Shown: positions 1 to 64,000 of the stretch, in pieces | Numbering within the stretch: the stretch's first letter is position 1 | How the letters are laid out: each line of letters begins with the position of its first letter | Origin: Gordonia araii NBRC 100433 | GTDB taxonomy: Bacteria; Actinomycetota; Actinomycetes; Mycobacteriales; Mycobacteriaceae | Reading direction: 5' to 3' | Length of the DNA stretch: 64,000 nucleotides | Assembly (NCBI RefSeq): GCF_000241265.1 | Contig: NZ_BAEE01000021.1 | Coordinates: forward strand, 62,001-126,000 | Translations under genes and position numbers: made by a program | Notes under the pieces: model-generated | Told to the model about the DNA's origin: nothing | The model's input: only the letters and a program-made list of their open reading frames with translations | Databases searched by the model: none

Positions 1-443
1 AGGACGTCGGGCGGGATCTCGCCGTCGACGCGGCCCATCACGATGAACGGCGCACCGATGACCGCCTCGGAGGGTTCGCTCCAGTACAGCGGCGGCACCG
101 GGACGCTCGTCGTCTTGCCGACGTAGTCCATCAACCGGAACTGGTTGTCGAGGTCGTACGACGGGAAGATGGGGTCGCTGTCGGGCGACGGCGCCACCCG
201 CACCACGAGATGGTGCGGCTGCCCGTCCCACTCGGCGTCGACGATGATGGTTTCGCTGGACATGCCGTTGCCGTCGGGCGGGTGGATCTCGGTGAGTGTC
301 ACCGGTGCTCCGGCCTTGGAGGTGAACCATGCGGTCAGCGCCGGAGCGATCTCCTCGGGGTGCAGTCGTGATGCCGAAGGTCTGGCGAGTTCGGCGGAGT
401 TCTCAGGGACGGCGTCGTCGGGTATCGCGGGCTGGTCGGGCAT
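1..443 (-). CDS. Phosphotransferase family protein (APH-like), N-terminal part
   Basis: The frame opens at an ATG at 443 (reading MPDQPAIPDDAVPENSAELA) and runs off the left edge, so only about 147 residues are visible. They match the N-lobe of the aminoglycoside-phosphotransferase/choline-kinase-like family. A variable leader is followed by strands such as SSETIIVDAEW and HHLVVRVAPS, where the nucleotide-binding lobe lies, then FRLMDYVG and FIVMGRVDGEIP in the hinge region. Catalytic Asp and Asn motifs would lie outside the window. In mycolic-acid bacteria such genes usually sit near acyl-CoA metabolism genes and are not antibiotic-resistance determinants. The substrate is unknown. It is divergent from the MMPL gene, with a 136-bp gap. 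Confidence 0.75.
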   Translation of the reverse strand, partial: MPDQPAIPDDAVPENSAELARPSASRLHPEEIAPALTAWFTSKAGAPVTLTEIHPPDGNGMSSETIIVDAEWDGQPHHLVVRVAPSPDSDPIFPSYDLDNQFRLMDYVGKTTSVPVPPLYWSEPSEAVIGAPFIVMGRVDGEIPPDV

Positions 444-527
444 GCCAAAAGTAGAACACGTTCCAGTTTGATTCGGTTGTGATTCGCGACTTCTCCCGCA
501 TTTGCTCGCCGGAAGATATTGACTGCC

Positions 528-548
528 TAAGTTAATGCCGATAACTTA
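528..548. promoter_or_regulatory. Inverted repeat, candidate TetR operator
   Basis: TAAGTTA (528-534) and TAACTTA (542-548) form a perfect 7-bp inverted repeat around a 7-bp spacer. It lies about 30 bp upstream of the MMPL start, in the divergent gap. The obvious candidate ligand is the TetR-type regulator encoded just downstream of the MMPL gene. Binding is inferred, not shown. Confidence 0.45.
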
Positions 549-579
549 ACGCGGGTAACCAAACGTTGTGGAGGTTCTT

Positions 580-2784
580 GTGGAGCGACTGACCCGCGCC
601 GTCCTCGCCGCGCCGAAGGCCATTCTGGCCGGTGCGTTCGCCCTGCTGATCTTGTTCGGCGTCTACGGCGCCGGGGTGGCCAGCCAACTGCTCGGCGGCG
701 GGTTCGAGGATCCGCACGCCGAATCGGCGCAGGCCAGCAAGATCCTGGAGGACGAGTTCGAGCGCGGCGGCATCACCGTGGTGTTCAAGCTGGACGCGCC
801 GGACCGCGACGTCACCGACGACCCTGTCGTTGCGAAGGTCGGGCAGCAGTTGGTCGCCGAGCTCAAAGAATTCGACTTCGTCCAGGACCCGATCCGCTCG
901 ATCTGGACCGATCCCGCCTCCGCGACGGCGCTGGTCAGCAAGGACAAGTCGTCGACGATTATCGTCGTCCCGCTCGGCGGCGGCGAATCGGTGGCTCCCA
1001 ACCACGCCGAGGACCTGTCCGATCGGCTGGCCGGCGAGCGCGACGGGGTGAAGATCACCGCCACCGGTCAGGGCAAGGTCTTCGCCGACACCAACAAGCA
1101 GGTCTCGCAGGATCTCTTCATCGCCGAGGCGATCGCCATCCCGATCAGCTTCATCGCCCTCGTGGTGATCTTCGGCGGCGTCATCGCGGCCTCCCTCCCG
1201 CTGGCGGTCGGCATCTTCTCGATCATCGGCACCCTGGCGCTGCTGCGGCTGTTCTCGGTGTTCACCGATGTGTCGATCTTCGCGATGAACCTCGCCACCG
1301 CGATGGGTCTGGCGCTGGCGATCGACTACACACTGCTGATCATCACGCGCTACCGGGAGGAAGTCGCCGGAGGGATGACCCGCGAGGCGGCCATCCACCG
1401 CGCGATGGCGACCGCGGGGCGCACGGTGACATTCTCCGCGATCACCGTCGGACTCTCGCTATCGGGTTTGCTGCTCTTCCCGATGTACTTCCTGCGCTCC
1501 TTCGCCTACGCCGGTCTCGCGGTCGTGGTGATCGCATTGCTCGGGTCGCTGGTCATCACCCCCGCGCTGCTCACCGTCCTCGGTGACCGCGTCGACGCGT
1601 GGGATCTGCGCAAGCCGGTCCGGCGCTTGCTGGGGCGCCCGGAACGCGGATTCGTGCCGACCGAGCAGACCTGGTGGTACCGCTTCGTCCAGTGGGTGCT
1701 GCGTCGCGCGGCGCCGGTCGCGATCATCACCACGACGGTCCTGCTGATCCTCGGTGCGCCGTTCCTGTCGATCAAACTCGGTTTCCCCGACGACCGGATC
1801 CTGCCGACGTCGCACAGCTCTCGCGTCGCGATGAACGAGATCCGCGACGACTTCACTCAGAAGCTGGGCAGTGAGGTCACCGCCGTCGTCACCGGGTCGT
1901 CGAACGAAGCGGTGGACGACTATGCGGCCAAACTGTCCGGCGTCGCCGACGTGGAGGCCGTGACCAGTCCCGGTGCCGTGTTCGGCAAGGGCCGGGTCAT
2001 CGCGCCGCGGCAGTCCGACGACCAGCACGGCGAGCACCGCGTGCTCACCGTCGTCACCAATACCGATCCGTTGGAGGAATCCGGGAAGACGCTGCTGGCC
2101 AACCTGCGCGACGTGCCCAAACCCGGTGATGCCGACGTCAAGTTCACCGGTATCGCCGCCTCCACCGAGGACACCGTCGCGTCGATCTACCGTCACCTGC
2201 CCTGGGTGCTGCTGTGGATCGCCATCGCGACCTTCATCCTGCTGTTCCTCTTCACCGGAAGTCTGGTACTGCCGCTGAAAGCCCTGGTGCTGAACCTGCT
2301 TTCGCTGTCGGCGACCTTCGGTGCGATCGTGTGGATCTTCCAGGAGGGGCATTTCGGTGCGCTGGGCACGACCGCGACGGGCTTCATCACGGCGACGATG
2401 CCGATCTTGATGTTCTGCGTCGCCTTCGGCTTGTCGATGGACTACGAGGTCTTCCTGCTCGGCCGGATCAGAGAGGAATGGCTCAAGTCCGGCAAGACGC
2501 GCGAGGACAGCGACCATGCCGTGGCATTCGGCCTCGCCAGCACCGGTCGCGTGATCACGGCCGCCGCGCTGCTGATGTCGATCGTGTTCGCCGCGATGAT
2601 CGCCTCGCAGGTGTCCTTCATGCGTATGTTCGGACTAGGTCTCACGATCGCGGTGCTGATGGATGCGACGCTCATCCGGATGCTGCTCGTACCGGCGTTC
2701 ATGCGGTTGGCCGGACGAGCCAACTGGTGGGCGCCAGCGCCGTTGCGGAGGCTGCACGAGAAGATCGGACTGTCGGAAGCGTGA
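580..2784 (+). CDS. MMPL family transporter
   Basis: An RND-superfamily inner-membrane exporter of the MmpL type, about 734 residues. It has the family layout of one N-terminal membrane helix, a large extracytoplasmic loop, a five-helix bundle, and then the same again. The two repeats carry the family's charged-residue signatures AIDYTLLIITRYREE and SMDYEVFLLGRIREE; their Asp-Tyr pairs belong to the proton-relay region in characterised MmpL proteins. I chose GTG 580 because GGAGG at 570-574 sits 5 nt upstream. An in-frame GTG at 568 has no such site. The gene is followed 10 bp later by a TetR regulator, so the two probably form one unit. Lipids or drugs are the usual substrates of the family; none can be assigned here. 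Confidence 0.9.
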   Translation: MERLTRAVLAAPKAILAGAFALLILFGVYGAGVASQLLGGGFEDPHAESAQASKILEDEFERGGITVVFKLDAPDRDVTDDPVVAKVGQQLVAELKEFDFVQDPIRSIWTDPASATALVSKDKSSTIIVVPLGGGESVAPNHAEDLSDRLAGERDGVKITATGQGKVFADTNKQVSQDLFIAEAIAIPISFIALVVIFGGVIAASLPLAVGIFSIIGTLALLRLFSVFTDVSIFAMNLATAMGLALAIDYTLLIITRYREEVAGGMTREAAIHRAMATAGRTVTFSAITVGLSLSGLLLFPMYFLRSFAYAGLAVVVIALLGSLVITPALLTVLGDRVDAWDLRKPVRRLLGRPERGFVPTEQTWWYRFVQWVLRRAAPVAIITTTVLLILGAPFLSIKLGFPDDRILPTSHSSRVAMNEIRDDFTQKLGSEVTAVVTGSSNEAVDDYAAKLSGVADVEAVTSPGAVFGKGRVIAPRQSDDQHGEHRVLTVVTNTDPLEESGKTLLANLRDVPKPGDADVKFTGIAASTEDTVASIYRHLPWVLLWIAIATFILLFLFTGSLVLPLKALVLNLLSLSATFGAIVWIFQEGHFGALGTTATGFITATMPILMFCVAFGLSMDYEVFLLGRIREEWLKSGKTREDSDHAVAFGLASTGRVITAAALLMSIVFAAMIASQVSFMRMFGLGLTIAVLMDATLIRMLLVPAFMRLAGRANWWAPAPLRRLHEKIGLSEA

Positions 2785-2794
2785 GCGAGGAACC

Positions 2795-3538
2795 ATGAGG
2801 ATCGGTCGAGCGGGGGGAAGTCCATCACGACGGGCCCGCTCTCCGCGCGGCTCGGGCGACCAACTGCGGGGCGAAATCCTCGATGCGGCGATGGCGCTGC
2901 TCGAAGAGCACGACAGCGCCGAGGCGGTATCGATCCGCGCGGTCGCCAACGCGGTCGGGGTGAGTTCGCCGGCGATCTATCTGCACTTCGCCGACAAGGA
3001 TGCGCTGCTCGACGCCGTGTGCGGCCAGTACTTCGACCGCCTCGACGAGGCCCTCGCCCTGGCGGAGGACGACCAGACCCATCCGCTGGACCGCGTGCGC
3101 GCCCTCGGCCGCACCTACGTGCAGTTCGCCCTCGACCACCGCGCCGTCTACCAGTTCGCCTTCGGGCACACCGGCAGCGACGGCACCCCGATGGTCGACG
3201 AGGCGCTGCGCACCGCGGCGTTCAATCGGCTCGCCGGCACCGTGCGCGAGCTCGTCGACATCGGCTGGGTGGCCGAGGCGTCGTCGGGTGTTGACGAGGA
3301 TGCACACACGCTGCAGGTCGCACTGGAGCTGTGGACCGTCGTGCACGGCGTGGCGTCGCTGATGATCGCCAAGCCAGACCTCCCGTGGGGCGACGACCTG
3401 GAGGTCGCGGAATCCGTCATGCGGTCGGGGTGCCTGGGGCGGGCGCTGCTGCCGGTCGTCGGCGAGCGGGCAACCGGTGCGGAAGTGGAGCGATTCGTCG
3501 ACGATGTCCGATCGGCCGATGGGCATCGAGCGAAATAG
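2795..3538 (+). CDS. TetR/AcrR family transcriptional regulator
   Basis: A 247-residue regulator. After a basic tail (to about residue 22) comes a typical TetR N-terminal helix-turn-helix: EILDAAMALLEEH, then VSIRAVANAVGVSSPAIYLH, then FADKDALLDAV. The C-terminal half resembles the WHG/TetR_C ligand domain (FALDHRAVYQFAFG). The ATG at 2795 follows the MMPL stop by 10 bp with GCGAGGAA upstream, indicating co-transcription. It probably represses this MMPL unit through the inverted repeat at 528-548. The ligand is unknown. Confidence 0.88.
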   Translation: MRIGRAGGSPSRRARSPRGSGDQLRGEILDAAMALLEEHDSAEAVSIRAVANAVGVSSPAIYLHFADKDALLDAVCGQYFDRLDEALALAEDDQTHPLDRVRALGRTYVQFALDHRAVYQFAFGHTGSDGTPMVDEALRTAAFNRLAGTVRELVDIGWVAEASSGVDEDAHTLQVALELWTVVHGVASLMIAKPDLPWGDDLEVAESVMRSGCLGRALLPVVGERATGAEVERFVDDVRSADGHRAK

Positions 3539-3634
3539 TCAAGAAAGGGTAAAGTTGGAACTGATCGGCGGCTCCGGGCGTTAACGGTAATGATGGAGCC
3601 ACCGTGCTTTCCCTCTACCAATAAGGAGCCTGCT

Positions 3635-4498
3635 GTGCGAGAGTCCAGCAACCCCGTGATGCGCGGCGTCGTCCGCGACAACGAGAAGTCCGCGTCACCC
3701 TATGCCGGATTCGGGCAGATGGTGCCAGGCGCGCAGAGCGTCATCCTCGATTCGGCCGGTCAGCCGCAGTACGCGCCGGCGACGCCCGGCCGGGCTCTGA
3801 CCATCGATGACGTGGTCACCAAGACCGGCATCACGCTGGCGGTGCTCGCGGCGTTCGCGGTGGCCGCCTACGCCGCCATCTCCGCCGAGATCGTCCCCGC
3901 CTTCCTGCTGTGGGGCGTCGGCATGATCGGCGGCCTCGGCCTCATCCTGTACGCGACGTTCAAGCGCAAGCAGGACAACCCCAAGATCGTGCTCGCCTAC
4001 GCGGCCTTCGAAGGCCTGTTCGTCGGTGCGTTCTCCCACCTGCTGGCCAACATGGACATCGCCGGCGGTCCGGGCGACGGCGGCGCCAACGCCGGAATGC
4101 TCATCGGCCAGGCGGTACTCGCCACCTTCGGCGTGTTCTTCGGGATGCTCGTCGTCTACAAGACCGGCGCCATCCGCGTGACGCCGCGCTTCACCCGCAT
4201 GCTGGTCGCCGGCATCATCGGCGTCGTCGTCCTGATGCTCGGCAACCTGGTCATCAGCCTGTTCACCGGCGAGGTCGGCATGCTGCGCGACGGCGGACCG
4301 ATCGCGATCATCTTCTCGCTCGTGTGCATCGGCCTCGCGGCGTTCAGCTTCCTGGTCGACTTCGACCAGGCAGACCGCCTCATCCACGCCGGTGCCCCGT
4401 CCAAGGCCGCATGGGGAATCGCGCTGGGCCTGACCGTCACCCTGGTCTGGCTCTACACCGAGATCCTGCGCCTGCTCTGGTACTTCCAGGGCGACTAG
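3635..4498 (+). CDS. BAX inhibitor-1/YccA family membrane protein
   Basis: About 287 residues with seven predicted hydrophobic helices after a roughly 60-residue cytoplasmic N-terminus, as in the BI-1/YccA/YetJ family of pH-sensitive calcium-leak-like proteins. Family-typical stretches include YAAFEGLFVGAFSHL, FGMLVVYKTGAIRVTPRF and the C-terminal FLVDFDQADRLIHAGAP, whose Asp residues match the di-aspartyl sensor of YetJ. I prefer the GTG at 3635, with AAGGAG at 3623-3628, over an ATG at 3590 that lacks a ribosome-binding site. It stands alone and ends at a strong terminator. Its physiological role in actinobacteria is not known. Confidence 0.88.
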   Translation: MRESSNPVMRGVVRDNEKSASPYAGFGQMVPGAQSVILDSAGQPQYAPATPGRALTIDDVVTKTGITLAVLAAFAVAAYAAISAEIVPAFLLWGVGMIGGLGLILYATFKRKQDNPKIVLAYAAFEGLFVGAFSHLLANMDIAGGPGDGGANAGMLIGQAVLATFGVFFGMLVVYKTGAIRVTPRFTRMLVAGIIGVVVLMLGNLVISLFTGEVGMLRDGGPIAIIFSLVCIGLAAFSFLVDFDQADRLIHAGAPSKAAWGIALGLTVTLVWLYTEILRLLWYFQGD

Positions 4499-4530
4499 GC
4501 AAACATTCCCGGCCACTGCCGGGAGTCGCG

Positions 4531-4560
4531 AACGGCCCCGAGGTTCACCTCGGGGCCGTT
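4531..4560 (+). terminator. Rho-independent-like terminator
   Basis: A perfect 13-bp stem (4531-4543 with 4548-4560, arm AACGGCCCCGAGG) around a TTCA loop lies about 30 bp after the BAX-inhibitor-like gene. The T-tract is short (TTT), which is common in high-GC genomes. It may also serve the convergent VOC gene. Confidence 0.75.
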
Positions 4561-4595
4561 TCGCAATGCTGACACCGCGTGGTCGCGTAGTTTGC

Positions 4596-5063
4596 TTAGG
4601 TGTGGCGACGGGGCTCGACATCGATGACCCAGGTCAGGCCGAAGCGGTCAGTAAGCATCCCGAACCCCGGGCTCCATGCCGACGCAGCCAGAGGTTCGAC
4701 GATGTCGGCTCCGTCTGCCAGCTCGTTCCAGATGCTGGTGACTTCCTCGAGACTTTGACCGCGCACGGACTGAAAGAAGGTGCGGTCGGTGATGGTCGTG
4801 CCATTCTCGCGCCGTGTGGCTCCGGCGACGGTCGAGGTGTCGGTGGTGTCTCTACCGGGGACGTCGTAGGCCATGAGGCGGAAACCGCTGCCGTTGTCGA
4901 TCTGGCCGAAGACGACCTTGTCCGCACCGGGAGTGTCCTGAGGCGCGCCGAAATCACCATAGGTGAGGATGGTGACGGTTCCGCCGAAGACGGACTGGTA
5001 GAAGTCAAGCGCTTGTCGTGCGGTGCCGGGAAGATTGAGGTGTGTCGTTGAGATGATGCTCAT
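4596..5063 (-). CDS. VOC family protein (PhnB/glyoxalase-like)
   Basis: A 155-residue protein of the vicinal-oxygen-chelate fold, closest to the PhnB/3-demethylubiquinone-methyltransferase-like branch. The start MSIISTTHLNLPGTARQALD leads into FYQSVFGGTVTILTYGDF, and the C-terminus holds WNELADGADIVEPL and FGMLTDRFGLTWVIDV, as in that branch. Enzymatic activity cannot be inferred. ATG 5063 fits the family length; upstream in-frame codons would add 40 non-conserved residues. It is divergent from a WYL-domain regulator (101-bp gap), a pairing in which the regulator often controls the VOC gene. Confidence 0.85.
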   Translation of the reverse strand: MSIISTTHLNLPGTARQALDFYQSVFGGTVTILTYGDFGAPQDTPGADKVVFGQIDNGSGFRLMAYDVPGRDTTDTSTVAGATRRENGTTITDRTFFQSVRGQSLEEVTSIWNELADGADIVEPLAASAWSPGFGMLTDRFGLTWVIDVEPRRHT

Positions 5064-5164
5064 CTGTCTGTCCAATCTGTAGGTGGTTGCGGCGGGCGCC
5101 GCCAATACGAGACTGCACGGCATTCCGGACAGGATGGGTCCGCTATTTCTGCGACACTTGTGAC

Positions 5165-6139
5165 ATGCCCTCTGGAACGTCATCTCGGATGCTCATGTTG
5201 TTGTCACTGTTGCAGTCGCGCAAAGACTGGCCCGGCCAGGCGTTGGCTGAGCGCCTTGGGGTGACGACTCGCACAGTTCGTCGTGATGTCGAACGGCTCC
5301 GCGAGCTGGGGTATTCGATCGGTGCGGCCAGGGGGCCCGATGGCGGATATCGGCTCGCCGCAGGATCCGAATTACCGCCGCTGCTGTTCGACGACGAGCA
5401 GGCGATAGCCATCGCGGTGGGGTTGCAGTGCACGCCGTCGACGGGGGTCGATCTTGACGAGGCTGCAGATCGCGCCCTGGTGACCATCAGGCAGGTGATG
5501 CCGCCGAGACTGCGGCACCGAGTCGATAACCTCCGCTTTGCGGACACCCCGACCGCGTTCCCAGATGTGGACCCGAAGGTACTCGAGACGGTCAGCACCG
5601 CCACTCGTGACCGTCAGATACTCTGCTTCGACTATCGTGATGACATCTCCTTTCCACCTCGGCGTGTGGAGCCGCATTCCGTGATCGCGCGACAAGGTCG
5701 CTGGTACTTGATCGGCTGGAATCTGGACGCATCCGAATGGCGCGTTTATCGGTTGGACCGAATTGTCCCGAAGTTCGCGGGAGGCCCGACCTTCGAGCCC
5801 CGCGAACTCCCGGCCCCTGACGCGCCGACATTCCTGGCGGCGCGCTTCAAAGGCTCCGATGAGAAGGATGCTTGGCCATGCACGGGCGAGTTTCTGTTGC
5901 ACTTGGCGCCCCATCAGATCTCCCCGTGGCTCGACGACGGCGAAATGGAGAAGGTAGCGGACACAGTCTGTCGCCTACGGGTCGGATCCTGGTCGTGGGC
6001 CGCCCTGTTGTCATGGATCATGCGATTTGATGCGCCATTCAGCGTTCTTGGACCTGAGTCGTTCCTAGCGTCGATGCCGGGGCTAGCAGCTCGTGTTTCA
6101 GCTGCGATACCCGACACCTGCGGTCTATCGGGCGGCTAG
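5165..6139 (+). CDS. WYL-domain (YafY-type) transcriptional regulator
   Basis: About 324 residues. The N-terminal HTH_11 domain reads RMLMLLSLLQSRKDWPGQ, then ALAERLGVTTRTVRRDVERL, then RELGYSIGAARGPDGGYRL. A WYL domain follows (FDYRDDISFPPRRVEPHSV, then GRWYLIGWNLDASEWRVYRL) and then a WCX-type extension. ATG 5165 starts directly before the HTH; earlier codons give a non-conserved leader. WYL domains sense ligands, including nucleotides in defence-linked members, but this one adjoins a VOC gene, and local control of that gene is the simplest reading. Confidence 0.88.
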   Translation: MPSGTSSRMLMLLSLLQSRKDWPGQALAERLGVTTRTVRRDVERLRELGYSIGAARGPDGGYRLAAGSELPPLLFDDEQAIAIAVGLQCTPSTGVDLDEAADRALVTIRQVMPPRLRHRVDNLRFADTPTAFPDVDPKVLETVSTATRDRQILCFDYRDDISFPPRRVEPHSVIARQGRWYLIGWNLDASEWRVYRLDRIVPKFAGGPTFEPRELPAPDAPTFLAARFKGSDEKDAWPCTGEFLLHLAPHQISPWLDDGEMEKVADTVCRLRVGSWSWAALLSWIMRFDAPFSVLGPESFLASMPGLAARVSAAIPDTCGLSGG

Positions 6140-6212
6140 ACCGGGATGTCGGAACCGACTGCGCGGGCCACGAGGATCTCCTCGTGGCCCGCGCAGCGGT
6201 TGGTATCGATGG

Positions 6213-7436
6213 TCAGCTGAGTCGTTCGAGCACCATCGCCATGCCCTGACCGCCGCCGACGCACATCGTCTCGATGCCGAAGGTCTTGTCGTGGGTCTGC
6301 AGGTTGTTCAACAGCGTGGTGGTGATGCGCGCACCGGTCATACCGAACGGGTGGCCGAGGGCGATCGCGCCACCGGACACGTTGAGCTTGTCGTGGTCGA
6401 TGTTCAGCTGCTGAGCCGAACCGAGAACCTGGACCGCGAAGGCCTCGTTGATCTCGAACAGGTCGATGTCGGAGATCTTCTTACCCGCGACGCGCAGCAC
6501 CTTGCGCACCGCCTCGATCGGGCCGAGACCCATGATCTCCGGCGACAGACCGGTCGCCGCGGTGGCGACGATGCGCGCCAGCGGGGTCAGGCCCAGCTCT
6601 TTAGCCTTGGTGTCGCTCATGATGACCAGTGCGGCCGCACCGTCGTTGAGCGGACAGGCGTTACCGGCGGTGACCGTCCCGTCGGGACGGAACACCGGCT
6701 GCAGCTGGCTGATCTTCTCGTAGGTCGTCCCGGCGCGCGGGCCGTCGTCGGCCGTCACGGTGGTCCCGTCGGCGAGCGTGATCGGGTCGATCTCGCGGGC
6801 GAAGAAGCCGTCCGCGATGGCCTTCTCGGTGCGGTTCTGGCTCAGCACGCCCCAGCGGTCCTGGTCCTCGCGGGAGATGCCGGTGTAGGAAGCGACGTTC
6901 TCGGCGGTCTGGCCCATCGCGATGTACACGTCGGGCAGCAGGCCGTCGTTGCGCGGGTCGTGCCAGGTGCCTGCTCCGCCCTCGGCCGCCTTGGCGGTCC
7001 GGGCCTCGGCCTCGTCGAACACCGGGTTCTTCGAGTTGGGCAGGCCGTCGGCCGCACCGGAGACGCCGAAGGACGACACGCTCTCGACACCACCGGAGAT
7101 GAACACGTCGCCCTCGCCGGCCTTAATGGCGTGCAGCGCCATACGGGTGGTCTGCAGCGACGACGAGCAGTAGCGGTTGACCGTCACGCCGGGGACGTGG
7201 TCGAGGCCGAGCTCGACGCCGATGACGCGGCCGATGTTGTAGCCGCCCTGACCACCGGGCTGACCGATGCCCCAGTGAATGTCGTCGATGTCCTTGACGT
7301 CGAGCTGGGGCACCTTGCCCAGAGCCGCGGCCACCATCTGGCGGCTCAACTCGTCGGGACGGACATCTTTGAGGGACCCCTTACCGGCGCGGCCGATCGG
7401 GGAGCGGGCATGGGCGACGATGACTGCTTCAGGCAT
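6213..7436 (-). CDS. fadA3: Acetyl-CoA C-acyltransferase (thiolase)
   Basis: A 407-residue thiolase that joins or cleaves acyl-CoA and acetyl-CoA in beta-oxidation or acetoacetyl-CoA metabolism. The nucleophilic Cys90 lies in [14 protein letters not shown]. The C-terminal catalytic elements are [10 protein letters not shown] (His362) and CVGGGQGMA (Cys392). ATG 7436 ([15 protein letters not shown]) is preferred over a GTG three codons upstream. The symbol rests on remembered synteny: in M. tuberculosis fadA3 lies next to an exported SGNH-type protein and cbs, as here. Chain-length preference cannot be read from the sequence. Confidence 0.88.
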
Positions 7437-7460
7437 GCCGGTCACATTACTCCCGCGCGT

Positions 7461-8402
7461 TCATGACGATGACAGCGATGGCACCAAACGCCGGATCCGG
7501 TTCACCAGCCGGCGCGACTCGGCCACCTCGGAGACCTCAGGCGGTGTAGGCAGCGGCCCGCCCCACTCGCCGACGGCGTCGAGCACCTCCGGCAGCAAAA
7601 TGCTTGCGGCAAGGGCGTATCCGGCCGCCGACGGGTGGTAGTTGTCCGGTGAGAACATGTGCTCGGGGCGGGCGAGGAATTCCTTGGCGAGCACGTCCGC
7701 GAGCGGGACCGGGCGCCCGCCGTGCGAGGCGACCGCCGACCGCTGTGCGGCGGCCAGCCGAAGGCTGTACTGCCGGATCACCCACCGCAACGGCTGCGGG
7801 ATCGCGGTGACCACACCGAGATCCGGACACGTTCCGACGACGACCTTCGCGCCGGCGTCGACGAGGAGTTGCACGGCCTGGCCGAGCCGACGTGCCGACG
7901 ACCGCACCCGGTTGACCGCGGTGACGTCGTTGGCACCGATCAGGATCACCGCGACGTCGGGTCGCGACCGGGTGATCAGCGAGGCGTCGATCTGCGCCGC
8001 CAGTCCCTTGGACGTCGCACCGACGATCGCCTTGTTGCTGTAGCGCACGATCTTCCCGGTTTCGCGCACCAGGTTGCGCACGAGCTGAACCCCTGGAGTC
8101 TCGTCGGCGGTGTCGACGCCGAGGCCGGCGGCCGTCGAATCCCCGTACACGGCGAGGTGCAGGTCGACCGTCATGCTGCGGGTGAACGGCACCGGCCCGC
8201 GGCCGTCGGGGTAGTAGACGCCGTCGCCGTTGGGCGGATTGTCGGTTCGGTGCGGGATGATCTGGCGCGCGTGCGCGGCCTGCGAGTTCAGGTAGCTGTA
8301 GGCGGCGTAGGACGCGGCGGCACTGGCACCAGCGGCCACGACCGTGGCCCCGACATCGCGGAGCAGCCGGTCGGCCTTCTCGTCGGAATCAGCTGACGGC
8401 AC
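7461..8402 (-). CDS. SGNH/GDSL hydrolase family protein, membrane-anchored or exported
   Basis: A 313-residue protein with a hydrophobic segment at residues 17-38 (ATVVAAGASAAASYAAYSYL), giving an anchored or exported enzyme. The SGNH blocks are AVYGDSTAAGLGVD (block I, Ser89), GATSKGLAAQID (Gly block), ILIGANDVTAVN (block III, Asn) and DNYHPSAAGYALAA (block V, Asp and His). This is an esterase/acylhydrolase fold; the substrate is unknown. It lies 24 bp upstream of the thiolase on the same strand and is divergent from cbs. Confidence 0.85.
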   Translation of the reverse strand: MPSADSDEKADRLLRDVGATVVAAGASAAASYAAYSYLNSQAAHARQIIPHRTDNPPNGDGVYYPDGRGPVPFTRSMTVDLHLAVYGDSTAAGLGVDTADETPGVQLVRNLVRETGKIVRYSNKAIVGATSKGLAAQIDASLITRSRPDVAVILIGANDVTAVNRVRSSARRLGQAVQLLVDAGAKVVVGTCPDLGVVTAIPQPLRWVIRQYSLRLAAAQRSAVASHGGRPVPLADVLAKEFLARPEHMFSPDNYHPSAAGYALAASILLPEVLDAVGEWGGPLPTPPEVSEVAESRRLVNRIRRLVPSLSSS

Positions 8403-8490
8403 AAGTGAAACTCTACTGTGTTCCGCTCACCCTGACCGGGAACCGCGGGGCCGGTGCGCCCGGGCGCCCCACAGGTGGGACGATGGAGGT

Positions 8491-9900
8491 ATGCGCATCG
8501 CCAATCACGTGATCGATCTGGTCGGCAACACGCCGCTCGTCAAACTCAACTCGGTCGTCGAACCGGGCTCTGGCACCGTGGCTGCCAAGATCGAGTACCT
8601 CAATCCAGGCGGAAGCTCCAAGGACCGCATCGCGGTGAAGATGGTCGACGCCGCCGAGGCGTCCGGAGAGTTGAAGCCGGGCGGCACCATCGTCGAACCG
8701 ACGTCGGGCAACACCGGCATCGGCTTGGCCCTGGTGGCCCAGCAACGCGGATACAAGTGCGTGTTCGTGTGTCCGGACAAGGTCGGCGAGGACAAGCGCA
8801 ACGTGCTGCGCGCCTACGGCGCCGAGGTCGTCGTCTGCCCGACGGCCGTCCCCCCGGAACACCCGGACAGCTACTACAACGTCTCCGATCGACTGGCCCG
8901 CGAGATTCCGGGCGCGTGGAAGCCGAACCAGTACGCCAACCCGGCCGGCCCGGAGAGCCACTACGAGACCACCGGGCCCGAAATCTGGCGCGACACGGAC
9001 GGCAAGATCACCCACTTCGTCGCCGGCGTCGGCACCGGCGGCACCATCACCGGCACCGGCCGCTACCTCAAAGAGGTCTCCAACGGTGCGGTGAAGGTCG
9101 TGGGCGTCGACCCGGAAGGTTCGGTCTACTCCGGCGGTTCCGGGCGGCCCTACCTCGTCGAAGGCGTCGGCGAGGATTTCTGGCCGCAGGCCTACGACCC
9201 GAACGTGCCGGACGAGATCATCGCGGTCTCCGACGCCGATTCCTTCGACATGACCCGGCGCCTCGCCCGCGAGGAGGGTTTGCTTGTCGGCGGGTCGTGC
9301 GGGATGGCCGTCGTCGCCGCCCTGCAGGTGGCCAAGCGCGAAGGACCGGACTCGCTCGTCGTCGTGCTGCTGCCCGACGGGGGGCGCGGCTACCTCGGCA
9401 AGATCTTCAACGACGAGTGGATGAACAGCTACGGATTCCTGCGCTCGACGCTCGACGGGAAGGACGCCGCCGAACCGACGGTCGGAGACGTGCTGCGCGG
9501 CAAGTCCGGCAAGCTTCCCGACCTGGTGCACACGCATCCGCAGGAAACGCTGCGCGACGCGATCGAGATCCTGCGCGAATACGGTGTTTCGCAGATGCCC
9601 GTCGTCGGCGCCGAACCGCCGATCATGGCGGGGGAGATCGCCGGTGCGGTGACCGAACGCGACCTGCTGTCGGCGGTGTTCTCCGGACAGGCGAACCTCG
9701 CCGATCCCGTCTCGCAGTTCATGGGGGAGGCATTCCCGCTGATCGGCGCGGGCGAACCGGTGTCGGCCGCGACCAACGAACTGAGCAAATCCGATGCCCT
9801 GATGGTCGTCGAAGACGGCAAGCCGATCGGCGTCATCACCCGTCACGACCTGCTGGAATTCGTGAGCAAAAACCCCATCGTCGGAGGAAAGAATGACTGA
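8491..9900 (+). CDS. cbs: Cystathionine beta-synthase
   Basis: A 469-residue PLP enzyme that condenses homocysteine with serine (or O-acetylserine) to cystathionine in reverse transsulfuration. The PLP lysine is K44 in NPGGSSKDRIAVK; the phosphate/substrate loop TSGNTGIGLAL and the glycine-rich GVGTGGTITGTGRYLKE are present. The C-terminal third (about 333-469) is a pair of CBS domains (VGDVLRGKSGKLPDLVHTHP, then VSQFMGEAFPLIGAGEPV), which bind adenosyl ligands in family members. ATG 8491 follows GGAGGT closely. The gene overlaps metB by 8 bp, so the two are translationally coupled. Confidence 0.93.
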   Translation: MRIANHVIDLVGNTPLVKLNSVVEPGSGTVAAKIEYLNPGGSSKDRIAVKMVDAAEASGELKPGGTIVEPTSGNTGIGLALVAQQRGYKCVFVCPDKVGEDKRNVLRAYGAEVVVCPTAVPPEHPDSYYNVSDRLAREIPGAWKPNQYANPAGPESHYETTGPEIWRDTDGKITHFVAGVGTGGTITGTGRYLKEVSNGAVKVVGVDPEGSVYSGGSGRPYLVEGVGEDFWPQAYDPNVPDEIIAVSDADSFDMTRRLAREEGLLVGGSCGMAVVAALQVAKREGPDSLVVVLLPDGGRGYLGKIFNDEWMNSYGFLRSTLDGKDAAEPTVGDVLRGKSGKLPDLVHTHPQETLRDAIEILREYGVSQMPVVGAEPPIMAGEIAGAVTERDLLSAVFSGQANLADPVSQFMGEAFPLIGAGEPVSAATNELSKSDALMVVEDGKPIGVITRHDLLEFVSKNPIVGGKND

Positions 9901-11050
9901 CCAGGATCTCTCGGGACAGGGCTTCGCCACCCGGGCCATCCACGCCGGATACGAGCCGGACCCGCAGACCGGTGCGGTCAACGTGCCCATCTACGCCAGC
10001 TCGACTTTCGCCCAGGACGGCGTCGGCGGACTGCGCGACGGCTTCGAGTACGCGCGGACCGGCAACCCGACGCGCCGCGCGTTGGAGGCCAATCTGGCGG
10101 CGCTCGAGGGCGGTGCCTACGGGCGCGCCTTCGCGTCGGGCATGGCGGCGACCGACGCGACGTTGCGCGCGGTGCTGCGTCCCGGCGATCATCTGGTGAT
10201 CCCGAACGACGCCTACGGCGGCACGTTCCGGCTGATCGACAAGGTGTTCAGCCAGTGGGGGATCACGTACTCGGTGGCCGCGGTGAACGACGTCGACGAG
10301 GTGCGCGCGGCGATCACCCCGCAAACCAAGCTGGTGTGGGTCGAGACCCCGACCAATCCGCTGCTCAACATCGGCGACATCGAAGCGATCGCGGCGGTCG
10401 CCCACGATGCGGGGGCGAAGCTCGTCGTGGACAACACCTTCGCGTCGTCGTATCTGCAGCAGCCGCTGGCGCTGGGCGCCGACATCGTTCTGCACTCGAC
10501 GACGAAGTACCTGGGCGGGCATTCCGACGTCGTCGGCGGGATCCTGGTGACCGACTCGGCCGAGATCGACGAGGCTGTCGCCTTCCTGCAGAACGGCGCC
10601 GGCGCGGTGCCCGGGCCGTTCGACGTGTACCTCACGCTGCGCGGCATCAAGACCCTCGCCGTCCGGATGGACCGGCACTCCGACAACGCCGAGAAGATCG
10701 TCGAGTTCCTCGGCGCGCATCCCAAGATCGAGAAGGTCCTCTACCCGGGCCTGCCCGACCATCCCGGCCACGCCGCTGCCGCCAAGCAGATGAAGCGCTA
10801 CGGCGGCATGGTGTCGGTGCTGGTGGCCGGCGGCCGTCAGGGCGCGCTGGACCTGTGCGCCGGGACAAAGGTGTTCACGCTGGCCGAATCGCTGGGCGGC
10901 ATCGAGTCGTTGATCGAACACCCGGGTGCGATGACCCACGCGTCGACGGCGGGGTCGCTCCTGGAGGTGCCCGACAACCTGGTTCGCCTGTCGGTCGGCA
11001 TCGAAGACGCCGACGACCTCATCGCCGATCTGGACCGTGCGCTCGCCTGA
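9893..11050 (+). CDS. metB: Cystathionine gamma-synthase
   Basis: A 385-residue Cys/Met-metabolism PLP enzyme. It forms cystathionine from an acylated homoserine and cysteine and can also act as a gamma-lyase. The PLP lysine is K205 in LHSTTKYLGGHSDVVGG; the family features YARTGNPTRRALE, FASGMAATDA and the C-terminal SLGGIESLIEHPGAMTH are intact. The start codon lies inside the end of cbs. In M. tuberculosis, as I recall, pra separates cbs and metB; here they overlap directly. The stop codon TGA is also the first three bases of the tandem repeat at 11048. Confidence 0.92.
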   Translation: MTDQDLSGQGFATRAIHAGYEPDPQTGAVNVPIYASSTFAQDGVGGLRDGFEYARTGNPTRRALEANLAALEGGAYGRAFASGMAATDATLRAVLRPGDHLVIPNDAYGGTFRLIDKVFSQWGITYSVAAVNDVDEVRAAITPQTKLVWVETPTNPLLNIGDIEAIAAVAHDAGAKLVVDNTFASSYLQQPLALGADIVLHSTTKYLGGHSDVVGGILVTDSAEIDEAVAFLQNGAGAVPGPFDVYLTLRGIKTLAVRMDRHSDNAEKIVEFLGAHPKIEKVLYPGLPDHPGHAAAAKQMKRYGGMVSVLVAGGRQGALDLCAGTKVFTLAESLGGIESLIEHPGAMTHASTAGSLLEVPDNLVRLSVGIEDADDLIADLDRALA

Positions 11051-11172
11051 TTCCATTGGTGGACGGGCTGGTCACGCGAGTGTGATCCCTCGGGGGCTGA
11101 CCTTGTCGTGTGCGGGTGTGATTCCATCGGTGGTCGGCCTGGGGTCGCGCGTGGGTGTGATTCCATTGGTGG
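11048..11172. repeat. Degenerate tandem repeat (35-40 bp period) at the metB 3' end
   Basis: TGATTCCATTGGTGG recurs at 11048-11062, 11118-11132 (one change) and 11158-11172, with a degenerate copy TGATCCCTCGGGGG at 11083. Spacings are 35, 35 and 40 bp. The first copy begins with the metB stop codon. Just after it, at 11179-11200, is an imperfect inverted repeat around GAGCGGAGCGAG. No function is evident. Confidence 0.6.
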
Positions 11173-11214
11173 TCGAGTGAATTCGAGCGGAGCGAGAATT
11201 TGTATCGAGACCCC

Positions 11215-11535
11215 GTGACCCGGCATGCCGACTCGGCGTATCGGCCGTTGTACAACGCCGCGTTGTCGGCCGATCCCGGTGACGACATGTACGGCAACTT
11301 GTTGCCGTTGCACCTGCGCTACCTCGCGGCCAACGGTCGGATGTCGGGCAGCACCGGCGGGATCAGCGCTGACGGAATCCGTTTCTTCCCGCAGTGGATC
11401 GGAGTGCCCGACGACGCTGGCGGCTTCCTGTATTCGCCGTCCGGGTCACCGGAGGGCTACGACATGTACGGAATGCAATGCCGCGGCCCGGTCGCGCTGG
11501 GAGGCGGCTGGTGGATGTGTGGCATGCGCGATTGA
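11215..11535 (+). CDS. Hypothetical protein, possibly a gene remnant
   Basis: A 106-residue frame beginning at a GTG (VTRHADSAYRPLYNAALSAD). It is rich in Gly, Tyr and Trp and ends with EGYDMYGMQCRGPVALGGGW, then WMCGMRD. Codon choice (mostly G/C in third position) looks like real coding sequence. There is no clear signal peptide, membrane helix or known domain, and the ribosome-binding site is poor. It lies immediately after the tandem repeat, so it may be the C-terminal remnant of a longer gene whose 5' part was lost. A shorter start at ATG 11287 is possible. Confidence 0.4.
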   Translation: MTRHADSAYRPLYNAALSADPGDDMYGNLLPLHLRYLAANGRMSGSTGGISADGIRFFPQWIGVPDDAGGFLYSPSGSPEGYDMYGMQCRGPVALGGGWWMCGMRD

Positions 11536-11656
11536 GAGCCGCCTCGTGGCAGGCTCCCCGATCGCTGGCGCTGCAATAACCCAACTGGCGTGTCACTATT
11601 GCTGGGGCCAGTCGACTGGCCGCCCGGCTGTCGCCCCGATTGAAAGTGTGGTTTGC

Positions 11657-12931
11657 ATGCGGTCACCGATCCTCGACTACCTCGACACCGTCATCACCGA
11701 GACGGCGCACGTCACCTCCGGGGCGGTCGCCGACTACATTCCGGAACTGGCGTCGGCCCCGACCGACCGGGCGGCGGTGGCGCTCTGCACGGTGAACGGC
11801 GTCGTCTATGCCGCCGGCGATGTCGACGTCGACTTCTCCATTCAGTCGATGTCCAAGCCTTTCGCCTATGCGTTGGCGCTTGCCGACCGTGGTATCGACG
11901 ACGTTGTCGCCCGAGTCGGTGTCGAGCCGAGCGGGGATGCGTTCAACGAGCTCTCGCTCGATCCGGAGACGGGGACGCCGCGCAACCCGATGATCAACGC
12001 CGGCGCGATCGCCACCCATGCGCTGATCGACACCGAGGACGCCCCGGCAGTGGACCGGGTGTTGGACTACTTCTCGCGGATGGCCCAACGTGAGATTCGG
12101 ATCGACGAGGAGGTCGCGGCGTCCGAACTGGCCACCGCCGACCGCAACCTGGGTTTGGCCTACCTGCTCCACTCGTCTGGCGTACTCGAGGCCGAGCCAC
12201 GCGCCGCGGTCACCGGCTACATCCGCCAGTGCGCGGCGTCGGTGAACGTCCGTGATCTCGCACTGATGGCGGCGACGCTGGCTAACAACGGCGTCCAGCC
12301 CAATACGGGCGAGCGGATGCTCAGCCGTGTTGAGAATCGTCAGGTGCTCAGTGTTATGGCTGCGTGTGGCATGTACGATGCCGCGGGCGATTGGTTCACG
12401 AACGTCGGCATTCCGGCTAAGAGCGGTGTCGCTGGCGGCATCATCGGCGTGTTGCCAGGGCAAGTCGGCCTCGCGGTGTTCTCGCCTCGGCTGGACTCAC
12501 ACGGCAATAGCGCCCGAGGCGTCGCGATGATGGAGATGCTGTCGGAGGATATGGGTCTACACCTCATGGATGTCGGACGTCCTGGCCGCACTTCGCTGCG
12601 CGAAACCCAGCTCGCCACCGTCGAGGGCGTCGACGCGACGGTCTACGTGCTGCAGGGTGACCTTGTTCTGAGCAGTATCGAAGCGCTCATCCACGAGATT
12701 GTTTCGAATCCCCCGACAACTCCGTTGGTGGTCTTCGACATGGGCCGGGTCGACGAAGTGCTGCCGGTCGCGCGCCGCACGTCATCGGCGATGGCGACCA
12801 AGCTGCACGACGCCGGACACCGCGTGGTGGTGATCGACCCCGAGGAGACGTTGACCGGCTTCACCGACGATCAGGGGCGTCCGGTCGAGCTGTGGACCGC
12901 TGAGCGTTTGGCGCGCGGGATCAGCCGCTGA
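11657..12931 (+). CDS. glsA: Glutaminase A with C-terminal STAS domain
   Basis: A 424-residue protein that hydrolyses glutamine to glutamate and ammonia. Residues 1-305 form the serine-dependent beta-lactamase-like glutaminase, with the Ser-x-x-Lys pair in FSIQSMSKPFAYALAL, then NPMINAGAIATHAL, DRNLGLAYLL, MYDAAGDWF and GVAGGIIGVLPGQVGLAVFS. About 100 further residues (VEGVDATVYVLQGDLVLSSI through PLVVFDMGRVDEVLP) form a STAS-type anti-sigma-antagonist fold. Glutaminase-STAS fusions occur in actinobacteria; the add-on is presumed regulatory. ATG 11657 is preferred because the long upstream frame has no family similarity. It overlaps the convergent SRPBCC gene by 11 bp. Confidence 0.88.
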   Translation: MRSPILDYLDTVITETAHVTSGAVADYIPELASAPTDRAAVALCTVNGVVYAAGDVDVDFSIQSMSKPFAYALALADRGIDDVVARVGVEPSGDAFNELSLDPETGTPRNPMINAGAIATHALIDTEDAPAVDRVLDYFSRMAQREIRIDEEVAASELATADRNLGLAYLLHSSGVLEAEPRAAVTGYIRQCAASVNVRDLALMAATLANNGVQPNTGERMLSRVENRQVLSVMAACGMYDAAGDWFTNVGIPAKSGVAGGIIGVLPGQVGLAVFSPRLDSHGNSARGVAMMEMLSEDMGLHLMDVGRPGRTSLRETQLATVEGVDATVYVLQGDLVLSSIEALIHEIVSNPPTTPLVVFDMGRVDEVLPVARRTSSAMATKLHDAGHRVVVIDPEETLTGFTDDQGRPVELWTAERLARGISR

Positions 12932-13418
12932 AGTGCTTGAGCGTGTCCTTCTTGACCGTGCCGAAGGCAGCGGCGGAGATTTTCGAGGAGAGCGCTGACG
13001 GCAGCGCGACGCCACCGAGCTGCATCGCGAACTTCCACACGATGCGGCTGCCGCCGTCCGGCGCGGGCGTCACCTCCGTGTACTCGCCGAACTTCTTGAG
13101 CCAGGGGACCGATGAGTCCTTGGCGTAGAAGGCGTGCCGGTAGCGGTGCGCGGCCGGGTCCTCATCCCAGATGAAGAACTGCTCGTGCAACGTCACCCCG
13201 CCGGGGGCCAGCGCGGCCGTGCGGGTCGTCGTCTCGTCGTAGGGTTCGGCGCTGGTATAGGTCACCTTCTTCAGCGCGCGGCACCAGTCCAGCGTGTTCT
13301 GCCTGGTGAATTCCGACCAGACGTGGTCCGGGGCGGCGGGCACCTCGACGTCGATGACATAGCGCACCGGAGCATCGTCGAAGAAGGCCTCGGTGATCGG
13401 CTGCAGGGCGAACGGCAT
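12921..13418 (-). CDS. SRPBCC family protein
   Basis: A 165-residue START/Bet-v1-like protein (polyketide-cyclase or 'Coq10-like' class). It starts MPFALQPITEAFF and shows the fold's first strand VRYVIDVEVPAAPDHVWSEF, then the HEQFFIWDE and YTEVTPAPDGGSRIVWKF strands and a long C-terminal helix (SSKISAAAFGTVKKDTLKHF). Such proteins bind a hydrophobic ligand in a cavity. The ligand is unknown. It is convergent and overlapping with glsA by 11 bp. Confidence 0.8.
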   Translation of the reverse strand: MPFALQPITEAFFDDAPVRYVIDVEVPAAPDHVWSEFTRQNTLDWCRALKKVTYTSAEPYDETTTRTAALAPGGVTLHEQFFIWDEDPAAHRYRHAFYAKDSSVPWLKKFGEYTEVTPAPDGGSRIVWKFAMQLGGVALPSALSSKISAAAFGTVKKDTLKHFSG

Positions 13419-13500
13419 GAGGATGAGTGTATCGGCGCCCAGGGACGGCCGAAATGGATAGAGTGCATCGGACTACCGGTTCACTTTTCTGGAGGCGGCC

Positions 13501-15447
13501 ATGCGGACTGGCGGGCGCGTATTGGGGATTCTCTCTGCGGCAATGCTTCTCGGCGTCGCCGCCGGATGCGGCACTCCCGACGACTCGGGCGAGCAGGGCG
13601 GGGCCACGACGGTTTACGTCGGCACGATCCTCACCGTCGACGCCCAGGACACGGTTGCCGAGGCGATCTCGGTGAACGATGCCGGGCACATCGTGAAGGT
13701 CGGTTCGGAGAGGCACGTTCGCGAGGGACTGCCCGCCGACGTCACGACGGTGCGACTCGATCCGGGTCAGGTGCTGGCTCCGGGCTTCATCGATCCGCAC
13801 ATGCACCTGAGCTTGACGATCATTCAGGATCTGTTGGGCACCAACAACATTGCGCCGTGCCTGCCACCGCCCTACGAATCGCGAAGCACCGAGGAATGCG
13901 GCAGGCTCGCCGATATCGGCTCGGCCCTGCAGTCGATGACGGCGGCGCCGGCCGACGGTAAGGACGACAACGAGTTCATCCTCGGCATGAACCTCGACCC
14001 GTCGCGTCAGCAGTTCGTCCCGGGCAAGTGCGGAACCAGCGGACCGACCACCTTCGCGCAGCGTCCCAGGGACTTCCTCGACGCCTGCGTGAGTAAGGAT
14101 CGCCCGGTTCTCGTCCTCGACCAATCCGGGCACCTCGCCTACGCCAACGGCAAGGCGTTCGAAGTCGTGTGCGGCGGGCAGCCCACGTGCGCACCACCGG
14201 CGTCGGTCGCCGAAGGCGGCGGGTCCTGGGTGAAGGACGACAAGGGCGAGTACACCGGGGTTCTCGAGGAGTTCGCCGGCTACCAGTCCTTCGTGGCCGC
14301 GATGGAGAAGACGCACCTGGCTGGGCTCAGCGAGGCGAACCCGAAGAAGCTGGTCGCTGACCACTTGCCAGAGGTGATGAAGTCGATCGAGAAGCTGCGC
14401 GCGGCGGGTCTCACGACGATCGCGGACGGCGGCGTGCAGGGGCGTACGCAACTCGACATGGACAAGCTGTTGACCGACGGCAAGGAGTTCCCGCTCCGGA
14501 TGACCGGTGTCGTCACCTTCGATACCGCCAACCGCGACGGCATCACCGCGACCGGCCCGGGCTGCGACCCGAAGTCCGACGCCGACTGTGTCCTGCCCAA
14601 GTGGCTCGGCGCCGGCGGCATCAAGCTCTGGGTCGACGGCTCGACCCAGGGCTGCACGGCCAAGCTGGCTCCGCCGATCTCGTATCGGCAGGGCGGTCAC
14701 TGCGATGGGGCGGGCGAAGGCCGTGCGGACGTCTCCGGTCCCGACGAGATCGTCAAAGACCTGACCGACTACTGGATGGCGGGCAACTGGCGGATCCAGG
14801 TGCACGCGAACGGCAACGGCGCCAACCGGTGGATGATCGAGGCGATCGCGAGGCTGCAACTGCAGAAGCGGGCGACCGAGCCGGTGCTGCTGATCCACCA
14901 CACCGTCGGCGACGAGTCGGTGTCGGCGGACCTGGCGAAGCTGCGTCGGGGCGAGTACGAGATCGACGGGAAGAAGGTGCCCGAGCTGGACGTGAGGGTG
15001 ACGCACCTGATCGGACACGTCGGCTACTGGGGCGACGCGTTCAACAACATGCTCAGTCCCGGAGCCGGGGAGAATCTCGACCCGGTCGGGTACGACAAGA
15101 AGTACGGGACGCCGTGGTCGTTGCACAGCGACTCGTCGGTGACGCCGGCCAAACCGTTGTGGTTCATGCAGCAGGCCGTCACCCGCCAGACGTGGGCGTA
15201 CCCCGACTTCGCGAAGTCCTACGTCCTCGGGTCACAGCATCGCGCCACCGCGCGAGAGGCGCTGCGCGCGGTGACGATCGAGCCGGCGAACCAGCACAGT
15301 ATGCAGAAATGGATCGGATCGCTGGAGCCGGGCAAGGTGGCCGACTTCGTGGTGCTGGGCGGAAATCCGCTGACGGTGGCACCGGACAAGATCGGCGCCA
15401 TCCCGGTCGTGAACACCTATCTCGGTGGGGTGCCCACTAAGAAGTAG
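13501..15447 (+). CDS. Amidohydrolase family lipoprotein (amidohydrolase_3/YtcJ-like)
   Basis: A 648-residue lipoprotein. The signal sequence MRTGGRVLGILSAAMLLGVA ends in the lipobox GVAAGC, so it should be lipid-anchored outside the membrane. The metal-dependent hydrolase core starts at TTVYVGTILTVDAQDT, with the HxH pair in GFIDPHMHLS, GAGGIKLWVDGSTQG in the barrel, RIQVHANGNGANRWMIEAI, and a closing Asp region (LHSDSSVTPAKPLWFM). The end, GKVADFVVLGGNPLTVAPDK, is typical of the family's beta-sandwich return. GGAGG lies upstream of ATG 13501. Substrate unknown; YtcJ-type enzymes act on exocyclic amide or imide bonds. Confidence 0.85.
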   Translation: MRTGGRVLGILSAAMLLGVAAGCGTPDDSGEQGGATTVYVGTILTVDAQDTVAEAISVNDAGHIVKVGSERHVREGLPADVTTVRLDPGQVLAPGFIDPHMHLSLTIIQDLLGTNNIAPCLPPPYESRSTEECGRLADIGSALQSMTAAPADGKDDNEFILGMNLDPSRQQFVPGKCGTSGPTTFAQRPRDFLDACVSKDRPVLVLDQSGHLAYANGKAFEVVCGGQPTCAPPASVAEGGGSWVKDDKGEYTGVLEEFAGYQSFVAAMEKTHLAGLSEANPKKLVADHLPEVMKSIEKLRAAGLTTIADGGVQGRTQLDMDKLLTDGKEFPLRMTGVVTFDTANRDGITATGPGCDPKSDADCVLPKWLGAGGIKLWVDGSTQGCTAKLAPPISYRQGGHCDGAGEGRADVSGPDEIVKDLTDYWMAGNWRIQVHANGNGANRWMIEAIARLQLQKRATEPVLLIHHTVGDESVSADLAKLRRGEYEIDGKKVPELDVRVTHLIGHVGYWGDAFNNMLSPGAGENLDPVGYDKKYGTPWSLHSDSSVTPAKPLWFMQQAVTRQTWAYPDFAKSYVLGSQHRATAREALRAVTIEPANQHSMQKWIGSLEPGKVADFVVLGGNPLTVAPDKIGAIPVVNTYLGGVPTKK

Positions 15448-15471
15448 CGCGGTGCGGGTTCCGCCGGGTGC

Positions 15472-16074
15472 TCAGCCGCGCAGCGGGAGGCCTCGTTCGA
15501 GCAGGTCGATCGCGGCGAGCAATCGGGCCAGCGCCTCCTCGTGATCGATCACCTCTTGTGAATTGGCGATGTAGAACATCACCCCACTGATTGCGGCGAC
15601 GAAGACTTGCAGGTGCAGGTCGTCGGCCGGCACGCCGGCGTAATCGGCGATGAACTCGGCGGCTTCGGAGATCGCTCGCTCGGCCTCGACCTGATTGGCG
15701 CGATGTAACTCCGGCTCGCTGTTGATCAGTTCGACCCGCTCGTGACATGACGCCCACTTGTCGGCAAGTGCGATCTCGAATAGGTCGGAGATCATCCGGC
15801 GCAGCAGGTCGAAATGGTTGAGGCCGGGTGGTATGGCGGCCAGCGCCGCGTCACGCTGCTCCTGCAGGTCATCGCTGATGATGACCTGTTCCTTCGATTG
15901 GAAGTAGCGGAAGAAGGTCGTGTGGGAGACCCCGGCGGTCTGGGCGATCTGCTCGACGGTCGTGGCGGCGAAGCCCTGCTTGGCGAACAGGTCCACGGCG
16001 GCCGCGCGGATGGCGGCGCGGGTGCGAGCCTTCTTCGCGGCCCGCACCCCGCCGTCGGTGTGTGTTGTTGCCAT
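15472..16074 (-). CDS. TetR/AcrR family transcriptional regulator
   Basis: A 200-residue regulator. The N-terminal HTH reads RAAIRAAAVDLFAKQGFAAT, then TVEQIAQTAGVSHTTFFRYF and QSKEQVIISDD. The C-terminal helical domain begins at FDLLRRMISDLFEIAL, where a hydrophobic ligand would bind. Its ATG at 16074 lies 2 bp downstream of the MMPL stop, so it is the second gene of that operon. The perfect palindrome at 18303-18323 just upstream of the MMPL gene is its probable operator, giving negative autoregulation of exporter and repressor together. Confidence 0.9.
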   Translation of the reverse strand: MATTHTDGGVRAAKKARTRAAIRAAAVDLFAKQGFAATTVEQIAQTAGVSHTTFFRYFQSKEQVIISDDLQEQRDAALAAIPPGLNHFDLLRRMISDLFEIALADKWASCHERVELINSEPELHRANQVEAERAISEAAEFIADYAGVPADDLHLQVFVAAISGVMFYIANSQEVIDHEEALARLLAAIDLLERGLPLRG

Positions 16075-16076
16075 GG

Positions 16077-18296
16077 CTAGACCGGGGCTGGTTCGAGTCC
16101 CCGATCGCGGACGGCTTCCCCCTCGATGTCGAAATTGACCACCAGCTTGTCCAGCCACTTCGGCAGACCCCACGCACGGTCGCCCAGCAGCGCGATGACC
16201 GCGGGCACGACCGTCATGCGGATGATGAACGCGTCGAAGAAGATCGCGATCGCCATGGCGAAGCCCATCATCTTCGCCATCGTGTCCGGGGCGAGCATGA
16301 ACGCGGAGAACACGCTGATCATGATGATCGCCGCCGACGTCACCACGCGCGCTCCGTGCCGATAGCCGGCGACGATAGCGTCCTTGGCGCTCATGCCGTG
16401 GATGTACTCCTCGCGCATTCGTGTCACGAGGAAGACTTGGTAGTCCATGGCGAGGCCGAACACGACGCCGATCAGGAAGATCGGCAGGAAGGACAGGATC
16501 GGCTTGGTGTGGTCGATCAATCCGAGCGCACCCTCCTGGAAGAACCACACGGTGGCGCCGAAGGTCGCCAGCACCGAGAAGATGAACCCGAGCGTGCCGA
16601 TGAGCGGCACCCACAGCGACCGGAAGACGCCGATCATGATCAGGAAGGCGAGACCGACCACGACCACCAGATAGGGGATCAGTGCCTTGTCGAGCTTGGC
16701 GGTCAGGTCCGACATGATCGCGGTCTGCCCGCCGACGTGGATTTCGGCGTTCTGCTTGGCGATGTCGGGACTGGTCGCGCGGATGCGCTCGACGAGATCG
16801 TGTGTAGCTTCCGACGACGCCGAACTGGTCGGGGTCACCTGGATGAGGGCAGTGTTCGCCTCGGCGTTCGGATTGGGTGCCTTGCCGTTGCCGATCCACT
16901 GAATCGCCTCGGGAACGGCCACGCCGGGCAAGCCCTTGATCTGGCTCACGGCGGCATCGGCCGCGGCGTTGACCGTGCCCTGCTTGGTGTGGACCACGAC
17001 GAACAGGTCGGCGCCGGTGCCCTCGCCGAAACCGCGCTTGAGCAGCGACTGCGCCGCGACCTCGTCGTCGGAGACGGTGTCCATGCCCAGTTCCATGCGT
17101 CCCATCGGAATCGCCGCCAGCAGCAGGATGAGCAGGCCGCCGAGGATGAACGGAATGGGACGTTTGACGATCGCCCGTCCGTACTTCACGCCGAGCGTGT
17201 CCGCGGTCGCCGACTCCTCGGCATGCCGGATCCAGGGGATCTTCGGGGTGAACGCGAACCGGCCGGTCGCACCGAGCAGTGCGGGGATCAGCGTCAGGGC
17301 CGCGAGGACGGCGACCGCCACGGCGATGGCGGCGCCGAGACCCATCTGGGTGATCAGCGGGATGCCGATGACCATGAGCGCCGCGACGGCGACGATGACG
17401 GTGAGCCCGGCGAAGACGACGGCGGAGCCCGCGGTGCCCACGGCGCGCCCGGCAGCGTCGGCGGGATCGCCGCCGCGACTGCGTTCGGTCCGGTATCGCG
17501 ACACGATGAACAGCGCGTAGTCGATGGAGACGGCGATGCCGAGCATGGTGACGATAGCGGTCGCGGTCTGGTTGACCGTCATGAACTTCGCGGACACCAT
17601 CAGCAGCATCATCGTCAGGCCGACGCCGACGATGCCGGTGATCAAGGGGATGAAGGCGGCGATGATGGCGCCGAAGGCGACGATCATGACCACGAAGGCG
17701 ACGGCGAAGCCGAGCATCTCGGCCTGGCCGGGCTCCTCCTGGGCCTGCATCACACCCATGGTCGCCTCGACCTGGAGACCGTGGCCGCGATGCTTGGCCA
17801 GGACTTCGGTCAGGGCTTCCTTGTCCTTGGTCTTGAGGTCCATGACGTTCAGCGACTGGTGGACCGTGATCAGGCCGACGCGGCCGTCGTCACCGAGAAC
17901 CTTCGGGGCGATCGCCGGCATCTTATGCGCGGTGGTAACCGGGTTGGCGATCGTCTTCCGGTCGGCGACCGCCGGCAGATTCTGCAGATCGGCGACGAGC
18001 TTGTCGATCTCCTTGGTGTGGTTGGCCAGCGTGTCGCCGGGGTTCTTCTTATCGGTCGCGATGACGACGATGGTGTTGGCCTCGGTCTGGGACTTCGTCA
18101 GATCGGGGAAGTACTCCTGCATTTGCTCCATCGCGACACCGCCGTCGGTGCCGGGCAGCTCGAAATCCTTGGAGAACTTCGGCTGCAGGCCAACGATGAG
18201 GCCGAGGAGGATGGCGAGCGCGGCGACCCAGGCGCCGATCACCCACCACTTGTGACGGAATGAGAAGCGTCCGAGGTTGAACAAGTATGACGACAT
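16077..18296 (-). CDS. MMPL family transporter
   Basis: A 739-residue RND/MMPL exporter distinct from the copy at 580-2784. It starts MSSYLFNLGRFSFRHKWWVI and has two halves, each with an extracytoplasmic loop and a helix bundle. The signature Asp-Tyr residues are in VSIDYALFIVSRYRTER and LAMDYQVFLVTRMREEY. The length matches short MmpL proteins of the 'drug exporter' annotation class. It is transcribed with the TetR gene 2 bp downstream, from a promoter region holding a perfect 8-5-8 operator. The substrate is unknown. Confidence 0.92.
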   Translation of the reverse strand: MSSYLFNLGRFSFRHKWWVIGAWVAALAILLGLIVGLQPKFSKDFELPGTDGGVAMEQMQEYFPDLTKSQTEANTIVVIATDKKNPGDTLANHTKEIDKLVADLQNLPAVADRKTIANPVTTAHKMPAIAPKVLGDDGRVGLITVHQSLNVMDLKTKDKEALTEVLAKHRGHGLQVEATMGVMQAQEEPGQAEMLGFAVAFVVMIVAFGAIIAAFIPLITGIVGVGLTMMLLMVSAKFMTVNQTATAIVTMLGIAVSIDYALFIVSRYRTERSRGGDPADAAGRAVGTAGSAVVFAGLTVIVAVAALMVIGIPLITQMGLGAAIAVAVAVLAALTLIPALLGATGRFAFTPKIPWIRHAEESATADTLGVKYGRAIVKRPIPFILGGLLILLLAAIPMGRMELGMDTVSDDEVAAQSLLKRGFGEGTGADLFVVVHTKQGTVNAAADAAVSQIKGLPGVAVPEAIQWIGNGKAPNPNAEANTALIQVTPTSSASSEATHDLVERIRATSPDIAKQNAEIHVGGQTAIMSDLTAKLDKALIPYLVVVVGLAFLIMIGVFRSLWVPLIGTLGFIFSVLATFGATVWFFQEGALGLIDHTKPILSFLPIFLIGVVFGLAMDYQVFLVTRMREEYIHGMSAKDAIVAGYRHGARVVTSAAIIMISVFSAFMLAPDTMAKMMGFAMAIAIFFDAFIIRMTVVPAVIALLGDRAWGLPKWLDKLVVNFDIEGEAVRDRGLEPAPV

Positions 18297-18302
18297 GTCG
18301 AC

Positions 18303-18323
18303 AAGTGTTACTGACTAACACTT
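18303..18323. promoter_or_regulatory. Perfect palindromic operator before the MMPL-TetR operon
   Basis: AAGTGTTA (18303-18310), CTGAC, TAACACTT (18316-18323) form a perfect 8-bp inverted repeat whose inner edge is 6 bp from the MMPL start codon. A repressor here would block transcription or leader passage. The co-transcribed TetR protein is the likely ligand. Confidence 0.7.
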
Positions 18324-18366
18324 TTTCGCGCAACAGGAAATCTGGGCCCAGTGGCGAGCCTCACCC

Positions 18367-18463
18367 GCCGACCGTGCCCACTTTCCCGCCGACCGTGCCC
18401 ATTTTCGCGCCGACCGTGCCCAGTTTCGCGCCGACCGTGCCCACTACCCCGCCGACCGTGCCC
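18367..18463. repeat. 21-bp tandem repeat array, five units
   Basis: GCCGACCGTGCCC recurs at 18367, 18388, 18409, 18430 and 18451, an exact 21-bp period. Between copies is a variable linker such as ACTTTCCC, ATTTTCGC or AGTTTCGC. On the minus strand most units carry AGTGGGCAC or ATGGGCAC. The array occupies most of the gap between the MMPL gene and the XRE regulator. A second array with the same AGTGGGCAC core lies at 57943-58066. Confidence 0.85.
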
Positions 18464-18514
18464 GCACATCACGGTGTGCTGACAATGTGATGTGGTTCGA
18501 GAAGATTGGACCGC

Positions 18515-18871
18515 GTGCCGGAACGAGTTCGCGGATCCCTCGACTGGGGGACGTACGCCAACTCATTCGCATTCCGATTGGCGCTGGTCAGACGCCAACG
18601 AGGCCTGTCGCAAGAGGCGTTGGCCCACAAGGCAGGTATGCACCGCAACCAGGTGTCCAACCTCGAGCGGGCGCGCAGCAACCGCGAGCCGTTCATCTCG
18701 GACCCGCAGCTCTCGACGGTGTACCGGCTTGCCGTCGCCCTCGACGTTCCGCCGACGTACTTGTTGCCCGACGCCAACGGCCTCCTTCCCGAGCAGTCGC
18801 CGGAGCTGACGGATGGTTCGCGGGTGGAGAAGGAGTTGTACGAGCGCCTGGCGGGCGAAGCCGACGGTTAG
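18515..18871 (+). CDS. XRE family helix-turn-helix regulator
   Basis: About 118 residues from GTG 18515; a TTG at 18508-18506 (same frame, three codons earlier) is also possible. A Cro/C1-type HTH spans about residues 18-81: FAFRLALVRRQRGLSQEALA, then HKAGMHRNQVSNLERARSNR, then SDPQLSTVYRLAVALDVPPT. An acidic tail follows. It sits at the left edge of the defence island, convergent with the coiled-coil gene, 12 bp apart. Small XRE proteins often control defence loci (C-protein-like); that role is inference. Part of its sequence (18671-18748) recurs in decayed form at 31903-31982 on the other side of the island. Confidence 0.8.
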   Translation: MPERVRGSLDWGTYANSFAFRLALVRRQRGLSQEALAHKAGMHRNQVSNLERARSNREPFISDPQLSTVYRLAVALDVPPTYLLPDANGLLPEQSPELTDGSRVEKELYERLAGEADG

Positions 18872-18883
18872 CTCGCGGCCGAA

Positions 18884-20743
18884 CTATGTCGTCCGGAAGT
18901 TGTCGAGGTGCTTGCCGATGTAGCCGACGTAGATCTTGCCCGAGCGCGATGCATCGCTGTAGTAGTGCAGGCGCGGGCTGATCATACCCAGCTTTGCGAT
19001 TGCCACGTGAGCACCCATGAATACCTTTCCTTCCGGATTGACCGACGTCGGAACGGGCAGCGTACGAATCCTTCGGTACTTGGGGTGGTTTTGTGTCTGC
19101 GGTGTTTCGCCCGCCTTGTGGCCGGTTATCCCCACACATCCCATGGGCGTGTTGGCCGCGTAATCATCGACAGACCCGGCGAACGCCCCGGTCGACCTGA
19201 GGTGCGCATAGTCGTTGAGAGCCCTGATGATGTTCCACGTCTTCTTTGCCCAGGTGCCCAGGTGGTCATGATCATCGAGTTCGACCGTTTGTTTTGGGTC
19301 GCCAGTGAACTCGATGTGATCGAGATCGTCGATACGCGCAAGCAGGTCGCGGAACGATTCCGGCGGGAACTCAAGTGCTGTGCGCTCGGTGGCCCATTCG
19401 ACAGACCCTTGATCGAGCTTGGCCAGTTCGCTGCGCAGGTGGCGGAGTTCTCGGTTGGCGTCGTCGAGGCGCTCTTGATCAACTGCTTGATCGAGCTGGG
19501 CATCTTCCAACTGGCGCTGCAGTTCGGTGTGTTCGTCCTCAAGGACGCCGCGTTCAGCTTCGAGCGCCCTCAACCTTTGCCTCAGCAGGTCAAGGTTCTG
19601 TCGATTCCTTATTCCGTCAAGAGCAACCGCGACGAGTTGGGAGACAGCTTCGATTGACAATTCGGCCTGGCCCACGACCTTCTCTAAGCCGTCTCGCAGC
19701 GCGTTGACAAGTGCTGGGGTGAAGCGCTCCCGTTTCGACGCAGACCGGGCACGAGAGGAGTCGGCGGGGACCTTGTTGCTGGTGCCGGCCTGGCCCGCGG
19801 AGAGCGGTGGTGTGGCCTCGAGTGCCACGGCAGTTGCCGAAGCGCGTTGAACTAGCGCGTCATCGAGCATGGCCCGAAGACGTCGGTCGACACGCACGAG
19901 TTCCCTCGGCAGTGGCAGCTCCGTGGAGTTGCGGAGAGCTGCGTTCCTAAGGATCTGAGCGACGCCACGATCGTCCGACGACGCTATGCGGTTCGTACTC
20001 AGAATTCGATGCCGCAGGGCATCGTCCGCGCTGCTGAAGTCTGGATTCGGGTAGAAGGTCCGGATCGTCCATGGCTTGACCGCATGGGCGGGGGACATCC
20101 GCGAGTTCAGCTCTTCGGTTGTCTCTGCGTCGAGGATGTAGGCCGTGGCCAACCCGTTCGTTCCGTTGAGCAGTTTCGTAACGTGTGCCACCCACTGTGA
20201 GATAGGGCCGAGACGGTCGTCGGACCCGGCAAGAAAGACGAGACCGCGTCGCCGCTCGTCGGTGAGCGTTCCCAAGATGGTGTCGACGTCGTCCGGATAT
20301 GCGCGCACCGGCGCGGCCGGGGAGTGGTATCCACCGTCCAGTGCGTCGACGACCTCACTGATGTTCCGAATGACCCTTGGGGGTGCCGGGCGTTTGTCGC
20401 CCGGAGCGTACAGGTCGATCCACACGACACCTGATCTGTCGCGATGGAGCACGGTCGTGACCTGGGTTGTCCAGGTTCCGTCGGACCCGGTCTGGGTGAA
20501 ACGCCAACGTGCGATAGTGCTGTCGTCCTGGCGTTCTTCTTCGACAAACGACGCGTGCACGCCATTTGCCACCGCGGCGATTCCTGGGTCTGCGATCGCG
20601 TTCGCGTCCCACCGTTTCGACAGGCACCACGAGCGCACTTGTTCGCGGACCTTGTCGACGAGCCGGGGATCATGTTCGACGCTGAATATCGACCGACACG
20701 CGAGGCGAGTGGATATTCGACGGAGGCCATCGCTGTCCGTCAT
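18884..20743 (-). CDS. Uncharacterised coiled-coil protein, fourth gene of the defence operon
   Basis: A 619-residue protein I do not recognise. Residues 1-300 look like a globular alpha/beta region (VVDALDGGYHSPAAPVRAYP, then DERRRGLVFLAGSDD and DALRHRILSTNRIAS). Residues about 300-340 are low in order, and 383-444 form a clear heptad-rich coiled coil (LLRQRLRALEAERGVLEDEH, then ANRELRHLRSELAKL). A compact C-terminal module at about 555-619 ends in ISPRLHYYSDASRSGKIYVG, then YIGKHLDNFRTT. ATG 20743 has a strong AGGAGG that overlaps the stop of the ATPase gene (8-bp gap), so the two are translationally coupled. It is probably an accessory or effector of the helicase-methylase-ATPase system. 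Confidence 0.85.
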   Translation of the reverse strand: MTDSDGLRRISTRLACRSIFSVEHDPRLVDKVREQVRSWCLSKRWDANAIADPGIAAVANGVHASFVEEERQDDSTIARWRFTQTGSDGTWTTQVTTVLHRDRSGVVWIDLYAPGDKRPAPPRVIRNISEVVDALDGGYHSPAAPVRAYPDDVDTILGTLTDERRRGLVFLAGSDDRLGPISQWVAHVTKLLNGTNGLATAYILDAETTEELNSRMSPAHAVKPWTIRTFYPNPDFSSADDALRHRILSTNRIASSDDRGVAQILRNAALRNSTELPLPRELVRVDRRLRAMLDDALVQRASATAVALEATPPLSAGQAGTSNKVPADSSRARSASKRERFTPALVNALRDGLEKVVGQAELSIEAVSQLVAVALDGIRNRQNLDLLRQRLRALEAERGVLEDEHTELQRQLEDAQLDQAVDQERLDDANRELRHLRSELAKLDQGSVEWATERTALEFPPESFRDLLARIDDLDHIEFTGDPKQTVELDDHDHLGTWAKKTWNIIRALNDYAHLRSTGAFAGSVDDYAANTPMGCVGITGHKAGETPQTQNHPKYRRIRTLPVPTSVNPEGKVFMGAHVAIAKLGMISPRLHYYSDASRSGKIYVGYIGKHLDNFRTT

Positions 20744-20751
20744 TCTGCCTC

Positions 20752-24108
<3,357 letters not shown>

Positions 24109-24213
24109 GGCGTTTTGCTCCTGTCGCACAACAGATTGTTCGGGCTCAATATAGCTTCCGGTACCGACACGCATGTCCTGCTGGTGGTAGCGGTGCTCGG
24201 CGACGCTCGGCGA

Positions 24214-26994
24214 TCAGATGAGCGTCCCCTGGGTTCCGGTGGTTTCGGCACCGCGAGCGATGTCGTTCCAGGCGGCGCCGAGTTGGTTGAAGTCGACGGC
24301 GAGGGCGGTCCTCTTGCGGTCTTCGGCGAGTTTGAACAGCAGGCTCGCGAGTTCTCGGCAGAGATCCCGGTCCACGGCGGACGGGACCTGGCCCAAAAGA
24401 GCCGAGGCGGCCGGGATGCCATCGGTCGCGAGCGCCCGGGTGAGGTGCATGACGACCTCCCACTGGCTGATCGATTCGTCGCCCGACGGGTCGTAGTCGA
24501 CGGGCATATCGCGCGGCGCGATCAAGGTGACCTTGCCGCCGCCCTTGGTGAGAATGCCGGCGCGTTCCAGGTGGTCGAGAGAGATCCCGCGCCCGTTCGC
24601 GATGTTCTCCGCGTCGCCGAACACTCCAGTGCCGAAGTCGTGCTGGCGGAACCAGGTAAGCGCGAAGCGGGTCTCGGAGTCGAAGTCGTTCTCCAATTCG
24701 GTGAGCACTTCGTCGAGGATGACGTTGATCCGTTGCAGTGCCGTGCGGACCGTCATCGACGATCCGTCGTCCTCCATCACCCGGCTGTAGCGGGAAAACA
24801 CCGCCATGCCTGGCCCGATGGCTGCCTGCGGGAGGTCGACGGGAGCGATCGATCCTTGCTGGAGCTCCCGGAGCTTCTGTGGCAGTTCGGCTTTCAGGGC
24901 TGCCGTGAATCCGCGACGGTCAATGCGGGGTGCGTTCTCGGGGCGTGGACGGAGGGCAAGCACGATGGACGAGGCGAGAGCATTGGTGCCCTGGCTGAGC
25001 ATCCGGTTGCCGAGTTCCGAGCGCATCGGCCAGGTCGCGGTGATTTGCCATCCGGAGGTGATCATGCCTTCTAGCAACGTTTCCCAACCCGTCGACGCCT
25101 GGCCGTCTTTCGAGGCGTCCTGCTGCTTGAAGGCGTAGTAGACGGTAATGGGGAAGTCGGGCAGCGCATTCTCGCGGGCCCGACGGAAGACCTCGCGGAA
25201 ACCGTCTTCGAAGAACTCTTGCGCCCCTTCCTTGCCGCCGTGGCGATAGGGGTTAGCGACCAGTTCGTCTGCCTTGGGTACCAGCATGGTCGAGAGAAGA
25301 CTTGGGTGGACGTCTCTAAGAGAGCGGCGCAGCCACACGTAGAAGAAGTCGGACAGGTCGGAATAGCCGATGTTGCCGTAGTACGGCGGGTCGGTGGAGA
25401 TCACGGAGTTGGACAAGTCGACGCGGGCAGCGTCGGCTTGCGTCGCGAACCCATCTGCAGACGCCGGTAGCGTTGCGACGCCATCCGAGGTCAGTTTCAG
25501 ATGCGCCACCCACGATCCCAAAGCGTCGCCTACGAGATTCGCCTCAAGGAAGTCCCATGTCATCGGAATGGCCTGTCGGGCAAAGGTCGAACGTATCTGT
25601 TCGTTCTTGTTATGCCATGTGGTGATCGAGGATGACTGATCAACGGTACGGAGCAGTGCCAGGCCGAGATACGTCGCAACCGCATCGGCGTAGGCAGCAG
25701 CGCCGGTGCCGCCGGCTTCGAGACGTTCGCCCCCGGGCATTCCGGCGGCGACGGCGTCGCGCAGAACATGCTCGCGGGCCTCGCTGACGAGGTCGCTGAA
25801 CGTCGTGAGCGCGGTGAGTTGGCGTGGGGTGAAGAGGTCGGCGAACTTCGCGAGCCCGTAACGTACAACGTTAATGCGACCGGGCCAGTCAAACAGTTCG
25901 CCGGGAGGCGAATCTGCGGGCCGTGCGACGTCGGCGGCTGCTGCGTGCTCCGGTGACGGTTCCAGGTAGACCCGTCGACGGTCGCCTTCGGCGACCGTAG
26001 CCATGAGTTGCGATCCCATCCGACCGGCTTGGCCTTCGCCACGGATGTACTTCAATTCGACGGCCGAGCCACACCGAACGCACGTCGCACCGTTTCGCCC
26101 AACAGTTCCGTCGGTCTCGGCCGTCGGCGCGTTAGCCGGATCATGACCAATCTCGAACCGCACGGTCTTGCCCTCGACGACCGGAACGACGTAGGACTCT
26201 TTGCCCTTCTTCTTGCCCAGCCACCACGATCGGACCAGCGGCATCGCGATGCGGCACTCGGGGTTGGGGCAGGTGACTGTTCGAGCCCAGATCCACGCGA
26301 TGACTGTCGCCTCGGAACCATCCGGCAGCGTGGCATTCGGATATAGATGCCCGATGCGCTTCTCCGCTTCGTCGCGCATCCATTGGCCGTAGCGTCGGAC
26401 GTCCTCGGCCAGACCGGTTGCGCGGGGCCAATCCTGGAAGGTCTCGTCGGCGGCACCGGGGAAGACTGGCCGCTGCCCGGCGAACTTCGGTGGAATCTCG
26501 ATCAGGGCCTTGTTGATGAGCACTGCCACGGGATTCAAATCGGACGCATGCGCTTCCAGGCCCAGTCGTTGGGCCTCCAAGGGAATCGTTCCGCCGCCGG
26601 CAAAGGGGTCCAAGATCGGCGGCGGGTTGCCGTCGGTCGACTCCAGGATCTTTCGATGAGCCCGACGCAGCAGCGCTTCGTCATTCGAGTTCTCCCAGAC
26701 GACGAGCCGCTCGATGAGCTTGAACAGCTTCTTGCGCTCCAGCTCCTGATCCTCGACGGTGGGGTACAAATCAGGACGCGACGCCGGATCATCGACGAGC
26801 TGGGCGAACAGGACTGCGCGAGCGGCGGGCAACGGACGACGAGCCCACCAGTACGCAATGCTCCACGGATGCTTCACCGGCCGTTTGCTGGCTGCCGCCT
26901 CATTGATCTTCTGCAGCGGGATGCTGACCTCGATGAGCTTGCGCCGCTGAGAGGCGGGAATCGATGAACCAACATGATGTGCGGCAGCAGACAC
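24214..26994 (-). CDS. DUF1156-type DNA methyltransferase
   Basis: A 926-residue protein. The N-terminal DUF1156 region reads RKLIEVSIPLQKINEAAASK, then WSIAYWWARRPLPAARAVLF. The S-adenosylmethionine motif I is DPFAGGGTIPLEAQ (129-142). The catalytic motif IV is STDPPYYGNIGYSDL (DPPY at 535-538), the amino-methyltransferase signature of N6-adenine or N4-cytosine enzymes. Between them is a Cys4-type zinc-binding insertion (C242, C247, C305, C308). It should modify host DNA as the 'self' mark. GTG 26994 is preceded by AAGGGG with 5-nt spacing. It is flanked by the helicase (75-bp gap) and ATPase genes on the same strand. Confidence 0.88.
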   Translation of the reverse strand: MSAAAHHVGSSIPASQRRKLIEVSIPLQKINEAAASKRPVKHPWSIAYWWARRPLPAARAVLFAQLVDDPASRPDLYPTVEDQELERKKLFKLIERLVVWENSNDEALLRRAHRKILESTDGNPPPILDPFAGGGTIPLEAQRLGLEAHASDLNPVAVLINKALIEIPPKFAGQRPVFPGAADETFQDWPRATGLAEDVRRYGQWMRDEAEKRIGHLYPNATLPDGSEATVIAWIWARTVTCPNPECRIAMPLVRSWWLGKKKGKESYVVPVVEGKTVRFEIGHDPANAPTAETDGTVGRNGATCVRCGSAVELKYIRGEGQAGRMGSQLMATVAEGDRRRVYLEPSPEHAAAADVARPADSPPGELFDWPGRINVVRYGLAKFADLFTPRQLTALTTFSDLVSEAREHVLRDAVAAGMPGGERLEAGGTGAAAYADAVATYLGLALLRTVDQSSSITTWHNKNEQIRSTFARQAIPMTWDFLEANLVGDALGSWVAHLKLTSDGVATLPASADGFATQADAARVDLSNSVISTDPPYYGNIGYSDLSDFFYVWLRRSLRDVHPSLLSTMLVPKADELVANPYRHGGKEGAQEFFEDGFREVFRRARENALPDFPITVYYAFKQQDASKDGQASTGWETLLEGMITSGWQITATWPMRSELGNRMLSQGTNALASSIVLALRPRPENAPRIDRRGFTAALKAELPQKLRELQQGSIAPVDLPQAAIGPGMAVFSRYSRVMEDDGSSMTVRTALQRINVILDEVLTELENDFDSETRFALTWFRQHDFGTGVFGDAENIANGRGISLDHLERAGILTKGGGKVTLIAPRDMPVDYDPSGDESISQWEVVMHLTRALATDGIPAASALLGQVPSAVDRDLCRELASLLFKLAEDRKRTALAVDFNQLGAAWNDIARGAETTGTQGTLI

Positions 26995-27069
26995 GAATAC
27001 CCCTTAGCGAGATGAGCAGAACGCTAGAGCGTACCGCACAACAGAATGTGCGTCGCGGTGAAGCCGGGT

Positions 27070-30000
27070 TCAGTGCGGTGGCAGGCCCCGCGCCCAGACC
27101 TTCTTCCACTGCAGTTGAACCCCGGCGACGTCGGCATCGCCGAGGTGAACTTCGCTGAAGTAGTCCGTCAGGTACCGGATTTCGTCGTGTTCCGGTCCGT
27201 CTGGACTCACCGAAACGAGCACCAGCCGGTGTTGCGGGCCGGTGTTCAGCGCGTGCAGCACCTCGTTGTAGGAGACGAAAACGCTGTCGGCGCCCTCGAC
27301 CCTGCCCTTGACCTCTAGAAAGACCGTCGGCTCGGCCGTTCCCGGGGTGGTGGACCGGATGTCGAAGCCCTTGTTGTTGTGCGCCATCTCCTCCGGTGAG
27401 CGACCCAATCCTCGCTCGGATGCCAGTGCCAGGTCGACGGCGCGGCGCTCGCTTACCGTCGTGTCCCGTGCGTACCGCGCCACCGATCCACCGAGCATTC
27501 CGGCCGGGATGACGAGCATGACCGCCGCCAGCTCGGGACGCTTCGCGGTCAGCGCCCGCTGTCGCTCCAATTTCGCCAACCGGCGTTCCAACCGCAGCTC
27601 CAGATCCTCCGCCCGTGCGGCGAGCGTGTCTGGACTGTGCCGGCGCTTGCGGCCTCGACGGCCCGAGGCGTCTTCTTCGCGTAGCCGCGCGACCTCGCTG
27701 TGCAGATGATTGATCTGCCCGTGCAGGCGCGAGCGAACGGCGTCGGCTGTCCGGTCGATCTCCGGCAGCAGCCGGCCGCGAACCTGCGCCAACTGCTCTG
27801 GTTGCGCAACCCCAGCCGCCCAACTCATCGCCGCGTCGGCGAGCTGTCCGGAGATCCATTCGGACGCCAGCGCGCGGTCAGCCGCCCGTCGCGCGGCAAC
27901 GGGATAGGGGGAGAAGTCGATGGGCGCCAGATCGAGGTGGGGAGCCGGACCGGCGTCGCTCGCGGTCCCGTCGGGATGGAGATCGACGAAACTGAACCGC
28001 TTGCTCACCACGCGGCCGGTGCCATCGACGACCTCACCGGTCATCGCGACGATGATCCGCGGCTGGTCCCCGGGATCAGACGGGTCGACGAGGATCGCAC
28101 CGCTGCGCAGCGACGCGAAGCCGCGCTCGACGGTGGTGTCGACGACCGCGTCGAGCAACGGATGTCCCGGTGCCAGCAGATCGAGCCGATGTCGAACGCC
28201 TTCCGCGGCGGCCGGCTCGAACGCGACGCGCTCGTACGCCCGGACGACGGGCCGCCCGCAGTGCTCTCGGCGAACCGGCCGGTCCCGCAGGACCAGCGGG
28301 ACGTTCGAGATCTGCCACTGGCCTTTCTCGCGTTTAGCGAGGCGCCCGCCGAGTGCCCCGAACGCCTCGCGGAAGAAGCGCTCGATGTAGTGCGGTTGTA
28401 GGCGACGCGCTTGTGCTTCGTCCATCTCGCGGCGCAGCTGCTCCAGTTCCAGCGGGCCGAGCGTCTCGCGCGCGAGCGCCCGTGACTCGACAAGGTCGCG
28501 ACACCCGTCGGCGACGGTTGCGTCGACGACCCGTTCGATCTCCTCAAGGCGCTGCGGGTCGTCGCCGTATCGGATCGCGTCCATCAGGAGTTCTCGCAGT
28601 GGCCGCTCGGTGAACGATTCGCCGAGGACGTCGAACAGTTTGCCGCCGTATGCCTTTCGTTGCTGCTCCATCTTCTCGAGCAGCCGCAGATAGACCTGTC
28701 CCTCGCGGGTTTGGTCGGCCACGACATTCCACAACCGGCACACCTGCTTCTGCCCGATGCGGTGGATCCGGCCAAAGCGCTGCTCAAGGCGGTTCGGGTT
28801 CCACGGCAGGTCGTAGTTGATCATCAGGTTTGCCGCCTGCAGGTTCAGGCCCTCGCCCGCGGCGTCGGTAGCGACCAGCACTTGTCGTCGCGGGTCGTTG
28901 GTGAACTGCTCGCGCAGCGCCACGCGTTCGCGTCGGGGAGTACCGCCGTGGATGGTGAGCACCGCCTCGTCGGCGCCCAGCACATTGCGGATCTGCCGCG
29001 CCAGATAGTCGAGGGTGTCGCGATGCTCGGTGAAGATGATCAGCTTGCGCGCTGCGCCGTCGGGGCCGCGGAGCAATTGGCGGTCGATCAGCAGGTCGCG
29101 GACTTCCGACCACTTTCGGTCGATGCCGGAGTCGCGCACGCGGGAGGCCATCGCGACGAGGTCGTCGAGCAGCGCGATCTCCACGTCGAGTTCGGCGACG
29201 GTGCGCGCTGCGGTGGCAGCATCGACGACCTCGTCGGCCGCGGCTTCGTACTCGGCGGCGTCGTAGTCGTCGGCGTCATCGAGGTCGACGGGATTGGGTG
29301 GCGGGCCATCGATGAATGGATTGCGTCCGGCTTGGATGTCGGCGCGCATGGTCGCCAGACGATGGCTACGGCGTTCGAGGCTACGCAGAATGGCGTGCGT
29401 GCTCGATGCCAACCGTCGCTGCAACACGGTCAGCGCGAAGCCGACCGTCCGTCGCTGCGGTGAATCACCTTGTGATTCGGCACGATTCATCTCCTCGCGC
29501 ACGTAATGAGTGACAGCCTCATACAGCTCCAGCTCGCCGTCGGAGAGGTCGTACGGGACGGTTTCGGCGATTCGTTCGGGAAACAGCGGTCGGCCTTCGA
29601 AGGTCAGCAGCTCTTCCTTCACCATGCGTCGCATCAGTCCCGACGTGTCGGGTGTGGGCGCACCTGGGAGCTGGTGACCGGCGAATCGGTCTTCGTCTAG
29701 CAGGGAGAGGAAGGCGGCGAAGTTGTCGTCGTTGCCGGCATGTGGCGTGGCCGTCATCAGCAGCAGGTGGCGGCTGATCGTGCCGAGGAGCTGACCGAGT
29801 TCGTAGCGCCGCGTCATCCGCAGCTCGCCGCCCCACCAGTTCGCGGACATGCGATGCGCCTCGTCGACGACGACGAGGTCCCAGTCGGTGCGCGACAGCG
29901 CGTCGAGGAGGTCTTCGTTGCGGGCGAGCTGGTCCATCCGCGCGATCATGATCGGGTGACCGGCGAACGGATCACCGTCGACGCTGGTGTCGACCATGTC

Positions 30001-30555
30001 GCGGGACAGCAGCGTCGCAGCGATGCCGAACTTGGTGTCCAGCTCGTCCTGCCACTGTTCCACCAACCCGCCCGGTGCGACGATGAGCATGCGCGCGAGG
30101 TCTCCACGAAGCATCAGTTCTTTGGCGTATAGGCCCGCCATGATCGTCTTGCCCGCGCCCGGGTCATCGGCGAGGAGGAAGCGCAACGGTGTGCGGGGGA
30201 GGAGTTCTCCGTACACCGCGCGAATCTGGTGAGGAAGCGGGGAGATGTCGCTGGTGGCCACCGCGACCATCGGGTCGTGGGCACCGGCCATGCGGATGCG
30301 CAGCGCCTCGGTAGCCAGTTTGAACCGCGCCGGATCGGCATCGAATGTCCATCCCGATTCGGCCTCGGACGCGATCGCCAGATCGTCGAGTTCGGATTCG
30401 TACAGCATCTCCTCGGCAACGCCGGTTTCCTCGTCGCGCACGACGATCGCCAGTGCCGCGTCGCCGTGCGGCGCGACCGCGACGACGGTGACCGGACGCG
30501 GCCAGCGGCCAGTCAGTCGAACGCCGCTCGTGATGTCGGCAAAGGTGAGTGTCAT
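27070..30555 (-). CDS. DEAH/SNF2-type helicase with C-terminal DUF3883 nuclease-like domain
   Basis: About 1161 residues. The superfamily 2 motor has Walker A LADDPGAGKTIMAGLY (128-143), VVVDEAHRMSANWWG (DEAH 231-234), LLLMTATPHAGND (motif III) and a helicase C domain with ATDAAGEGLNLQAANLMINY and RLEQRFGRIHRIGQ. A helical stretch (about 950-1030) follows. The last 100 residues form a DUF3883-like domain, FDIRSTTP then VFLEVKGRVEGADSVFVSYN, whose D1065, E1081 and K1083 fit a PD-(D/E)xK-type nuclease core. ATG 30555 has AAGGA 6 nt upstream. It is the first gene of the operon and is divergent from the Fic gene across a nested palindrome. Confidence 0.88.
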   Translation of the reverse strand: MTLTFADITSGVRLTGRWPRPVTVVAVAPHGDAALAIVVRDEETGVAEEMLYESELDDLAIASEAESGWTFDADPARFKLATEALRIRMAGAHDPMVAVATSDISPLPHQIRAVYGELLPRTPLRFLLADDPGAGKTIMAGLYAKELMLRGDLARMLIVAPGGLVEQWQDELDTKFGIAATLLSRDMVDTSVDGDPFAGHPIMIARMDQLARNEDLLDALSRTDWDLVVVDEAHRMSANWWGGELRMTRRYELGQLLGTISRHLLLMTATPHAGNDDNFAAFLSLLDEDRFAGHQLPGAPTPDTSGLMRRMVKEELLTFEGRPLFPERIAETVPYDLSDGELELYEAVTHYVREEMNRAESQGDSPQRRTVGFALTVLQRRLASSTHAILRSLERRSHRLATMRADIQAGRNPFIDGPPPNPVDLDDADDYDAAEYEAAADEVVDAATAARTVAELDVEIALLDDLVAMASRVRDSGIDRKWSEVRDLLIDRQLLRGPDGAARKLIIFTEHRDTLDYLARQIRNVLGADEAVLTIHGGTPRRERVALREQFTNDPRRQVLVATDAAGEGLNLQAANLMINYDLPWNPNRLEQRFGRIHRIGQKQVCRLWNVVADQTREGQVYLRLLEKMEQQRKAYGGKLFDVLGESFTERPLRELLMDAIRYGDDPQRLEEIERVVDATVADGCRDLVESRALARETLGPLELEQLRREMDEAQARRLQPHYIERFFREAFGALGGRLAKREKGQWQISNVPLVLRDRPVRREHCGRPVVRAYERVAFEPAAAEGVRHRLDLLAPGHPLLDAVVDTTVERGFASLRSGAILVDPSDPGDQPRIIVAMTGEVVDGTGRVVSKRFSFVDLHPDGTASDAGPAPHLDLAPIDFSPYPVAARRAADRALASEWISGQLADAAMSWAAGVAQPEQLAQVRGRLLPEIDRTADAVRSRLHGQINHLHSEVARLREEDASGRRGRKRRHSPDTLAARAEDLELRLERRLAKLERQRALTAKRPELAAVMLVIPAGMLGGSVARYARDTTVSERRAVDLALASERGLGRSPEEMAHNNKGFDIRSTTPGTAEPTVFLEVKGRVEGADSVFVSYNEVLHALNTGPQHRLVLVSVSPDGPEHDEIRYLTDYFSEVHLGDADVAGVQLQWKKVWARGLPPH

Positions 30556-30642
30556 CGGCCGTCCTTGTCGTGAAGGTGTAAAGCCGACTGACCCTACATG
30601 TATTCGCAACAAGATGTGTGTCCTTGGAAGCCCGGACTGCGT

Positions 30643-30718
30643 CAAGTGATGCCATCCATAGACTATTAGCATCACTTAGTGAATAAGTGATGCTAACATC
30701 TCTAGATGGCATCACTTG
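30643..30718. promoter_or_regulatory. Nested double palindrome between fic and the helicase operon
   Basis: The outer arms CAAGTGATGCCATC (30643-30656) and GATGGCATCACTTG (30705-30718) are perfect 14-bp complements. Nested inside, TTAGCATCACTTA (30666-30678) and TAAGTGATGCTAA (30684-30696) are perfect 13-bp complements around GTGAA. All four arms contain AGTGATG or CATCACT, so the region holds four copies of one half-site. The Fic start codon (30706) is inside the outer right arm. The layout suggests two operators bound cooperatively and controlling both divergent units. Confidence 0.8.
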
Positions 30719-31902
30719 GCACGGCGGTGGCCTACGAGGAACTGGTGTGGCCCATGCCGGTCGAGGTTCGATACGGCGTGGCAGATCAGCGTGCCGCCGT
30801 GCGTCAATCGGGTCCGTACCACGCAGCCGTCCCTGCCGAGATCGCGCCGCTAGACCTGGCCCTCCGCCAATCGGTTCTCGCGGAGGCCGAGGAGGCGGCG
30901 AACGAGGTAGCGCGATTCGACGCTGAGCTCGGCTCTGAGATCGCCCCGTTCACCTCGATCCTGTTGCGATCTGAGGCCGCGGCGAGTTCTAACATCGAGA
31001 ATCTGACTGCCTCGGCCCGCGCCATTGCCGAGGCCGAAGTGTTGGGCGGTGTCCGCCGGAATGCGAGTCTGATCGTCGCCAACGCCGACTCCATGCGCGC
31101 GGCCATCGACCTGGCCGACAGCATTGACGCCACGGCGATACTCGCCATGCACCGCGCATTGATGGAGCCGAGTGAACCCGGGATCGCGGGGAAGTGGCGC
31201 AACGAGCAGGTGTGGGTGGGCGGCGGTCCATTCGGCCCGCGTGGGGCGGACTTCGTCGCACCGCAGCACAGCCGGATTCCCGCGGCGATCGACGACCTGG
31301 TCTCCTTCGCCACTCGCACGGACATGCCGGTGCTCCCGCAGGTCGCGATTGCTCATGCCCAGTTCGAAACGATTCACCCTTTTCCCGACGGAAACGGGCG
31401 GACCGGGCGCGCGCTTCTCCAAGCGATGCTGCGGCATCAACGGTTGACCCGTCGCATTACGGTTCCGGTCTCGGCCGGCCTACTCGCGGACACCGAGGAA
31501 TACTTCGCGGCGCTGACCGCCTACCGCGACGGCGATCCGGGGCGGATCGTCTCGGTCGTCTCGACTGCTTCGTTGCACGCTGTCGCCAATGGAAGGCGGT
31601 TGGTCGCCGATCTGAGGGAGGTGCGGCAAGGGTGGACCGAGCGCATCGCGGCACGACGCGACTCGGCGATCCACCGAGTCGCCGATCTCCTGTTGAGCCG
31701 ACCCGTGTTCAACGCCGCACTACTGCAACGTGAACTCGGAATCCGAACAGGCAACGCTAGACGGTATGTGGATCCGCTGGCTGAAGCCGGGATCGTCGTC
31801 GAGTTCACCGACCGAGCGCGGAACCGCGCCTGGCGCGCCCCGGAAGTCCTGGCGGCGCTTGACGCCTTCGCCGAGCGGGCCGGGCGCCGCACACTTCAGT
31901 AA
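30706..31902 (+). CDS. Fic family protein with N-terminal autoinhibitory motif
   Basis: A 398-residue Fic protein, a fold that usually transfers AMP from ATP to a protein. The catalytic motif HPFPDGNGRTGR (224-235) is complete. The N-terminal helix carries SSNIEN (94-99), matching the [S/T]xxxE[G/N] inhibitory motif of class II Fic proteins, so activity is expected to be self-restrained. The C-terminal roughly 90 residues (LLSRPVFNAALLQRELGIRT, then ARRYVDPLAEAGIVVEFTDR) look like a winged helix-turn-helix, as in Fic proteins that regulate their own gene. ATG 30706 lies within the palindrome at 30643-30718, consistent with autoregulation. Confidence 0.9.
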   Translation: MASLGTAVAYEELVWPMPVEVRYGVADQRAAVRQSGPYHAAVPAEIAPLDLALRQSVLAEAEEAANEVARFDAELGSEIAPFTSILLRSEAAASSNIENLTASARAIAEAEVLGGVRRNASLIVANADSMRAAIDLADSIDATAILAMHRALMEPSEPGIAGKWRNEQVWVGGGPFGPRGADFVAPQHSRIPAAIDDLVSFATRTDMPVLPQVAIAHAQFETIHPFPDGNGRTGRALLQAMLRHQRLTRRITVPVSAGLLADTEEYFAALTAYRDGDPGRIVSVVSTASLHAVANGRRLVADLREVRQGWTERIAARRDSAIHRVADLLLSRPVFNAALLQRELGIRTGNARRYVDPLAEAGIVVEFTDRARNRAWRAPEVLAALDAFAERAGRRTLQ

Positions 31903-31982
31903 GGGCGCGCCGCGACCGCGAGCTGTTCCTCTCGGATCCGCAGCTCTCGGCGGTGCATCGCCTCGCCGTCGCCTCGACGTAA
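31903..31982 (+). pseudogene. Decayed fragment of an XRE regulator gene
   Basis: Immediately after the Fic stop, about 80 bp align with bases 18671-18748 of the intact XRE gene at roughly 86% identity by eye (about ten substitutions and one deleted base). Its translation reads ARRDRELFLSDPQLSAVHRL, then AVAST and a stop; the intact gene has NREPFISDPQLSTVYRLAVA. The single-base deletion shifts the frame into the stop. It marks the right edge of the defence block. Confidence 0.75.
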
Positions 31983-31989
31983 CGGCGAC

Positions 31990-32586
31990 CTAGGGCCCGA
32001 ATGCCGTTTCGGCATCCGAGCACACCGTCCACCTGCGCTCCTCGCGCCGGAAGAAGAGCGTGGATGTTCGCCCATCAGACGTGAATGTCAGCTGTGCTCT
32101 CGCGACATCGTCTTTGACTTCGACCGCGGCGATCTCGAACTTCTCCGGCTGCGCGTCGGACTCGTCGTCGGTGGCCTCGAGGTCGGCCTGAACGTGTTGA
32201 GCTTCGGACTTGCACAGCAGCTTCGTCATCTCGCCCGTGTCGCCTTGGGCGACGGCTCGGGAGAAGTCGGCGGTGATCTGTTTGATGGCCTTCTCGTCGC
32301 CGAAGCCGCCCGCGAAGAAGTAGACCGCGCCTGCCGCACCGCCGAGCAGGACGACAACTGCGGTGATCGCCAGCGCGATGGTCAGGGGGCGCCGCGGTTT
32401 GCGCGGCGGTGGAGGAGGCGGAGGGAACGGGGGATGGCCCGGAGGCGCACCATAGCCCGGTCGTGGGCCGAATCCCATGGGGCCGGGCGGCGGCCCGACC
32501 GGCCCGTTCGAGGGAGGTGGCTGTGGCGGCGCCGGGGGTGTCGGCCACTGCGGGGCGGGCTGTGGACCCGAGGGATGTGGATACAT
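31990..32586 (-). CDS. Proline-rich single-span membrane protein
   Basis: 198 residues. The first 66 are a Pro/Gly-rich cytoplasmic tail (MYPHPSGPQPAPQWP through PPFPPPPPPPRKP). One membrane helix follows (LTIALAITAVVVLLGGAAGA, about 68-92), then an extracytoplasmic domain of about 105 residues resembling the DUF4878/lumazine-binding-like fold (AIKQITADFSRAVAQGDTGE, then TSTLFFRREERRWTVCSD). Two Cys residues in this part could pair. It is the last gene of an operon with a putative secreted nuclease and its neighbour; the ATG follows the previous stop directly. Function unknown. Confidence 0.75.
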   Translation of the reverse strand: MYPHPSGPQPAPQWPTPPAPPQPPPSNGPVGPPPGPMGFGPRPGYGAPPGHPPFPPPPPPPRKPRRPLTIALAITAVVVLLGGAAGAVYFFAGGFGDEKAIKQITADFSRAVAQGDTGEMTKLLCKSEAQHVQADLEATDDESDAQPEKFEIAAVEVKDDVARAQLTFTSDGRTSTLFFRREERRWTVCSDAETAFGP

Positions 32587-33303
32587 CTAGCCTCCCTCCA
32601 CCAGACGATTGACGAGTTCTTCATCGAGGGACTCGCCGACCGGCCGCACCGGATCGGGCGGGTCGGAGCGGTAGACCGCGACCGCCATCCCGTCGGGCAG
32701 GTCGGGCGAGACGCACACCCGGAGTTCGCTGTACGTGGTGAGCAGCACCAAGAGGCGACGAGGCTGGGGCGCATGCTCCCAGTCCGGCAGGTCCGCGGAA
32801 CCCAGACCCCATTCGTCGACCAGCGTGGTCATCTCCACCACTGGTCGAAAACCGTAGCTTTCGAGATCGGGGGCGGTGAACCGCCGATGCACCTCGGACT
32901 GGAACGTCCGCACCGGGGCCGGAATCGCGGAGACTAGTTCGGCACCGCCGCCGTCAGACTCGGTGGCGGCATCTGTGCCCGGCGTCGTTCCGATCCATAG
33001 CGACACGGTCCGGTCGTCGGCGTAGCGATGCTCCACCGCATAGGCCAGCATCGGTTCGTTGCCGACCAGGACGACGCGCACGTCGGCAAGTTCCTCACGC
33101 AGCATCCGGGCGAAGTCGGGCAGCAGCTCGAACATGTCGCCGTTCCACAGGCTCCGCGCGATCTCGGCCCGGCGCGCGGCCTCGTCGGCCTCGATGATGG
33201 GCCGCCATGGTGCTGGCACGGACGCGTCGTCGCCGGTTGCGAATCGAACGGGCTGCCCGGTGTCTTCGAGCCCGACGAGAATCTCGTCGTCGCTGACGGT
33301 CAC
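32587..33303 (-). CDS. Hypothetical protein, candidate immunity protein
   Basis: 238 residues, soluble, acidic, with no signal peptide (starts VTVSDDEILVGLEDTGQ). I do not recognise a domain. The middle has MFELLPDFARMLREELADVR and ESYGFRPVVEMTTLVDEWGL; the C-terminal half has PRRLLVLLTTYSELRVCVSP. Its GTG start overlaps the stop of the secreted HNH-nuclease gene by 4 bp, the usual arrangement for a toxin and its cognate cytoplasmic immunity protein. That assignment rests on context only. Confidence 0.7.
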   Translation of the reverse strand: MTVSDDEILVGLEDTGQPVRFATGDDASVPAPWRPIIEADEAARRAEIARSLWNGDMFELLPDFARMLREELADVRVVLVGNEPMLAYAVEHRYADDRTVSLWIGTTPGTDAATESDGGGAELVSAIPAPVRTFQSEVHRRFTAPDLESYGFRPVVEMTTLVDEWGLGSADLPDWEHAPQPRRLLVLLTTYSELRVCVSPDLPDGMAVAVYRSDPPDPVRPVGESLDEELVNRLVEGG

Positions 33304-34193
33304 GGCGTCTTCCCCTCACTGCGCAGAAGTCGACTGATGAGGTCGGTGAGCTTCTGTTGCACTTGGTCTTCCAGCTGGCGCTGCGATTTCACCCATGCGG
33401 GATCGGCTCCTTGGACGCGGGCGCTGCTGTCGGAGTTCTTGGCACTGTTGGCGCGCCGCGACAACCACTGCAGATTAGCCGGTGCGCGCGAGACGTAGTA
33501 CATCGATTCCGGGCTCAGCCTGGTGAATCCCGGCAGGTAAACCAAGCGCGCGAGGGGCACGATGTGGTCCGGGGAGACCATCGGATCGCCATTGGTCTTG
33601 CGTCCGATCTTCACGCCGCTGCCGGGCGGGAACGCGGGATCGGGATCTCCGACGCGCGGGCGGGACGTGTTCTGCAACGAGCCGGAATAGTTCTTCGGCG
33701 GGTTGTTCCGTCTGAGTTCCCGGTACAGCGCGTCGAGTTCACGCGGAGCCGAGACGATCCGGCCGGCGGGAAGCGGTGGCGGCGGCGGGACGCGGTAGCC
33801 GGGCGGGATCTGGCCCGCGGCGTTGCGCAGCCGGTCGAGCTGCTCTTGGTTAGGGCGACTGATATCGCGGCCGGCGCCCAGCTCTGTCATCGCGTTGGCA
33901 CAGGCGAGGAACGCCGCCCTGGCAGCATCCCTGGCGCTATTGAGTTGCTGTGCCCGGACGTTGTAGGCGTTGTACTGGGCCTGCTGGCTGGGCAGGACGA
34001 AGACGTGCGGTTGGGCGTTGTGAGCGTCGATCTGGCGCTTCACATCCGCCGCGCGCTGCATCTGGGCGGCGCACGGCGGCGCGTCGGCGTCAGCGGCCGC
34101 GCTCGTTACGGTGCTGACAGCGGTTGCGATGACTGCACCGACGAGCGCGGTCGCCAAGAGGCGCGGCAGTCGACAAGATGAATGGTTTCGCAC
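33300..34193 (-). CDS. Secreted protein with C-terminal HNH-type nuclease domain (candidate toxin)
   Basis: 297 residues from a GTG. The N-terminal signal sequence (LPRLLATALVGAVIATAVST, then SAAADADA) predicts Sec export. A helical middle (AAQMQRAADVKRQIDAHNAQ, then NSARDAARAAFLACANAM) is followed by a Pro-rich linker. The C-terminal domain has MVSPDHIVPLARLVYLPGFT and APANLQWLSRRANSAKNS: a DH...N...N pattern as in HNH/endonuclease-VII-like toxin domains of polymorphic toxins. GDPDPAFPPGSGVKIGRKTN precedes it. It is followed by an overlapping small cytoplasmic gene that could provide immunity. Probably an interbacterial toxin or secreted nuclease; not a backbone gene. Confidence 0.75.
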   Translation of the reverse strand: MRNHSSCRLPRLLATALVGAVIATAVSTVTSAAADADAPPCAAQMQRAADVKRQIDAHNAQPHVFVLPSQQAQYNAYNVRAQQLNSARDAARAAFLACANAMTELGAGRDISRPNQEQLDRLRNAAGQIPPGYRVPPPPPLPAGRIVSAPRELDALYRELRRNNPPKNYSGSLQNTSRPRVGDPDPAFPPGSGVKIGRKTNGDPMVSPDHIVPLARLVYLPGFTRLSPESMYYVSRAPANLQWLSRRANSAKNSDSSARVQGADPAWVKSQRQLEDQVQQKLTDLISRLLRSEGKTP

Positions 34194-34278
34194 GCGCCGG
34201 ACGCTACCGCCGCCGGCCTAACCGCGCTCATGTCCGTCGGGTCGTTGAATGAGGGCGGGCGCGAAGCGCCCCGATCGA

Positions 34279-34764
34279 TCAGCCGTGGTAGGGCTCGGCC
34301 TTGACCAGGGTGACTTTGACCTGCGCGCCCGACGGCACCGAGTACTCGCGGGTGTCGCCGACCTTGGCGTTGAGCAGCGCGGCACCCAGCGGCGAGCTGG
34401 GGGAGTAGATCTCCAGCGAGTCCGCGGCACCCTCTTCGCGGGTGGCGATCAGGAAGGTCTCGGTGTCCGACTCGTCGCCGTCGTAGTACACGGTGACGAC
34501 CGAGCCGGGCAGTGCGACGCCGGACTGCGTGGGGGCCTCGCCGACCTTCGCGTTGTTCAGCAGTTCCTGGAGCTGGCGGATGCGCGCCTCTTGCTGACCC
34601 TGCTCTTCGCGGGCAGCGTGGTATCCACCGTTCTCCTTGAGGTCGCCTTCTTCGCGACGCTCGTTGATCTCGGCGGCGATGACCGGACGGTTGGCGATCA
34701 GTGCGTCCAACTCGCCCTTGAGGCGGTCGTGCGACTCCTGCGTCAGCCACGTGGTGTCGGTCAT
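34279..34764 (-). CDS. greA: Transcription elongation factor GreA
   Basis: 161 residues. It rescues backtracked RNA polymerase by stimulating transcript cleavage. The N-terminal coiled coil carries the tip acidic residues in [20 protein letters not shown], then the helix [17 protein letters not shown]. The C-terminal FKBP-like domain has [20 protein letters not shown] and ends [16 protein letters not shown] 34764 is preceded by AAAGGAGT. It marks return to the conserved backbone after the accessory block that begins behind metB. Confidence 0.95.
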
Positions 34765-34851
34765 GGGTACTCCTTTGTCCCGTCCAGATTCTCGCCGACC
34801 CCTCGTCGGGGCGGTGTCACGGAAACGGACATGCTCCTAAATGCAACTGAA

Positions 34852-34876
34852 CACGGCCCCACGCGTTGGGGCCGTG
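34852..34876 (-). terminator. Terminator after the queuosine-precursor transporter gene
   Basis: A perfect 10-bp stem (34852-34861, CACGGCCCCA, with 34867-34876) and a 5-nt loop lie 44 bp downstream of the transporter stop in its direction. There is little T-tract. It separates that gene from greA. Confidence 0.65.
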
Positions 34877-34920
34877 CTTTCACGTCAGCTTACCAGCCGT
34901 TGTGTTGCAAGGCACAACCG

Positions 34921-35724
34921 TTATCCGTTCGTTGCCGTCGGCCGGCCGTTCACCGGGTGGAGCTGGTATGTCGGTTCGTGGCGTTTCAGCCATCCGCACG
35001 CGGCGTAGGTGGCCGGCATGACGGCCACTTCGACGAGGACCTTCCACACGAAGCCCACCACCGTGTACGAGAGGAACGACGAGAAGGTCGTGAACCCGAG
35101 CGCGGGCGCGGCGATCGCGCAGAACACCACGGTGTCGGCGGCCTGCCCGACGACCGTCGACCCGAGCAGGCGCGCCCACAGGTGGTTCTCGCCGGAACGT
35201 TCCTTCATCCGCACCAGGACGTAGGAGTTGAGGAACTCCCCGACGAGGTATCCGGCCAGGCCTGCGATCAGGATCTGCGGGATCACCCCGGAAACGGTGC
35301 TGAAGGCGGTCTGCAGCTGATGGGTTTCGGCGTCGGTGACCGGGTCCGACATCGGCAGCTGATCGGCGATCCACAGACTTGCCGACGCGAGGACGAGGAT
35401 GCCGAAGCCCAGCGCGATCACCCGGCGCATCGCCCGGAAGCCGTACACCTCGCTGATGACGTCGCCGAGTACGTAGGCCAGGGGGAACAGGAAGAAGGCC
35501 CCGTCGGTCGGCAGGCCGTTGACGTGCAACGGGCCGATGTCGAAGGTGAGCCACGACGAGAAGAACACCGCGGGCCGCGACGCCGTCACGTTGCTGATGA
35601 GCATGACGCCGACGAACAAGCCGACGAGCACCGGGAAGTAGCGGCTCCCGGTCGACGCGAAGGCGACCCGCCGAATTCGAATCGGCTTGCTCGTTTCGCT
35701 GTCCGCGCCTGGGGTTCCGGTCAC
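34921..35724 (-). CDS. Queuosine precursor transporter (YhhQ/QPTR, DUF165)
   Basis: 267 residues with about six membrane helices. After a short tail comes YFPVLVGLFVGVMLISNVTA, then the family hallmark GAFFLFPLAYVLGDVISEVYG, and later AGLAGYLVGEFLNSYVLVRM and WARLLGSTVVGQAADTVVFC. Members salvage preQ0/preQ1 for queuosine tRNA modification in bacteria. The GTG start overlaps the DUF4307 stop by 4 bp, so the two are co-translated. No preQ1 riboswitch is evident upstream, since the upstream sequence is the DUF4307 gene. Confidence 0.88.
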   Translation of the reverse strand: MTGTPGADSETSKPIRIRRVAFASTGSRYFPVLVGLFVGVMLISNVTASRPAVFFSSWLTFDIGPLHVNGLPTDGAFFLFPLAYVLGDVISEVYGFRAMRRVIALGFGILVLASASLWIADQLPMSDPVTDAETHQLQTAFSTVSGVIPQILIAGLAGYLVGEFLNSYVLVRMKERSGENHLWARLLGSTVVGQAADTVVFCAIAAPALGFTTFSSFLSYTVVGFVWKVLVEVAVMPATYAACGWLKRHEPTYQLHPVNGRPTATNG

Positions 35725-36170
35725 TTATCGTCGTCCTTGGAGGTGAGGTAGGGCGGCACAGTGGGGCCGCAGCCGAAGACCTCGCCGATCACGGGCCGGG
35801 CCGAGGTGTGCACGGTGGCCCGCACCCCGACCTGCGGGGCGGTTCCACCCTCGACGAGAACCTCGCGTCTTCCGACCTCGCTGCCGTCTTTTGCGCGCGC
35901 CTTGACGACGCATGCGACGGGCAGCGTCGGATCCGATCGGTTGACGGTGAACTGGACGTCGACGGTGGTGGGGCCGGTGATGAAAAATCCGGTGCCCTCG
36001 CCGGACACATCCGGGTTGCCGAACTTCTGGAAGCCGAGGATCGCCAGGCCCAGCCCGGCGGCGAGGACGAGGCCGGTCAGCACCAGAAACCATCGGCGGC
36101 GCGACGACGACGATTGCTCGCCCGGGTAGTAGGCGCTCGGTCCGGAGGCGCCCCCGTCGGATGCGTTCAC
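35721..36170 (-). CDS. DUF4307 membrane protein
   Basis: 149 residues: a short Ser/Tyr-rich cytoplasmic tail with RRR, one membrane helix ([20 protein letters not shown], about 27-46), and an extracytoplasmic beta-rich domain ([20 protein letters not shown], then [18 protein letters not shown]) with two Cys residues. This matches the conserved actinobacterial family found beside greA and mca (Rv1081c position, as I recall). Function unknown. It is divergent from mca with only 23 bp between starts. Confidence 0.85.
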
Positions 36171-36193
36171 CTGTCAATACCTACCATGAACGC

Positions 36194-37054
36194 ATGGCCA
36201 GACTGATGGCGGTTCACGCGCATCCCGACGACGAGTCCAGCAAGGGCGCTGCGACAACCGCGCGCTACGCCGCCGAGGGCCACGATGTCCTGGTGGTCAC
36301 GCTGACCGGCGGTGAACGCGGCGACATCCTGAATCCGGCGATGGATCGGCCGGGAATCCTGGAGAACATCGCCGAGGTCCGTCGCGAGGAAATGGCCAAT
36401 GCGGCGGCTGCCCTTGGTGTTTCGCAGACCTGGCTGGGTTTCGTCGATTCGGGGCTGCCCGAAGGTGACCCTCTGCCACCGCTGCCCGACGGCAGTTTCG
36501 CGACGGTGCCGCTCGACGAGGCCGCCGAGGCACTGGTCCGCGTCGTGCGCGACTTCCGGCCGCACGTGATGATCACCTACGACGAGCACGGCGGCTATCC
36601 GCACCCGGACCACATCCGATGCCACGAGGTGTCGGTCGCCGCGTACGAGCAGTCCGGCGACCCGGACGCCTTCCCCGGAACCGGGGAGCCGTGGACGGTG
36701 AGCAAGCTCTACTACACGCACGGATTCATCCGGGACCGCATGGTTCGCTTCTCCGACGAGTTCGAGCGCCACGGCCAGGAGAGCCCGTTCAAAGAGTGGC
36801 TCGACAAGTGGGATCCGTCGAGCGGCGACCTGATGGGGCGGGTGACGACGCAGATCACCTGCGGCGACTTTTTCACCCATCGCGACGACGCTCTGCGCGC
36901 ACACGCGACGCAGATAGATCCGAATGGTGTTTTCTTCGCAGTACCCTTGGAGTGGCAGCAGCGATTGTGGCCGACGGAGGAATTCGAGTTGGCCCAGACA
37001 CGAGTGACGACGTCGATCCCCGAGACCGACTTGTTCACCGGGATCGAGGAATGA
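36194..37054 (+). CDS. mca: Mycothiol S-conjugate amidase
   Basis: 286 residues of the PIG-L/LmbE zinc-deacetylase fold. It cleaves mycothiol conjugates of electrophiles to a mercapturate and GlcN-inositol for export. The metal ligands are in [16 protein letters not shown] and [15 protein letters not shown]. The C-terminal [20 protein letters not shown] and ATQIDPNG match Mca more closely than MshB. ATG 36194 begins [14 protein letters not shown]; an upstream GTG/ATG frame adds non-conserved residues. The stop overlaps the next gene by ATGA. Confidence 0.92.
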
Positions 37055-37404
37055 TGAGCCCGACGATCAGCATCGTCGCGACACAGGCCACGATGATGCT
37101 CGCCAATCCCGACGGCGGCGAGACGAAGGGGCCGGAGTTCGGCAAGGCCTCCCCGCTCGGCCTGCTGGTGATCCTGGTGCTGCTCGCCGGGACCGCCCTG
37201 TTGATCCGTTCGATGAACTCCCAGCTCCGCAAGCTGCCCCAGACCTTCGACGCCGAGCACCCCGAGCCCGACCAGGCCTTCGACGAGGGCACCGACAAGG
37301 TGAGCGTCCCCGACGACGGAGCCGAGGCCGAGTCGCCCGACGCTTCCTCGTCGACGTCGACGTCGACATCGACATCGACGTCGACGTCGTCGCCGGAGAA
37401 GTAG
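37051..37404 (+). CDS. Small conserved membrane protein with acidic, Ser/Thr-repeat tail
   Basis: 117 residues. The N-terminus [20 protein letters not shown] is followed by one membrane helix ([20 protein letters not shown], about 33-52), then [20 protein letters not shown] and an acidic tail. The tail ends in alternating Ser-Thr residues encoded by near-perfect GTCGAC/GTCGACA-like hexamers at about 37349-37390. Translation is coupled to mca (ATGATGA). It corresponds in position to Rv1083 of M. tuberculosis. Role unknown. Confidence 0.8.
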
Positions 37405-37488
37405 CCGGGCCCGATGGTCAACCGCCTCGTGACAACCGGCCGCTTGCCCAAACGATGATGTCGGTCGGCGCCGATACCGTCGTCGTCG

Positions 37489-37977
37489 ATGGTGACCTCC
37501 AAAAGAGGAAGAAAGAGGAAGGAAGCCCCGGCGCAAAGCGTGCGGACGGGGCCCTCTGCTGATGACGCGCACGACGTCGTCTACTTCAAACGGCACGCCA
37601 AGGACGACCCCAAACAGACCGAGCCAGGGCGCGACGCGCTGCGGGCCTGGCCGGCCTCGGTGAGGGCGAAGGCCTATTCCGTCCTCATCGCCGTCGCGAC
37701 GGCCCCGCCGAAACGTTTCGCCGGTGGCGGATATTGGGAGGCGATGAAGGGGGACATGAGCGGATGGTTCGAGGTCCGCATCGACGGCCCGAAGCGGCAC
37801 CACTACCGGCTGTTTTGCCTGCTCGACTATGAGGCGAAGGACAACGAGAAGCCGCTGTTGGTCGTTGTTGATGGGCGGGACAAACCGTTCCGGACCACAC
37901 TCAACGATTCCGACTATGCGGAGGTGCGCGCGATGGGTGACGAGTACCTCGCGCGAAACCCGCGTTCGATCGGCTGA
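37489..37977 (+). CDS. RelE/HigB-like (Gp49 type) toxin candidate
   Basis: 162 residues. A basic N-terminal tail (MVTSKRGRKRKEAP) precedes a domain of about 110 residues with AWPASVRAKAYSVLIAVATA, RFAGGGYWEAMKGDMSGWFE, VRIDGPKRHHYRLFCLLDYE and KPLLVVVDGRDKPFRTTL. The order 'helices, then WEAMKG...W/YEVRIDG...YRLF, then hydrophobic strand' fits the phage-Gp49/HigB branch of RelE-like mRNA interferases. The adjacent gene (2 bp between stop codons) is a convergent HTH protein, the likely antitoxin. The pair lies between the mca partner and the thioredoxin-domain gene, which I recall being adjacent in mycobacteria. Confidence 0.72.
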   Translation: MVTSKRGRKRKEAPAQSVRTGPSADDAHDVVYFKRHAKDDPKQTEPGRDALRAWPASVRAKAYSVLIAVATAPPKRFAGGGYWEAMKGDMSGWFEVRIDGPKRHHYRLFCLLDYEAKDNEKPLLVVVDGRDKPFRTTLNDSDYAEVRAMGDEYLARNPRSIG

Positions 37978-37979
37978 AG

Positions 37980-38390
37980 TCAGGCCGGAACGTTGGAGTG
38001 GGTACTCAGGTCGTGAAGGTGTCGCGCGAGCCCAACGGGATCAGCGGTGCGGCCTGCGAGCAGGGGTTCGGTGACTTGGGTGCGCTCGTCGTCGGCCAGT
38101 GGCTCCAGAGTGATCCGCATGCCGAGAGCAGCGGCTACCTCGGCCAGCGTGCCGAGCGTGGGGTTGGACTTCTCGGAGGAGAAGAGTCGGCGGATGGTCG
38201 CAGGCTCGACCTGGATCGCACGAGCGAGCTCCGCCTTCGACAGGCCAGCCGCTTCGCGCGCATCGTCAAGAGCGTTGACGACCTCGTCGATGGTGGCGAT
38301 ACGCATGGACTCCACGACGTACTCCCGCAGGAACACGGGGTCCTCGAGGTCGCGTGCAAGGTCTTCCCAGAAGGCGTTGGTTCCGGTCAT
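37980..38390 (-). CDS. HTH antitoxin-like protein
   Basis: 136 residues. It starts MTGTNAFWEDLARDLEDPVF, then has a short helix LREYVVESMRIATIDEVVNA and a Cro/C1-type HTH: DDAREAAGLSKAELARAIQV, then EPATIRRLFSSEKSNPTLGT and LAEVAAALGMRITLEPL. This is the HigA/addiction-module-antidote style. It is convergent with the toxin gene, so each has its own promoter, unlike the usual toxin-antitoxin operon. A perfect-arm palindrome at 38412-38435, 22 bp upstream of ATG 38390, is the probable autoregulatory operator. Confidence 0.78.
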   Translation of the reverse strand: MTGTNAFWEDLARDLEDPVFLREYVVESMRIATIDEVVNALDDAREAAGLSKAELARAIQVEPATIRRLFSSEKSNPTLGTLAEVAAALGMRITLEPLADDERTQVTEPLLAGRTADPVGLARHLHDLSTHSNVPA

Positions 38391-38411
38391 GGTGGTCACT
38401 CCTCTCAATCT

Positions 38412-38435
38412 GAGCGTACCATATATGTTACGCTC
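38412..38435. promoter_or_regulatory. Palindromic operator upstream of the antitoxin gene
   Basis: GAGCGTA (38412-38418) and TACGCTC (38429-38435) are perfect inverted arms around a centre containing the palindrome CATATATG (38420-38427). The whole 24-bp element is nearly symmetrical. It overlaps the expected promoter of the HTH gene. Autorepression is inferred. Confidence 0.65.
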
Positions 38436-38630
38436 TGTGGCGGGCCATCGCGATAGGCGCGCTGCCGGTCTGTCGTATCCAGCCCAGGCCTCCGGGCTTG
38501 CCCAGGGGCCGGCCACCGCCACGCGTACTGGCATCGGCGTCCTAGGCTGGACGAAGGGAGTCGCACCAGGTTTCCCGGAGTCGTTCGTGTGTCACTCGCA
38601 CGCGAGAACGCACTAGGCAGGAGTCATGGA

Positions 38631-40619
38631 ATGGCCAACCGTCTCGCGACCGCGACGAGTCCTTACCTGCGCCAGCACGCGGACAACCCCGTCGAGTGGT
38701 GGGAATGGTGCGACGAGGCGTTCGCGGAGGCGGCTCGCCGCGACGTGCCGGTCCTGCTTTCCGTCGGGTACGCCGCCTGTCACTGGTGCCACGTCATGGC
38801 GCACGAGACCTTCGACGACGCCGCGCTCGCCGCGCAGATGAACGACGGATTCGTCTGCATCAAGGTCGACCGCGAGGAGCGCCCGGACATCGACGCGATC
38901 TATATGAACGCGACGATCGCCATGACCGGCCAGGGCGGCTGGCCGATGACCTGCTTCCTGACCCCCGAGGGCGAGCCGTTCTTCTGCGGCACCTATTACC
39001 CGCCGGCCCTGCGCAACGGGCAGCCCGGATTCGGCGAGGTGCTCGCCGCCATCGGCGAGACGTGGACTCAGCGGCGCGACGAGATCGACCGCGTCGCGGG
39101 TCAGGTCCGCGACCATCTGGCGCAGACGGCTTCCGGTCTGCCCGACGCGCAACTCCTCGTCGACGGTGATCTCGCACGGGCAGCCGTCGCGGCGTTGATC
39201 GCCGACGAGGACCCGATTCACGGCGGTCTCGGCCGCGCACCGAAGTTCCCGCCGTCGTCGTCGATGCTCGCCCTGCTGCGCCACGACGAGCGCACCGGGT
39301 CGCCGGAGGCGCGCGAAGTCGTCGAACGCGCCGCCGAGGCGATGGCCCGCGGGGGCATCTACGACCAGCTGGCCGGTGGATTCGCTCGCTACGCCGTCGA
39401 CGAGGCCTGGGTGGTGCCGCACTTCGAGAAGATGCTCTACGACAACGCTCTGCTGCTGCGCTGCTATGTGCAACTCGCGCGGACCGAAGGCGCGGCACAA
39501 AGCCTGGCGACACGAGTCTGCGAGCAGACCGTCGCCTTCCTCGACGAGGCGCTGGGCACCGACGGCGGGTTCGCGTCCTCCCTCGACGCCGACACCGAGG
39601 GGGTCGAGGGCGCGACATACGTGTGGACTCCCGCCGAACTCGTCGATGTCCTCGGTGAGGATGACGGGGCCTGGGCGGCAACGGTTTTCGGGGTCACGGC
39701 GCAGGGAACTTTCGAGGAGGGCGCGTCGACGCTGCAGCTGGCGCAGCTTCCCGACGACGCCGAGAAATTCGGCCGGGTGGTCGCGGCGCTGCGGGCCGCC
39801 CGCGACGAGCGGCCGCAGCCGACGCGTGACGACAAGGTCGTCACCGTGTGGAACGCGCTCACGATCACCGCGCTGGTCGAGGCGGGCATCGGACTGCGCC
39901 GACCGGAGTGGGTGGCGCGTGCGGCATGGTGCGCCGACGAACTGGTGGGCAGGCACATCGTCGACGGCGAGTTACGCCGTGCGTCGCTCGGCGGCGTCGT
40001 CGGCGAGCCGCGCGGCATGCTCGACGACCATGCCGCGCTGTCGACCGCGTTGCTCTCGCTGTACGCCGCGACCGGCGAGAATCGCTGGCGCACAGCCGCG
40101 CTCGACCTGCTGGATCGTGCGATCGACGTGTTCGCCGATCCGGCGGAACCGGGCTCGTGGTTCGACGCTCCGGACGGCGGCGGGCTCATCGTGCGACCGC
40201 GCGACCCGGCCGACGGTGCGACGCCGTCCGGCTCGTCGTTGATGGCCGAAGCGCTGGTTCTGGCGTCGATGCTGGCCGAACCGGATGTGGCCGGACGGTA
40301 CGGCGATCTCGCGGCGCAGACGCTGGGCCGGGCCGCGATTCTTCTCGACCGTGCGCCCCGCGCCGCCGGGCACTGGCTGACCGTCGTCGAGGGCTGGCTC
40401 GGTGGACCCACCCATGTCACCGCGTCGTCGGAGGAGATGCTGGCCCTCGCCCGCGACGCGGCGCCGAGCTATGCCGTGGTGACGGCTGCGGGAGACACAG
40501 GGTTCTCGGCGGACCAGCCGGCCGGCACCGTCCTGGTCTGTCGCGGGACGACGTGCTCCCTGCCGCTCGAAGATCCCGACGAGGTACGCCGCGAATTGCG
40601 CCAATTTCGTCCGCTGTAG
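38631..40619 (+). CDS. Thioredoxin-domain protein (DUF255/YyaL family)
   Basis: 662 residues. The N-terminal thioredoxin-like domain starts [20 protein letters not shown], then [14 protein letters not shown] and the CxxC motif [17 protein letters not shown] (C50, C53). The rest is an (alpha/alpha)6-barrel like N-acylglucosamine epimerases and cellobiose epimerases, with [40 protein letters not shown] and [20 protein letters not shown]. The biochemical role is unknown. ATG 38631 has AGGAG at 38619-38623. It is a backbone gene (Rv1084 position in M. tuberculosis, from memory). Confidence 0.88.
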
Positions 40620-40684
40620 AGGTCGGCGTGGTCACTGTGTCCTCGGTTACAGCCAGATCGGAAGAATTTGGTACCGTGGGCGAC

Positions 40685-40753
40685 GTGAACAACAGCGTGC
40701 GCGCCTATTGGCGTTTTACCGAGGCTCCGGGTGAGCCTGCGGTGAAGCGTTAG
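40685..40753 (+). CDS. Leader peptide of the DAHP synthase gene
   Basis: A 22-codon frame, GTG to TAG, reads VNNSVRAYWRFTEAPGEPAV, then KR. It contains Tyr-Trp-Arg-Phe in a row, so all three aromatic amino acids appear within four codons. It ends 118 bp before the DAHP synthase start, and the intervening RNA can form alternative hairpins. Ribosome stalling at the aromatic codons under starvation is the expected trigger. It is too short to have a function as a protein. Confidence 0.8.
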   Translation: MNNSVRAYWRFTEAPGEPAVKR

Positions 40754-40829
40754 TTTCGCGCGCACATTCCACATCCGGAGCCCGAGCAGTGACCGCATGG
40801 TCGCTGCTCTTGTCGTTTTCAGGGCTCCG
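40723..40829 (+). promoter_or_regulatory. Transcription attenuator with alternative hairpins
   Basis: Segment 1, GGCTCCGG (40723-40730, inside the leader peptide frame), can pair with segment 2, CCGGAGCC (40775-40782). Segment 2 can also pair (CGGAGCCC, 40776-40783) with segment 4, GGGCTCCG (40822-40829). Between them GAGCAGTGACC (40784-40794) pairs with GGTCGCTGCTC (40799-40809) around GCAT with one G-T wobble and is followed by TTGTCGTTTTC, a terminator-like hairpin. The competing pairings and the aromatic leader peptide are the hallmarks of attenuation. Which state permits transcription is not resolved. Confidence 0.7.
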
Positions 40830-40871
40830 ACGCGGGGCCCACAGCGGGTACCAACGCGAGAGGCAAAGACC

Positions 40872-41954
40872 GTGACCACCACCCCTGACCTGACAGTGTC
40901 TGACCCCGCTGGGCAGACCTCGACCTCGGATCGGCGCATCCGGGCCTTCCGCCCGATTCCGACCCCCGACGCGCTGCGCAGCGAACTGCCGCTCACCGCT
41001 CGTCGCGCGGTCGCGGTGCAGAGCGACCGCGAAGAGATCGCCGACATCCTCGCCGGGCGCGACGACCGGCTGCTCGTCGTCGTCGGGCCGTGCTCGATTC
41101 ACGACCCGGTCGCCGCGCTCGACTACGCGCGACGACTGGCGCCGCTGGCCGGCCAGTACGCCGACCGGCTGAAGATCGTCATGCGCGTGTACTTCGAGAA
41201 GCCGCGCACCACCGTCGGATGGAAGGGGCTCATCAACGACCCGGGTATGGACGGCAGCTTCGACGTCGAACGAGGCCTGCGCACGGCGCGTTCGCTGCTC
41301 CTCGACATCATCGACCTCGGTCTGCCGGTCGGCTGCGAATTCCTCGAGCCGAACAGCCCCCAGTACATCGCCGACGCCGTCGCGTGGGGCGCGATCGGGG
41401 CCCGCACCACCGAATCCCAAGTCCACCGTCAGTTGGCGTCGGGACTGTCGATGCCGGTCGGGTTCAAGAACGGCACCGACGGCAACGTCCAGGTCGCCGT
41501 CGACGGTGTGAAAGCCGCTGCGGCACAGCATGTCTTCTTCGGCCTGGACGACTTCGGAAACGGAGTGGTCGTCGAAACCGCGGGCAACAACGACTGTCAC
41601 ATCATCTTGCGCGGCGGGACCGGCGGGCCGAACTACGACGCCGAGTCGGTCGCCGCGGCGGTCGCGGTGCTGGGTAAGGCGGGTCTACCGCAGCGGGTGA
41701 TGATCGACGCCTCGCATGCGAACTCCGGCAAAGATCATGTGCGCCAGGCGATCGTCGCCGCCGAAATCGCCGAGTTGGTCGCGGCCGGCGTTCAGATCAG
41801 CGGCGTCATGCTGGAGAGCTTCCTCATCGGCGGTGCTCAGTCGCCCGACGCCGCCGAACTGGTCTACGGCCAATCGGTCACCGACAAGTGCATGAGCTGG
41901 GACGCGACCGAGGATGTGCTGCGCGTGCTGGCGGCCGCCCCGACCCGGGCCTAG
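40872..41954 (+). CDS. aroF: 3-deoxy-7-phosphoheptulonate (DAHP) synthase, type I
   Basis: 360 residues. It condenses phosphoenolpyruvate with erythrose 4-phosphate, the first step of the shikimate pathway to Phe, Tyr and Trp. The type I-alpha (AroFGH) signatures are VVVGPCSIHDPVAALDYARR, YFEKPRTTVGWKGLINDP, EFLEPNSPQYIADAVAWGAI, GARTTESQVHRQLASGLSMP and IDASHANSGKDH. GTG 40872 gives the family N-terminus; an ATG at 40797 would lie inside the attenuator. Expression is probably tuned by aromatic amino acid supply through the leader. The aroF/aroG name is a convention I cannot distinguish here. Confidence 0.92.
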   Translation: MTTTPDLTVSDPAGQTSTSDRRIRAFRPIPTPDALRSELPLTARRAVAVQSDREEIADILAGRDDRLLVVVGPCSIHDPVAALDYARRLAPLAGQYADRLKIVMRVYFEKPRTTVGWKGLINDPGMDGSFDVERGLRTARSLLLDIIDLGLPVGCEFLEPNSPQYIADAVAWGAIGARTTESQVHRQLASGLSMPVGFKNGTDGNVQVAVDGVKAAAAQHVFFGLDDFGNGVVVETAGNNDCHIILRGGTGGPNYDAESVAAAVAVLGKAGLPQRVMIDASHANSGKDHVRQAIVAAEIAELVAAGVQISGVMLESFLIGGAQSPDAAELVYGQSVTDKCMSWDATEDVLRVLAAAPTRA

Positions 41955-41981
41955 CGGAGGCCGGGGAAGCGGAGCCAGCTC

Positions 41982-43391
41982 TCAGGGATCGCTCGATGCA
42001 GTTCGCGCGCCGACGGTAGCCGACACCTCCGGATCGGATGATTCGGCGACCGGCGGCGTCGCGGCGAACCGGCCGACGGCGGCGTCGACGACCAGGAACG
42101 CCAGCAACGAGATCCCGAGCAACGGGACGAACCAGCCGACCAGGACTGTGGCTGCGATGAGCAGCGCGAAGGCCGTTCGGGAACGCCGGTCGGCGGCGAC
42201 CGCGGCGGTGCGCCACGTACCTCGCTTCGGTGCACGGCCCGGGCGTGTTCCCGGGCCGCGTCGCCACCACATCAGGTAGCCGCGGACGATCACGGTTGTC
42301 AGCGCTGCCATCAGGGAGAAAAGGGCGAGTGCGCTGACCCACCCGAACAAGATGCCCATATGCAGCTGGATGGCCCAGTCGGTGAGCTTCGCCGGCCACG
42401 ACCACTGCGAGAACGGCAGCTGTGCGGTGACGTGCATCGAGACGGGGTCGACGGCGATCGAGTCGACCGTGTAGCGCCACGGCTGCCGGGTCTGGGTGAT
42501 GGTCACGGGGCTGCCGGCCTCGGTCGGCAGGGCGATCTCCACCCGTCCGTCGAGTCCGTGGTTGCGGGCTGTCGTCAGCAGATCATCGAGCCGGTCATCG
42601 TCCACCGCGACCACCGGGCCGTCGTGGTGGTGATGGCTGCTCGGAGCCGACGGCAAGGATGGACGCTGCCAACTGAGGTGACTGCGCAGATCGGCGATGT
42701 TGGCGCCCGCATACTGCGACCAGGTGAGCCCGGTCGCCGACAGGAAGACGACGCCGACGACCAGCCATACCCCGACCGCGCCGTGCCAATTCAGGGTGCG
42801 GGCACGCTGGTTTCCCCGACGCTCCACGACGCCGACGCGCCACCAGGGCGCGCCGGTGTTCCGCCGACGCGTGCGAAACCGGTTGAGCCACAAAGCCAAT
42901 CCGCCGAGGGCGACCACCCACAGCCACGATGCGGCGAGTTCGCTGTAGACGCGTCCCGGCTCGCCGAGGTGCAGATTGCGGTGCAACTGGCTGATCCACG
43001 CGCGCATCGGCAGGGCGCCGTTGCTGCCGTAGGTCACACTGCTGCCCAGGACGCGCGCGCTTGCCGGGTCGACGAAGACGGTGCGCCGCTCGGACTCGCC
43101 GAGGCTCGGATCGGTGAAGTAGACCCGGGTTGTCTGGCCCGGCTCGGCCGCCGGGTCGACGGCGGTGACTTCGCCGTGTTGGGCGGCACGGGCGGACTCG
43201 ACCTGGGCGGCGATCGTTCGCGGCGGGCCGTCGTGCTGGGTGGTCAGGAGGTCGCGGTAGACGACCGCTTCGGCCGAAGGGGCGAGGGCGTAGAGGCCGC
43301 CGCTCACGGTGGCGACGAGCAGGAACGGGGCGATGAGGATGCCGGCGTAGAAGTGCAGCCGGCGGATCAAGGGCAGGAGAGGGCGGAACAT
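41982..43391 (-). CDS. PepSY-associated membrane protein
   Basis: 469 residues with four main membrane helices: LHFYAGILIAPFLLVATVSG near the start, ELAASWLWVVALGGLALWLN, GAVGVWLVVGVVFLSATGLT, and a late pair including GWFVPLLGISLLAFLVVDAA. The extracytoplasmic regions hold PepSY-like repeats (SARAAQHGEVTAVDPAAEPG, then RRTVFVDPASARVLGS; and SIAVDPVSMHVTAQLPFSQW). A His-rich patch, SSHHHHDG, lies in the third loop. Family members accompany metal or siderophore reduction and uptake functions. It ends 27 bp from the convergent DAHP synthase gene and is probably co-transcribed with the small membrane protein upstream. Confidence 0.85.
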   Translation of the reverse strand: MFRPLLPLIRRLHFYAGILIAPFLLVATVSGGLYALAPSAEAVVYRDLLTTQHDGPPRTIAAQVESARAAQHGEVTAVDPAAEPGQTTRVYFTDPSLGESERRTVFVDPASARVLGSSVTYGSNGALPMRAWISQLHRNLHLGEPGRVYSELAASWLWVVALGGLALWLNRFRTRRRNTGAPWWRVGVVERRGNQRARTLNWHGAVGVWLVVGVVFLSATGLTWSQYAGANIADLRSHLSWQRPSLPSAPSSHHHHDGPVVAVDDDRLDDLLTTARNHGLDGRVEIALPTEAGSPVTITQTRQPWRYTVDSIAVDPVSMHVTAQLPFSQWSWPAKLTDWAIQLHMGILFGWVSALALFSLMAALTTVIVRGYLMWWRRGPGTRPGRAPKRGTWRTAAVAADRRSRTAFALLIAATVLVGWFVPLLGISLLAFLVVDAAVGRFAATPPVAESSDPEVSATVGARTASSDP

Positions 43392-43473
43392 GTGGGACTC
43401 GATTCGGGTGCGTCAGGCGCGCACGCGTCGACGACCGCTGGTCCGCGGTCGGGGCAGTACGGGTGCGCTGCGG

Positions 43474-44025
43474 CTAGTGGGAGACGGGTGCGAAGGCAGC
43501 CGGTGGGCCGCGTCTGACGTGCCGATTGGCGGCGGCGAGCCGTGCGATGAGGGGCTCGTCGGAGACGATCGGCGTCCACGGACGGGCGGCGGGCAACGGC
43601 GGGAGGAACTCGGCGCGCAGCAGGCGGTGCAGGAGCCCGAGGGCCCGGCGCGTCGCGCGGTCGGCGGCGGCGACGAGAAGGGCGCCACCCGCGATGGCGA
43701 GAGCGTGCGCCGCCAGCATCGTCGCCGACGGCAGGTGCAGGCCGTGAGTGGTACCGACGGACATGGCCAGGTGACCGACGAGCTGCGAGGTGCCGAGGAT
43801 GGCGAGTAGTGCACCGGTGCCGTTCACCCGGGGAAGTGCGGTCACGGTCGCGCCGATGACGGCGCAGACCGCCAGGAGGAAGACGAAGGTTCCGACGCCC
43901 GGTGTCTCGCCGGGCATCGCAAGGCTGTGGCCCGCGACGGCGGTCAGCCCCGCCACCCCGCCGACGGATACGCCGCGCACGGTGCGCAGGACCCGGTCGG
44001 GCTGCGGGGCGGCGACGGCGAGCAT
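43474..44025 (-). CDS. Small multi-span membrane protein
   Basis: 183 residues with four predicted helices: VSVGGVAGLTAVAGHSLAMP, GTFVFLLAVCAVIGATVTAL, GALLAILGTSQLVGHLAMSV and ATMLAAHALAIAGGALLVAA. A cytoplasmic tail follows and ends in GPPAAFAPVSH. His residues inside the helices (AGHSLAM, VGHLAM, AAHALA) are suggestive of metal handling, as in small proteins beside PepSY/YcnI copper genes, but this is only suggestive. It precedes the PepSY gene by 82 bp on the same strand. Confidence 0.72.
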   Translation of the reverse strand: MLAVAAPQPDRVLRTVRGVSVGGVAGLTAVAGHSLAMPGETPGVGTFVFLLAVCAVIGATVTALPRVNGTGALLAILGTSQLVGHLAMSVGTTHGLHLPSATMLAAHALAIAGGALLVAAADRATRRALGLLHRLLRAEFLPPLPAARPWTPIVSDEPLIARLAAANRHVRRGPPAAFAPVSH

Positions 44026-44053
44026 GGGTCGAGTCTACGACCGCCCGTCGGGG

Positions 44054-44728
44054 TCAGCGCAGCAGGAGGAGCCAGATGGCGATGTAGTGGGCGAGGGCGG
44101 CGACGACGGTGCAGGCGTGGAAGAACTCGTGGTGCCCGAAGGTCTCCGGCCACGGGTTGGGCCAGCGCAACGCGTAGAGGATGCCGCCGACGCTGTAGAG
44201 GACGCCACCGAGGACCAGCAGCGAGATGATCAGCCAGCCGGAGTACTCGATGAGCGTCGTCGCCTCGGCGATGATGACCCAGCCGAGGCCGATGTAGAGC
44301 GCGACACCGAGCCACCTCGGCGCTTCGGGCCACACGATCTTCAGCGTCATGCCGGCCAGGGCGCCGCCCCACACGACTCCCAGCACCCACCACCGCGTCG
44401 GCGACGGCAGCGCGAGGTAGGAGAACGGCGTGTACGACCCGGCGATGAACAGGAAGATCATCGAGTGGTCCGCGCGCTTCATCAGCTTGGCCGCGCGCTC
44501 GGACCCCCACTTGTGACGGTGATAGGTCGCGCTGATCGCGAAGAGCCCGAAAACGGTGATCCCGTAGATGGCGCAGGCGACGGCCGCGCCCCCGCCTTTG
44601 AGCAGCGCGGCGCCGGCGATCAGTGCGGCGACGGCGATCGTCGAGATCCACGCCGAGTACTGGTGGATCACGCCGCGAAGGCGCGGCTTGAATTCCAGGT
44701 GCACCGGGGTGGGGATCTCGGAGGTCAT
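44054..44728 (-). CDS. trhA: Hemolysin III/TrhA family membrane protein
   Basis: 224 residues with seven membrane helices of the PAQR/hemolysin-III fold. Conserved polar residues of the putative metal site are visible: ISATYHRHKWGSERAAKLMK, RADHSMIFLFIAGSYTPFSY and the C-terminal ETFGHHEFFHACTVVAALAH. ATG 44728 is used because an in-frame extension far upstream is antisense to the isoprenyl transferase gene. It is a backbone gene, divergent from that gene, with the 12-bp palindrome TACGGTACCGTA 6 bp ahead of its start. The biochemical activity is unsettled; a haemolytic role is not implied. Confidence 0.88.
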   Translation of the reverse strand: MTSEIPTPVHLEFKPRLRGVIHQYSAWISTIAVAALIAGAALLKGGGAAVACAIYGITVFGLFAISATYHRHKWGSERAAKLMKRADHSMIFLFIAGSYTPFSYLALPSPTRWWVLGVVWGGALAGMTLKIVWPEAPRWLGVALYIGLGWVIIAEATTLIEYSGWLIISLLVLGGVLYSVGGILYALRWPNPWPETFGHHEFFHACTVVAALAHYIAIWLLLLR

Positions 44729-44733
44729 AAACC

Positions 44734-44745
44734 TACGGTACCGTA
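44734..44745. promoter_or_regulatory. Perfect 12-bp palindrome between trhA and the isoprenyl transferase gene
   Basis: TACGGTACCGTA at 44734-44745 is perfectly self-complementary and lies 6 bp before the trhA start and 43 bp before the divergent isoprenyl transferase start. Its place suggests a TetR-type operator for trhA; no candidate regulator gene is adjacent. Confidence 0.45.
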
Positions 44746-44788
44746 AGTTACTCCCGAGTTGGCAAACTCCGGCGTACAGTGAGTCGCG

Positions 44789-45574
44789 ATGAAACTCATT
44801 CCGGAAACGCTGCGTACCCCGATGTACGCGGTCTATGAACGACGGCTCACGCAGCTGTTGGACCGGGAGCGTCTGCCCAAGCACGTCGCCATCATTTGCG
44901 ACGGCAACCGGCGCTGGGCGCGCGAAGCGGGTTTCGAGGACGTCAGCCACGGTCACCGGGTCGGAGCGGCCCGCATCGCCGACATGCTGTCCTGGTGCGA
45001 CGAGCTCGGCATCAGGACCGTGACGATCTACCTGCTCTCGACCGAGAACCTGCAGCGGCCGTCGGAAGAACTCGACGCGCTGATGGAGATCGTGCCCGAC
45101 ATCGTCGACGAGATCGCGGCGCCCGAGCGCGGGTGGCGGGTACGGCTCGTCGGCAACATCGATCAGCTGCCCGCCGCGGCCGCCCAACGGCTGAAGTCCG
45201 CGGCCGACCGCACGTCGGCGCATGACGACCGCCTCAACGTCAACGTCGCCGTCGGCTACGGAGGCCGCCAGGAGATCGTCGATTCGGTGCGCGACCTCCT
45301 CGCCGAGCACGTCTCGGCCGGCGATTCAGCCGAGCAGCTGATCGAAGCGGTCACCGTCGAAGCGATCGACCGCAACCTGTACACCAAAGGCCAGCCCGAC
45401 CCCGACCTGGTGATCCGGACCTCCGGCGAACAGCGGCTGTCCGGGTTCCTCCTGTGGCAGAGCGCGTATTCGGAGATCTGGTTCACCGATGCCTACTGGC
45501 CGGAGTTCCGCCGGGTCGACTTTCTCCGCGCGCTGCGCGACTACGGCGCGCGGAATCGCCGATTCGGCCGGTAA
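44789..45574 (+). CDS. Isoprenyl transferase (short-chain Z-prenyl diphosphate synthase-like)
   Basis: 261 residues of the cis-prenyltransferase (UppS) family. The catalytic motif is HVAIICDGNRRWAREAGFED; the substrate regions TIYLLSTENLQRPSEELDAL and the C-terminal PDLVIRTSGEQRLSGFLLWQ, then SAYSEIWFTDAYWPEF, are intact. By position beside trhA it corresponds to Rv1086 of M. tuberculosis, which as I recall makes Z,E-farnesyl diphosphate for decaprenyl phosphate synthesis. Chain length cannot be read reliably from the sequence. ATG 44789 (MKLIPETLRTPMYAVYERRL) fits the family. Confidence 0.88.
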   Translation: MKLIPETLRTPMYAVYERRLTQLLDRERLPKHVAIICDGNRRWAREAGFEDVSHGHRVGAARIADMLSWCDELGIRTVTIYLLSTENLQRPSEELDALMEIVPDIVDEIAAPERGWRVRLVGNIDQLPAAAAQRLKSAADRTSAHDDRLNVNVAVGYGGRQEIVDSVRDLLAEHVSAGDSAEQLIEAVTVEAIDRNLYTKGQPDPDLVIRTSGEQRLSGFLLWQSAYSEIWFTDAYWPEFRRVDFLRALRDYGARNRRFGR

Positions 45575-45610
45575 CCGCGGATCTGCTGGTCGTCGCACTA
45601 GATTTGAAAC

Positions 45611-46264
45611 ATGTACGACGATGCCGACGAGCGCGAGGCCATAGCCGACCTCGGCGACTTCGAGTTCGAGCGCAAGTTCTTGCTGCGGGATCTGCCGTCC
45701 GAGGGGGCGAGCGACCCGACCCCGACGCTGATAGTCCAGGCCTACGTCTTCGCCGAGGACGGCTTCGCCGTGCGGGTGCGCATCAGCGGCGCGGCCTCCT
45801 CGGTGGACCTCGACCTGCCGCCCCGGGATCTGCCCGAGGCCCTCACCGCACTGCCCGACGCGGTTGGGACCATCGGGGTGAAAGGGCCGGCGGTGTCGGG
45901 GACGAGGTACGAGGCCGAGCGGGAGATCGACTCGCTGGTCGCCGGATCGATCGCCGGCCGGGCGTCGGCGCTGATCGCCAAGGTGCGCTACTCGATGTGG
46001 ATGGGGGAGGACGGCTGGGTCGTCGACCGCTTCCTCGCCGACAATGCTCCGCTGCTGGTCGGTGAGGTCGAGCGCGCCCGGCCGGTGACCGATTTGGCCA
46101 TCCCGGACTTCTGCGTGACAGAAGTCTCGGAGGACTCGCGATTCGGCAACGAGTACCTGGCGCACCACCCTTTCCCGACATGGGCTGCCGAGTTCGCCGA
46201 CGAGTACCGGTTGCTCGGCCCGGGCTTCATGCAGTCTCTGGGGGAGAACCGCTTTGAGCGCTGA
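45611..46264 (+). CDS. CYTH domain protein (adenylate cyclase/triphosphatase-like)
   Basis: 217 residues. The CYTH fold is indicated by the N-terminal LGDFEFERKFLLRDL, a variant of the ExExK motif in which the first two acidic residues are E-F-E-R-K. Alternating charged strands follow: GFAVRVRISG, GTIGVKGPAVSGTRYEAERE, KVRYSMWMGEDGWVVDRF and LLVGEVERA. Such enzymes hydrolyse or cyclise triphosphates with divalent metals; inorganic tripolyphosphatase is a common activity. It lies 36 bp behind the isoprenyl transferase, and its stop abuts the convergent TetR gene. Confidence 0.82.
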   Translation: MYDDADEREAIADLGDFEFERKFLLRDLPSEGASDPTPTLIVQAYVFAEDGFAVRVRISGAASSVDLDLPPRDLPEALTALPDAVGTIGVKGPAVSGTRYEAEREIDSLVAGSIAGRASALIAKVRYSMWMGEDGWVVDRFLADNAPLLVGEVERARPVTDLAIPDFCVTEVSEDSRFGNEYLAHHPFPTWAAEFADEYRLLGPGFMQSLGENRFER

Positions 46265-46837
46265 TTACCGGTTGCGCGCCGCCAGCGCCGCATCGATGTA
46301 GTCCACCAGCGGCGCGTTGTCGCCCGCCGTCATCCACCGCCGATACCCGAATTCGACGACGGCGAGTACCGATATCACCAGCACGCCGGGGCGGAAATCG
46401 TCCTCGGCGGTTCGAAGCCGATGCGCCGTGATGGCGATGAGTTGTTCCCGGTCGTCATCATCGATCATCTGGACGCGGTCGAGAATCCCGGGGACTTGCG
46501 CGATGATCGCCCGCCAGTTGGCCGGCTCGGCGTCGCTCAACGATTGCGTCTGCTCGCGTATCGCTGCGACGAGAGCGGCTTCCGGGTCCGAGTCTTGGCT
46601 GGCGCGAAATCGTTCGAGAATCGCGGCGCTGCTGGCCCGGACCGGGCGCAGCAGCAGATCGTCTTTGGTCGGCACGTGCCGGTAGTACGTGCTCGGTGAT
46701 ACCCCGGCAGCGGACGCGATCTCGTCGGTCGTGACGGCGTCGTAGCCGCGTTCGCCGAATAGCCGGAGTGCGGCTGCGTCGATGCTTCGGCGAACTTCCT
46801 CGCGCTGCCTAGCGCGGAGCGGGGGGAGAGACGTCAC
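46265..46837 (-). CDS. TetR/AcrR family transcriptional regulator
   Basis: About 190 residues from GTG 46837; an earlier ATG at 46873 would lie only 2 bp from the operator. The HTH reads REEVRRSIDAAALRLFGERG, then YDAVTTDEIASAAGVSPSTY and YRHVPTKDDLLLRPV. The C-terminal domain begins at RASSAAILERFRASQDSDPE. It is divergent from the flavoprotein dehydrogenase gene, and the double palindrome at 46875-46907 lies between them, so it probably controls that gene and itself. Ligand unknown; a steroid or steroid-like compound is plausible from the neighbour. Confidence 0.87.
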   Translation of the reverse strand: MTSLPPLRARQREEVRRSIDAAALRLFGERGYDAVTTDEIASAAGVSPSTYYRHVPTKDDLLLRPVRASSAAILERFRASQDSDPEAALVAAIREQTQSLSDAEPANWRAIIAQVPGILDRVQMIDDDDREQLIAITAHRLRTAEDDFRPGVLVISVLAVVEFGYRRWMTAGDNAPLVDYIDAALAARNR

Positions 46838-46874
46838 TCCGCCACTCTGGCATATTGCGCCGCGCCCGCGCACG

Positions 46875-46907
46875 TGATAGTTACTATCATATGGATAGTA
46901 ACTATCA
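46875..46907. promoter_or_regulatory. Double palindromic operator overlapping the dehydrogenase start codon
   Basis: GATAGTTACTATC (46876-46888) and GATAGTAACTATC (46894-46906) are each 6-1-6 palindromes, 18 bp centre to centre. Together with flanking T and A they form a perfect 14-5-14 inverted repeat (46875-46907). The 5-bp spacer contains the start codon at 46891-46893, so a bound repressor would cover the translation start region. Two dimers of the adjacent TetR protein could bind side by side. Confidence 0.78.
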
Positions 46908-48558
46908 GGCAGATGTGGTCGTCGTTGGTTCCGGCGCAGCCGGCATGACCGCAGCGATCACGGCGGCGCGTAGCGGCATGAAGGTTGTGCTGGTCGAGAA
47001 GTCGAACCGATGGGGTGGATCCACAGCCCGGTCGGGCGGTGGCATCTGGATCCCGGGCAACGACGTTCTCGCCGCTTCCGCGGGGATCGACAGCATCGAC
47101 GACGCCCGGCGCTACCTTCATGCCCTGGCCGGCGACGTCGTCGACGTTGAGAAGCTCGATACCTACATTGATCGAGGTCCGGAGGCTCTGCGCGCACTGT
47201 GCGAGTGGACGCCGCTGCGACTGATGTGGGTGGACGGATACTCGGACTATTTGCCTGAACTGCCCGGCGGCCGTGCCGAGGGGCGGTCGGTAGAACCGCG
47301 GCCGTTCGATGTGCGGACGTTGGGCGACGACTACGCCACGATGGAACCGTTCTACACAAAGACTCCACTCAACGTGGTGGTGACTCAAGGCGACTACAAA
47401 TGGTTGAGCACGGGCACGCGGCATTGGCGGGGTCCGGTACGCATGCTGAAGATCGCAGGTCGAACGGCGATCGCCCGTTTGCGCGGACAGCGGCTCGTGG
47501 GGCTCGGGGGCGCCCTCGTCGGGCCTTTGATGATCGGCGTCCGCCAGGCAGGGGTGTCGGTTCGGCTCGGTTGCGGCATGAGGGAACTGATTCAGATCGA
47601 CGGCCAGGTGACCGGAGTGGTCCTCGACACTGGTGAACAACTCATCGCGAAGCGCGGCGTGATCCTCGGGTGTGGAGGCTTCGACCATAACGAGGCGATG
47701 CGCAGGCAATACCACCGAGCGCCGGCGGGGACGACGTACTCTCTTGGCGCGACGGCAAACACCGGTGACGGGATCACGGCGGCCACCGAAGTCGGAGCCG
47801 GGGTGGACCTGATGGACGACGCGTGGTGGGCGCCCTCGATTCCGCTTGCGAGTGGACCGTGGTTCGCCCTCTCCGAGCGCTCGCTTCCCCGCAGCCTCAT
47901 CGTCAATGATCGGGGAGTTCGATTCATGAACGAGTCACTTCCCTATGTGGAAGCGACCCACGCCATGTTCGGTGGGGAGCACGGGAGCGGCGCGGGGCCC
48001 GCCGAGAATCTTCCGGCCTGGATGATTTTCGATCAGGGTTACCGTGACCGCTACGTCTTCGCCGGTCGGCCGGCGAAGACGCCGCTACCGCAGAAATGGT
48101 TCGACAGTGGAGCTCTCGTGCGAGCCGATTCGATCCCCGAACTGGCGGTGCGCCTCTCGCTGCCCGGCGACGCGCTGGCGGCAACAATCGCGCGATTCAA
48201 CGAGTTTGCCCGCGCCGGCGTCGACGAGGATTTCGGGCGGGGTGCCTCCGCCTACGACCGCTACTACGGCGACATCACGAACAAGCCCAACCCCGGCCTT
48301 GGGGTGCTCGACAAGCCGCCCTACTATGCCGCCGAATTCGTGCCGGCCGACCTCGGCACCAAAGGTGGCTTGGTTACCGACGCGCGAGCCCGAGTCCTCC
48401 GTGCAGACGCATCGGTGATTGGCGGACTGTATGCGTCGGGGAACGTGTCTTCGGCGGTCATGGGGCATACGTACGCGGGGCCAGGCGCCACGATCGGACC
48501 CGCTATCGTCTTCGGGTACCTGGCGGCGCGTGATGTGGTGGAGGCCGCGAGTCGGTAG
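46891..48558 (+). CDS. FAD-dependent oxidoreductase, 3-ketosteroid delta1-dehydrogenase-like
   Basis: About 555 residues from ATG 46891. The Rossmann motif VVVGSGAAGMTAAITAARSG is followed by VVLVEKSNRWGGSTARSGGG. The FAD-binding C-terminal GGLYASGNVSSAVMGHTYAG, then PGATIGPAIVFGYLAARDVV, is typical of the succinate-dehydrogenase/KstD flavoprotein group, as are FDHNEAMRRQYHR and RLSLPGDALAATIARFNEFA. KstD-type enzymes introduce the 1,2 double bond into 3-ketosteroids; other members reduce fumarate-like substrates. Start choice: the operator sits exactly over this codon, and upstream codons add non-conserved residues. Confidence 0.85.
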   Translation: MDSNYQADVVVVGSGAAGMTAAITAARSGMKVVLVEKSNRWGGSTARSGGGIWIPGNDVLAASAGIDSIDDARRYLHALAGDVVDVEKLDTYIDRGPEALRALCEWTPLRLMWVDGYSDYLPELPGGRAEGRSVEPRPFDVRTLGDDYATMEPFYTKTPLNVVVTQGDYKWLSTGTRHWRGPVRMLKIAGRTAIARLRGQRLVGLGGALVGPLMIGVRQAGVSVRLGCGMRELIQIDGQVTGVVLDTGEQLIAKRGVILGCGGFDHNEAMRRQYHRAPAGTTYSLGATANTGDGITAATEVGAGVDLMDDAWWAPSIPLASGPWFALSERSLPRSLIVNDRGVRFMNESLPYVEATHAMFGGEHGSGAGPAENLPAWMIFDQGYRDRYVFAGRPAKTPLPQKWFDSGALVRADSIPELAVRLSLPGDALAATIARFNEFARAGVDEDFGRGASAYDRYYGDITNKPNPGLGVLDKPPYYAAEFVPADLGTKGGLVTDARARVLRADASVIGGLYASGNVSSAVMGHTYAGPGATIGPAIVFGYLAARDVVEAASR

Positions 48559-48569
48559 CGCACCACGCT

Positions 48570-50015
48570 TCACGCGATGTCGCGCAACAGACTTGTCAGC
48601 GCCGCGACGTCGGTTGTGTAAGACGAGGCCGACGGCGTGCCAAACCCGACGACTAATCCGTGCCGCGGCGGATCGGTCGCCGCGGGGTGAGCGAAGAACG
48701 AGAGTGCAGTTACGCCGATGTCGCGCTCGATCGCGGCCCTGATCAGGGCCGACTCTCGATCGGCGGTCGTCGCAATCACCGCGTGTAGACCGCCGGCGAT
48801 TCCGGAAACGTTGATGCCGATCTCGGCGAGCGCCGCGATCAGCTGGTCGCGGCGCCGCCGGTAGAACTGTCGGGTCCGCCGGATATGTCGGTCGTAGGCA
48901 CCGGAGTTGATCATCTCGGCCAGGACCAGTTGGTCCACGATGCTCGCATCTGGCTCGCGAAGCCCCTTTGACCAGGCGACCTGCTCGACGAGCCGGTGCG
49001 GTAGAACCAGCCAGCCGATCCGTACCGACGGCGACAGCGTCTTGCTCACCGAGCCGGTATACGCGACGACGTCGGGGCCGAGTGCTTGGAGGGCGCCGAC
49101 ACGGTCGCGTGCATAGCGGTACTCGCCGTCGTAGTCGTCCTCGACGACCAATCCGCTGGTCCGTCTGGCCCAATCGATGACCGCGGTGCGACGCGCCGGG
49201 GATAGCGACACGCCGGTGGGTGACTGATGGCTCGGGGTGAGGAGCACCGATGTCGCCCGCGGCGGAATCGCGTCGATGACCGCACCGTGGTCATCGAGCG
49301 GTACGGGGATCGTTGCTGCGCCGCGTTCTTCGATCGCCTCGCGATGAAACATCAGCCCGTGGCTCTCGACCGCCACTGATCGTCCGAGTACCGCCGGCGT
49401 CAGCAGTCGAAGCGAGTACTGGACGGCCGGTGTGAGGACGATCTGGTCCGCCTCGGCAAGTACCCCGCGAGCGCGGGCGAGGTAGTGTGCCAGCGCCGTG
49501 CGCAACTCCCAACTGCCGTGGGGTGGACACGGGTCGAAGGCGCTGTCCGGTGCGGTTCCGAGCGCGTGTCGGGTAGCGGTGATCCAATCGGCCCGGGGGA
49601 ATCTGCCTGCATTCGGCTGACCGGTGAGAAAGTTGTGCCGCGGGGGTGTGGCAGTCGCCGACGACCTGGCTGCCGGCATCGGTGGGGTGGCGGTCACCCG
49701 TTCGGCGACCCGCGTGCCTGCGCCCTGGCGTGCCACTAGCCAACCTTCGGCGATCAGATCCGAATAGGCCGCCGCGGCTGTGCCCCTCGCGATGCCGAGG
49801 TCGGCGGCAAGCGAGCGATACGGCGGTAGGCGGCTGCCGGCCGTTAGCCGGCCGTCGGTGATGGCGGCACGCAGGGATTCGGCCAGGTCGCGGCGCTGTC
49901 GGGCACCGCGGCCGCGCGACGGTCCGTCCGCGACGAAGTCCAGATGCAGATCGGTGCCGGTGCTCGCCGCTGTGCCCCAAGCCTTGTTAGTCAGAGAATT
50001 GGCCCGATTATTCAT
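48570..50015 (-). CDS. MocR/PdxR-type GntR regulator with aminotransferase-like domain
   Basis: 481 residues. The N-terminal GntR winged helix reads DLAESLRAAITDGRLTAGSR, then LPPYRSLAADLGIARGTAAA and AYSDLIAEGWLVARQGAG. A fold-type I aminotransferase domain follows, with GGEHTG-like substitutes, NP region HQSPTGVSLSPARRTAVIDW, the PLP-Asp and Tyr strand GLVVEDDYDGEYRYARDRVG, and the PLP-lysine motif VAYTGSVSKTLSPSVRIGWL. Such proteins use PLP as effector and often act on the divergent gene. The divergent neighbour here is an NAD(P)-binding protein; an inverted repeat lies at 50020-50047. Confidence 0.9.
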   Translation of the reverse strand: MNNRANSLTNKAWGTAASTGTDLHLDFVADGPSRGRGARQRRDLAESLRAAITDGRLTAGSRLPPYRSLAADLGIARGTAAAAYSDLIAEGWLVARQGAGTRVAERVTATPPMPAARSSATATPPRHNFLTGQPNAGRFPRADWITATRHALGTAPDSAFDPCPPHGSWELRTALAHYLARARGVLAEADQIVLTPAVQYSLRLLTPAVLGRSVAVESHGLMFHREAIEERGAATIPVPLDDHGAVIDAIPPRATSVLLTPSHQSPTGVSLSPARRTAVIDWARRTSGLVVEDDYDGEYRYARDRVGALQALGPDVVAYTGSVSKTLSPSVRIGWLVLPHRLVEQVAWSKGLREPDASIVDQLVLAEMINSGAYDRHIRRTRQFYRRRRDQLIAALAEIGINVSGIAGGLHAVIATTADRESALIRAAIERDIGVTALSFFAHPAATDPPRHGLVVGFGTPSASSYTTDVAALTSLLRDIA

Positions 50016-50019
50016 AGGG

Positions 50020-50047
50020 TGATTGAACCATTTATCTGATTCAATCA
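50020..50047. promoter_or_regulatory. Inverted repeat between mocR-type gene and NmrA-like gene
   Basis: TGATTGAA (50020-50027) and TTCAATCA (50040-50047) are perfect 8-bp arms around a 12-bp spacer, 4 bp from the MocR start. MocR regulators typically bind spaced repeats in the divergent promoter, so this is the natural operator candidate. Confidence 0.6.
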
Positions 50048-50109
50048 GCCTCTATCCTGAGGGGGGATCGCAGTTGTGATCGGGATGGCTAGGGAGAAAG
50101 GGGCCGGCA

Positions 50110-50874
50110 GTGAAAGCAGTCGTGCTCGGGGCGACCGGAACGATGGGCGCCCTCGTGAGCAACCAGTTGGGTGAGCGCGGAGTCACCGTCGTGGAGGCGC
50201 ACCGTGGCAGCGGGGTCGACGCGCGGACCGGTGCCGGATTGGCCGAAGCGGTCGACGGCGCCGACGTCGTCATCGACTGCCTCAACCTGACCACGATGTC
50301 GGCCGCGAAGGCGAAGGAGTTTTTTGCCCAGGCCGCCACCAACGTCGCCGAGGCGGCGACCGCGGCGGGAGCCCGCGTCGTCTGCTTGTCGATCTGCAAT
50401 GCCGCCGATCCCGCCGTCAATCGTCGAATGGGCTACTACCAGGGCAAAGCCGCTCAAGAGCAGACTTACCGCGACATCCTCGGCAACCGGCTGACGGTCG
50501 TGCGGACCACGCAGTGGTTCGAGCTGGCGGCCACGATGACCGATCAGATGTCTGTGGGTCCCATCGCGGTCATGCCGCATATGGTGACCGCGCCGATGGC
50601 CGCCAGCGACGGCGCGGCGGTCATCGCCGACGCGGCGTTGGGTACCGCGCACCAGGGGCGGCCGGTGGTCGAGGTCCGCGGTCCCGAACAGCTCGACCTG
50701 GTCGATGTCGCTCGGGCGCTGCGCGGAGTCCGGGGGGCTCGCGGGCCGCTGATCCCGATCCGCTTCGGCGGCCGGGCGCTGCGCGACGGCAGCCTCATTC
50801 CGCAGCATCCCGACGTCGTCACCGCGATGACGCTGGATCAATGGCTCAAGGGTGAGAACTCACAGCTTGCGTAG
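50110..50874 (+). CDS. NAD(P)-binding protein, atypical SDR (NmrA-like)
   Basis: 254 residues with an N-terminal Rossmann start [20 protein letters not shown] (GxxGxxG) and later [33 protein letters not shown] and [18 protein letters not shown], where Tyr-x-x-x-Lys occurs as YYQGK. This fits atypical short-chain dehydrogenases of the NmrA/NAD(P)H-binding group. GTG 50110 has GGGAGAAAGG upstream. Regulation by the divergent MocR-type protein is likely. The C-terminus overlaps the convergent coaA by 15 bp. Substrate unknown. Confidence 0.82.
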
Positions 50875-51798
50875 CCGGACCCGGTTGATCGAGTGATCGG
50901 AATCCTTGCGCAGGACGAGGTCGGCGCGGGGACGGGTCGGGAGGATGTTCTCCACCAGGTTGGGGCGGTTGATCGACGTCCAGATGTCCCGCGCGGCGGC
51001 GGTGGCCTGGACATCGTTGAGCCCGGCGTAGGAGTGGAAGTGCGAGTTCGGGTCGGCGAAGGACGTGGTGCGCATCTGCAGGAAGCGCGAGATGTACCAC
51101 TTCTCGATGTCGGAGGTCTTCGCGTCGACGTAGACGGAGAAGTCGAACAGATCCGAGACCATCAGCGTCGGGCCGGTCTGGAGCACGTTGAGGCCCTCGA
51201 TGATGAGGATGTCGGGCTGGCGGACGTAGTGGTTGACGTCAGGGACGATGTCGTAGGTCAGGTGCGAGTAGACCGGCGCGGTCACCTCGCGCGCTCCGGA
51301 CTTGACCTCGGTGACGAACCGCAGCAGCGCGCGGCGGTCATAGGACTCCGGAAAGCCCTTGCGGTGCATGATGCCGCGTCGTTCGAGCTCGCGCGTCGGA
51401 TAGAGGAAGCCGTCGGTTGTGACGAGGTCGACCTTCGGATGGGTGTCCCATCGGGCCAGCAGGGTCGCCAGTAGGCGCGCGGTCGTTGATTTGCCGACGG
51501 CGACGCTGCCGGCGATTCCGATGACGAACGGCACCTGGCGAGACGTCTGCAGTTCGCCCAGGAAGGTCGAGGTCGCGGCGTAGAGGCGTTGGCGCGCGGC
51601 GACGCGCAGGTGGATCAGACGCGACAGCGGCAGGTAGACGTCGGCGACCTCGGCGAGGTCGAGGCGCTCGCCCAGGCCGGCGATCGCGTCGAGCTCGTTC
51701 TGGGTCAGCACCATGGGCATGGATTCGCGCAGCTCGCGCCACTGTCGGCGGTCGAGCTCGAGGTACAGGCTGGGGTCGCGCCCAGAGGATCGCTTCAC
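50860..51798 (-). CDS. coaA: Pantothenate kinase, type I
   Basis: 312 residues, the same length I recall for M. tuberculosis CoaA. It phosphorylates pantothenate in the first committed step of coenzyme A synthesis. Walker A is [20 protein letters not shown] (about 93-110); the family features [56 protein letters not shown] and [14 protein letters not shown] are all present. GTG 51798 has AGGAG 6 nt upstream and gives the conserved start [20 protein letters not shown]. Confidence 0.94.
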
Positions 51799-51917
51799 CG
51801 GCGCTCCTGGAGGCGTCCGCGAATCCCTGGTCCGAATCCGAACGGCATCAATCAAGCGTATTTGTCCGGTCCGAACCGCCGCCACGCGGGATGGCCGATT
51901 GTGGAAAGCTCGGCATC

Positions 51918-53129
51918 GTGAACCCCCGCGACGACGACGAGATCGTCACCGAGTACCTCCGCATCGGCCTCGCCTTCGACTTGCTCGAAGAGGGATTCGT
52001 CGACGCCTACACCGGCGATCCCGCACTCGTCGCGCAGGTCCGCGACGAGCCCCGGCCCGATCCGGCCGTGCTGGCCCGACGGGCCGCCGCCCTGCGCGAC
52101 CGACTGCCCGGCGGACTGCCCGCCGACCGTGCGGAGTTCCTGGCGTCACACCTGCGAGCGCTGGAGTGTTCGGCGCGCAAGTTCGCCGGTGAGGACATCG
52201 GCTTCGTCGACGAGGTGCGGGCCTACTTCGACGTCGACATCGCGCCGCAGGACCCCGATGTCTACCGCCAGGCGCACCGGGCACTCGCCGATGCGCTCGG
52301 GGTCGCCGACGACCCGGCGACGCTGCGCGACGCGTATCGCGCCTACCGGAAGTCCACCGAGATCCCCGCCGACCGCCTCGCCGACTGCGTCGACGCCTTC
52401 GCCTCGGCGTTGCGCGACGAGGTGCGCAAGACCGTCGACCTCCCCGTCGAGGAGACCGTCGACTTCGAGATCGTCTCCGACCAGCCGTGGTCCGGGTTCA
52501 ACTACTACCTGGGCGGATATCGCTCTCGCGTCGCCATCAACACCGATGTACCCCAGCATCTCGCGGCGTTGCCGCATCTGGTCGCACACGAGGCCTACCC
52601 GGGCCACCACACCGAGCATTGCCGCAAGGAGAAACTCCTGGTCGGGGGCGGGCAGCGCGAGCAGACCATCTTCCTGGTCAATACACCGCAGTGCCTGATG
52701 GCCGAAGGACTGGCCGATCACGCCCTGCGTGCCGCGATGGGCCCGGACTGGCCGTTGTGGGCCGAGACGATCTATGCCGACCTGGGGCTCCGGTTCGACG
52801 CGCGGAAGGCGACCGCGGTGGGGGAGGCGACGGCGGATCTGCTCGCCGTGCGCCAGGACGCCGCGCTGCTGCTGCACGACCGTGGAGCTGGACCGGACGA
52901 AGTCGCCGCTTTCCTCGCGACCTGGCTGCTGGTCGGCGAGGACCGGGCGCGGCAGATGCTGCGGTTCCTGACGTCACCGCTGTGGCGCGCCTACATCAGC
53001 ACCTACGTCGAGGGCTACCGATTGCTCGGGGAGTGGCTCGACGCCGGCGACGACCGGCCGGCGAGGTTCAACCGCCTTCTCGACGAGCCGCTGACCCCGG
53101 CGCTGCTGAGGGCGGAGTTGGCCAACTAA
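51918..53129 (+). CDS. DUF885-like zinc metallopeptidase
   Basis: About 403 residues. The gluzincin-type motif [12 protein letters not shown], a variant of HExxH with a further His pair, and [16 protein letters not shown] with the downstream Glu fit the DUF885 family of putative carboxypeptidase-like proteins. Other typical parts are [20 protein letters not shown] and [18 protein letters not shown]. No signal peptide, so probably cytosolic. GTG 51918 is my choice ([20 protein letters not shown]); an ATG nine codons upstream is possible. It lies 10 bp ahead of glyA. Confidence 0.8.
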
Positions 53130-53139
53130 ACTCGCCGGT

Positions 53140-54453
53140 ATGGCTGAGGCGAATGAAGCAACGTCGGTGAACACGATGTCCCTGGCGGAGCTCGACCCGG
53201 ATGTCGCCGCGGCGATGAACGGCGAGCTCTCCCGCCAGCGCGACACCCTGGAAATGATCGCGTCGGAGAACTTCGTGCCCCGCGCGGTGCTCCAGGCGCA
53301 GGGCAGCGTGCTGACCAACAAATACGCCGAGGGCTACCCCGGCCGCCGCTACTACGGCGGCTGCGAATACGTCGACGTGGTGGAGGACATCGCACGCGAC
53401 CGGGCGAAGGAGTTGTTCGGCGCGGAGTTCGCCAACGTGCAGCCCCACTCGGGCGCGCAGGCCAACGCCGCCGTGCTGATGACGCTGATGGAGCCGGGCG
53501 AGACCCTGATGGGCCTCGACCTCGCCCACGGCGGGCACCTCACCCACGGGATGCGGCTGAACTTCTCGGGCAAGCTCTACGAGAACGTCTTCTACGGCGT
53601 CAGCAAGGAAGACTTCCGCGTGGACATGGACGAGGTGCGCAAGATCGCCCTCGACACCAAGCCGAAGGTCATCTGCGCCGGCTGGTCGGCTTACCCGCGC
53701 ACCCTCGACTTCGCCGCCTTCCGCGAGATCGCCGACGAGGTGGGTGCGCACCTGTGGGTCGACATGGCCCACTTCGCCGGACTGGTCGCCGCCGGGCTGC
53801 ACCCCAACCCGGTGCCGCACGCCGACGTCGTGTCGACCACCGTGCACAAAACGCTCGGTGGCCCCCGCTCCGGGCTGATCCTGGCGAAGAAGGACTTCGC
53901 GAAAAAGCTGAACTCCTCGGTGTTCCCCGGGCAGCAGGGCGGGCCGCTGATGCACGTCATCGCCGGCAAGGCCGTCGCCCTGAAGATCGCCGCGGGCGAG
54001 GAGTTCAAGGAGCGCCAGCAGCGCACCCTCTCGGGTGCGAAGATCCTGGCCGACCGTCTCACCGGATCCGATGTCGCCGACGCCGGCGTCTCGGTGCTCA
54101 CCGGCGGCACCGACGTGCACCTGGTCCTCGTCGATCTGCGGAACAGCCCGCTCGACGGTCAGCAGGCCGAAGACCTGCTGCACGAGGTGGGGATCACCGT
54201 CAACCGCAACGCGGTGCCGTTCGATCCGCGACCGCCGATGGTCACCTCGGGACTGCGCATCGGCACGCCGGCGCTGGCCACCCGAGGTTTCGGCGACGAG
54301 CAGTTCACCGAGGTCGCCGACATCATCGCGACGGCGCTCGCGGCCGGAACGTCGGCCGACACGTCGGCCTTGCGCGCCCGTGTCTCCAACCTCGCATTGG
54401 ACTTCCCGCTGTACGACGGGCTCGAGCAGTGGGGACTCATGAGCCGGGTCTGA
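53140..54453 (+). CDS. glyA: Serine hydroxymethyltransferase
   Basis: 437 residues. PLP enzyme interconverting serine and glycine with tetrahydrofolate, a main source of one-carbon units. The conserved start [52 protein letters not shown] and the PLP-lysine motif [20 protein letters not shown] (K237) are intact, as is [20 protein letters not shown]. Backbone order coaA-glyA-desA2-phoH is preserved. Confidence 0.95.
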
Positions 54454-54474
54454 CACCGGGTATCCTGGTCGACT

Positions 54475-55344
54475 GTGAGCATTCTGGAAATCGACGAACT
54501 CGTCATTGCCCTCGAGAAGGCCCTCCCCGAACTGTCGGAGGAGCACCAAGCCGACGCGACCCCGTGGCAGCCGCATGACTGGGTTCCGTGGGACCTCGGC
54601 CGGAACTTCGCCTTCCTCGGCGGTAAGGACTGGGAGCCGTCGGATAGCGACACCTCCGACGAGGTGCGCGCCGGGCTGCTGGCCCTGCTGCTGCTCAAAG
54701 ACAACCTGCCCTCGTACCACCGCCTGCTGGCGATGTACTTCCCGGCGTTCTCCGACTGGCGCGCATTGGTCGGCACCTGGACGGCCGAGGACAACCGCCA
54801 CGCGATCGTGCTGCGCGACTACCTGGTCGTCACCCGCGCCCTCGATCCGGTCGACGCCGAGAACCGTCGTCGGATCCATGTGGTCGCCGGCTACCGCCAG
54901 CGCGAGGAAGAGATCGCCGACCTGCGGCCGATGGACGTGCTCGCCCTGCTCGCGGTGCACGAGCTGCAGACCGTCGGCTTCACCGAGAAGCTTCGCGGCG
55001 TCGTCGTGGACGACGTGCTGGCGCAGATCCTCACCAAGATCGCGGCCGACGACGCGTCGCAGGCCCGCTACTTCATCGGTTTCCTCGGCGCGGGCCTCGT
55101 GGCCGACCAGGACGCGACCGTGTTGGCCATCGATTGGGCGCTGAGCAACATCGACACCATCGGTGCCGACATCGCCGACTTCGACGAGCAGCGCAACCTG
55201 TTCGCCCACTATGAGGGTCCGGAGACGCACGCGGAGATCGCCAAGGCCATCGTCGACGGCGTCAAGCTGGAGAGTGTCGACGGGTTGTCGGAGGCGGCCG
55301 ACGCCGCCAAGAAGCGGATTCTCGCCCTCGCGAACAGCGCGTAG
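54475..55344 (+). CDS. desA2: Acyl-ACP desaturase family protein, DesA2-like
   Basis: 289 residues of the ferritin-like stearoyl-ACP desaturase family, placed between glyA and phoH as in M. tuberculosis. One di-iron ligand motif is present, WTAEDNRHAIVLRDYLVVTR (E105, H109). The second motif, normally (D)ExxRH, reads ADDASQARYF at 191-200, so both the Glu and the His are replaced (Asp193, Gln196). Mycobacterial DesA2 is likewise reported to be atypical. Canonical desaturation is therefore doubtful. The start is GTG 54475 (VSILEIDELVIALEKALPEL). Confidence 0.88.
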   Translation: MSILEIDELVIALEKALPELSEEHQADATPWQPHDWVPWDLGRNFAFLGGKDWEPSDSDTSDEVRAGLLALLLLKDNLPSYHRLLAMYFPAFSDWRALVGTWTAEDNRHAIVLRDYLVVTRALDPVDAENRRRIHVVAGYRQREEEIADLRPMDVLALLAVHELQTVGFTEKLRGVVVDDVLAQILTKIAADDASQARYFIGFLGAGLVADQDATVLAIDWALSNIDTIGADIADFDEQRNLFAHYEGPETHAEIAKAIVDGVKLESVDGLSEAADAAKKRILALANSA

Positions 55345-55599
55345 CTCCCCGCCGTTTGCATAAAGTTCACACGCGGGCGCGGCGCGCCACCGCGCATCGT
55401 CGCCCGGTCGGCGTAGCGTCGGAAGCGATGGACCGCAGGGGAAGTGGTTCATCCGGGAGGTTCGATCGTGGAGTTCAGCGACACGAGGGGACCGGCCCCG
55501 GTCCTCGGCTCGCGCGGCTAGCCCAGTCGCAACGGCACGGATCGTCCGGTCACCTGTAACACCTGTCGGCGCGGGTGCCGCACCGGCGTAGGAGTCCAC
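55345..55599 (+). other. 255-bp gap between desA2 and phoH, possible structured leader
   Basis: No gene is supported here. The stretch is very GC-rich and can form hairpins, for example GGACCGG (55489-55495) with CCGGTCC (55498-55504) and flanking GAGG/CTC. A 67-codon frame at 55356 starts at TTG and is extremely basic with no ribosome-binding site, so I discount it. In mycobacteria a small antitoxin gene (phoAT) precedes phoH2, but I cannot identify one here. It could be the phoH 5' untranslated region plus a desA2 terminator. Confidence 0.35.
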
Positions 55600-56886
55600 G
55601 TGACTACTCGCACCTATGTCCTCGACACCTCTGTGCTGCTCTCCGACCCGAAGGCCGTCACGCGCTTCGACGAGCATCATGTGGTGTTGCCGCTGGTCGT
55701 CATCAGCGAGCTGGAGGGCAAACGCCACCACCACGAACTCGGCTGGTTCGCCCGGGAGGCGTTGCGCCTTCTCGACGATCTGCGCGGTGAGTTCGGCCGG
55801 CTCGACGAACCGATCCCCATCGGCGAAGTCGGCGGCACCCTGCAAGTCGAGCTGAACCACACCGACCCGGCCGTCCTGCCGAGCGGATTTCGCACCGACG
55901 ACAACGACTCCCGCATCCTGGCCTGTGCGCTGAACCTGCGCGCCGAGGGGCGCAACGTCACCCTGGTCACCAAGGACACGCCGCTGCGGGTCAAGGCGGG
56001 AGCCGTCGGTCTGGCCGCCGACGAGTACCACGCCCAGGACGTCGTCGTCTCCGGGTGGAGCGGGATGACCGAGCTGGAGGTGAGCGCGGCGCAGATCGAC
56101 GCGCTCTTCGAAGAAGGCGTGATCGATCTCGACGAGGCGCGCGACCTGCCGTGCCACACGGGTATCCGATTGGTCGGCGGGTCCAGTGCGCTGGGCAGGG
56201 TGAACGCGGACAAACGGGTGCAGCTGGTGCGCGGTGACCGCGAGGCCTTCGGGCTGCACGGCCGTTCCGCCGAGCAGCGCGTCGCGCTCGACCTGCTGCT
56301 CGACGACACGGTCGGGATTGTCTCCCTCGGCGGCAAGGCCGGCACCGGCAAGTCGGCGCTCGCCCTGTGCGCCGGGCTGGAGGCGGTCCTGGAGCGGCGG
56401 ACCCATCGCAAGGTCGTCGTGTTCCGGCCGCTCTACGCGGTCGGCGGGCAGCAGCTCGGCTATCTGCCCGGGAGCGAGGCCGAGAAGATGGGGCCGTGGG
56501 CGCAGGCCGTCTTCGACACGCTGGAGGGCCTGGCGTCGACGGAGGTCATCGACGAGGTCGCCTCGCGCGGCATGCTCGAGGTGCTGCCGCTGACGCATAT
56601 CCGCGGGCGGTCGCTGCACGATTCCTTCGTCATCGTCGACGAGGCGCAGTCGTTGGAGCGCAACGTGCTGCTGACCGTGCTGTCGCGGCTGGGCTCCGGC
56701 TCGCGGGTGGTCTTGACCCATGATGTCGCACAGCGCGACAACCTGCGCGTGGGACGCCACGACGGTGTCGCGGCGGTGATCGAGAAGCTCAAGGGACATC
56801 CGCTGTTCGCGCACATCACGCTGACCCGTTCGGAGCGCTCGCCGATCGCGGCGCTGGTGACCGACATGCTCGAAGAATTCACGTAG
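55600..56886 (+). CDS. phoH2: PIN-PhoH fusion protein (PhoH2 type)
   Basis: 428 residues. Residues 1-140 form a PIN RNase domain: [19 protein letters not shown] (D9), [17 protein letters not shown] (E38), [17 protein letters not shown] (D101/D103). Residues 210-428 form the PhoH ATPase: Walker [20 protein letters not shown] (244-252) and Walker [22 protein letters not shown]. tuberculosis PhoH2 has sequence-specific RNA unwinding and cleavage activity. GTG 55600 follows GTAGGAGTCCAC. It ends at a shared terminator with the convergent L,D-transpeptidase gene. Confidence 0.92.
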
Positions 56887-56912
56887 GCCCCGGAACCGAT
56901 CACCGGCAAAGT

Positions 56913-56945
56913 CAGACCCCGACACCTCGCGGATGTCGGGGTCTG
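56913..56945. terminator. Bidirectional terminator between phoH2 and the L,D-transpeptidase gene
   Basis: CAGACCCCGACA (56913-56924) pairs perfectly with 56934-56945 around a 9-nt loop. It lies 26 bp after the phoH2 stop and 19 bp after the convergent gene's stop, so it can serve both. Confidence 0.78.
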
Positions 56946-56964
56946 ATTCGTCCTGGTTCGGCGG

Positions 56965-57861
56965 CTAGCTCTGCGCGACCTTGCCCAATGCCTCCGGGAT
57001 CAGGTTCAGCAGCGTCCCGGCGAGTCCGCCCAGAATGCCGTCGGCGGCACCGTTGGGGGAGCCGTTCTGCTCCTGCGGGCTCGCACCGCCCATGTCACCG
57101 GTCGGTGCTTGCGCGTTGACGCCGATGGTCATCTTCGGCGACTTCGCGGGATCGAGCCACTTCAGGATCTGGATCATCGACGCCTCGGGCACGGCGACGC
57201 AGCCGAGCGTCGGCTGGTTGTTGGTCACGTGCAGGAACATTGCCGACGCCTTGCCCGGTGTGCGGGCGGTGTTGTGGGCGATGTTGACCGCGTAGTCGTA
57301 GACGGGGCCCATGTTGTACAGGTTCTCCGCGTCGGAGCTGGGCTTTTCCTTCTTGGTGACCATGGTGTTGTAGGTGGGGGACTTCATGTCCGAGTCCCAC
57401 CAGTCCTCGGCGGTCACCTTCTTGTACGGCATCTTGCTGCCCGGGTTCGCCTTGCGGCCGAACGCCTGGTCCAGTGCGAAGGTGCCGGACGGCGTGCGCG
57501 GCACGTTGTCCTTGGGTTCGCCCTGGCCCTGGGCGCCGAAGAACGCCTTGACGGGCTGCACGACGATCTTCCAGGTGCCGTTCGCCTCCTTCTCGTAGGC
57601 GGTCAGCGTCCCGGTGGTGTCGCTGGCGTTCTTGCCGGTGGCGACGATGAGCTGCGATGTCGGCGCGCCGGTCGGCGACGGGGTTCCGCCACCGGCGATC
57701 GCGTCGAGCACGCTGTTCAACGTCTGGTCCACCGACCCGTTGCCCGTACTCGGAGCCTGTGGCTGCGCACCCGCGACTGCGGGGACAGCCACGACGGCCG
57801 CGGACACGGCAGCAACGAGTCCCATTAGTCTCAAATTTCTCTGCAGTAACTTCAGCACCAC
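56965..57861 (-). CDS. L,D-transpeptidase (YkuD) family exported protein
   Basis: 298 residues. A signal peptide (LMGLVAAVSAAVVAVPAVAG, then AQPQAP) predicts export. The YkuD domain has TLTAYEKEANGTWKIVVQPV, PRTPSGTFALDQAFG and the catalytic region SAMFLHVTNNQPTLGCVAVP, where the His and the Cys of 'LGC' are the expected catalytic residues (the classic motif is SxGC; here T-L-G-C). A Gly-rich, non-conserved tail follows. It may form 3-3 cross-links in peptidoglycan or attach envelope components. The start is one of two adjacent GTG codons (57861 or 57858). A 22-bp tandem array lies upstream. Confidence 0.82.
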   Translation of the reverse strand: MVLKLLQRNLRLMGLVAAVSAAVVAVPAVAGAQPQAPSTGNGSVDQTLNSVLDAIAGGGTPSPTGAPTSQLIVATGKNASDTTGTLTAYEKEANGTWKIVVQPVKAFFGAQGQGEPKDNVPRTPSGTFALDQAFGRKANPGSKMPYKKVTAEDWWDSDMKSPTYNTMVTKKEKPSSDAENLYNMGPVYDYAVNIAHNTARTPGKASAMFLHVTNNQPTLGCVAVPEASMIQILKWLDPAKSPKMTIGVNAQAPTGDMGGASPQEQNGSPNGAADGILGGLAGTLLNLIPEALGKVAQS

Positions 57862-57942
57862 TTCAGTGTGCCAGTAGAAATCGGTGGTTGAGTCACGTAA
57901 CGGTTACGGTGACGCAAGGATCCGATCAAGCGCCGCCCCTCC

Positions 57943-58066
57943 GCCGAGTGGGCACCTGACCTTCGCCGAGTGGGCACCTGACCTTCGCCGAGTGGGCACC
58001 TGACCTTCGCCGAGTGGGCACCTGACCTTCGCCGAGTGGGCACCTGACCTTCGCCGAGTGGGCACC
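57943..58066. repeat. 22-bp tandem repeat array, six units
   Basis: GCCGAGTGGGCACC recurs at 57943, 57965, 57987, 58009, 58031 and 58053, an exact 22-bp period. The linker TGACCTTC is identical in all five intervals, so the array is essentially perfect. It fills the gap between the PIG-L stop (6 bp away) and the L,D-transpeptidase start. It shares the 9-nt core AGTGGGCAC with the 21-bp array at 18367-18463. Confidence 0.92.
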
Positions 58067-58071
58067 GTCCG

Positions 58072-58758
58072 CTAGCCGGTGGCGACCAATTCGAATCCGA
58101 CAGCACGTCGCCCGCCGAAGTCGTCGCGGGCCTGGGTCGTCGCCTCGACCTGGTCGTACGCCTGCTTGCCGACCGGGGTATCCGGATCGAGGACCCGCAG
58201 GTATTCGCGGTGCTCGGCCAGCGATCGCACGGCCGCCTCGATGTCGGCACCGCCCACGGCGACGGCGTGCGTGGCTTGCGGGCTGTTCTCGAACAGCCAG
58301 CGCGGGCGCGGGCCGTCGAGTTCGGCGAAAGCCTGGCGGACCGCGGCCGCGAACTCCATGTGATCGCGCTGATTGGGCATGCCCGGACCCCATTCCGGCC
58401 CGCCGTAGGTGGCCAGCACGACGTCGGGCGCGACGCGGGAGATCGTCTCGGCGACCTTCGCGCGCAACTCGGGAGTGTTGAACACCTCGCTGTCGGGGAA
58501 GCCCCAGAACGTCACCTCGTCGACGCCGACCTCGGCGGCCGAGGCGATCTGCTCGCCCTCCCGCAGCGGCCCGCACTCTTCCGGAGGCATGCCTTCGATT
58601 CCGGCCTCGCCGCTCGTCGCGAGCGCGTAGACCACCCGTTTGCCCGCATGCGTCCAGCGATGCACGGCGGCGGCCATGCCGTATTCGGGATCGTCGGGGT
58701 GGGCGACGAGCACGAGTGCGGTCTGCCAGTCGTCGGGGAACTCCGCGATGTCGGCCAT
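58072..58758 (-). CDS. PIG-L family deacetylase
   Basis: 228 residues of the LmbE/PIG-L zinc-hydrolase family. Metal-site motifs are LVLVAHPDDPEYGMAAAVHR and GMPNQRDHMEFAAA, where the second is a variant of the usual HxDH. Further features: ALATSGEAGIEGMPPEECGP and EVTFWGFPDSEVFN. Such enzymes remove N-acetyl groups from sugar conjugates, and a mycothiol link is possible, but mca is already present and the sequence is neither clearly MshB nor Mca. The first codon is ATG 58758 (MADIAEFPDDWQTALVLVAH). Function unassigned. Confidence 0.85.
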   Translation of the reverse strand: MADIAEFPDDWQTALVLVAHPDDPEYGMAAAVHRWTHAGKRVVYALATSGEAGIEGMPPEECGPLREGEQIASAAEVGVDEVTFWGFPDSEVFNTPELRAKVAETISRVAPDVVLATYGGPEWGPGMPNQRDHMEFAAAVRQAFAELDGPRPRWLFENSPQATHAVAVGGADIEAAVRSLAEHREYLRVLDPDTPVGKQAYDQVEATTQARDDFGGRRAVGFELVATG

Positions 58759-58791
58759 GGCCTCAGGCTAGGCCGAGTTGCGCCGGGTTCG

Positions 58792-60186
58792 TCAGCGTTC
58801 GCGGTCCAGGTTGGCCATCTTGAGCACGTCGAGCCGCTTGTCCAGCTCCTCGGTGGTCAGGTTATCGCCGATCAGCTCACGGTCGATCACCGTCTGCCGG
58901 ATCGTCTTGCCTTCCTTCAGCGCCTGCTTGGCGACCGCGGCGGCCTCCTCGTAGCCGATGGCGCTGTTGAGCGGGGTGACGATCGACGGGGAACTCTCCG
59001 CCAGCGTGCGCAGCCGATCGGTGTTGGCGACCAGACCGCTGATGCAACGGTCGGCGAACAACCGCGAGACGTTGGTCAGCAACGTGATCGACTCGAGTAC
59101 GTTGCGCGCCATCATCGGGATGTAGACGTTCAGCTCGAAGGCGCCGTTGCCGCCGCCCCAGGTGACCGCGGTGTCATTGCCGATAACCTGCGCGGCGACC
59201 TGCGTGGCCGCCTCCGGCAGCACCGGATTCACCTTGCCGGGCATGATCGAACTGCCCGGCTGCAGGTCTGGGAGCTGGATTTCGCCGAGCCCGGTGAGCG
59301 GGCCGGAGCCCATCCAGCGGATGTCGTTGGCGATCTTGGTGAGTGACACGGCGATCGTCTTGAGCTGTCCGGAGAGTTCGACGAGGCCGTCGCGCGCGGC
59401 CTGCGCCTCGAAGTTGTCCGCGGCCAGGCGCAGGGCATCGACGCCGGTGAGCTTGACCAGTTCGGCCGTCACCTTTGTGCCGAAGCCGTCGGGGGCGTTG
59501 AGCCCGGTGCCGACCGCGGTACCGCCGATCGGCAGTTCGCCGACGCGGGGAAGTGCCGACTGGACCCGTTCGATGCCGGCCTCGATCTGCCGGGCGTAGC
59601 CGCCGAACTCCTGCCCGAGGGTGACCGGAACCGCGTCCATCAGGTGGGTGCGGCCGCTCTTGACCACATCGCGCCATTCGTCGGCCTTGGCCGCCAGGGC
59701 CTTCCGCAGATGCTCGAGTGCCGGGATGAGACCGGTCACCGCGGCCTCGGTGGCGGCGACGTGCGTCGCGGTGGGGAAGGTGTCGTTGGAGGACTGCGAC
59801 ATGTTGACGTGATCGTTGGGATGAACGTCGACGCCGTTGGCTTTCGCGATCGACGCGATCACCTCGTTGGCGTTCATGTTCGAGCTGGTCCCCGACCCGG
59901 TCTGGAACACGTCGATGGGGAACTGGTCGTCGTGTTTGCCCTCGGCAATCTCGCTGGCGGCGGCGATGATGGCGTCGGCCTTCTCCGCGTCGAGCAGACC
60001 GAGGTCTTTGTTGACCTGTGCGCATGCCGCCTTGAGGAGTCCGAGCGCTCGGATTTGGGTGCGTTCGAGCGGGCGGTGGCTGATCGGGAAGTTCTCGACG
60101 GCCCGCTGGGTCTGGGCCCGCCACAGGGCGTCGACGGGCACTTTGACCTCGCCCATGGTGTCGTGTTCGATGCGGTACTCGGTCAT
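58792..60186 (-). CDS. fumC: Fumarate hydratase, class II
   Basis: 464 residues. An iron-independent fumarase that hydrates fumarate to malate in the citric acid cycle. The start [20 protein letters not shown] leads into [16 protein letters not shown]. The signature [11 protein letters not shown] and the active-site regions [31 protein letters not shown] and [17 protein letters not shown] are complete. ATG 60186 is preferred to 60207 because GGAGGAG lies at 60193-60201, within the longer frame. An iron-box-like sequence (60215-60233) lies upstream. A class I fumarase is encoded nearby. Confidence 0.94.
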
Positions 60187-60214
60187 CGTCGGCGCTCCTC
60201 CGTTCAACGATTAA

Positions 60215-60233
60215 TTAGGTTGGCCTAACCCTA
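60215..60233. promoter_or_regulatory. IdeR/DtxR-like iron box upstream of fumC
   Basis: TTAGGTTGGCCTAACCCTA matches the DtxR/IdeR consensus TTAGGTTAGGCTAACCTAA at 15 of 19 positions by eye. It lies about 30 bp before the fumC start, in promoter position. Iron-dependent repression of fumC would follow. The match is good but not proof of binding. Confidence 0.6.
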
Positions 60234-60315
60234 CGCCGCTTGAATGATTGCCTTCCCCGGGCCCCGTTGAACCGTGCGGTCGTCGGTGGCCGCCTGCCGA
60301 GCGCCGACGGCCCCG

Positions 60316-60885
60316 CTAGCGGGTGGTGGCGACGAGCGCGGCGGGAACGAGTGAGATCGGGAACGGATCGGTCACCGTGAATTCGTCGTCGCCGGTGACC
60401 TCGGCGCTGCGGGTGTACTCGTCGTCGCGGAGTTCCCAGGCCGTTATGGAGGGGACGGCCGGGTCGACGGTCCAGTAGTGCGGGCAGCCGGCGCGGGCCA
60501 GCCGCTCCTTCTTCAGCAGCAGGTCGATCCCCCGCGTGGACGGCGAGAGCACTTCGATCGCCAGCAACGGTGGTCCGGGCAGGTCGCGTTCGGTGAGGTT
60601 GGCGTTGCGCGCGACGAGGACGTCGGGCTGGATCACCGTGTCGTTGGCCAGCACCACGTCGAAGGGTGCGGGCAACACTTCGGCGGTGTCGGGGCAGGCG
60701 TCGTAGATCGCGACGGACAGGCGCATCACCGCACGTTGATGACGAAGGATCGGGGCCGGACTCACGATCAGCACCCCATCGATGAGTTCGTAGCGGTGGC
60801 CGTCGTCGGGCATGAGGTCGAGGTCGTCACGCGTCAACGCCCGCCCGCGCGGCAAGCCCAGGACCTGGGTATTCATGGCAGTCAT
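60316..60885 (-). CDS. Uma2 family protein (restriction-endonuclease-like fold)
   Basis: About 189 residues. The PD-(D/E)xK-like core of the DUF820/Uma2 family is visible: LMPDDGHRYELIDGVLIVSP, NDTVIQPDVLVARN (Asp), LLAIEVLSPSTRGIDLLLKK (Glu and downstream Lys) and HYWTVDPAVPSITAWEL. Most such proteins have no proven role; they are abundant in cyanobacteria and actinobacteria. The start is ATG 60885 or 60876 (MNTQVLGLPRG). It lies between fumC and the class I fumarase, within an apparent insertion. Confidence 0.85.
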   Translation of the reverse strand: MTAMNTQVLGLPRGRALTRDDLDLMPDDGHRYELIDGVLIVSPAPILRHQRAVMRLSVAIYDACPDTAEVLPAPFDVVLANDTVIQPDVLVARNANLTERDLPGPPLLAIEVLSPSTRGIDLLLKKERLARAGCPHYWTVDPAVPSITAWELRDDEYTRSAEVTGDDEFTVTDPFPISLVPAALVATTR

Positions 60886-60994
60886 CGTACTCAAACCTCC
60901 GCGCTCCCTGGAACGAATCCGGGGCGCCGGCGTTCATTGTCGACGTCAACCCGCACGGATGCATATAGTCATATCGCGGCGTATGGTTAGACAT

Positions 60995-61270
60995 ATGAGA
61001 ACCACGATCATCTTGCCGGATGGCCTGTATGAGCAAGTGAAGCGCACCGCGCGGGACGCCGATCAAACAGTCACCTCGCTGGTGGAGGAGGCCCTTCGAC
61101 GCGAGTTGGAACGGCGATCGACGCCGGGGGCGCGACGGAAGAAGGTCGTGTTGCCGGAACCGTACGACCCCGGGCCGAACGGCGGGATGCGCCCAGGGCT
61201 CGACCCTGTCAAGACATCGGCACTGCTCGAAATCGGCGAAGAAGGGCTTCCAATCGAGAAGGTGCGCTGA
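60995..61270 (+). CDS. vapB: VapB-type antitoxin
   Basis: 91 residues. An N-terminal ribbon-helix-helix, MRTTIILPDGLYEQVKRTAR, then DADQTVTSLVEEALRRELER, is followed by a C-terminal tail that would wrap the toxin (KVVLPEPYDPGPNGGMRPGL). ATG 60995 is used; earlier codons lie in the upstream Uma2 region. The stop is followed 1 bp later by the vapC start, as in most vapBC operons. Confidence 0.87.
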   Translation: MRTTIILPDGLYEQVKRTARDADQTVTSLVEEALRRELERRSTPGARRKKVVLPEPYDPGPNGGMRPGLDPVKTSALLEIGEEGLPIEKVR

Positions 61271-61271
61271 C

Positions 61272-61700
61272 GTGCAGATGCCCGACATCAACGTCCTGAT
61301 CGGGGCGCTGCGGCAGGAGGCGGACCGTCACGTCGAGTTGCGTCAGTGGCTGCAGTCGGCGTTGGAATCCGACGAAACTCTGGCGCTGACTCCAGCCGTG
61401 GTCGCGGGATACATCCGGATTGTGACTAATCGACATATCTACGCTGCGCCCACGCCGCTGGCGGTCGCGCTGGCTCACATCGAATCGCTGCGTGCGAACA
61501 ACGGGGTGGTTGACGTATTGCCGGGTCCGCGTCACTGGGAGATATTTGCCGGCCTGTGCCGCTCGGCCGATGCGAAAGGGCCCTTGATCTCCGACGCCGA
61601 TCACGCTGCGACGGCGATCGAGCACGGCGCCACCTGGGTCACCCTCGACCGCGACTTCGCTCGGTTCCCCGGCCTCAAGTGGCAGGTGCCGGGCGGATGA
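61272..61700 (+). CDS. vapC: VapC-type PIN-domain ribonuclease toxin
   Basis: 142 residues of a PIN domain. Acidic residues of the metal site are in MPDINVLIGALRQEA (D5), the mid-domain LTPAVVAGYIRIVTN, and SDADHAATAIEHGATWVTLD, then RDFARFPGLKWQVP. The family's usual conserved Glu in the second helix is replaced by AGYIRIVTN-type sequence, as in the FitB/VapC subgroup with 'RIVTN'. RNA target unknown. It is convergent with the class I fumarase, 10 bp apart. Confidence 0.87.
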   Translation: MQMPDINVLIGALRQEADRHVELRQWLQSALESDETLALTPAVVAGYIRIVTNRHIYAAPTPLAVALAHIESLRANNGVVDVLPGPRHWEIFAGLCRSADAKGPLISDADHAATAIEHGATWVTLDRDFARFPGLKWQVPGG

Positions 61701-61710
61701 GCTGCCGCGG

Positions 61711-63411
<1,701 letters not shown>

Positions 63412-63494
63412 AGGGAGCAATCGTACTTCCCGCCCACTCTGACCTGCGGGTTAGTCAAACCTAACCTCGGTTGTTCGAGGTGTTCGGCGTCTGC

Positions 63495-64000
63495 CTAGAC
63501 GTCGATGCGCGCGTACTCCCGCAGCTTTGAGGTGCGGTGGAAGCTCTCGATGCGGCGGATCGTGCCCGACTTCGAGCGCATCACCAGCGAGCGGGTCGTC
63601 GCACCGTTGGCCCGGTAGGACACGCCGCGCAGCATGTCGCCGTTGGTGACGCCGGTGGCGGCGAAGAAGGTGTTCTCGCCGCGGACGAGGATGTCGGTGG
63701 TGAGCACCTTGTCCAGGTCGTGACCGGCCGCGATGGCTTTGGCCTTCTCCTCGTCGTCGCGCGGCCAGAGCTTGCCCTGGATCTCACCGCCCATGCACTT
63801 CATGGCGACCGCGGTGATGATGCCCTCGGGGGTGCCGCCGACGCCCATCAGAAGGTCGACCGAGCTGGTGTCGTCGGCCGCGGCGATCGCGCCGGCCACG
63901 TCGCCGTCGGAGATGAGCCGGACCTTGGCTCCGGCGGCGCGGATCTGAGCGATGAGGTCCACGTGGCGCGGGCGGTCCAACACGACGACGGTCAGGTCGG
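63495..64000 (-). CDS. glpX: Class II fructose-1,6-bisphosphatase (GlpX), C-terminal part
   Basis: The frame enters from the right edge; about 168 C-terminal residues are visible ([20 protein letters not shown] through [19 protein letters not shown]). Family features are [60 protein letters not shown] and [20 protein letters not shown]. GlpX dephosphorylates fructose-1,6-bisphosphate and is the gluconeogenic phosphatase in many actinobacteria. In M. tuberculosis it is directly adjacent to fumC; here a class I fumarase, VapBC and Uma2 lie between. Confidence 0.93.

Follow-up and report, generated by a model that had tools for sequence, protein, structure and literature searches.

Identity of the locus

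Four co-directional genes of Gordonia araii NBRC 100433, encoding a helicase, a DNA methylase, an ATPase and a coiled-coil protein, lie beside a divergent Fic gene and an XRE-type regulator gene, which raises the question of what defence system they form and which of the extra genes belong to it. The original prediction, made from the letters of the window (the whole stretch of 64,000 nucleotides analysed here), had proposed an Hma system with the coiled-coil and Fic genes as possible components or embedded partners. Our data make it quite probable that a complete Hma system is present, of the Type-1 BREX-related and restriction-modification (RM)-like kind, whose operon carries at its 3' end a swap-in fourth gene that probably serves as a back-up.

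All genes named by the prediction were recovered as uninterrupted open reading frames in our ORF and motif reading, their coordinates having been correct to about 80 bases. Between positions 20752 and 30675, the minus strand carries intact HmaC, HmaB and HmaA genes, matched by PADLOC at 825, 1079 and 1252 bits, respectively. Scores of this size, together with the order A-B-C, exclude chance for the Hma call, and the run agrees with the published three-gene Hma system (Payne 2021, PMC8565338) and with Type-1 BR, which has a HEPN-fused DUF499 (Rakesh and Krishnan 2026, PMC12839542). As had been proposed, the locus is of an already known type, Hma, which also goes by the name of Type-1 BR. The proposal would have suffered if the three core families did not co-occur elsewhere; the trio is found together widely.

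HmaA (27070 to 30675, minus strand) is a Snf2/DEAH helicase with the Pfam domains SNF2-rel, Helicase_C and NOV_C and with Walker A and DEAH motifs. Its C-terminal tail matches the nuclease-like NO VEIN_C domain (NOV_C, E 2e-12) and contains the motif FDI..FLEVK; judged by sequence alone, the helicase ends in a PD-(D/E)XK nuclease. HmaB (24214 to 26994, minus strand) is a predicted N6-adenine-type DNA methyltransferase with a Pfam DUF1156 domain and the motifs DPFAGGG and DPPY, whereas HmaC (20752 to 24174, minus strand) is a fusion of HEPN_Swt1, with the motif RNRDSH, to a DUF499 AAA+ ATPase with NFGGGKTH and ILIDEW as Walker A and B (both domains matched in Pfam). The domains and motifs foreseen for these three proteins, and for the coiled-coil protein, were thus all found. 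HmaA and HmaC likely start at ATG 30555 and ATG 24102, downstream of the longest-ORF starts, because profiles and homologues begin to align there.

An accessory gene related to HEC-07

The fourth gene, here called P1 (18884 to 20743, minus strand), encodes a protein of 619 aa and starts 8 nt past the hmaC stop on the same strand; from this spacing and orientation we infer that the two genes are co-transcribed. P1 consists of an N-domain of the HEC-07 type, a coiled coil at about 380-445 and a C-domain common to P1 and Menshen NsnC. HEC-07 stands for "Hma-embedded candidate" in PADLOC-DB, and its models reportedly stem from a 2024 preprint by Payne.

The HEC-07 match of P1 (E 5e-16) is partial, covering 140-299 of 553 model positions, and ten relatives scanned singly against the HEC-07 models gave partial matches too; the NsnC match has an E of 1e-12. 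Across the family, 48 of 51 members match HEC-07 models and all 51 match NsnC models. On these profile matches, P1 is a diverged relative of HEC-07. When its N- and C-domains were compared with PDB and Pfam, the best returns were coiled coils and, for the N-domain, designed alpha-repeat proteins (E 0.004), which assign neither an activity nor a fold to P1; no Pfam match to an ABC ATPase or HEPN domain was found in it. Profile comparison did not support a likeness of the C-domain to RelE/ParE, but with a positive control that was itself weak this is no disproof. P1 was found in none of 50,697 phage records; viral contigs yielded one relative, and there were nine plasmid records.

The 59 Gordonia genomes contain 11 P1-family genes; nine of these have hmaC within 10 kb, and six of the 11 are on the same strand as hmaC and within 100 nt, the chance of such proximity being roughly estimated at about 0.002 per gene. 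Yet 16 of the 24 Hma-bearing genomes have no P1 near Hma. Based on these counts, we conclude that P1 is accessory to Hma and not core. The HmaC tree points in the same direction, with 11 changes in P1 presence, at least nine of them backed by starred branches; it counts one genome twice (L247 = L101) and excludes L086, in which no ORF was called for HmaC, and L104, which a contig end truncates. The HEPN R..H motif is preserved in 45 of 50 HmaC rows of the alignment, P1-bearing and P1-less alike, which rejects the idea that it is lost where P1 is present; the five exceptions (L094, L096, L098, L159 and L257) have a broken or truncated HmaC.

Among the named loci, Hma adjoins P1 in 12 of 79 (best 80 of 94), a set enriched for close relatives, near-duplicates included, and read with an ad hoc gene caller that missed or lengthened some genes. 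The P1 tree was built from the window and 50 of these loci, giving 51 rows, and excludes 29 rows that were short, partial or frame-broken. It has six label changes and one starred all-Hma clade of seven spanning four genera, suggesting that the P1-Hma linkage arose independently several times. The sites vary as well: P1 follows hmaC, stands between hmaB and hmaC (L339) or between hmaA and hmaB (L138), or lies divergently upstream of hmaA (L104). The family is found embedded in or beside Hma, as the HEC-07 label describes, and the suggestion that the 619-aa gene is an embedded partner was supported by the co-occurrence search that had been proposed for it. In an even draw of 394 genomes of the class, however, only three of 49 P1-bearing genomes also carry HmaC, side by side in two (the window's genome and G222), and 46 have no HmaC at E 1e-30; linkage to Hma is the minority state of the P1 family.

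P1 beside other restriction systems

Within 10 kb, 30 of the 79 P1 loci (best 80 of 94) have genes of Hma (12), of a DISARM-like system (10) or of type I RM (8). The same three systems were near none of 40 arbitrary regions, chosen at fixed coordinates and not drawn at random, a weak control given the general tendency of defence genes to cluster. The type I RM and DrmD/DrmMI queries were derived from P1 loci; with the five seed loci removed, 25 of 74 loci remain near one of the three systems. DISARM-like is our own label: the Streptomyces helicase concerned is best matched by the PADLOC model DpdE (1658 bits; DrmD, 271 bits) and its partner by DrmMI (227 bits). Among the counted loci, L148 matches weakly (97-147 bits) and L176 (type I RM, 61 bits) more weakly still. 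Since relatives of P1 sit beside several restriction systems, following hmaC, hsdR or a DrmMI-like methylase gene closely and on the same strand, P1 may be a portable helper or back-up weapon. Although "Hma-embedded candidate" is the PADLOC label that comes nearest to P1, the gene is not tied to Hma.

P1 could instead be a stand-alone, single-gene defence that finds shelter in Hma operons and other defence islands with no coupling to Hma, a reading that we take seriously although we would not bet on it. None of the three systems is near 49 of the 79 loci (best 80 of 94; some reach a contig end, and 13 are from Amycolatopsis), so P1 may act alone, and the 46 genomes without HmaC agree with this. 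Proteins with only the N-domain, and other proteins with the C-domain, exist, and several HECs, HEC-06 included, were antiviral in assays according to the accessible part of PMC12988326. On the other hand, the tight spacing behind hmaC, hsdR and the DrmMI-like gene, and the Hma-only clade over four genera, speak for coupling.

A more elaborate and rather unlikely reading is that P1 guards the restriction complex by analogy with PrrC, being held inactive by Hma and freed when a phage inhibitor blocks it. Recruitment by three different motor-plus-methylase systems would fit, as would the precedent of PrrC in the type I R-M system PrrI (in the accessible text of PMC3710099); however, the toxicity of P1 is hypothetical, its C-domain falls outside classified families and many P1 genes have no such system within 10 kb. 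It is a correspondingly speculative extension that, in Actinomycetota, P1/HEC-07 would serve several unrelated restriction systems driven by ATP (Hma, type I RM, DISARM-like) as a portable guard-effector, firing on a blocked restriction complex, with a C-domain representing a new effector fold common to NsnC and an ATP-cone protein.

The Fic gene and the XRE regulator

The Fic protein (30706 to 31902, plus strand; Pfam Fic, E 5e-21) has the motif HPFPDGNGR and a C-terminal HTH-like region. It looks SoFic-like in PADLOC, with a SoFic E of 6e-65 over residues 38-385. Fic adjoins Hma in only two of the 24 Hma-bearing Gordonia genomes (the window and G401, directly upstream of hmaA) and in none of the 18 Hma loci for which additional flanks were read. 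At the same site, G435 has Fic without Hma and G431 has Hma without Fic. We therefore find no support for Fic as a component of Hma, which was part of the original prediction; it is probably a neighbour at a shared site. The Fic promoter (30643 to 30718) contains four copies of AAGTGATGC/GCATCACTT, probably a site of Fic autoregulation.

A single multi-layer system of Fic, Hma and P1, attacking DNA, RNA and protein, is accordingly very improbable. It could draw on the position of Fic upstream of hmaA, on a multi-layer proposal for R-M with HEPN and Doc (in the accessible text of PMC3710099) and on G435, whose homology to the window begins at 30643 and which retains both XRE and Fic at the shared site, so that Hma may have been lost there and not been absent from the outset. 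The rarity of the pairing and the separate occurrence of Fic and Hma at one site weigh against it.

The XRE-family regulator (18506 to 18871, plus strand; NCBIfam RstR/HipB-like matches below cut-off) is convergent with P1. In 10 of 30 Gordonia places, hmaC is no more than about 12 kb away from it; the XRE gene is a recurrent, non-obligatory companion of Hma in this genus. Upstream of it, the inverted repeat CACATCACGGTGT / ACAATGTGATGTG (18465 to 18494) is aligned in nine of nine Gordonia loci, with the exact pattern in eight, and is probably the XRE operator. No sigma-70-like site was detected when 18250-32700 was scanned for promoters. The candidate operator offers a handle on the possible control of Hma.

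Proposed mechanism

From the protein families and PMC12839542, HmaB methylation would mark self DNA, the HmaC AAA+ ring would probably assemble on or scan DNA, and unmodified invading DNA would be cut by the HmaA helicase-nuclease, with the HmaC HEPN RNase as a possible second, suicidal line. P1 would be accessory cargo of the operon, dispensable for Hma in general and repeatedly recruited by motor-plus-methylase systems. Most likely it would act as a back-up effector, independent or Hma-coupled, in which an N-domain for sensing or docking is linked through the coiled coil to an effector C-domain. XRE is probably an autorepressor acting at the conserved operator and may tune Hma. Fic would be a module of its own in the same chromosomal hot spot.

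Comparison with known systems

The window resembles Hma and Type-1 BR in all three genes (Snf2 helicase, DUF1156 N6-methyltransferase, DUF499 ATPase with HEPN), their order, the HEPN fusion and the nuclease-like domain of HmaA; it differs in the fourth co-directional gene, outside the published three-gene definition. The Type-1 BR criteria also name an N-terminal TUDOR in the helicase and a C-terminal RRM in DUF499. For the six genes within 18884-32586, no Pfam match was found to the marks of Type-2 and Type-3 BR (DUF3780/HKD nuclease; PglZ with iSTAND). BREX is marked by PglZ with BrxC and BrxA/B; PglZ and BrxA/B/L were absent among the PADLOC and Pfam matches listed for these genes, as was DrmB.

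A BREX or DISARM identity, the other outcome that would have spoken against the prediction, has next to no chance: although PMC12839542 places Hma among BREX-related systems and HmaA gives 396 bits with DrmD and 335 bits with BrxHI/HII, HmaA scores over three times as high with its own family as with the next one, and the DrmA-DrmB core of DISARM was absent among the best 25 of 55 PADLOC families, with helicase cross-matches only, below HmaA.

The Fic protein matches the PADLOC model of SoFic, but its 51.8 bits fall far below the NCBIfam SoFic cut-off of 550, and in this locus it only neighbours Hma. With Menshen NsnC, the P1 family shares the C-terminal 160-180 residues or so, but the NsnC model has 316 positions and P1 619 aa, and no NsnA or NsnB appeared among the PADLOC matches listed for the scanned genes. 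One NsnC-like gene that was read (L311, 312 aa) has a different N-terminus and an adjoining P-loop ATPase gene. The likeness to PrrC, an accessory gene inside an R-M operon, is so far one of gene position.

With HEC-07, the P1 family shares the N-domain and the sites in and around Hma; P1 differs in covering part of the model, in its NsnC-type C-domain and in having relatives near type I RM and DISARM-like genes. Should P1 prove to be a guard or back-up effector, the role of embedded genes could be tested in any of these systems.

The Hma core

The locus is a series of four minus-strand genes, 30675 to 18884 of the window, in a genome of 3.9 Mb; PADLOC recognized the first three as HmaA (1252 bits), HmaB (1079 bits) and HmaC (825 bits). 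Pfam assigned a Snf2 helicase and a NO VEIN_C domain to HmaA, DUF1156 to HmaB and HEPN_Swt1 with DUF499 to HmaC. The catalytic motifs of all three (helicase and nuclease, methylase, AAA+ and HEPN) are intact. These results confirm the original prediction that the helicase-methylase-ATPase trio is Hma. The name Hma originates in PMC8565338, which places the system in 26 phyla. PMC12839542 classes trios of this type as Type-1 BREX-related (BR) and finds, among 2446 taxa, the HEPN fusion in 1370 and a fusion of helicase and nuclease in 1921 (79%); HEPN-DUF499 proteins beside R-M parts were described in 2013 (PMC3710099). The window's trio has each of these features that is testable, and the core is therefore an already known system.

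P1, an accessory gene built of two modules

The fourth gene, P1 (18884-20743, minus strand, 619 aa), starts 8 nt past the hmaC stop and encodes an N-domain (about residues 1-300), a coiled coil (about 380-445) and a C-domain (about 460-619). In PADLOC, the N-domain matches HEC-07, an "Hma-embedded candidate" group (E 5e-16), and the C-domain matches the Menshen component NsnC (E 1e-12); in a 51-member family alignment, 48 members matched HEC-07 and all 51 NsnC. Residues invariant throughout this alignment include R228, H245, E546, R560, M576, H579, R591, G607, G610 and H612. An NsnC-type C-domain is also found at the end of an ATP-cone protein (L317) and of a second coiled-coil protein (L312), and examination of full sequences revealed six proteins with a P1-type N-domain and no NsnC-type C-domain. 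With each domain occurring in other proteins too, P1 is a union of two portable modules.

Of 394 class genomes drawn evenly, 49 had P1 relatives (E 1e-5) and 30 had HmaC (E 1e-30). Both were present in three, adjacent in only two (the window's genome and G222, which is Gordonia hirsuta and agrees in contig and match with named locus L102), and the linkage is therefore rare at class-wide distance. A scan over named genomes, biased towards closer relatives, yielded 79 P1 loci (best 80 of 94), and Hma lies within 10 kb of P1 in 12 of them: Gordonia aichiensis, G. hirsuta, G. amarae, two Tomitella, Dietzia, Rhodococcus, Intrasporangium, Nesterenkonia, a Propionibacteriaceae, Dactylosporangium and Streptosporangium. 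Among 59 Gordonia genomes, 24 carry HmaC and 10 carry P1 (11 genes), nine of the genes (eight genomes) lying within 10 kb of hmaC, six on the same strand and less than 100 nt away; P1 is absent near Hma in 16 of the 24 Hma-bearing genomes. These neighbourhoods support the suggestion that the coiled-coil gene may be an embedded partner.

A P1 tree built from the window plus 50 of the 79 loci contains one well-supported clade of seven rows, the window among them, in which every row is Hma-linked. On a 50-row HmaC tree, it takes 11 changes to account for the presence of P1, which shows hardly any clustering (49 of 500 shuffles gave as low a count). The position of P1 varies as well: past hmaC, between hmaB and hmaC (L339), between hmaA and hmaB on the opposite strand (L138), or divergent and beyond hmaA (L104). 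Such a distribution is that of an accessory gene which has repeatedly entered Hma loci and is capable of being lost.

P1 beside other restriction systems

Among 18 mapped P1 loci that lack Hma, P1 immediately follows hsdR in Lentzea, Gordonia otitidis and Agromyces, and it comes after hsdM in a Saccharopolyspora and after a helicase-methylase pair in Streptomyces. PADLOC identified type I methylase and restriction subunits among the neighbours, and a DpdE/DrmD-type helicase with a DrmMI-like methylase in the pair, a combination that we label "DISARM-like". Across the 79 loci (best 80 of 94), 12 were assigned to Hma, 10 to DISARM-like (seven Streptomyces, two Actinomadura, one weak Nocardia), eight to type I RM (the methylase gene alone matched in four, one weakly) and 49 to none of these. 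Such genes occurred in none of 40 arbitrary 20-kb regions from 20 class genomes (Fisher p 7e-7), and when the five query-supplying loci were removed, 25 of 74 P1 loci had such systems (p 6e-6). On the P1 tree, the labels require six (Hma), seven (RM-I) and four (DISARM-like) changes. We did not meet this spread of the family in the literature searched, which did not include the most relevant preprint, and we do not claim that it is unpublished.

A DUF262/GmrSD_N-type gene adjoins P1 in L118 (Pfam), and in L123, L139 and L159 neighbours of this type were recognized by eye from how their sequences begin; a DUF262 component of Menshen is mentioned in PMC10952713. In Brachybacterium squillarum (L150, 981-18586), P1 lies between a UvrD-type helicase and a protein of 2176 aa, and another large protein (2159 aa) is encoded upstream.

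The Fic and XRE genes

The Fic gene (30706-31902, plus strand, protein P0005), divergent from hmaA, had also been proposed as a possible component, which our data do not support. Of the 59 Gordonia genomes, 19 have P0005-like genes (E up to 1e-20), and only in the window's genome and G401 does one lie within 10 kb of hmaC; tblastn (E up to 1e-3) gave no match in the other Hma loci examined, 18 of them with extra flanks. At the equivalent site of G435, between MmpL and greA, XRE (91%) and Fic (81%) are present, and any Hma match is at E 0.8 or worse; at that of G431, Hma and XRE are present, Fic and P1 absent. The Fic-unit homology begins at 30643, at a cluster of AAGTGATGC repeats. Fic is therefore most likely a separate unit with a probable operator of its own; it is just as possible that Hma was lost from G435.

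The XRE gene (18506-18871, plus strand), convergent on P1, belongs to a family with members at 30 places, in 28 of 59 Gordonia genomes; hmaC lies within about 12 kb of 10 of these places, where XRE takes three different positions, and of none of the other 20. An inverted repeat precedes XRE in all nine loci examined, including Hma-less G435 (exact pattern in eight), and the pattern does not recur elsewhere in the window even with up to three mismatches allowed. XRE is divergent from hmaA in three loci, so one upstream region may serve both genes there. In the window XRE lies at the far end of the locus, and its control of Hma there is putative.

A variable site

The MmpL-greA stretch (18296-34278) is variable in Gordonia: its cargo differs among the window, G401, G431 and G435, and its greA side recurs in G404 and G416. 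A 21-bp unit, CCCGCCGACCGTGCCCACTTT, is present in 4.8 copies between MmpL and XRE (18364-18463); there is no such array at the corresponding place in G401, and 18366-18446 is extra sequence relative to G435. Three genes between Fic and greA (31990-34193), absent from G401 and G435, gave no Pfam match: a proline-rich protein of 198 aa with a membrane-type stretch, one of 238 aa, and one of 297 aa with a signal-like N-terminus and, by eye, an HNH-like C-terminus. They possibly include a putative secreted nuclease and an immunity gene.

Elsewhere, in two relatives of the same family (L081, L084), hmaB is broken by about 1.6 kb of other sequence, at a different place in each. One gene family (about 520-580 aa) has a member inside the Hma locus at seven Gordonia loci (L241, L250-L254, L256), on the opposite strand in six, the L241 member being DUF222 in Pfam. 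Other large genes lie in or beside Hma in L259, L260, L245, L247 and L246; those scanned from L259, L245 and L247 gave no PADLOC match and, where Pfam was tried, none over cut-off, and L246 carries PDC-S01 (PADLOC).

Proposed working and comparison with known systems

The intact motifs and the same-strand run of four genes are consistent with a scheme in which HmaB would protect self DNA, HmaC would load or scan, HmaA would degrade, the HEPN domain would attack RNA as a last resort, and P1 might add a further or back-up strike.

The term HEC and its source preprint are cited in PMC12988326; HEC-07 itself was not found in the papers searched, the preprint lying outside that search. A gene of P1's kind beside an Hma trio is a known category. 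The precedent is PrrC, encoded beside PrrI, which is described in PMC3710099 as lodged in an R-M operon and firing once restriction is blocked; P1 resembles it in position, not in sequence. The likeness of P1 to HEC-07 lies in the N-domain and that to Menshen NsnC in the C-domain; the window's trio agrees with Hma/Type-1 BR on every feature open to sequence testing.
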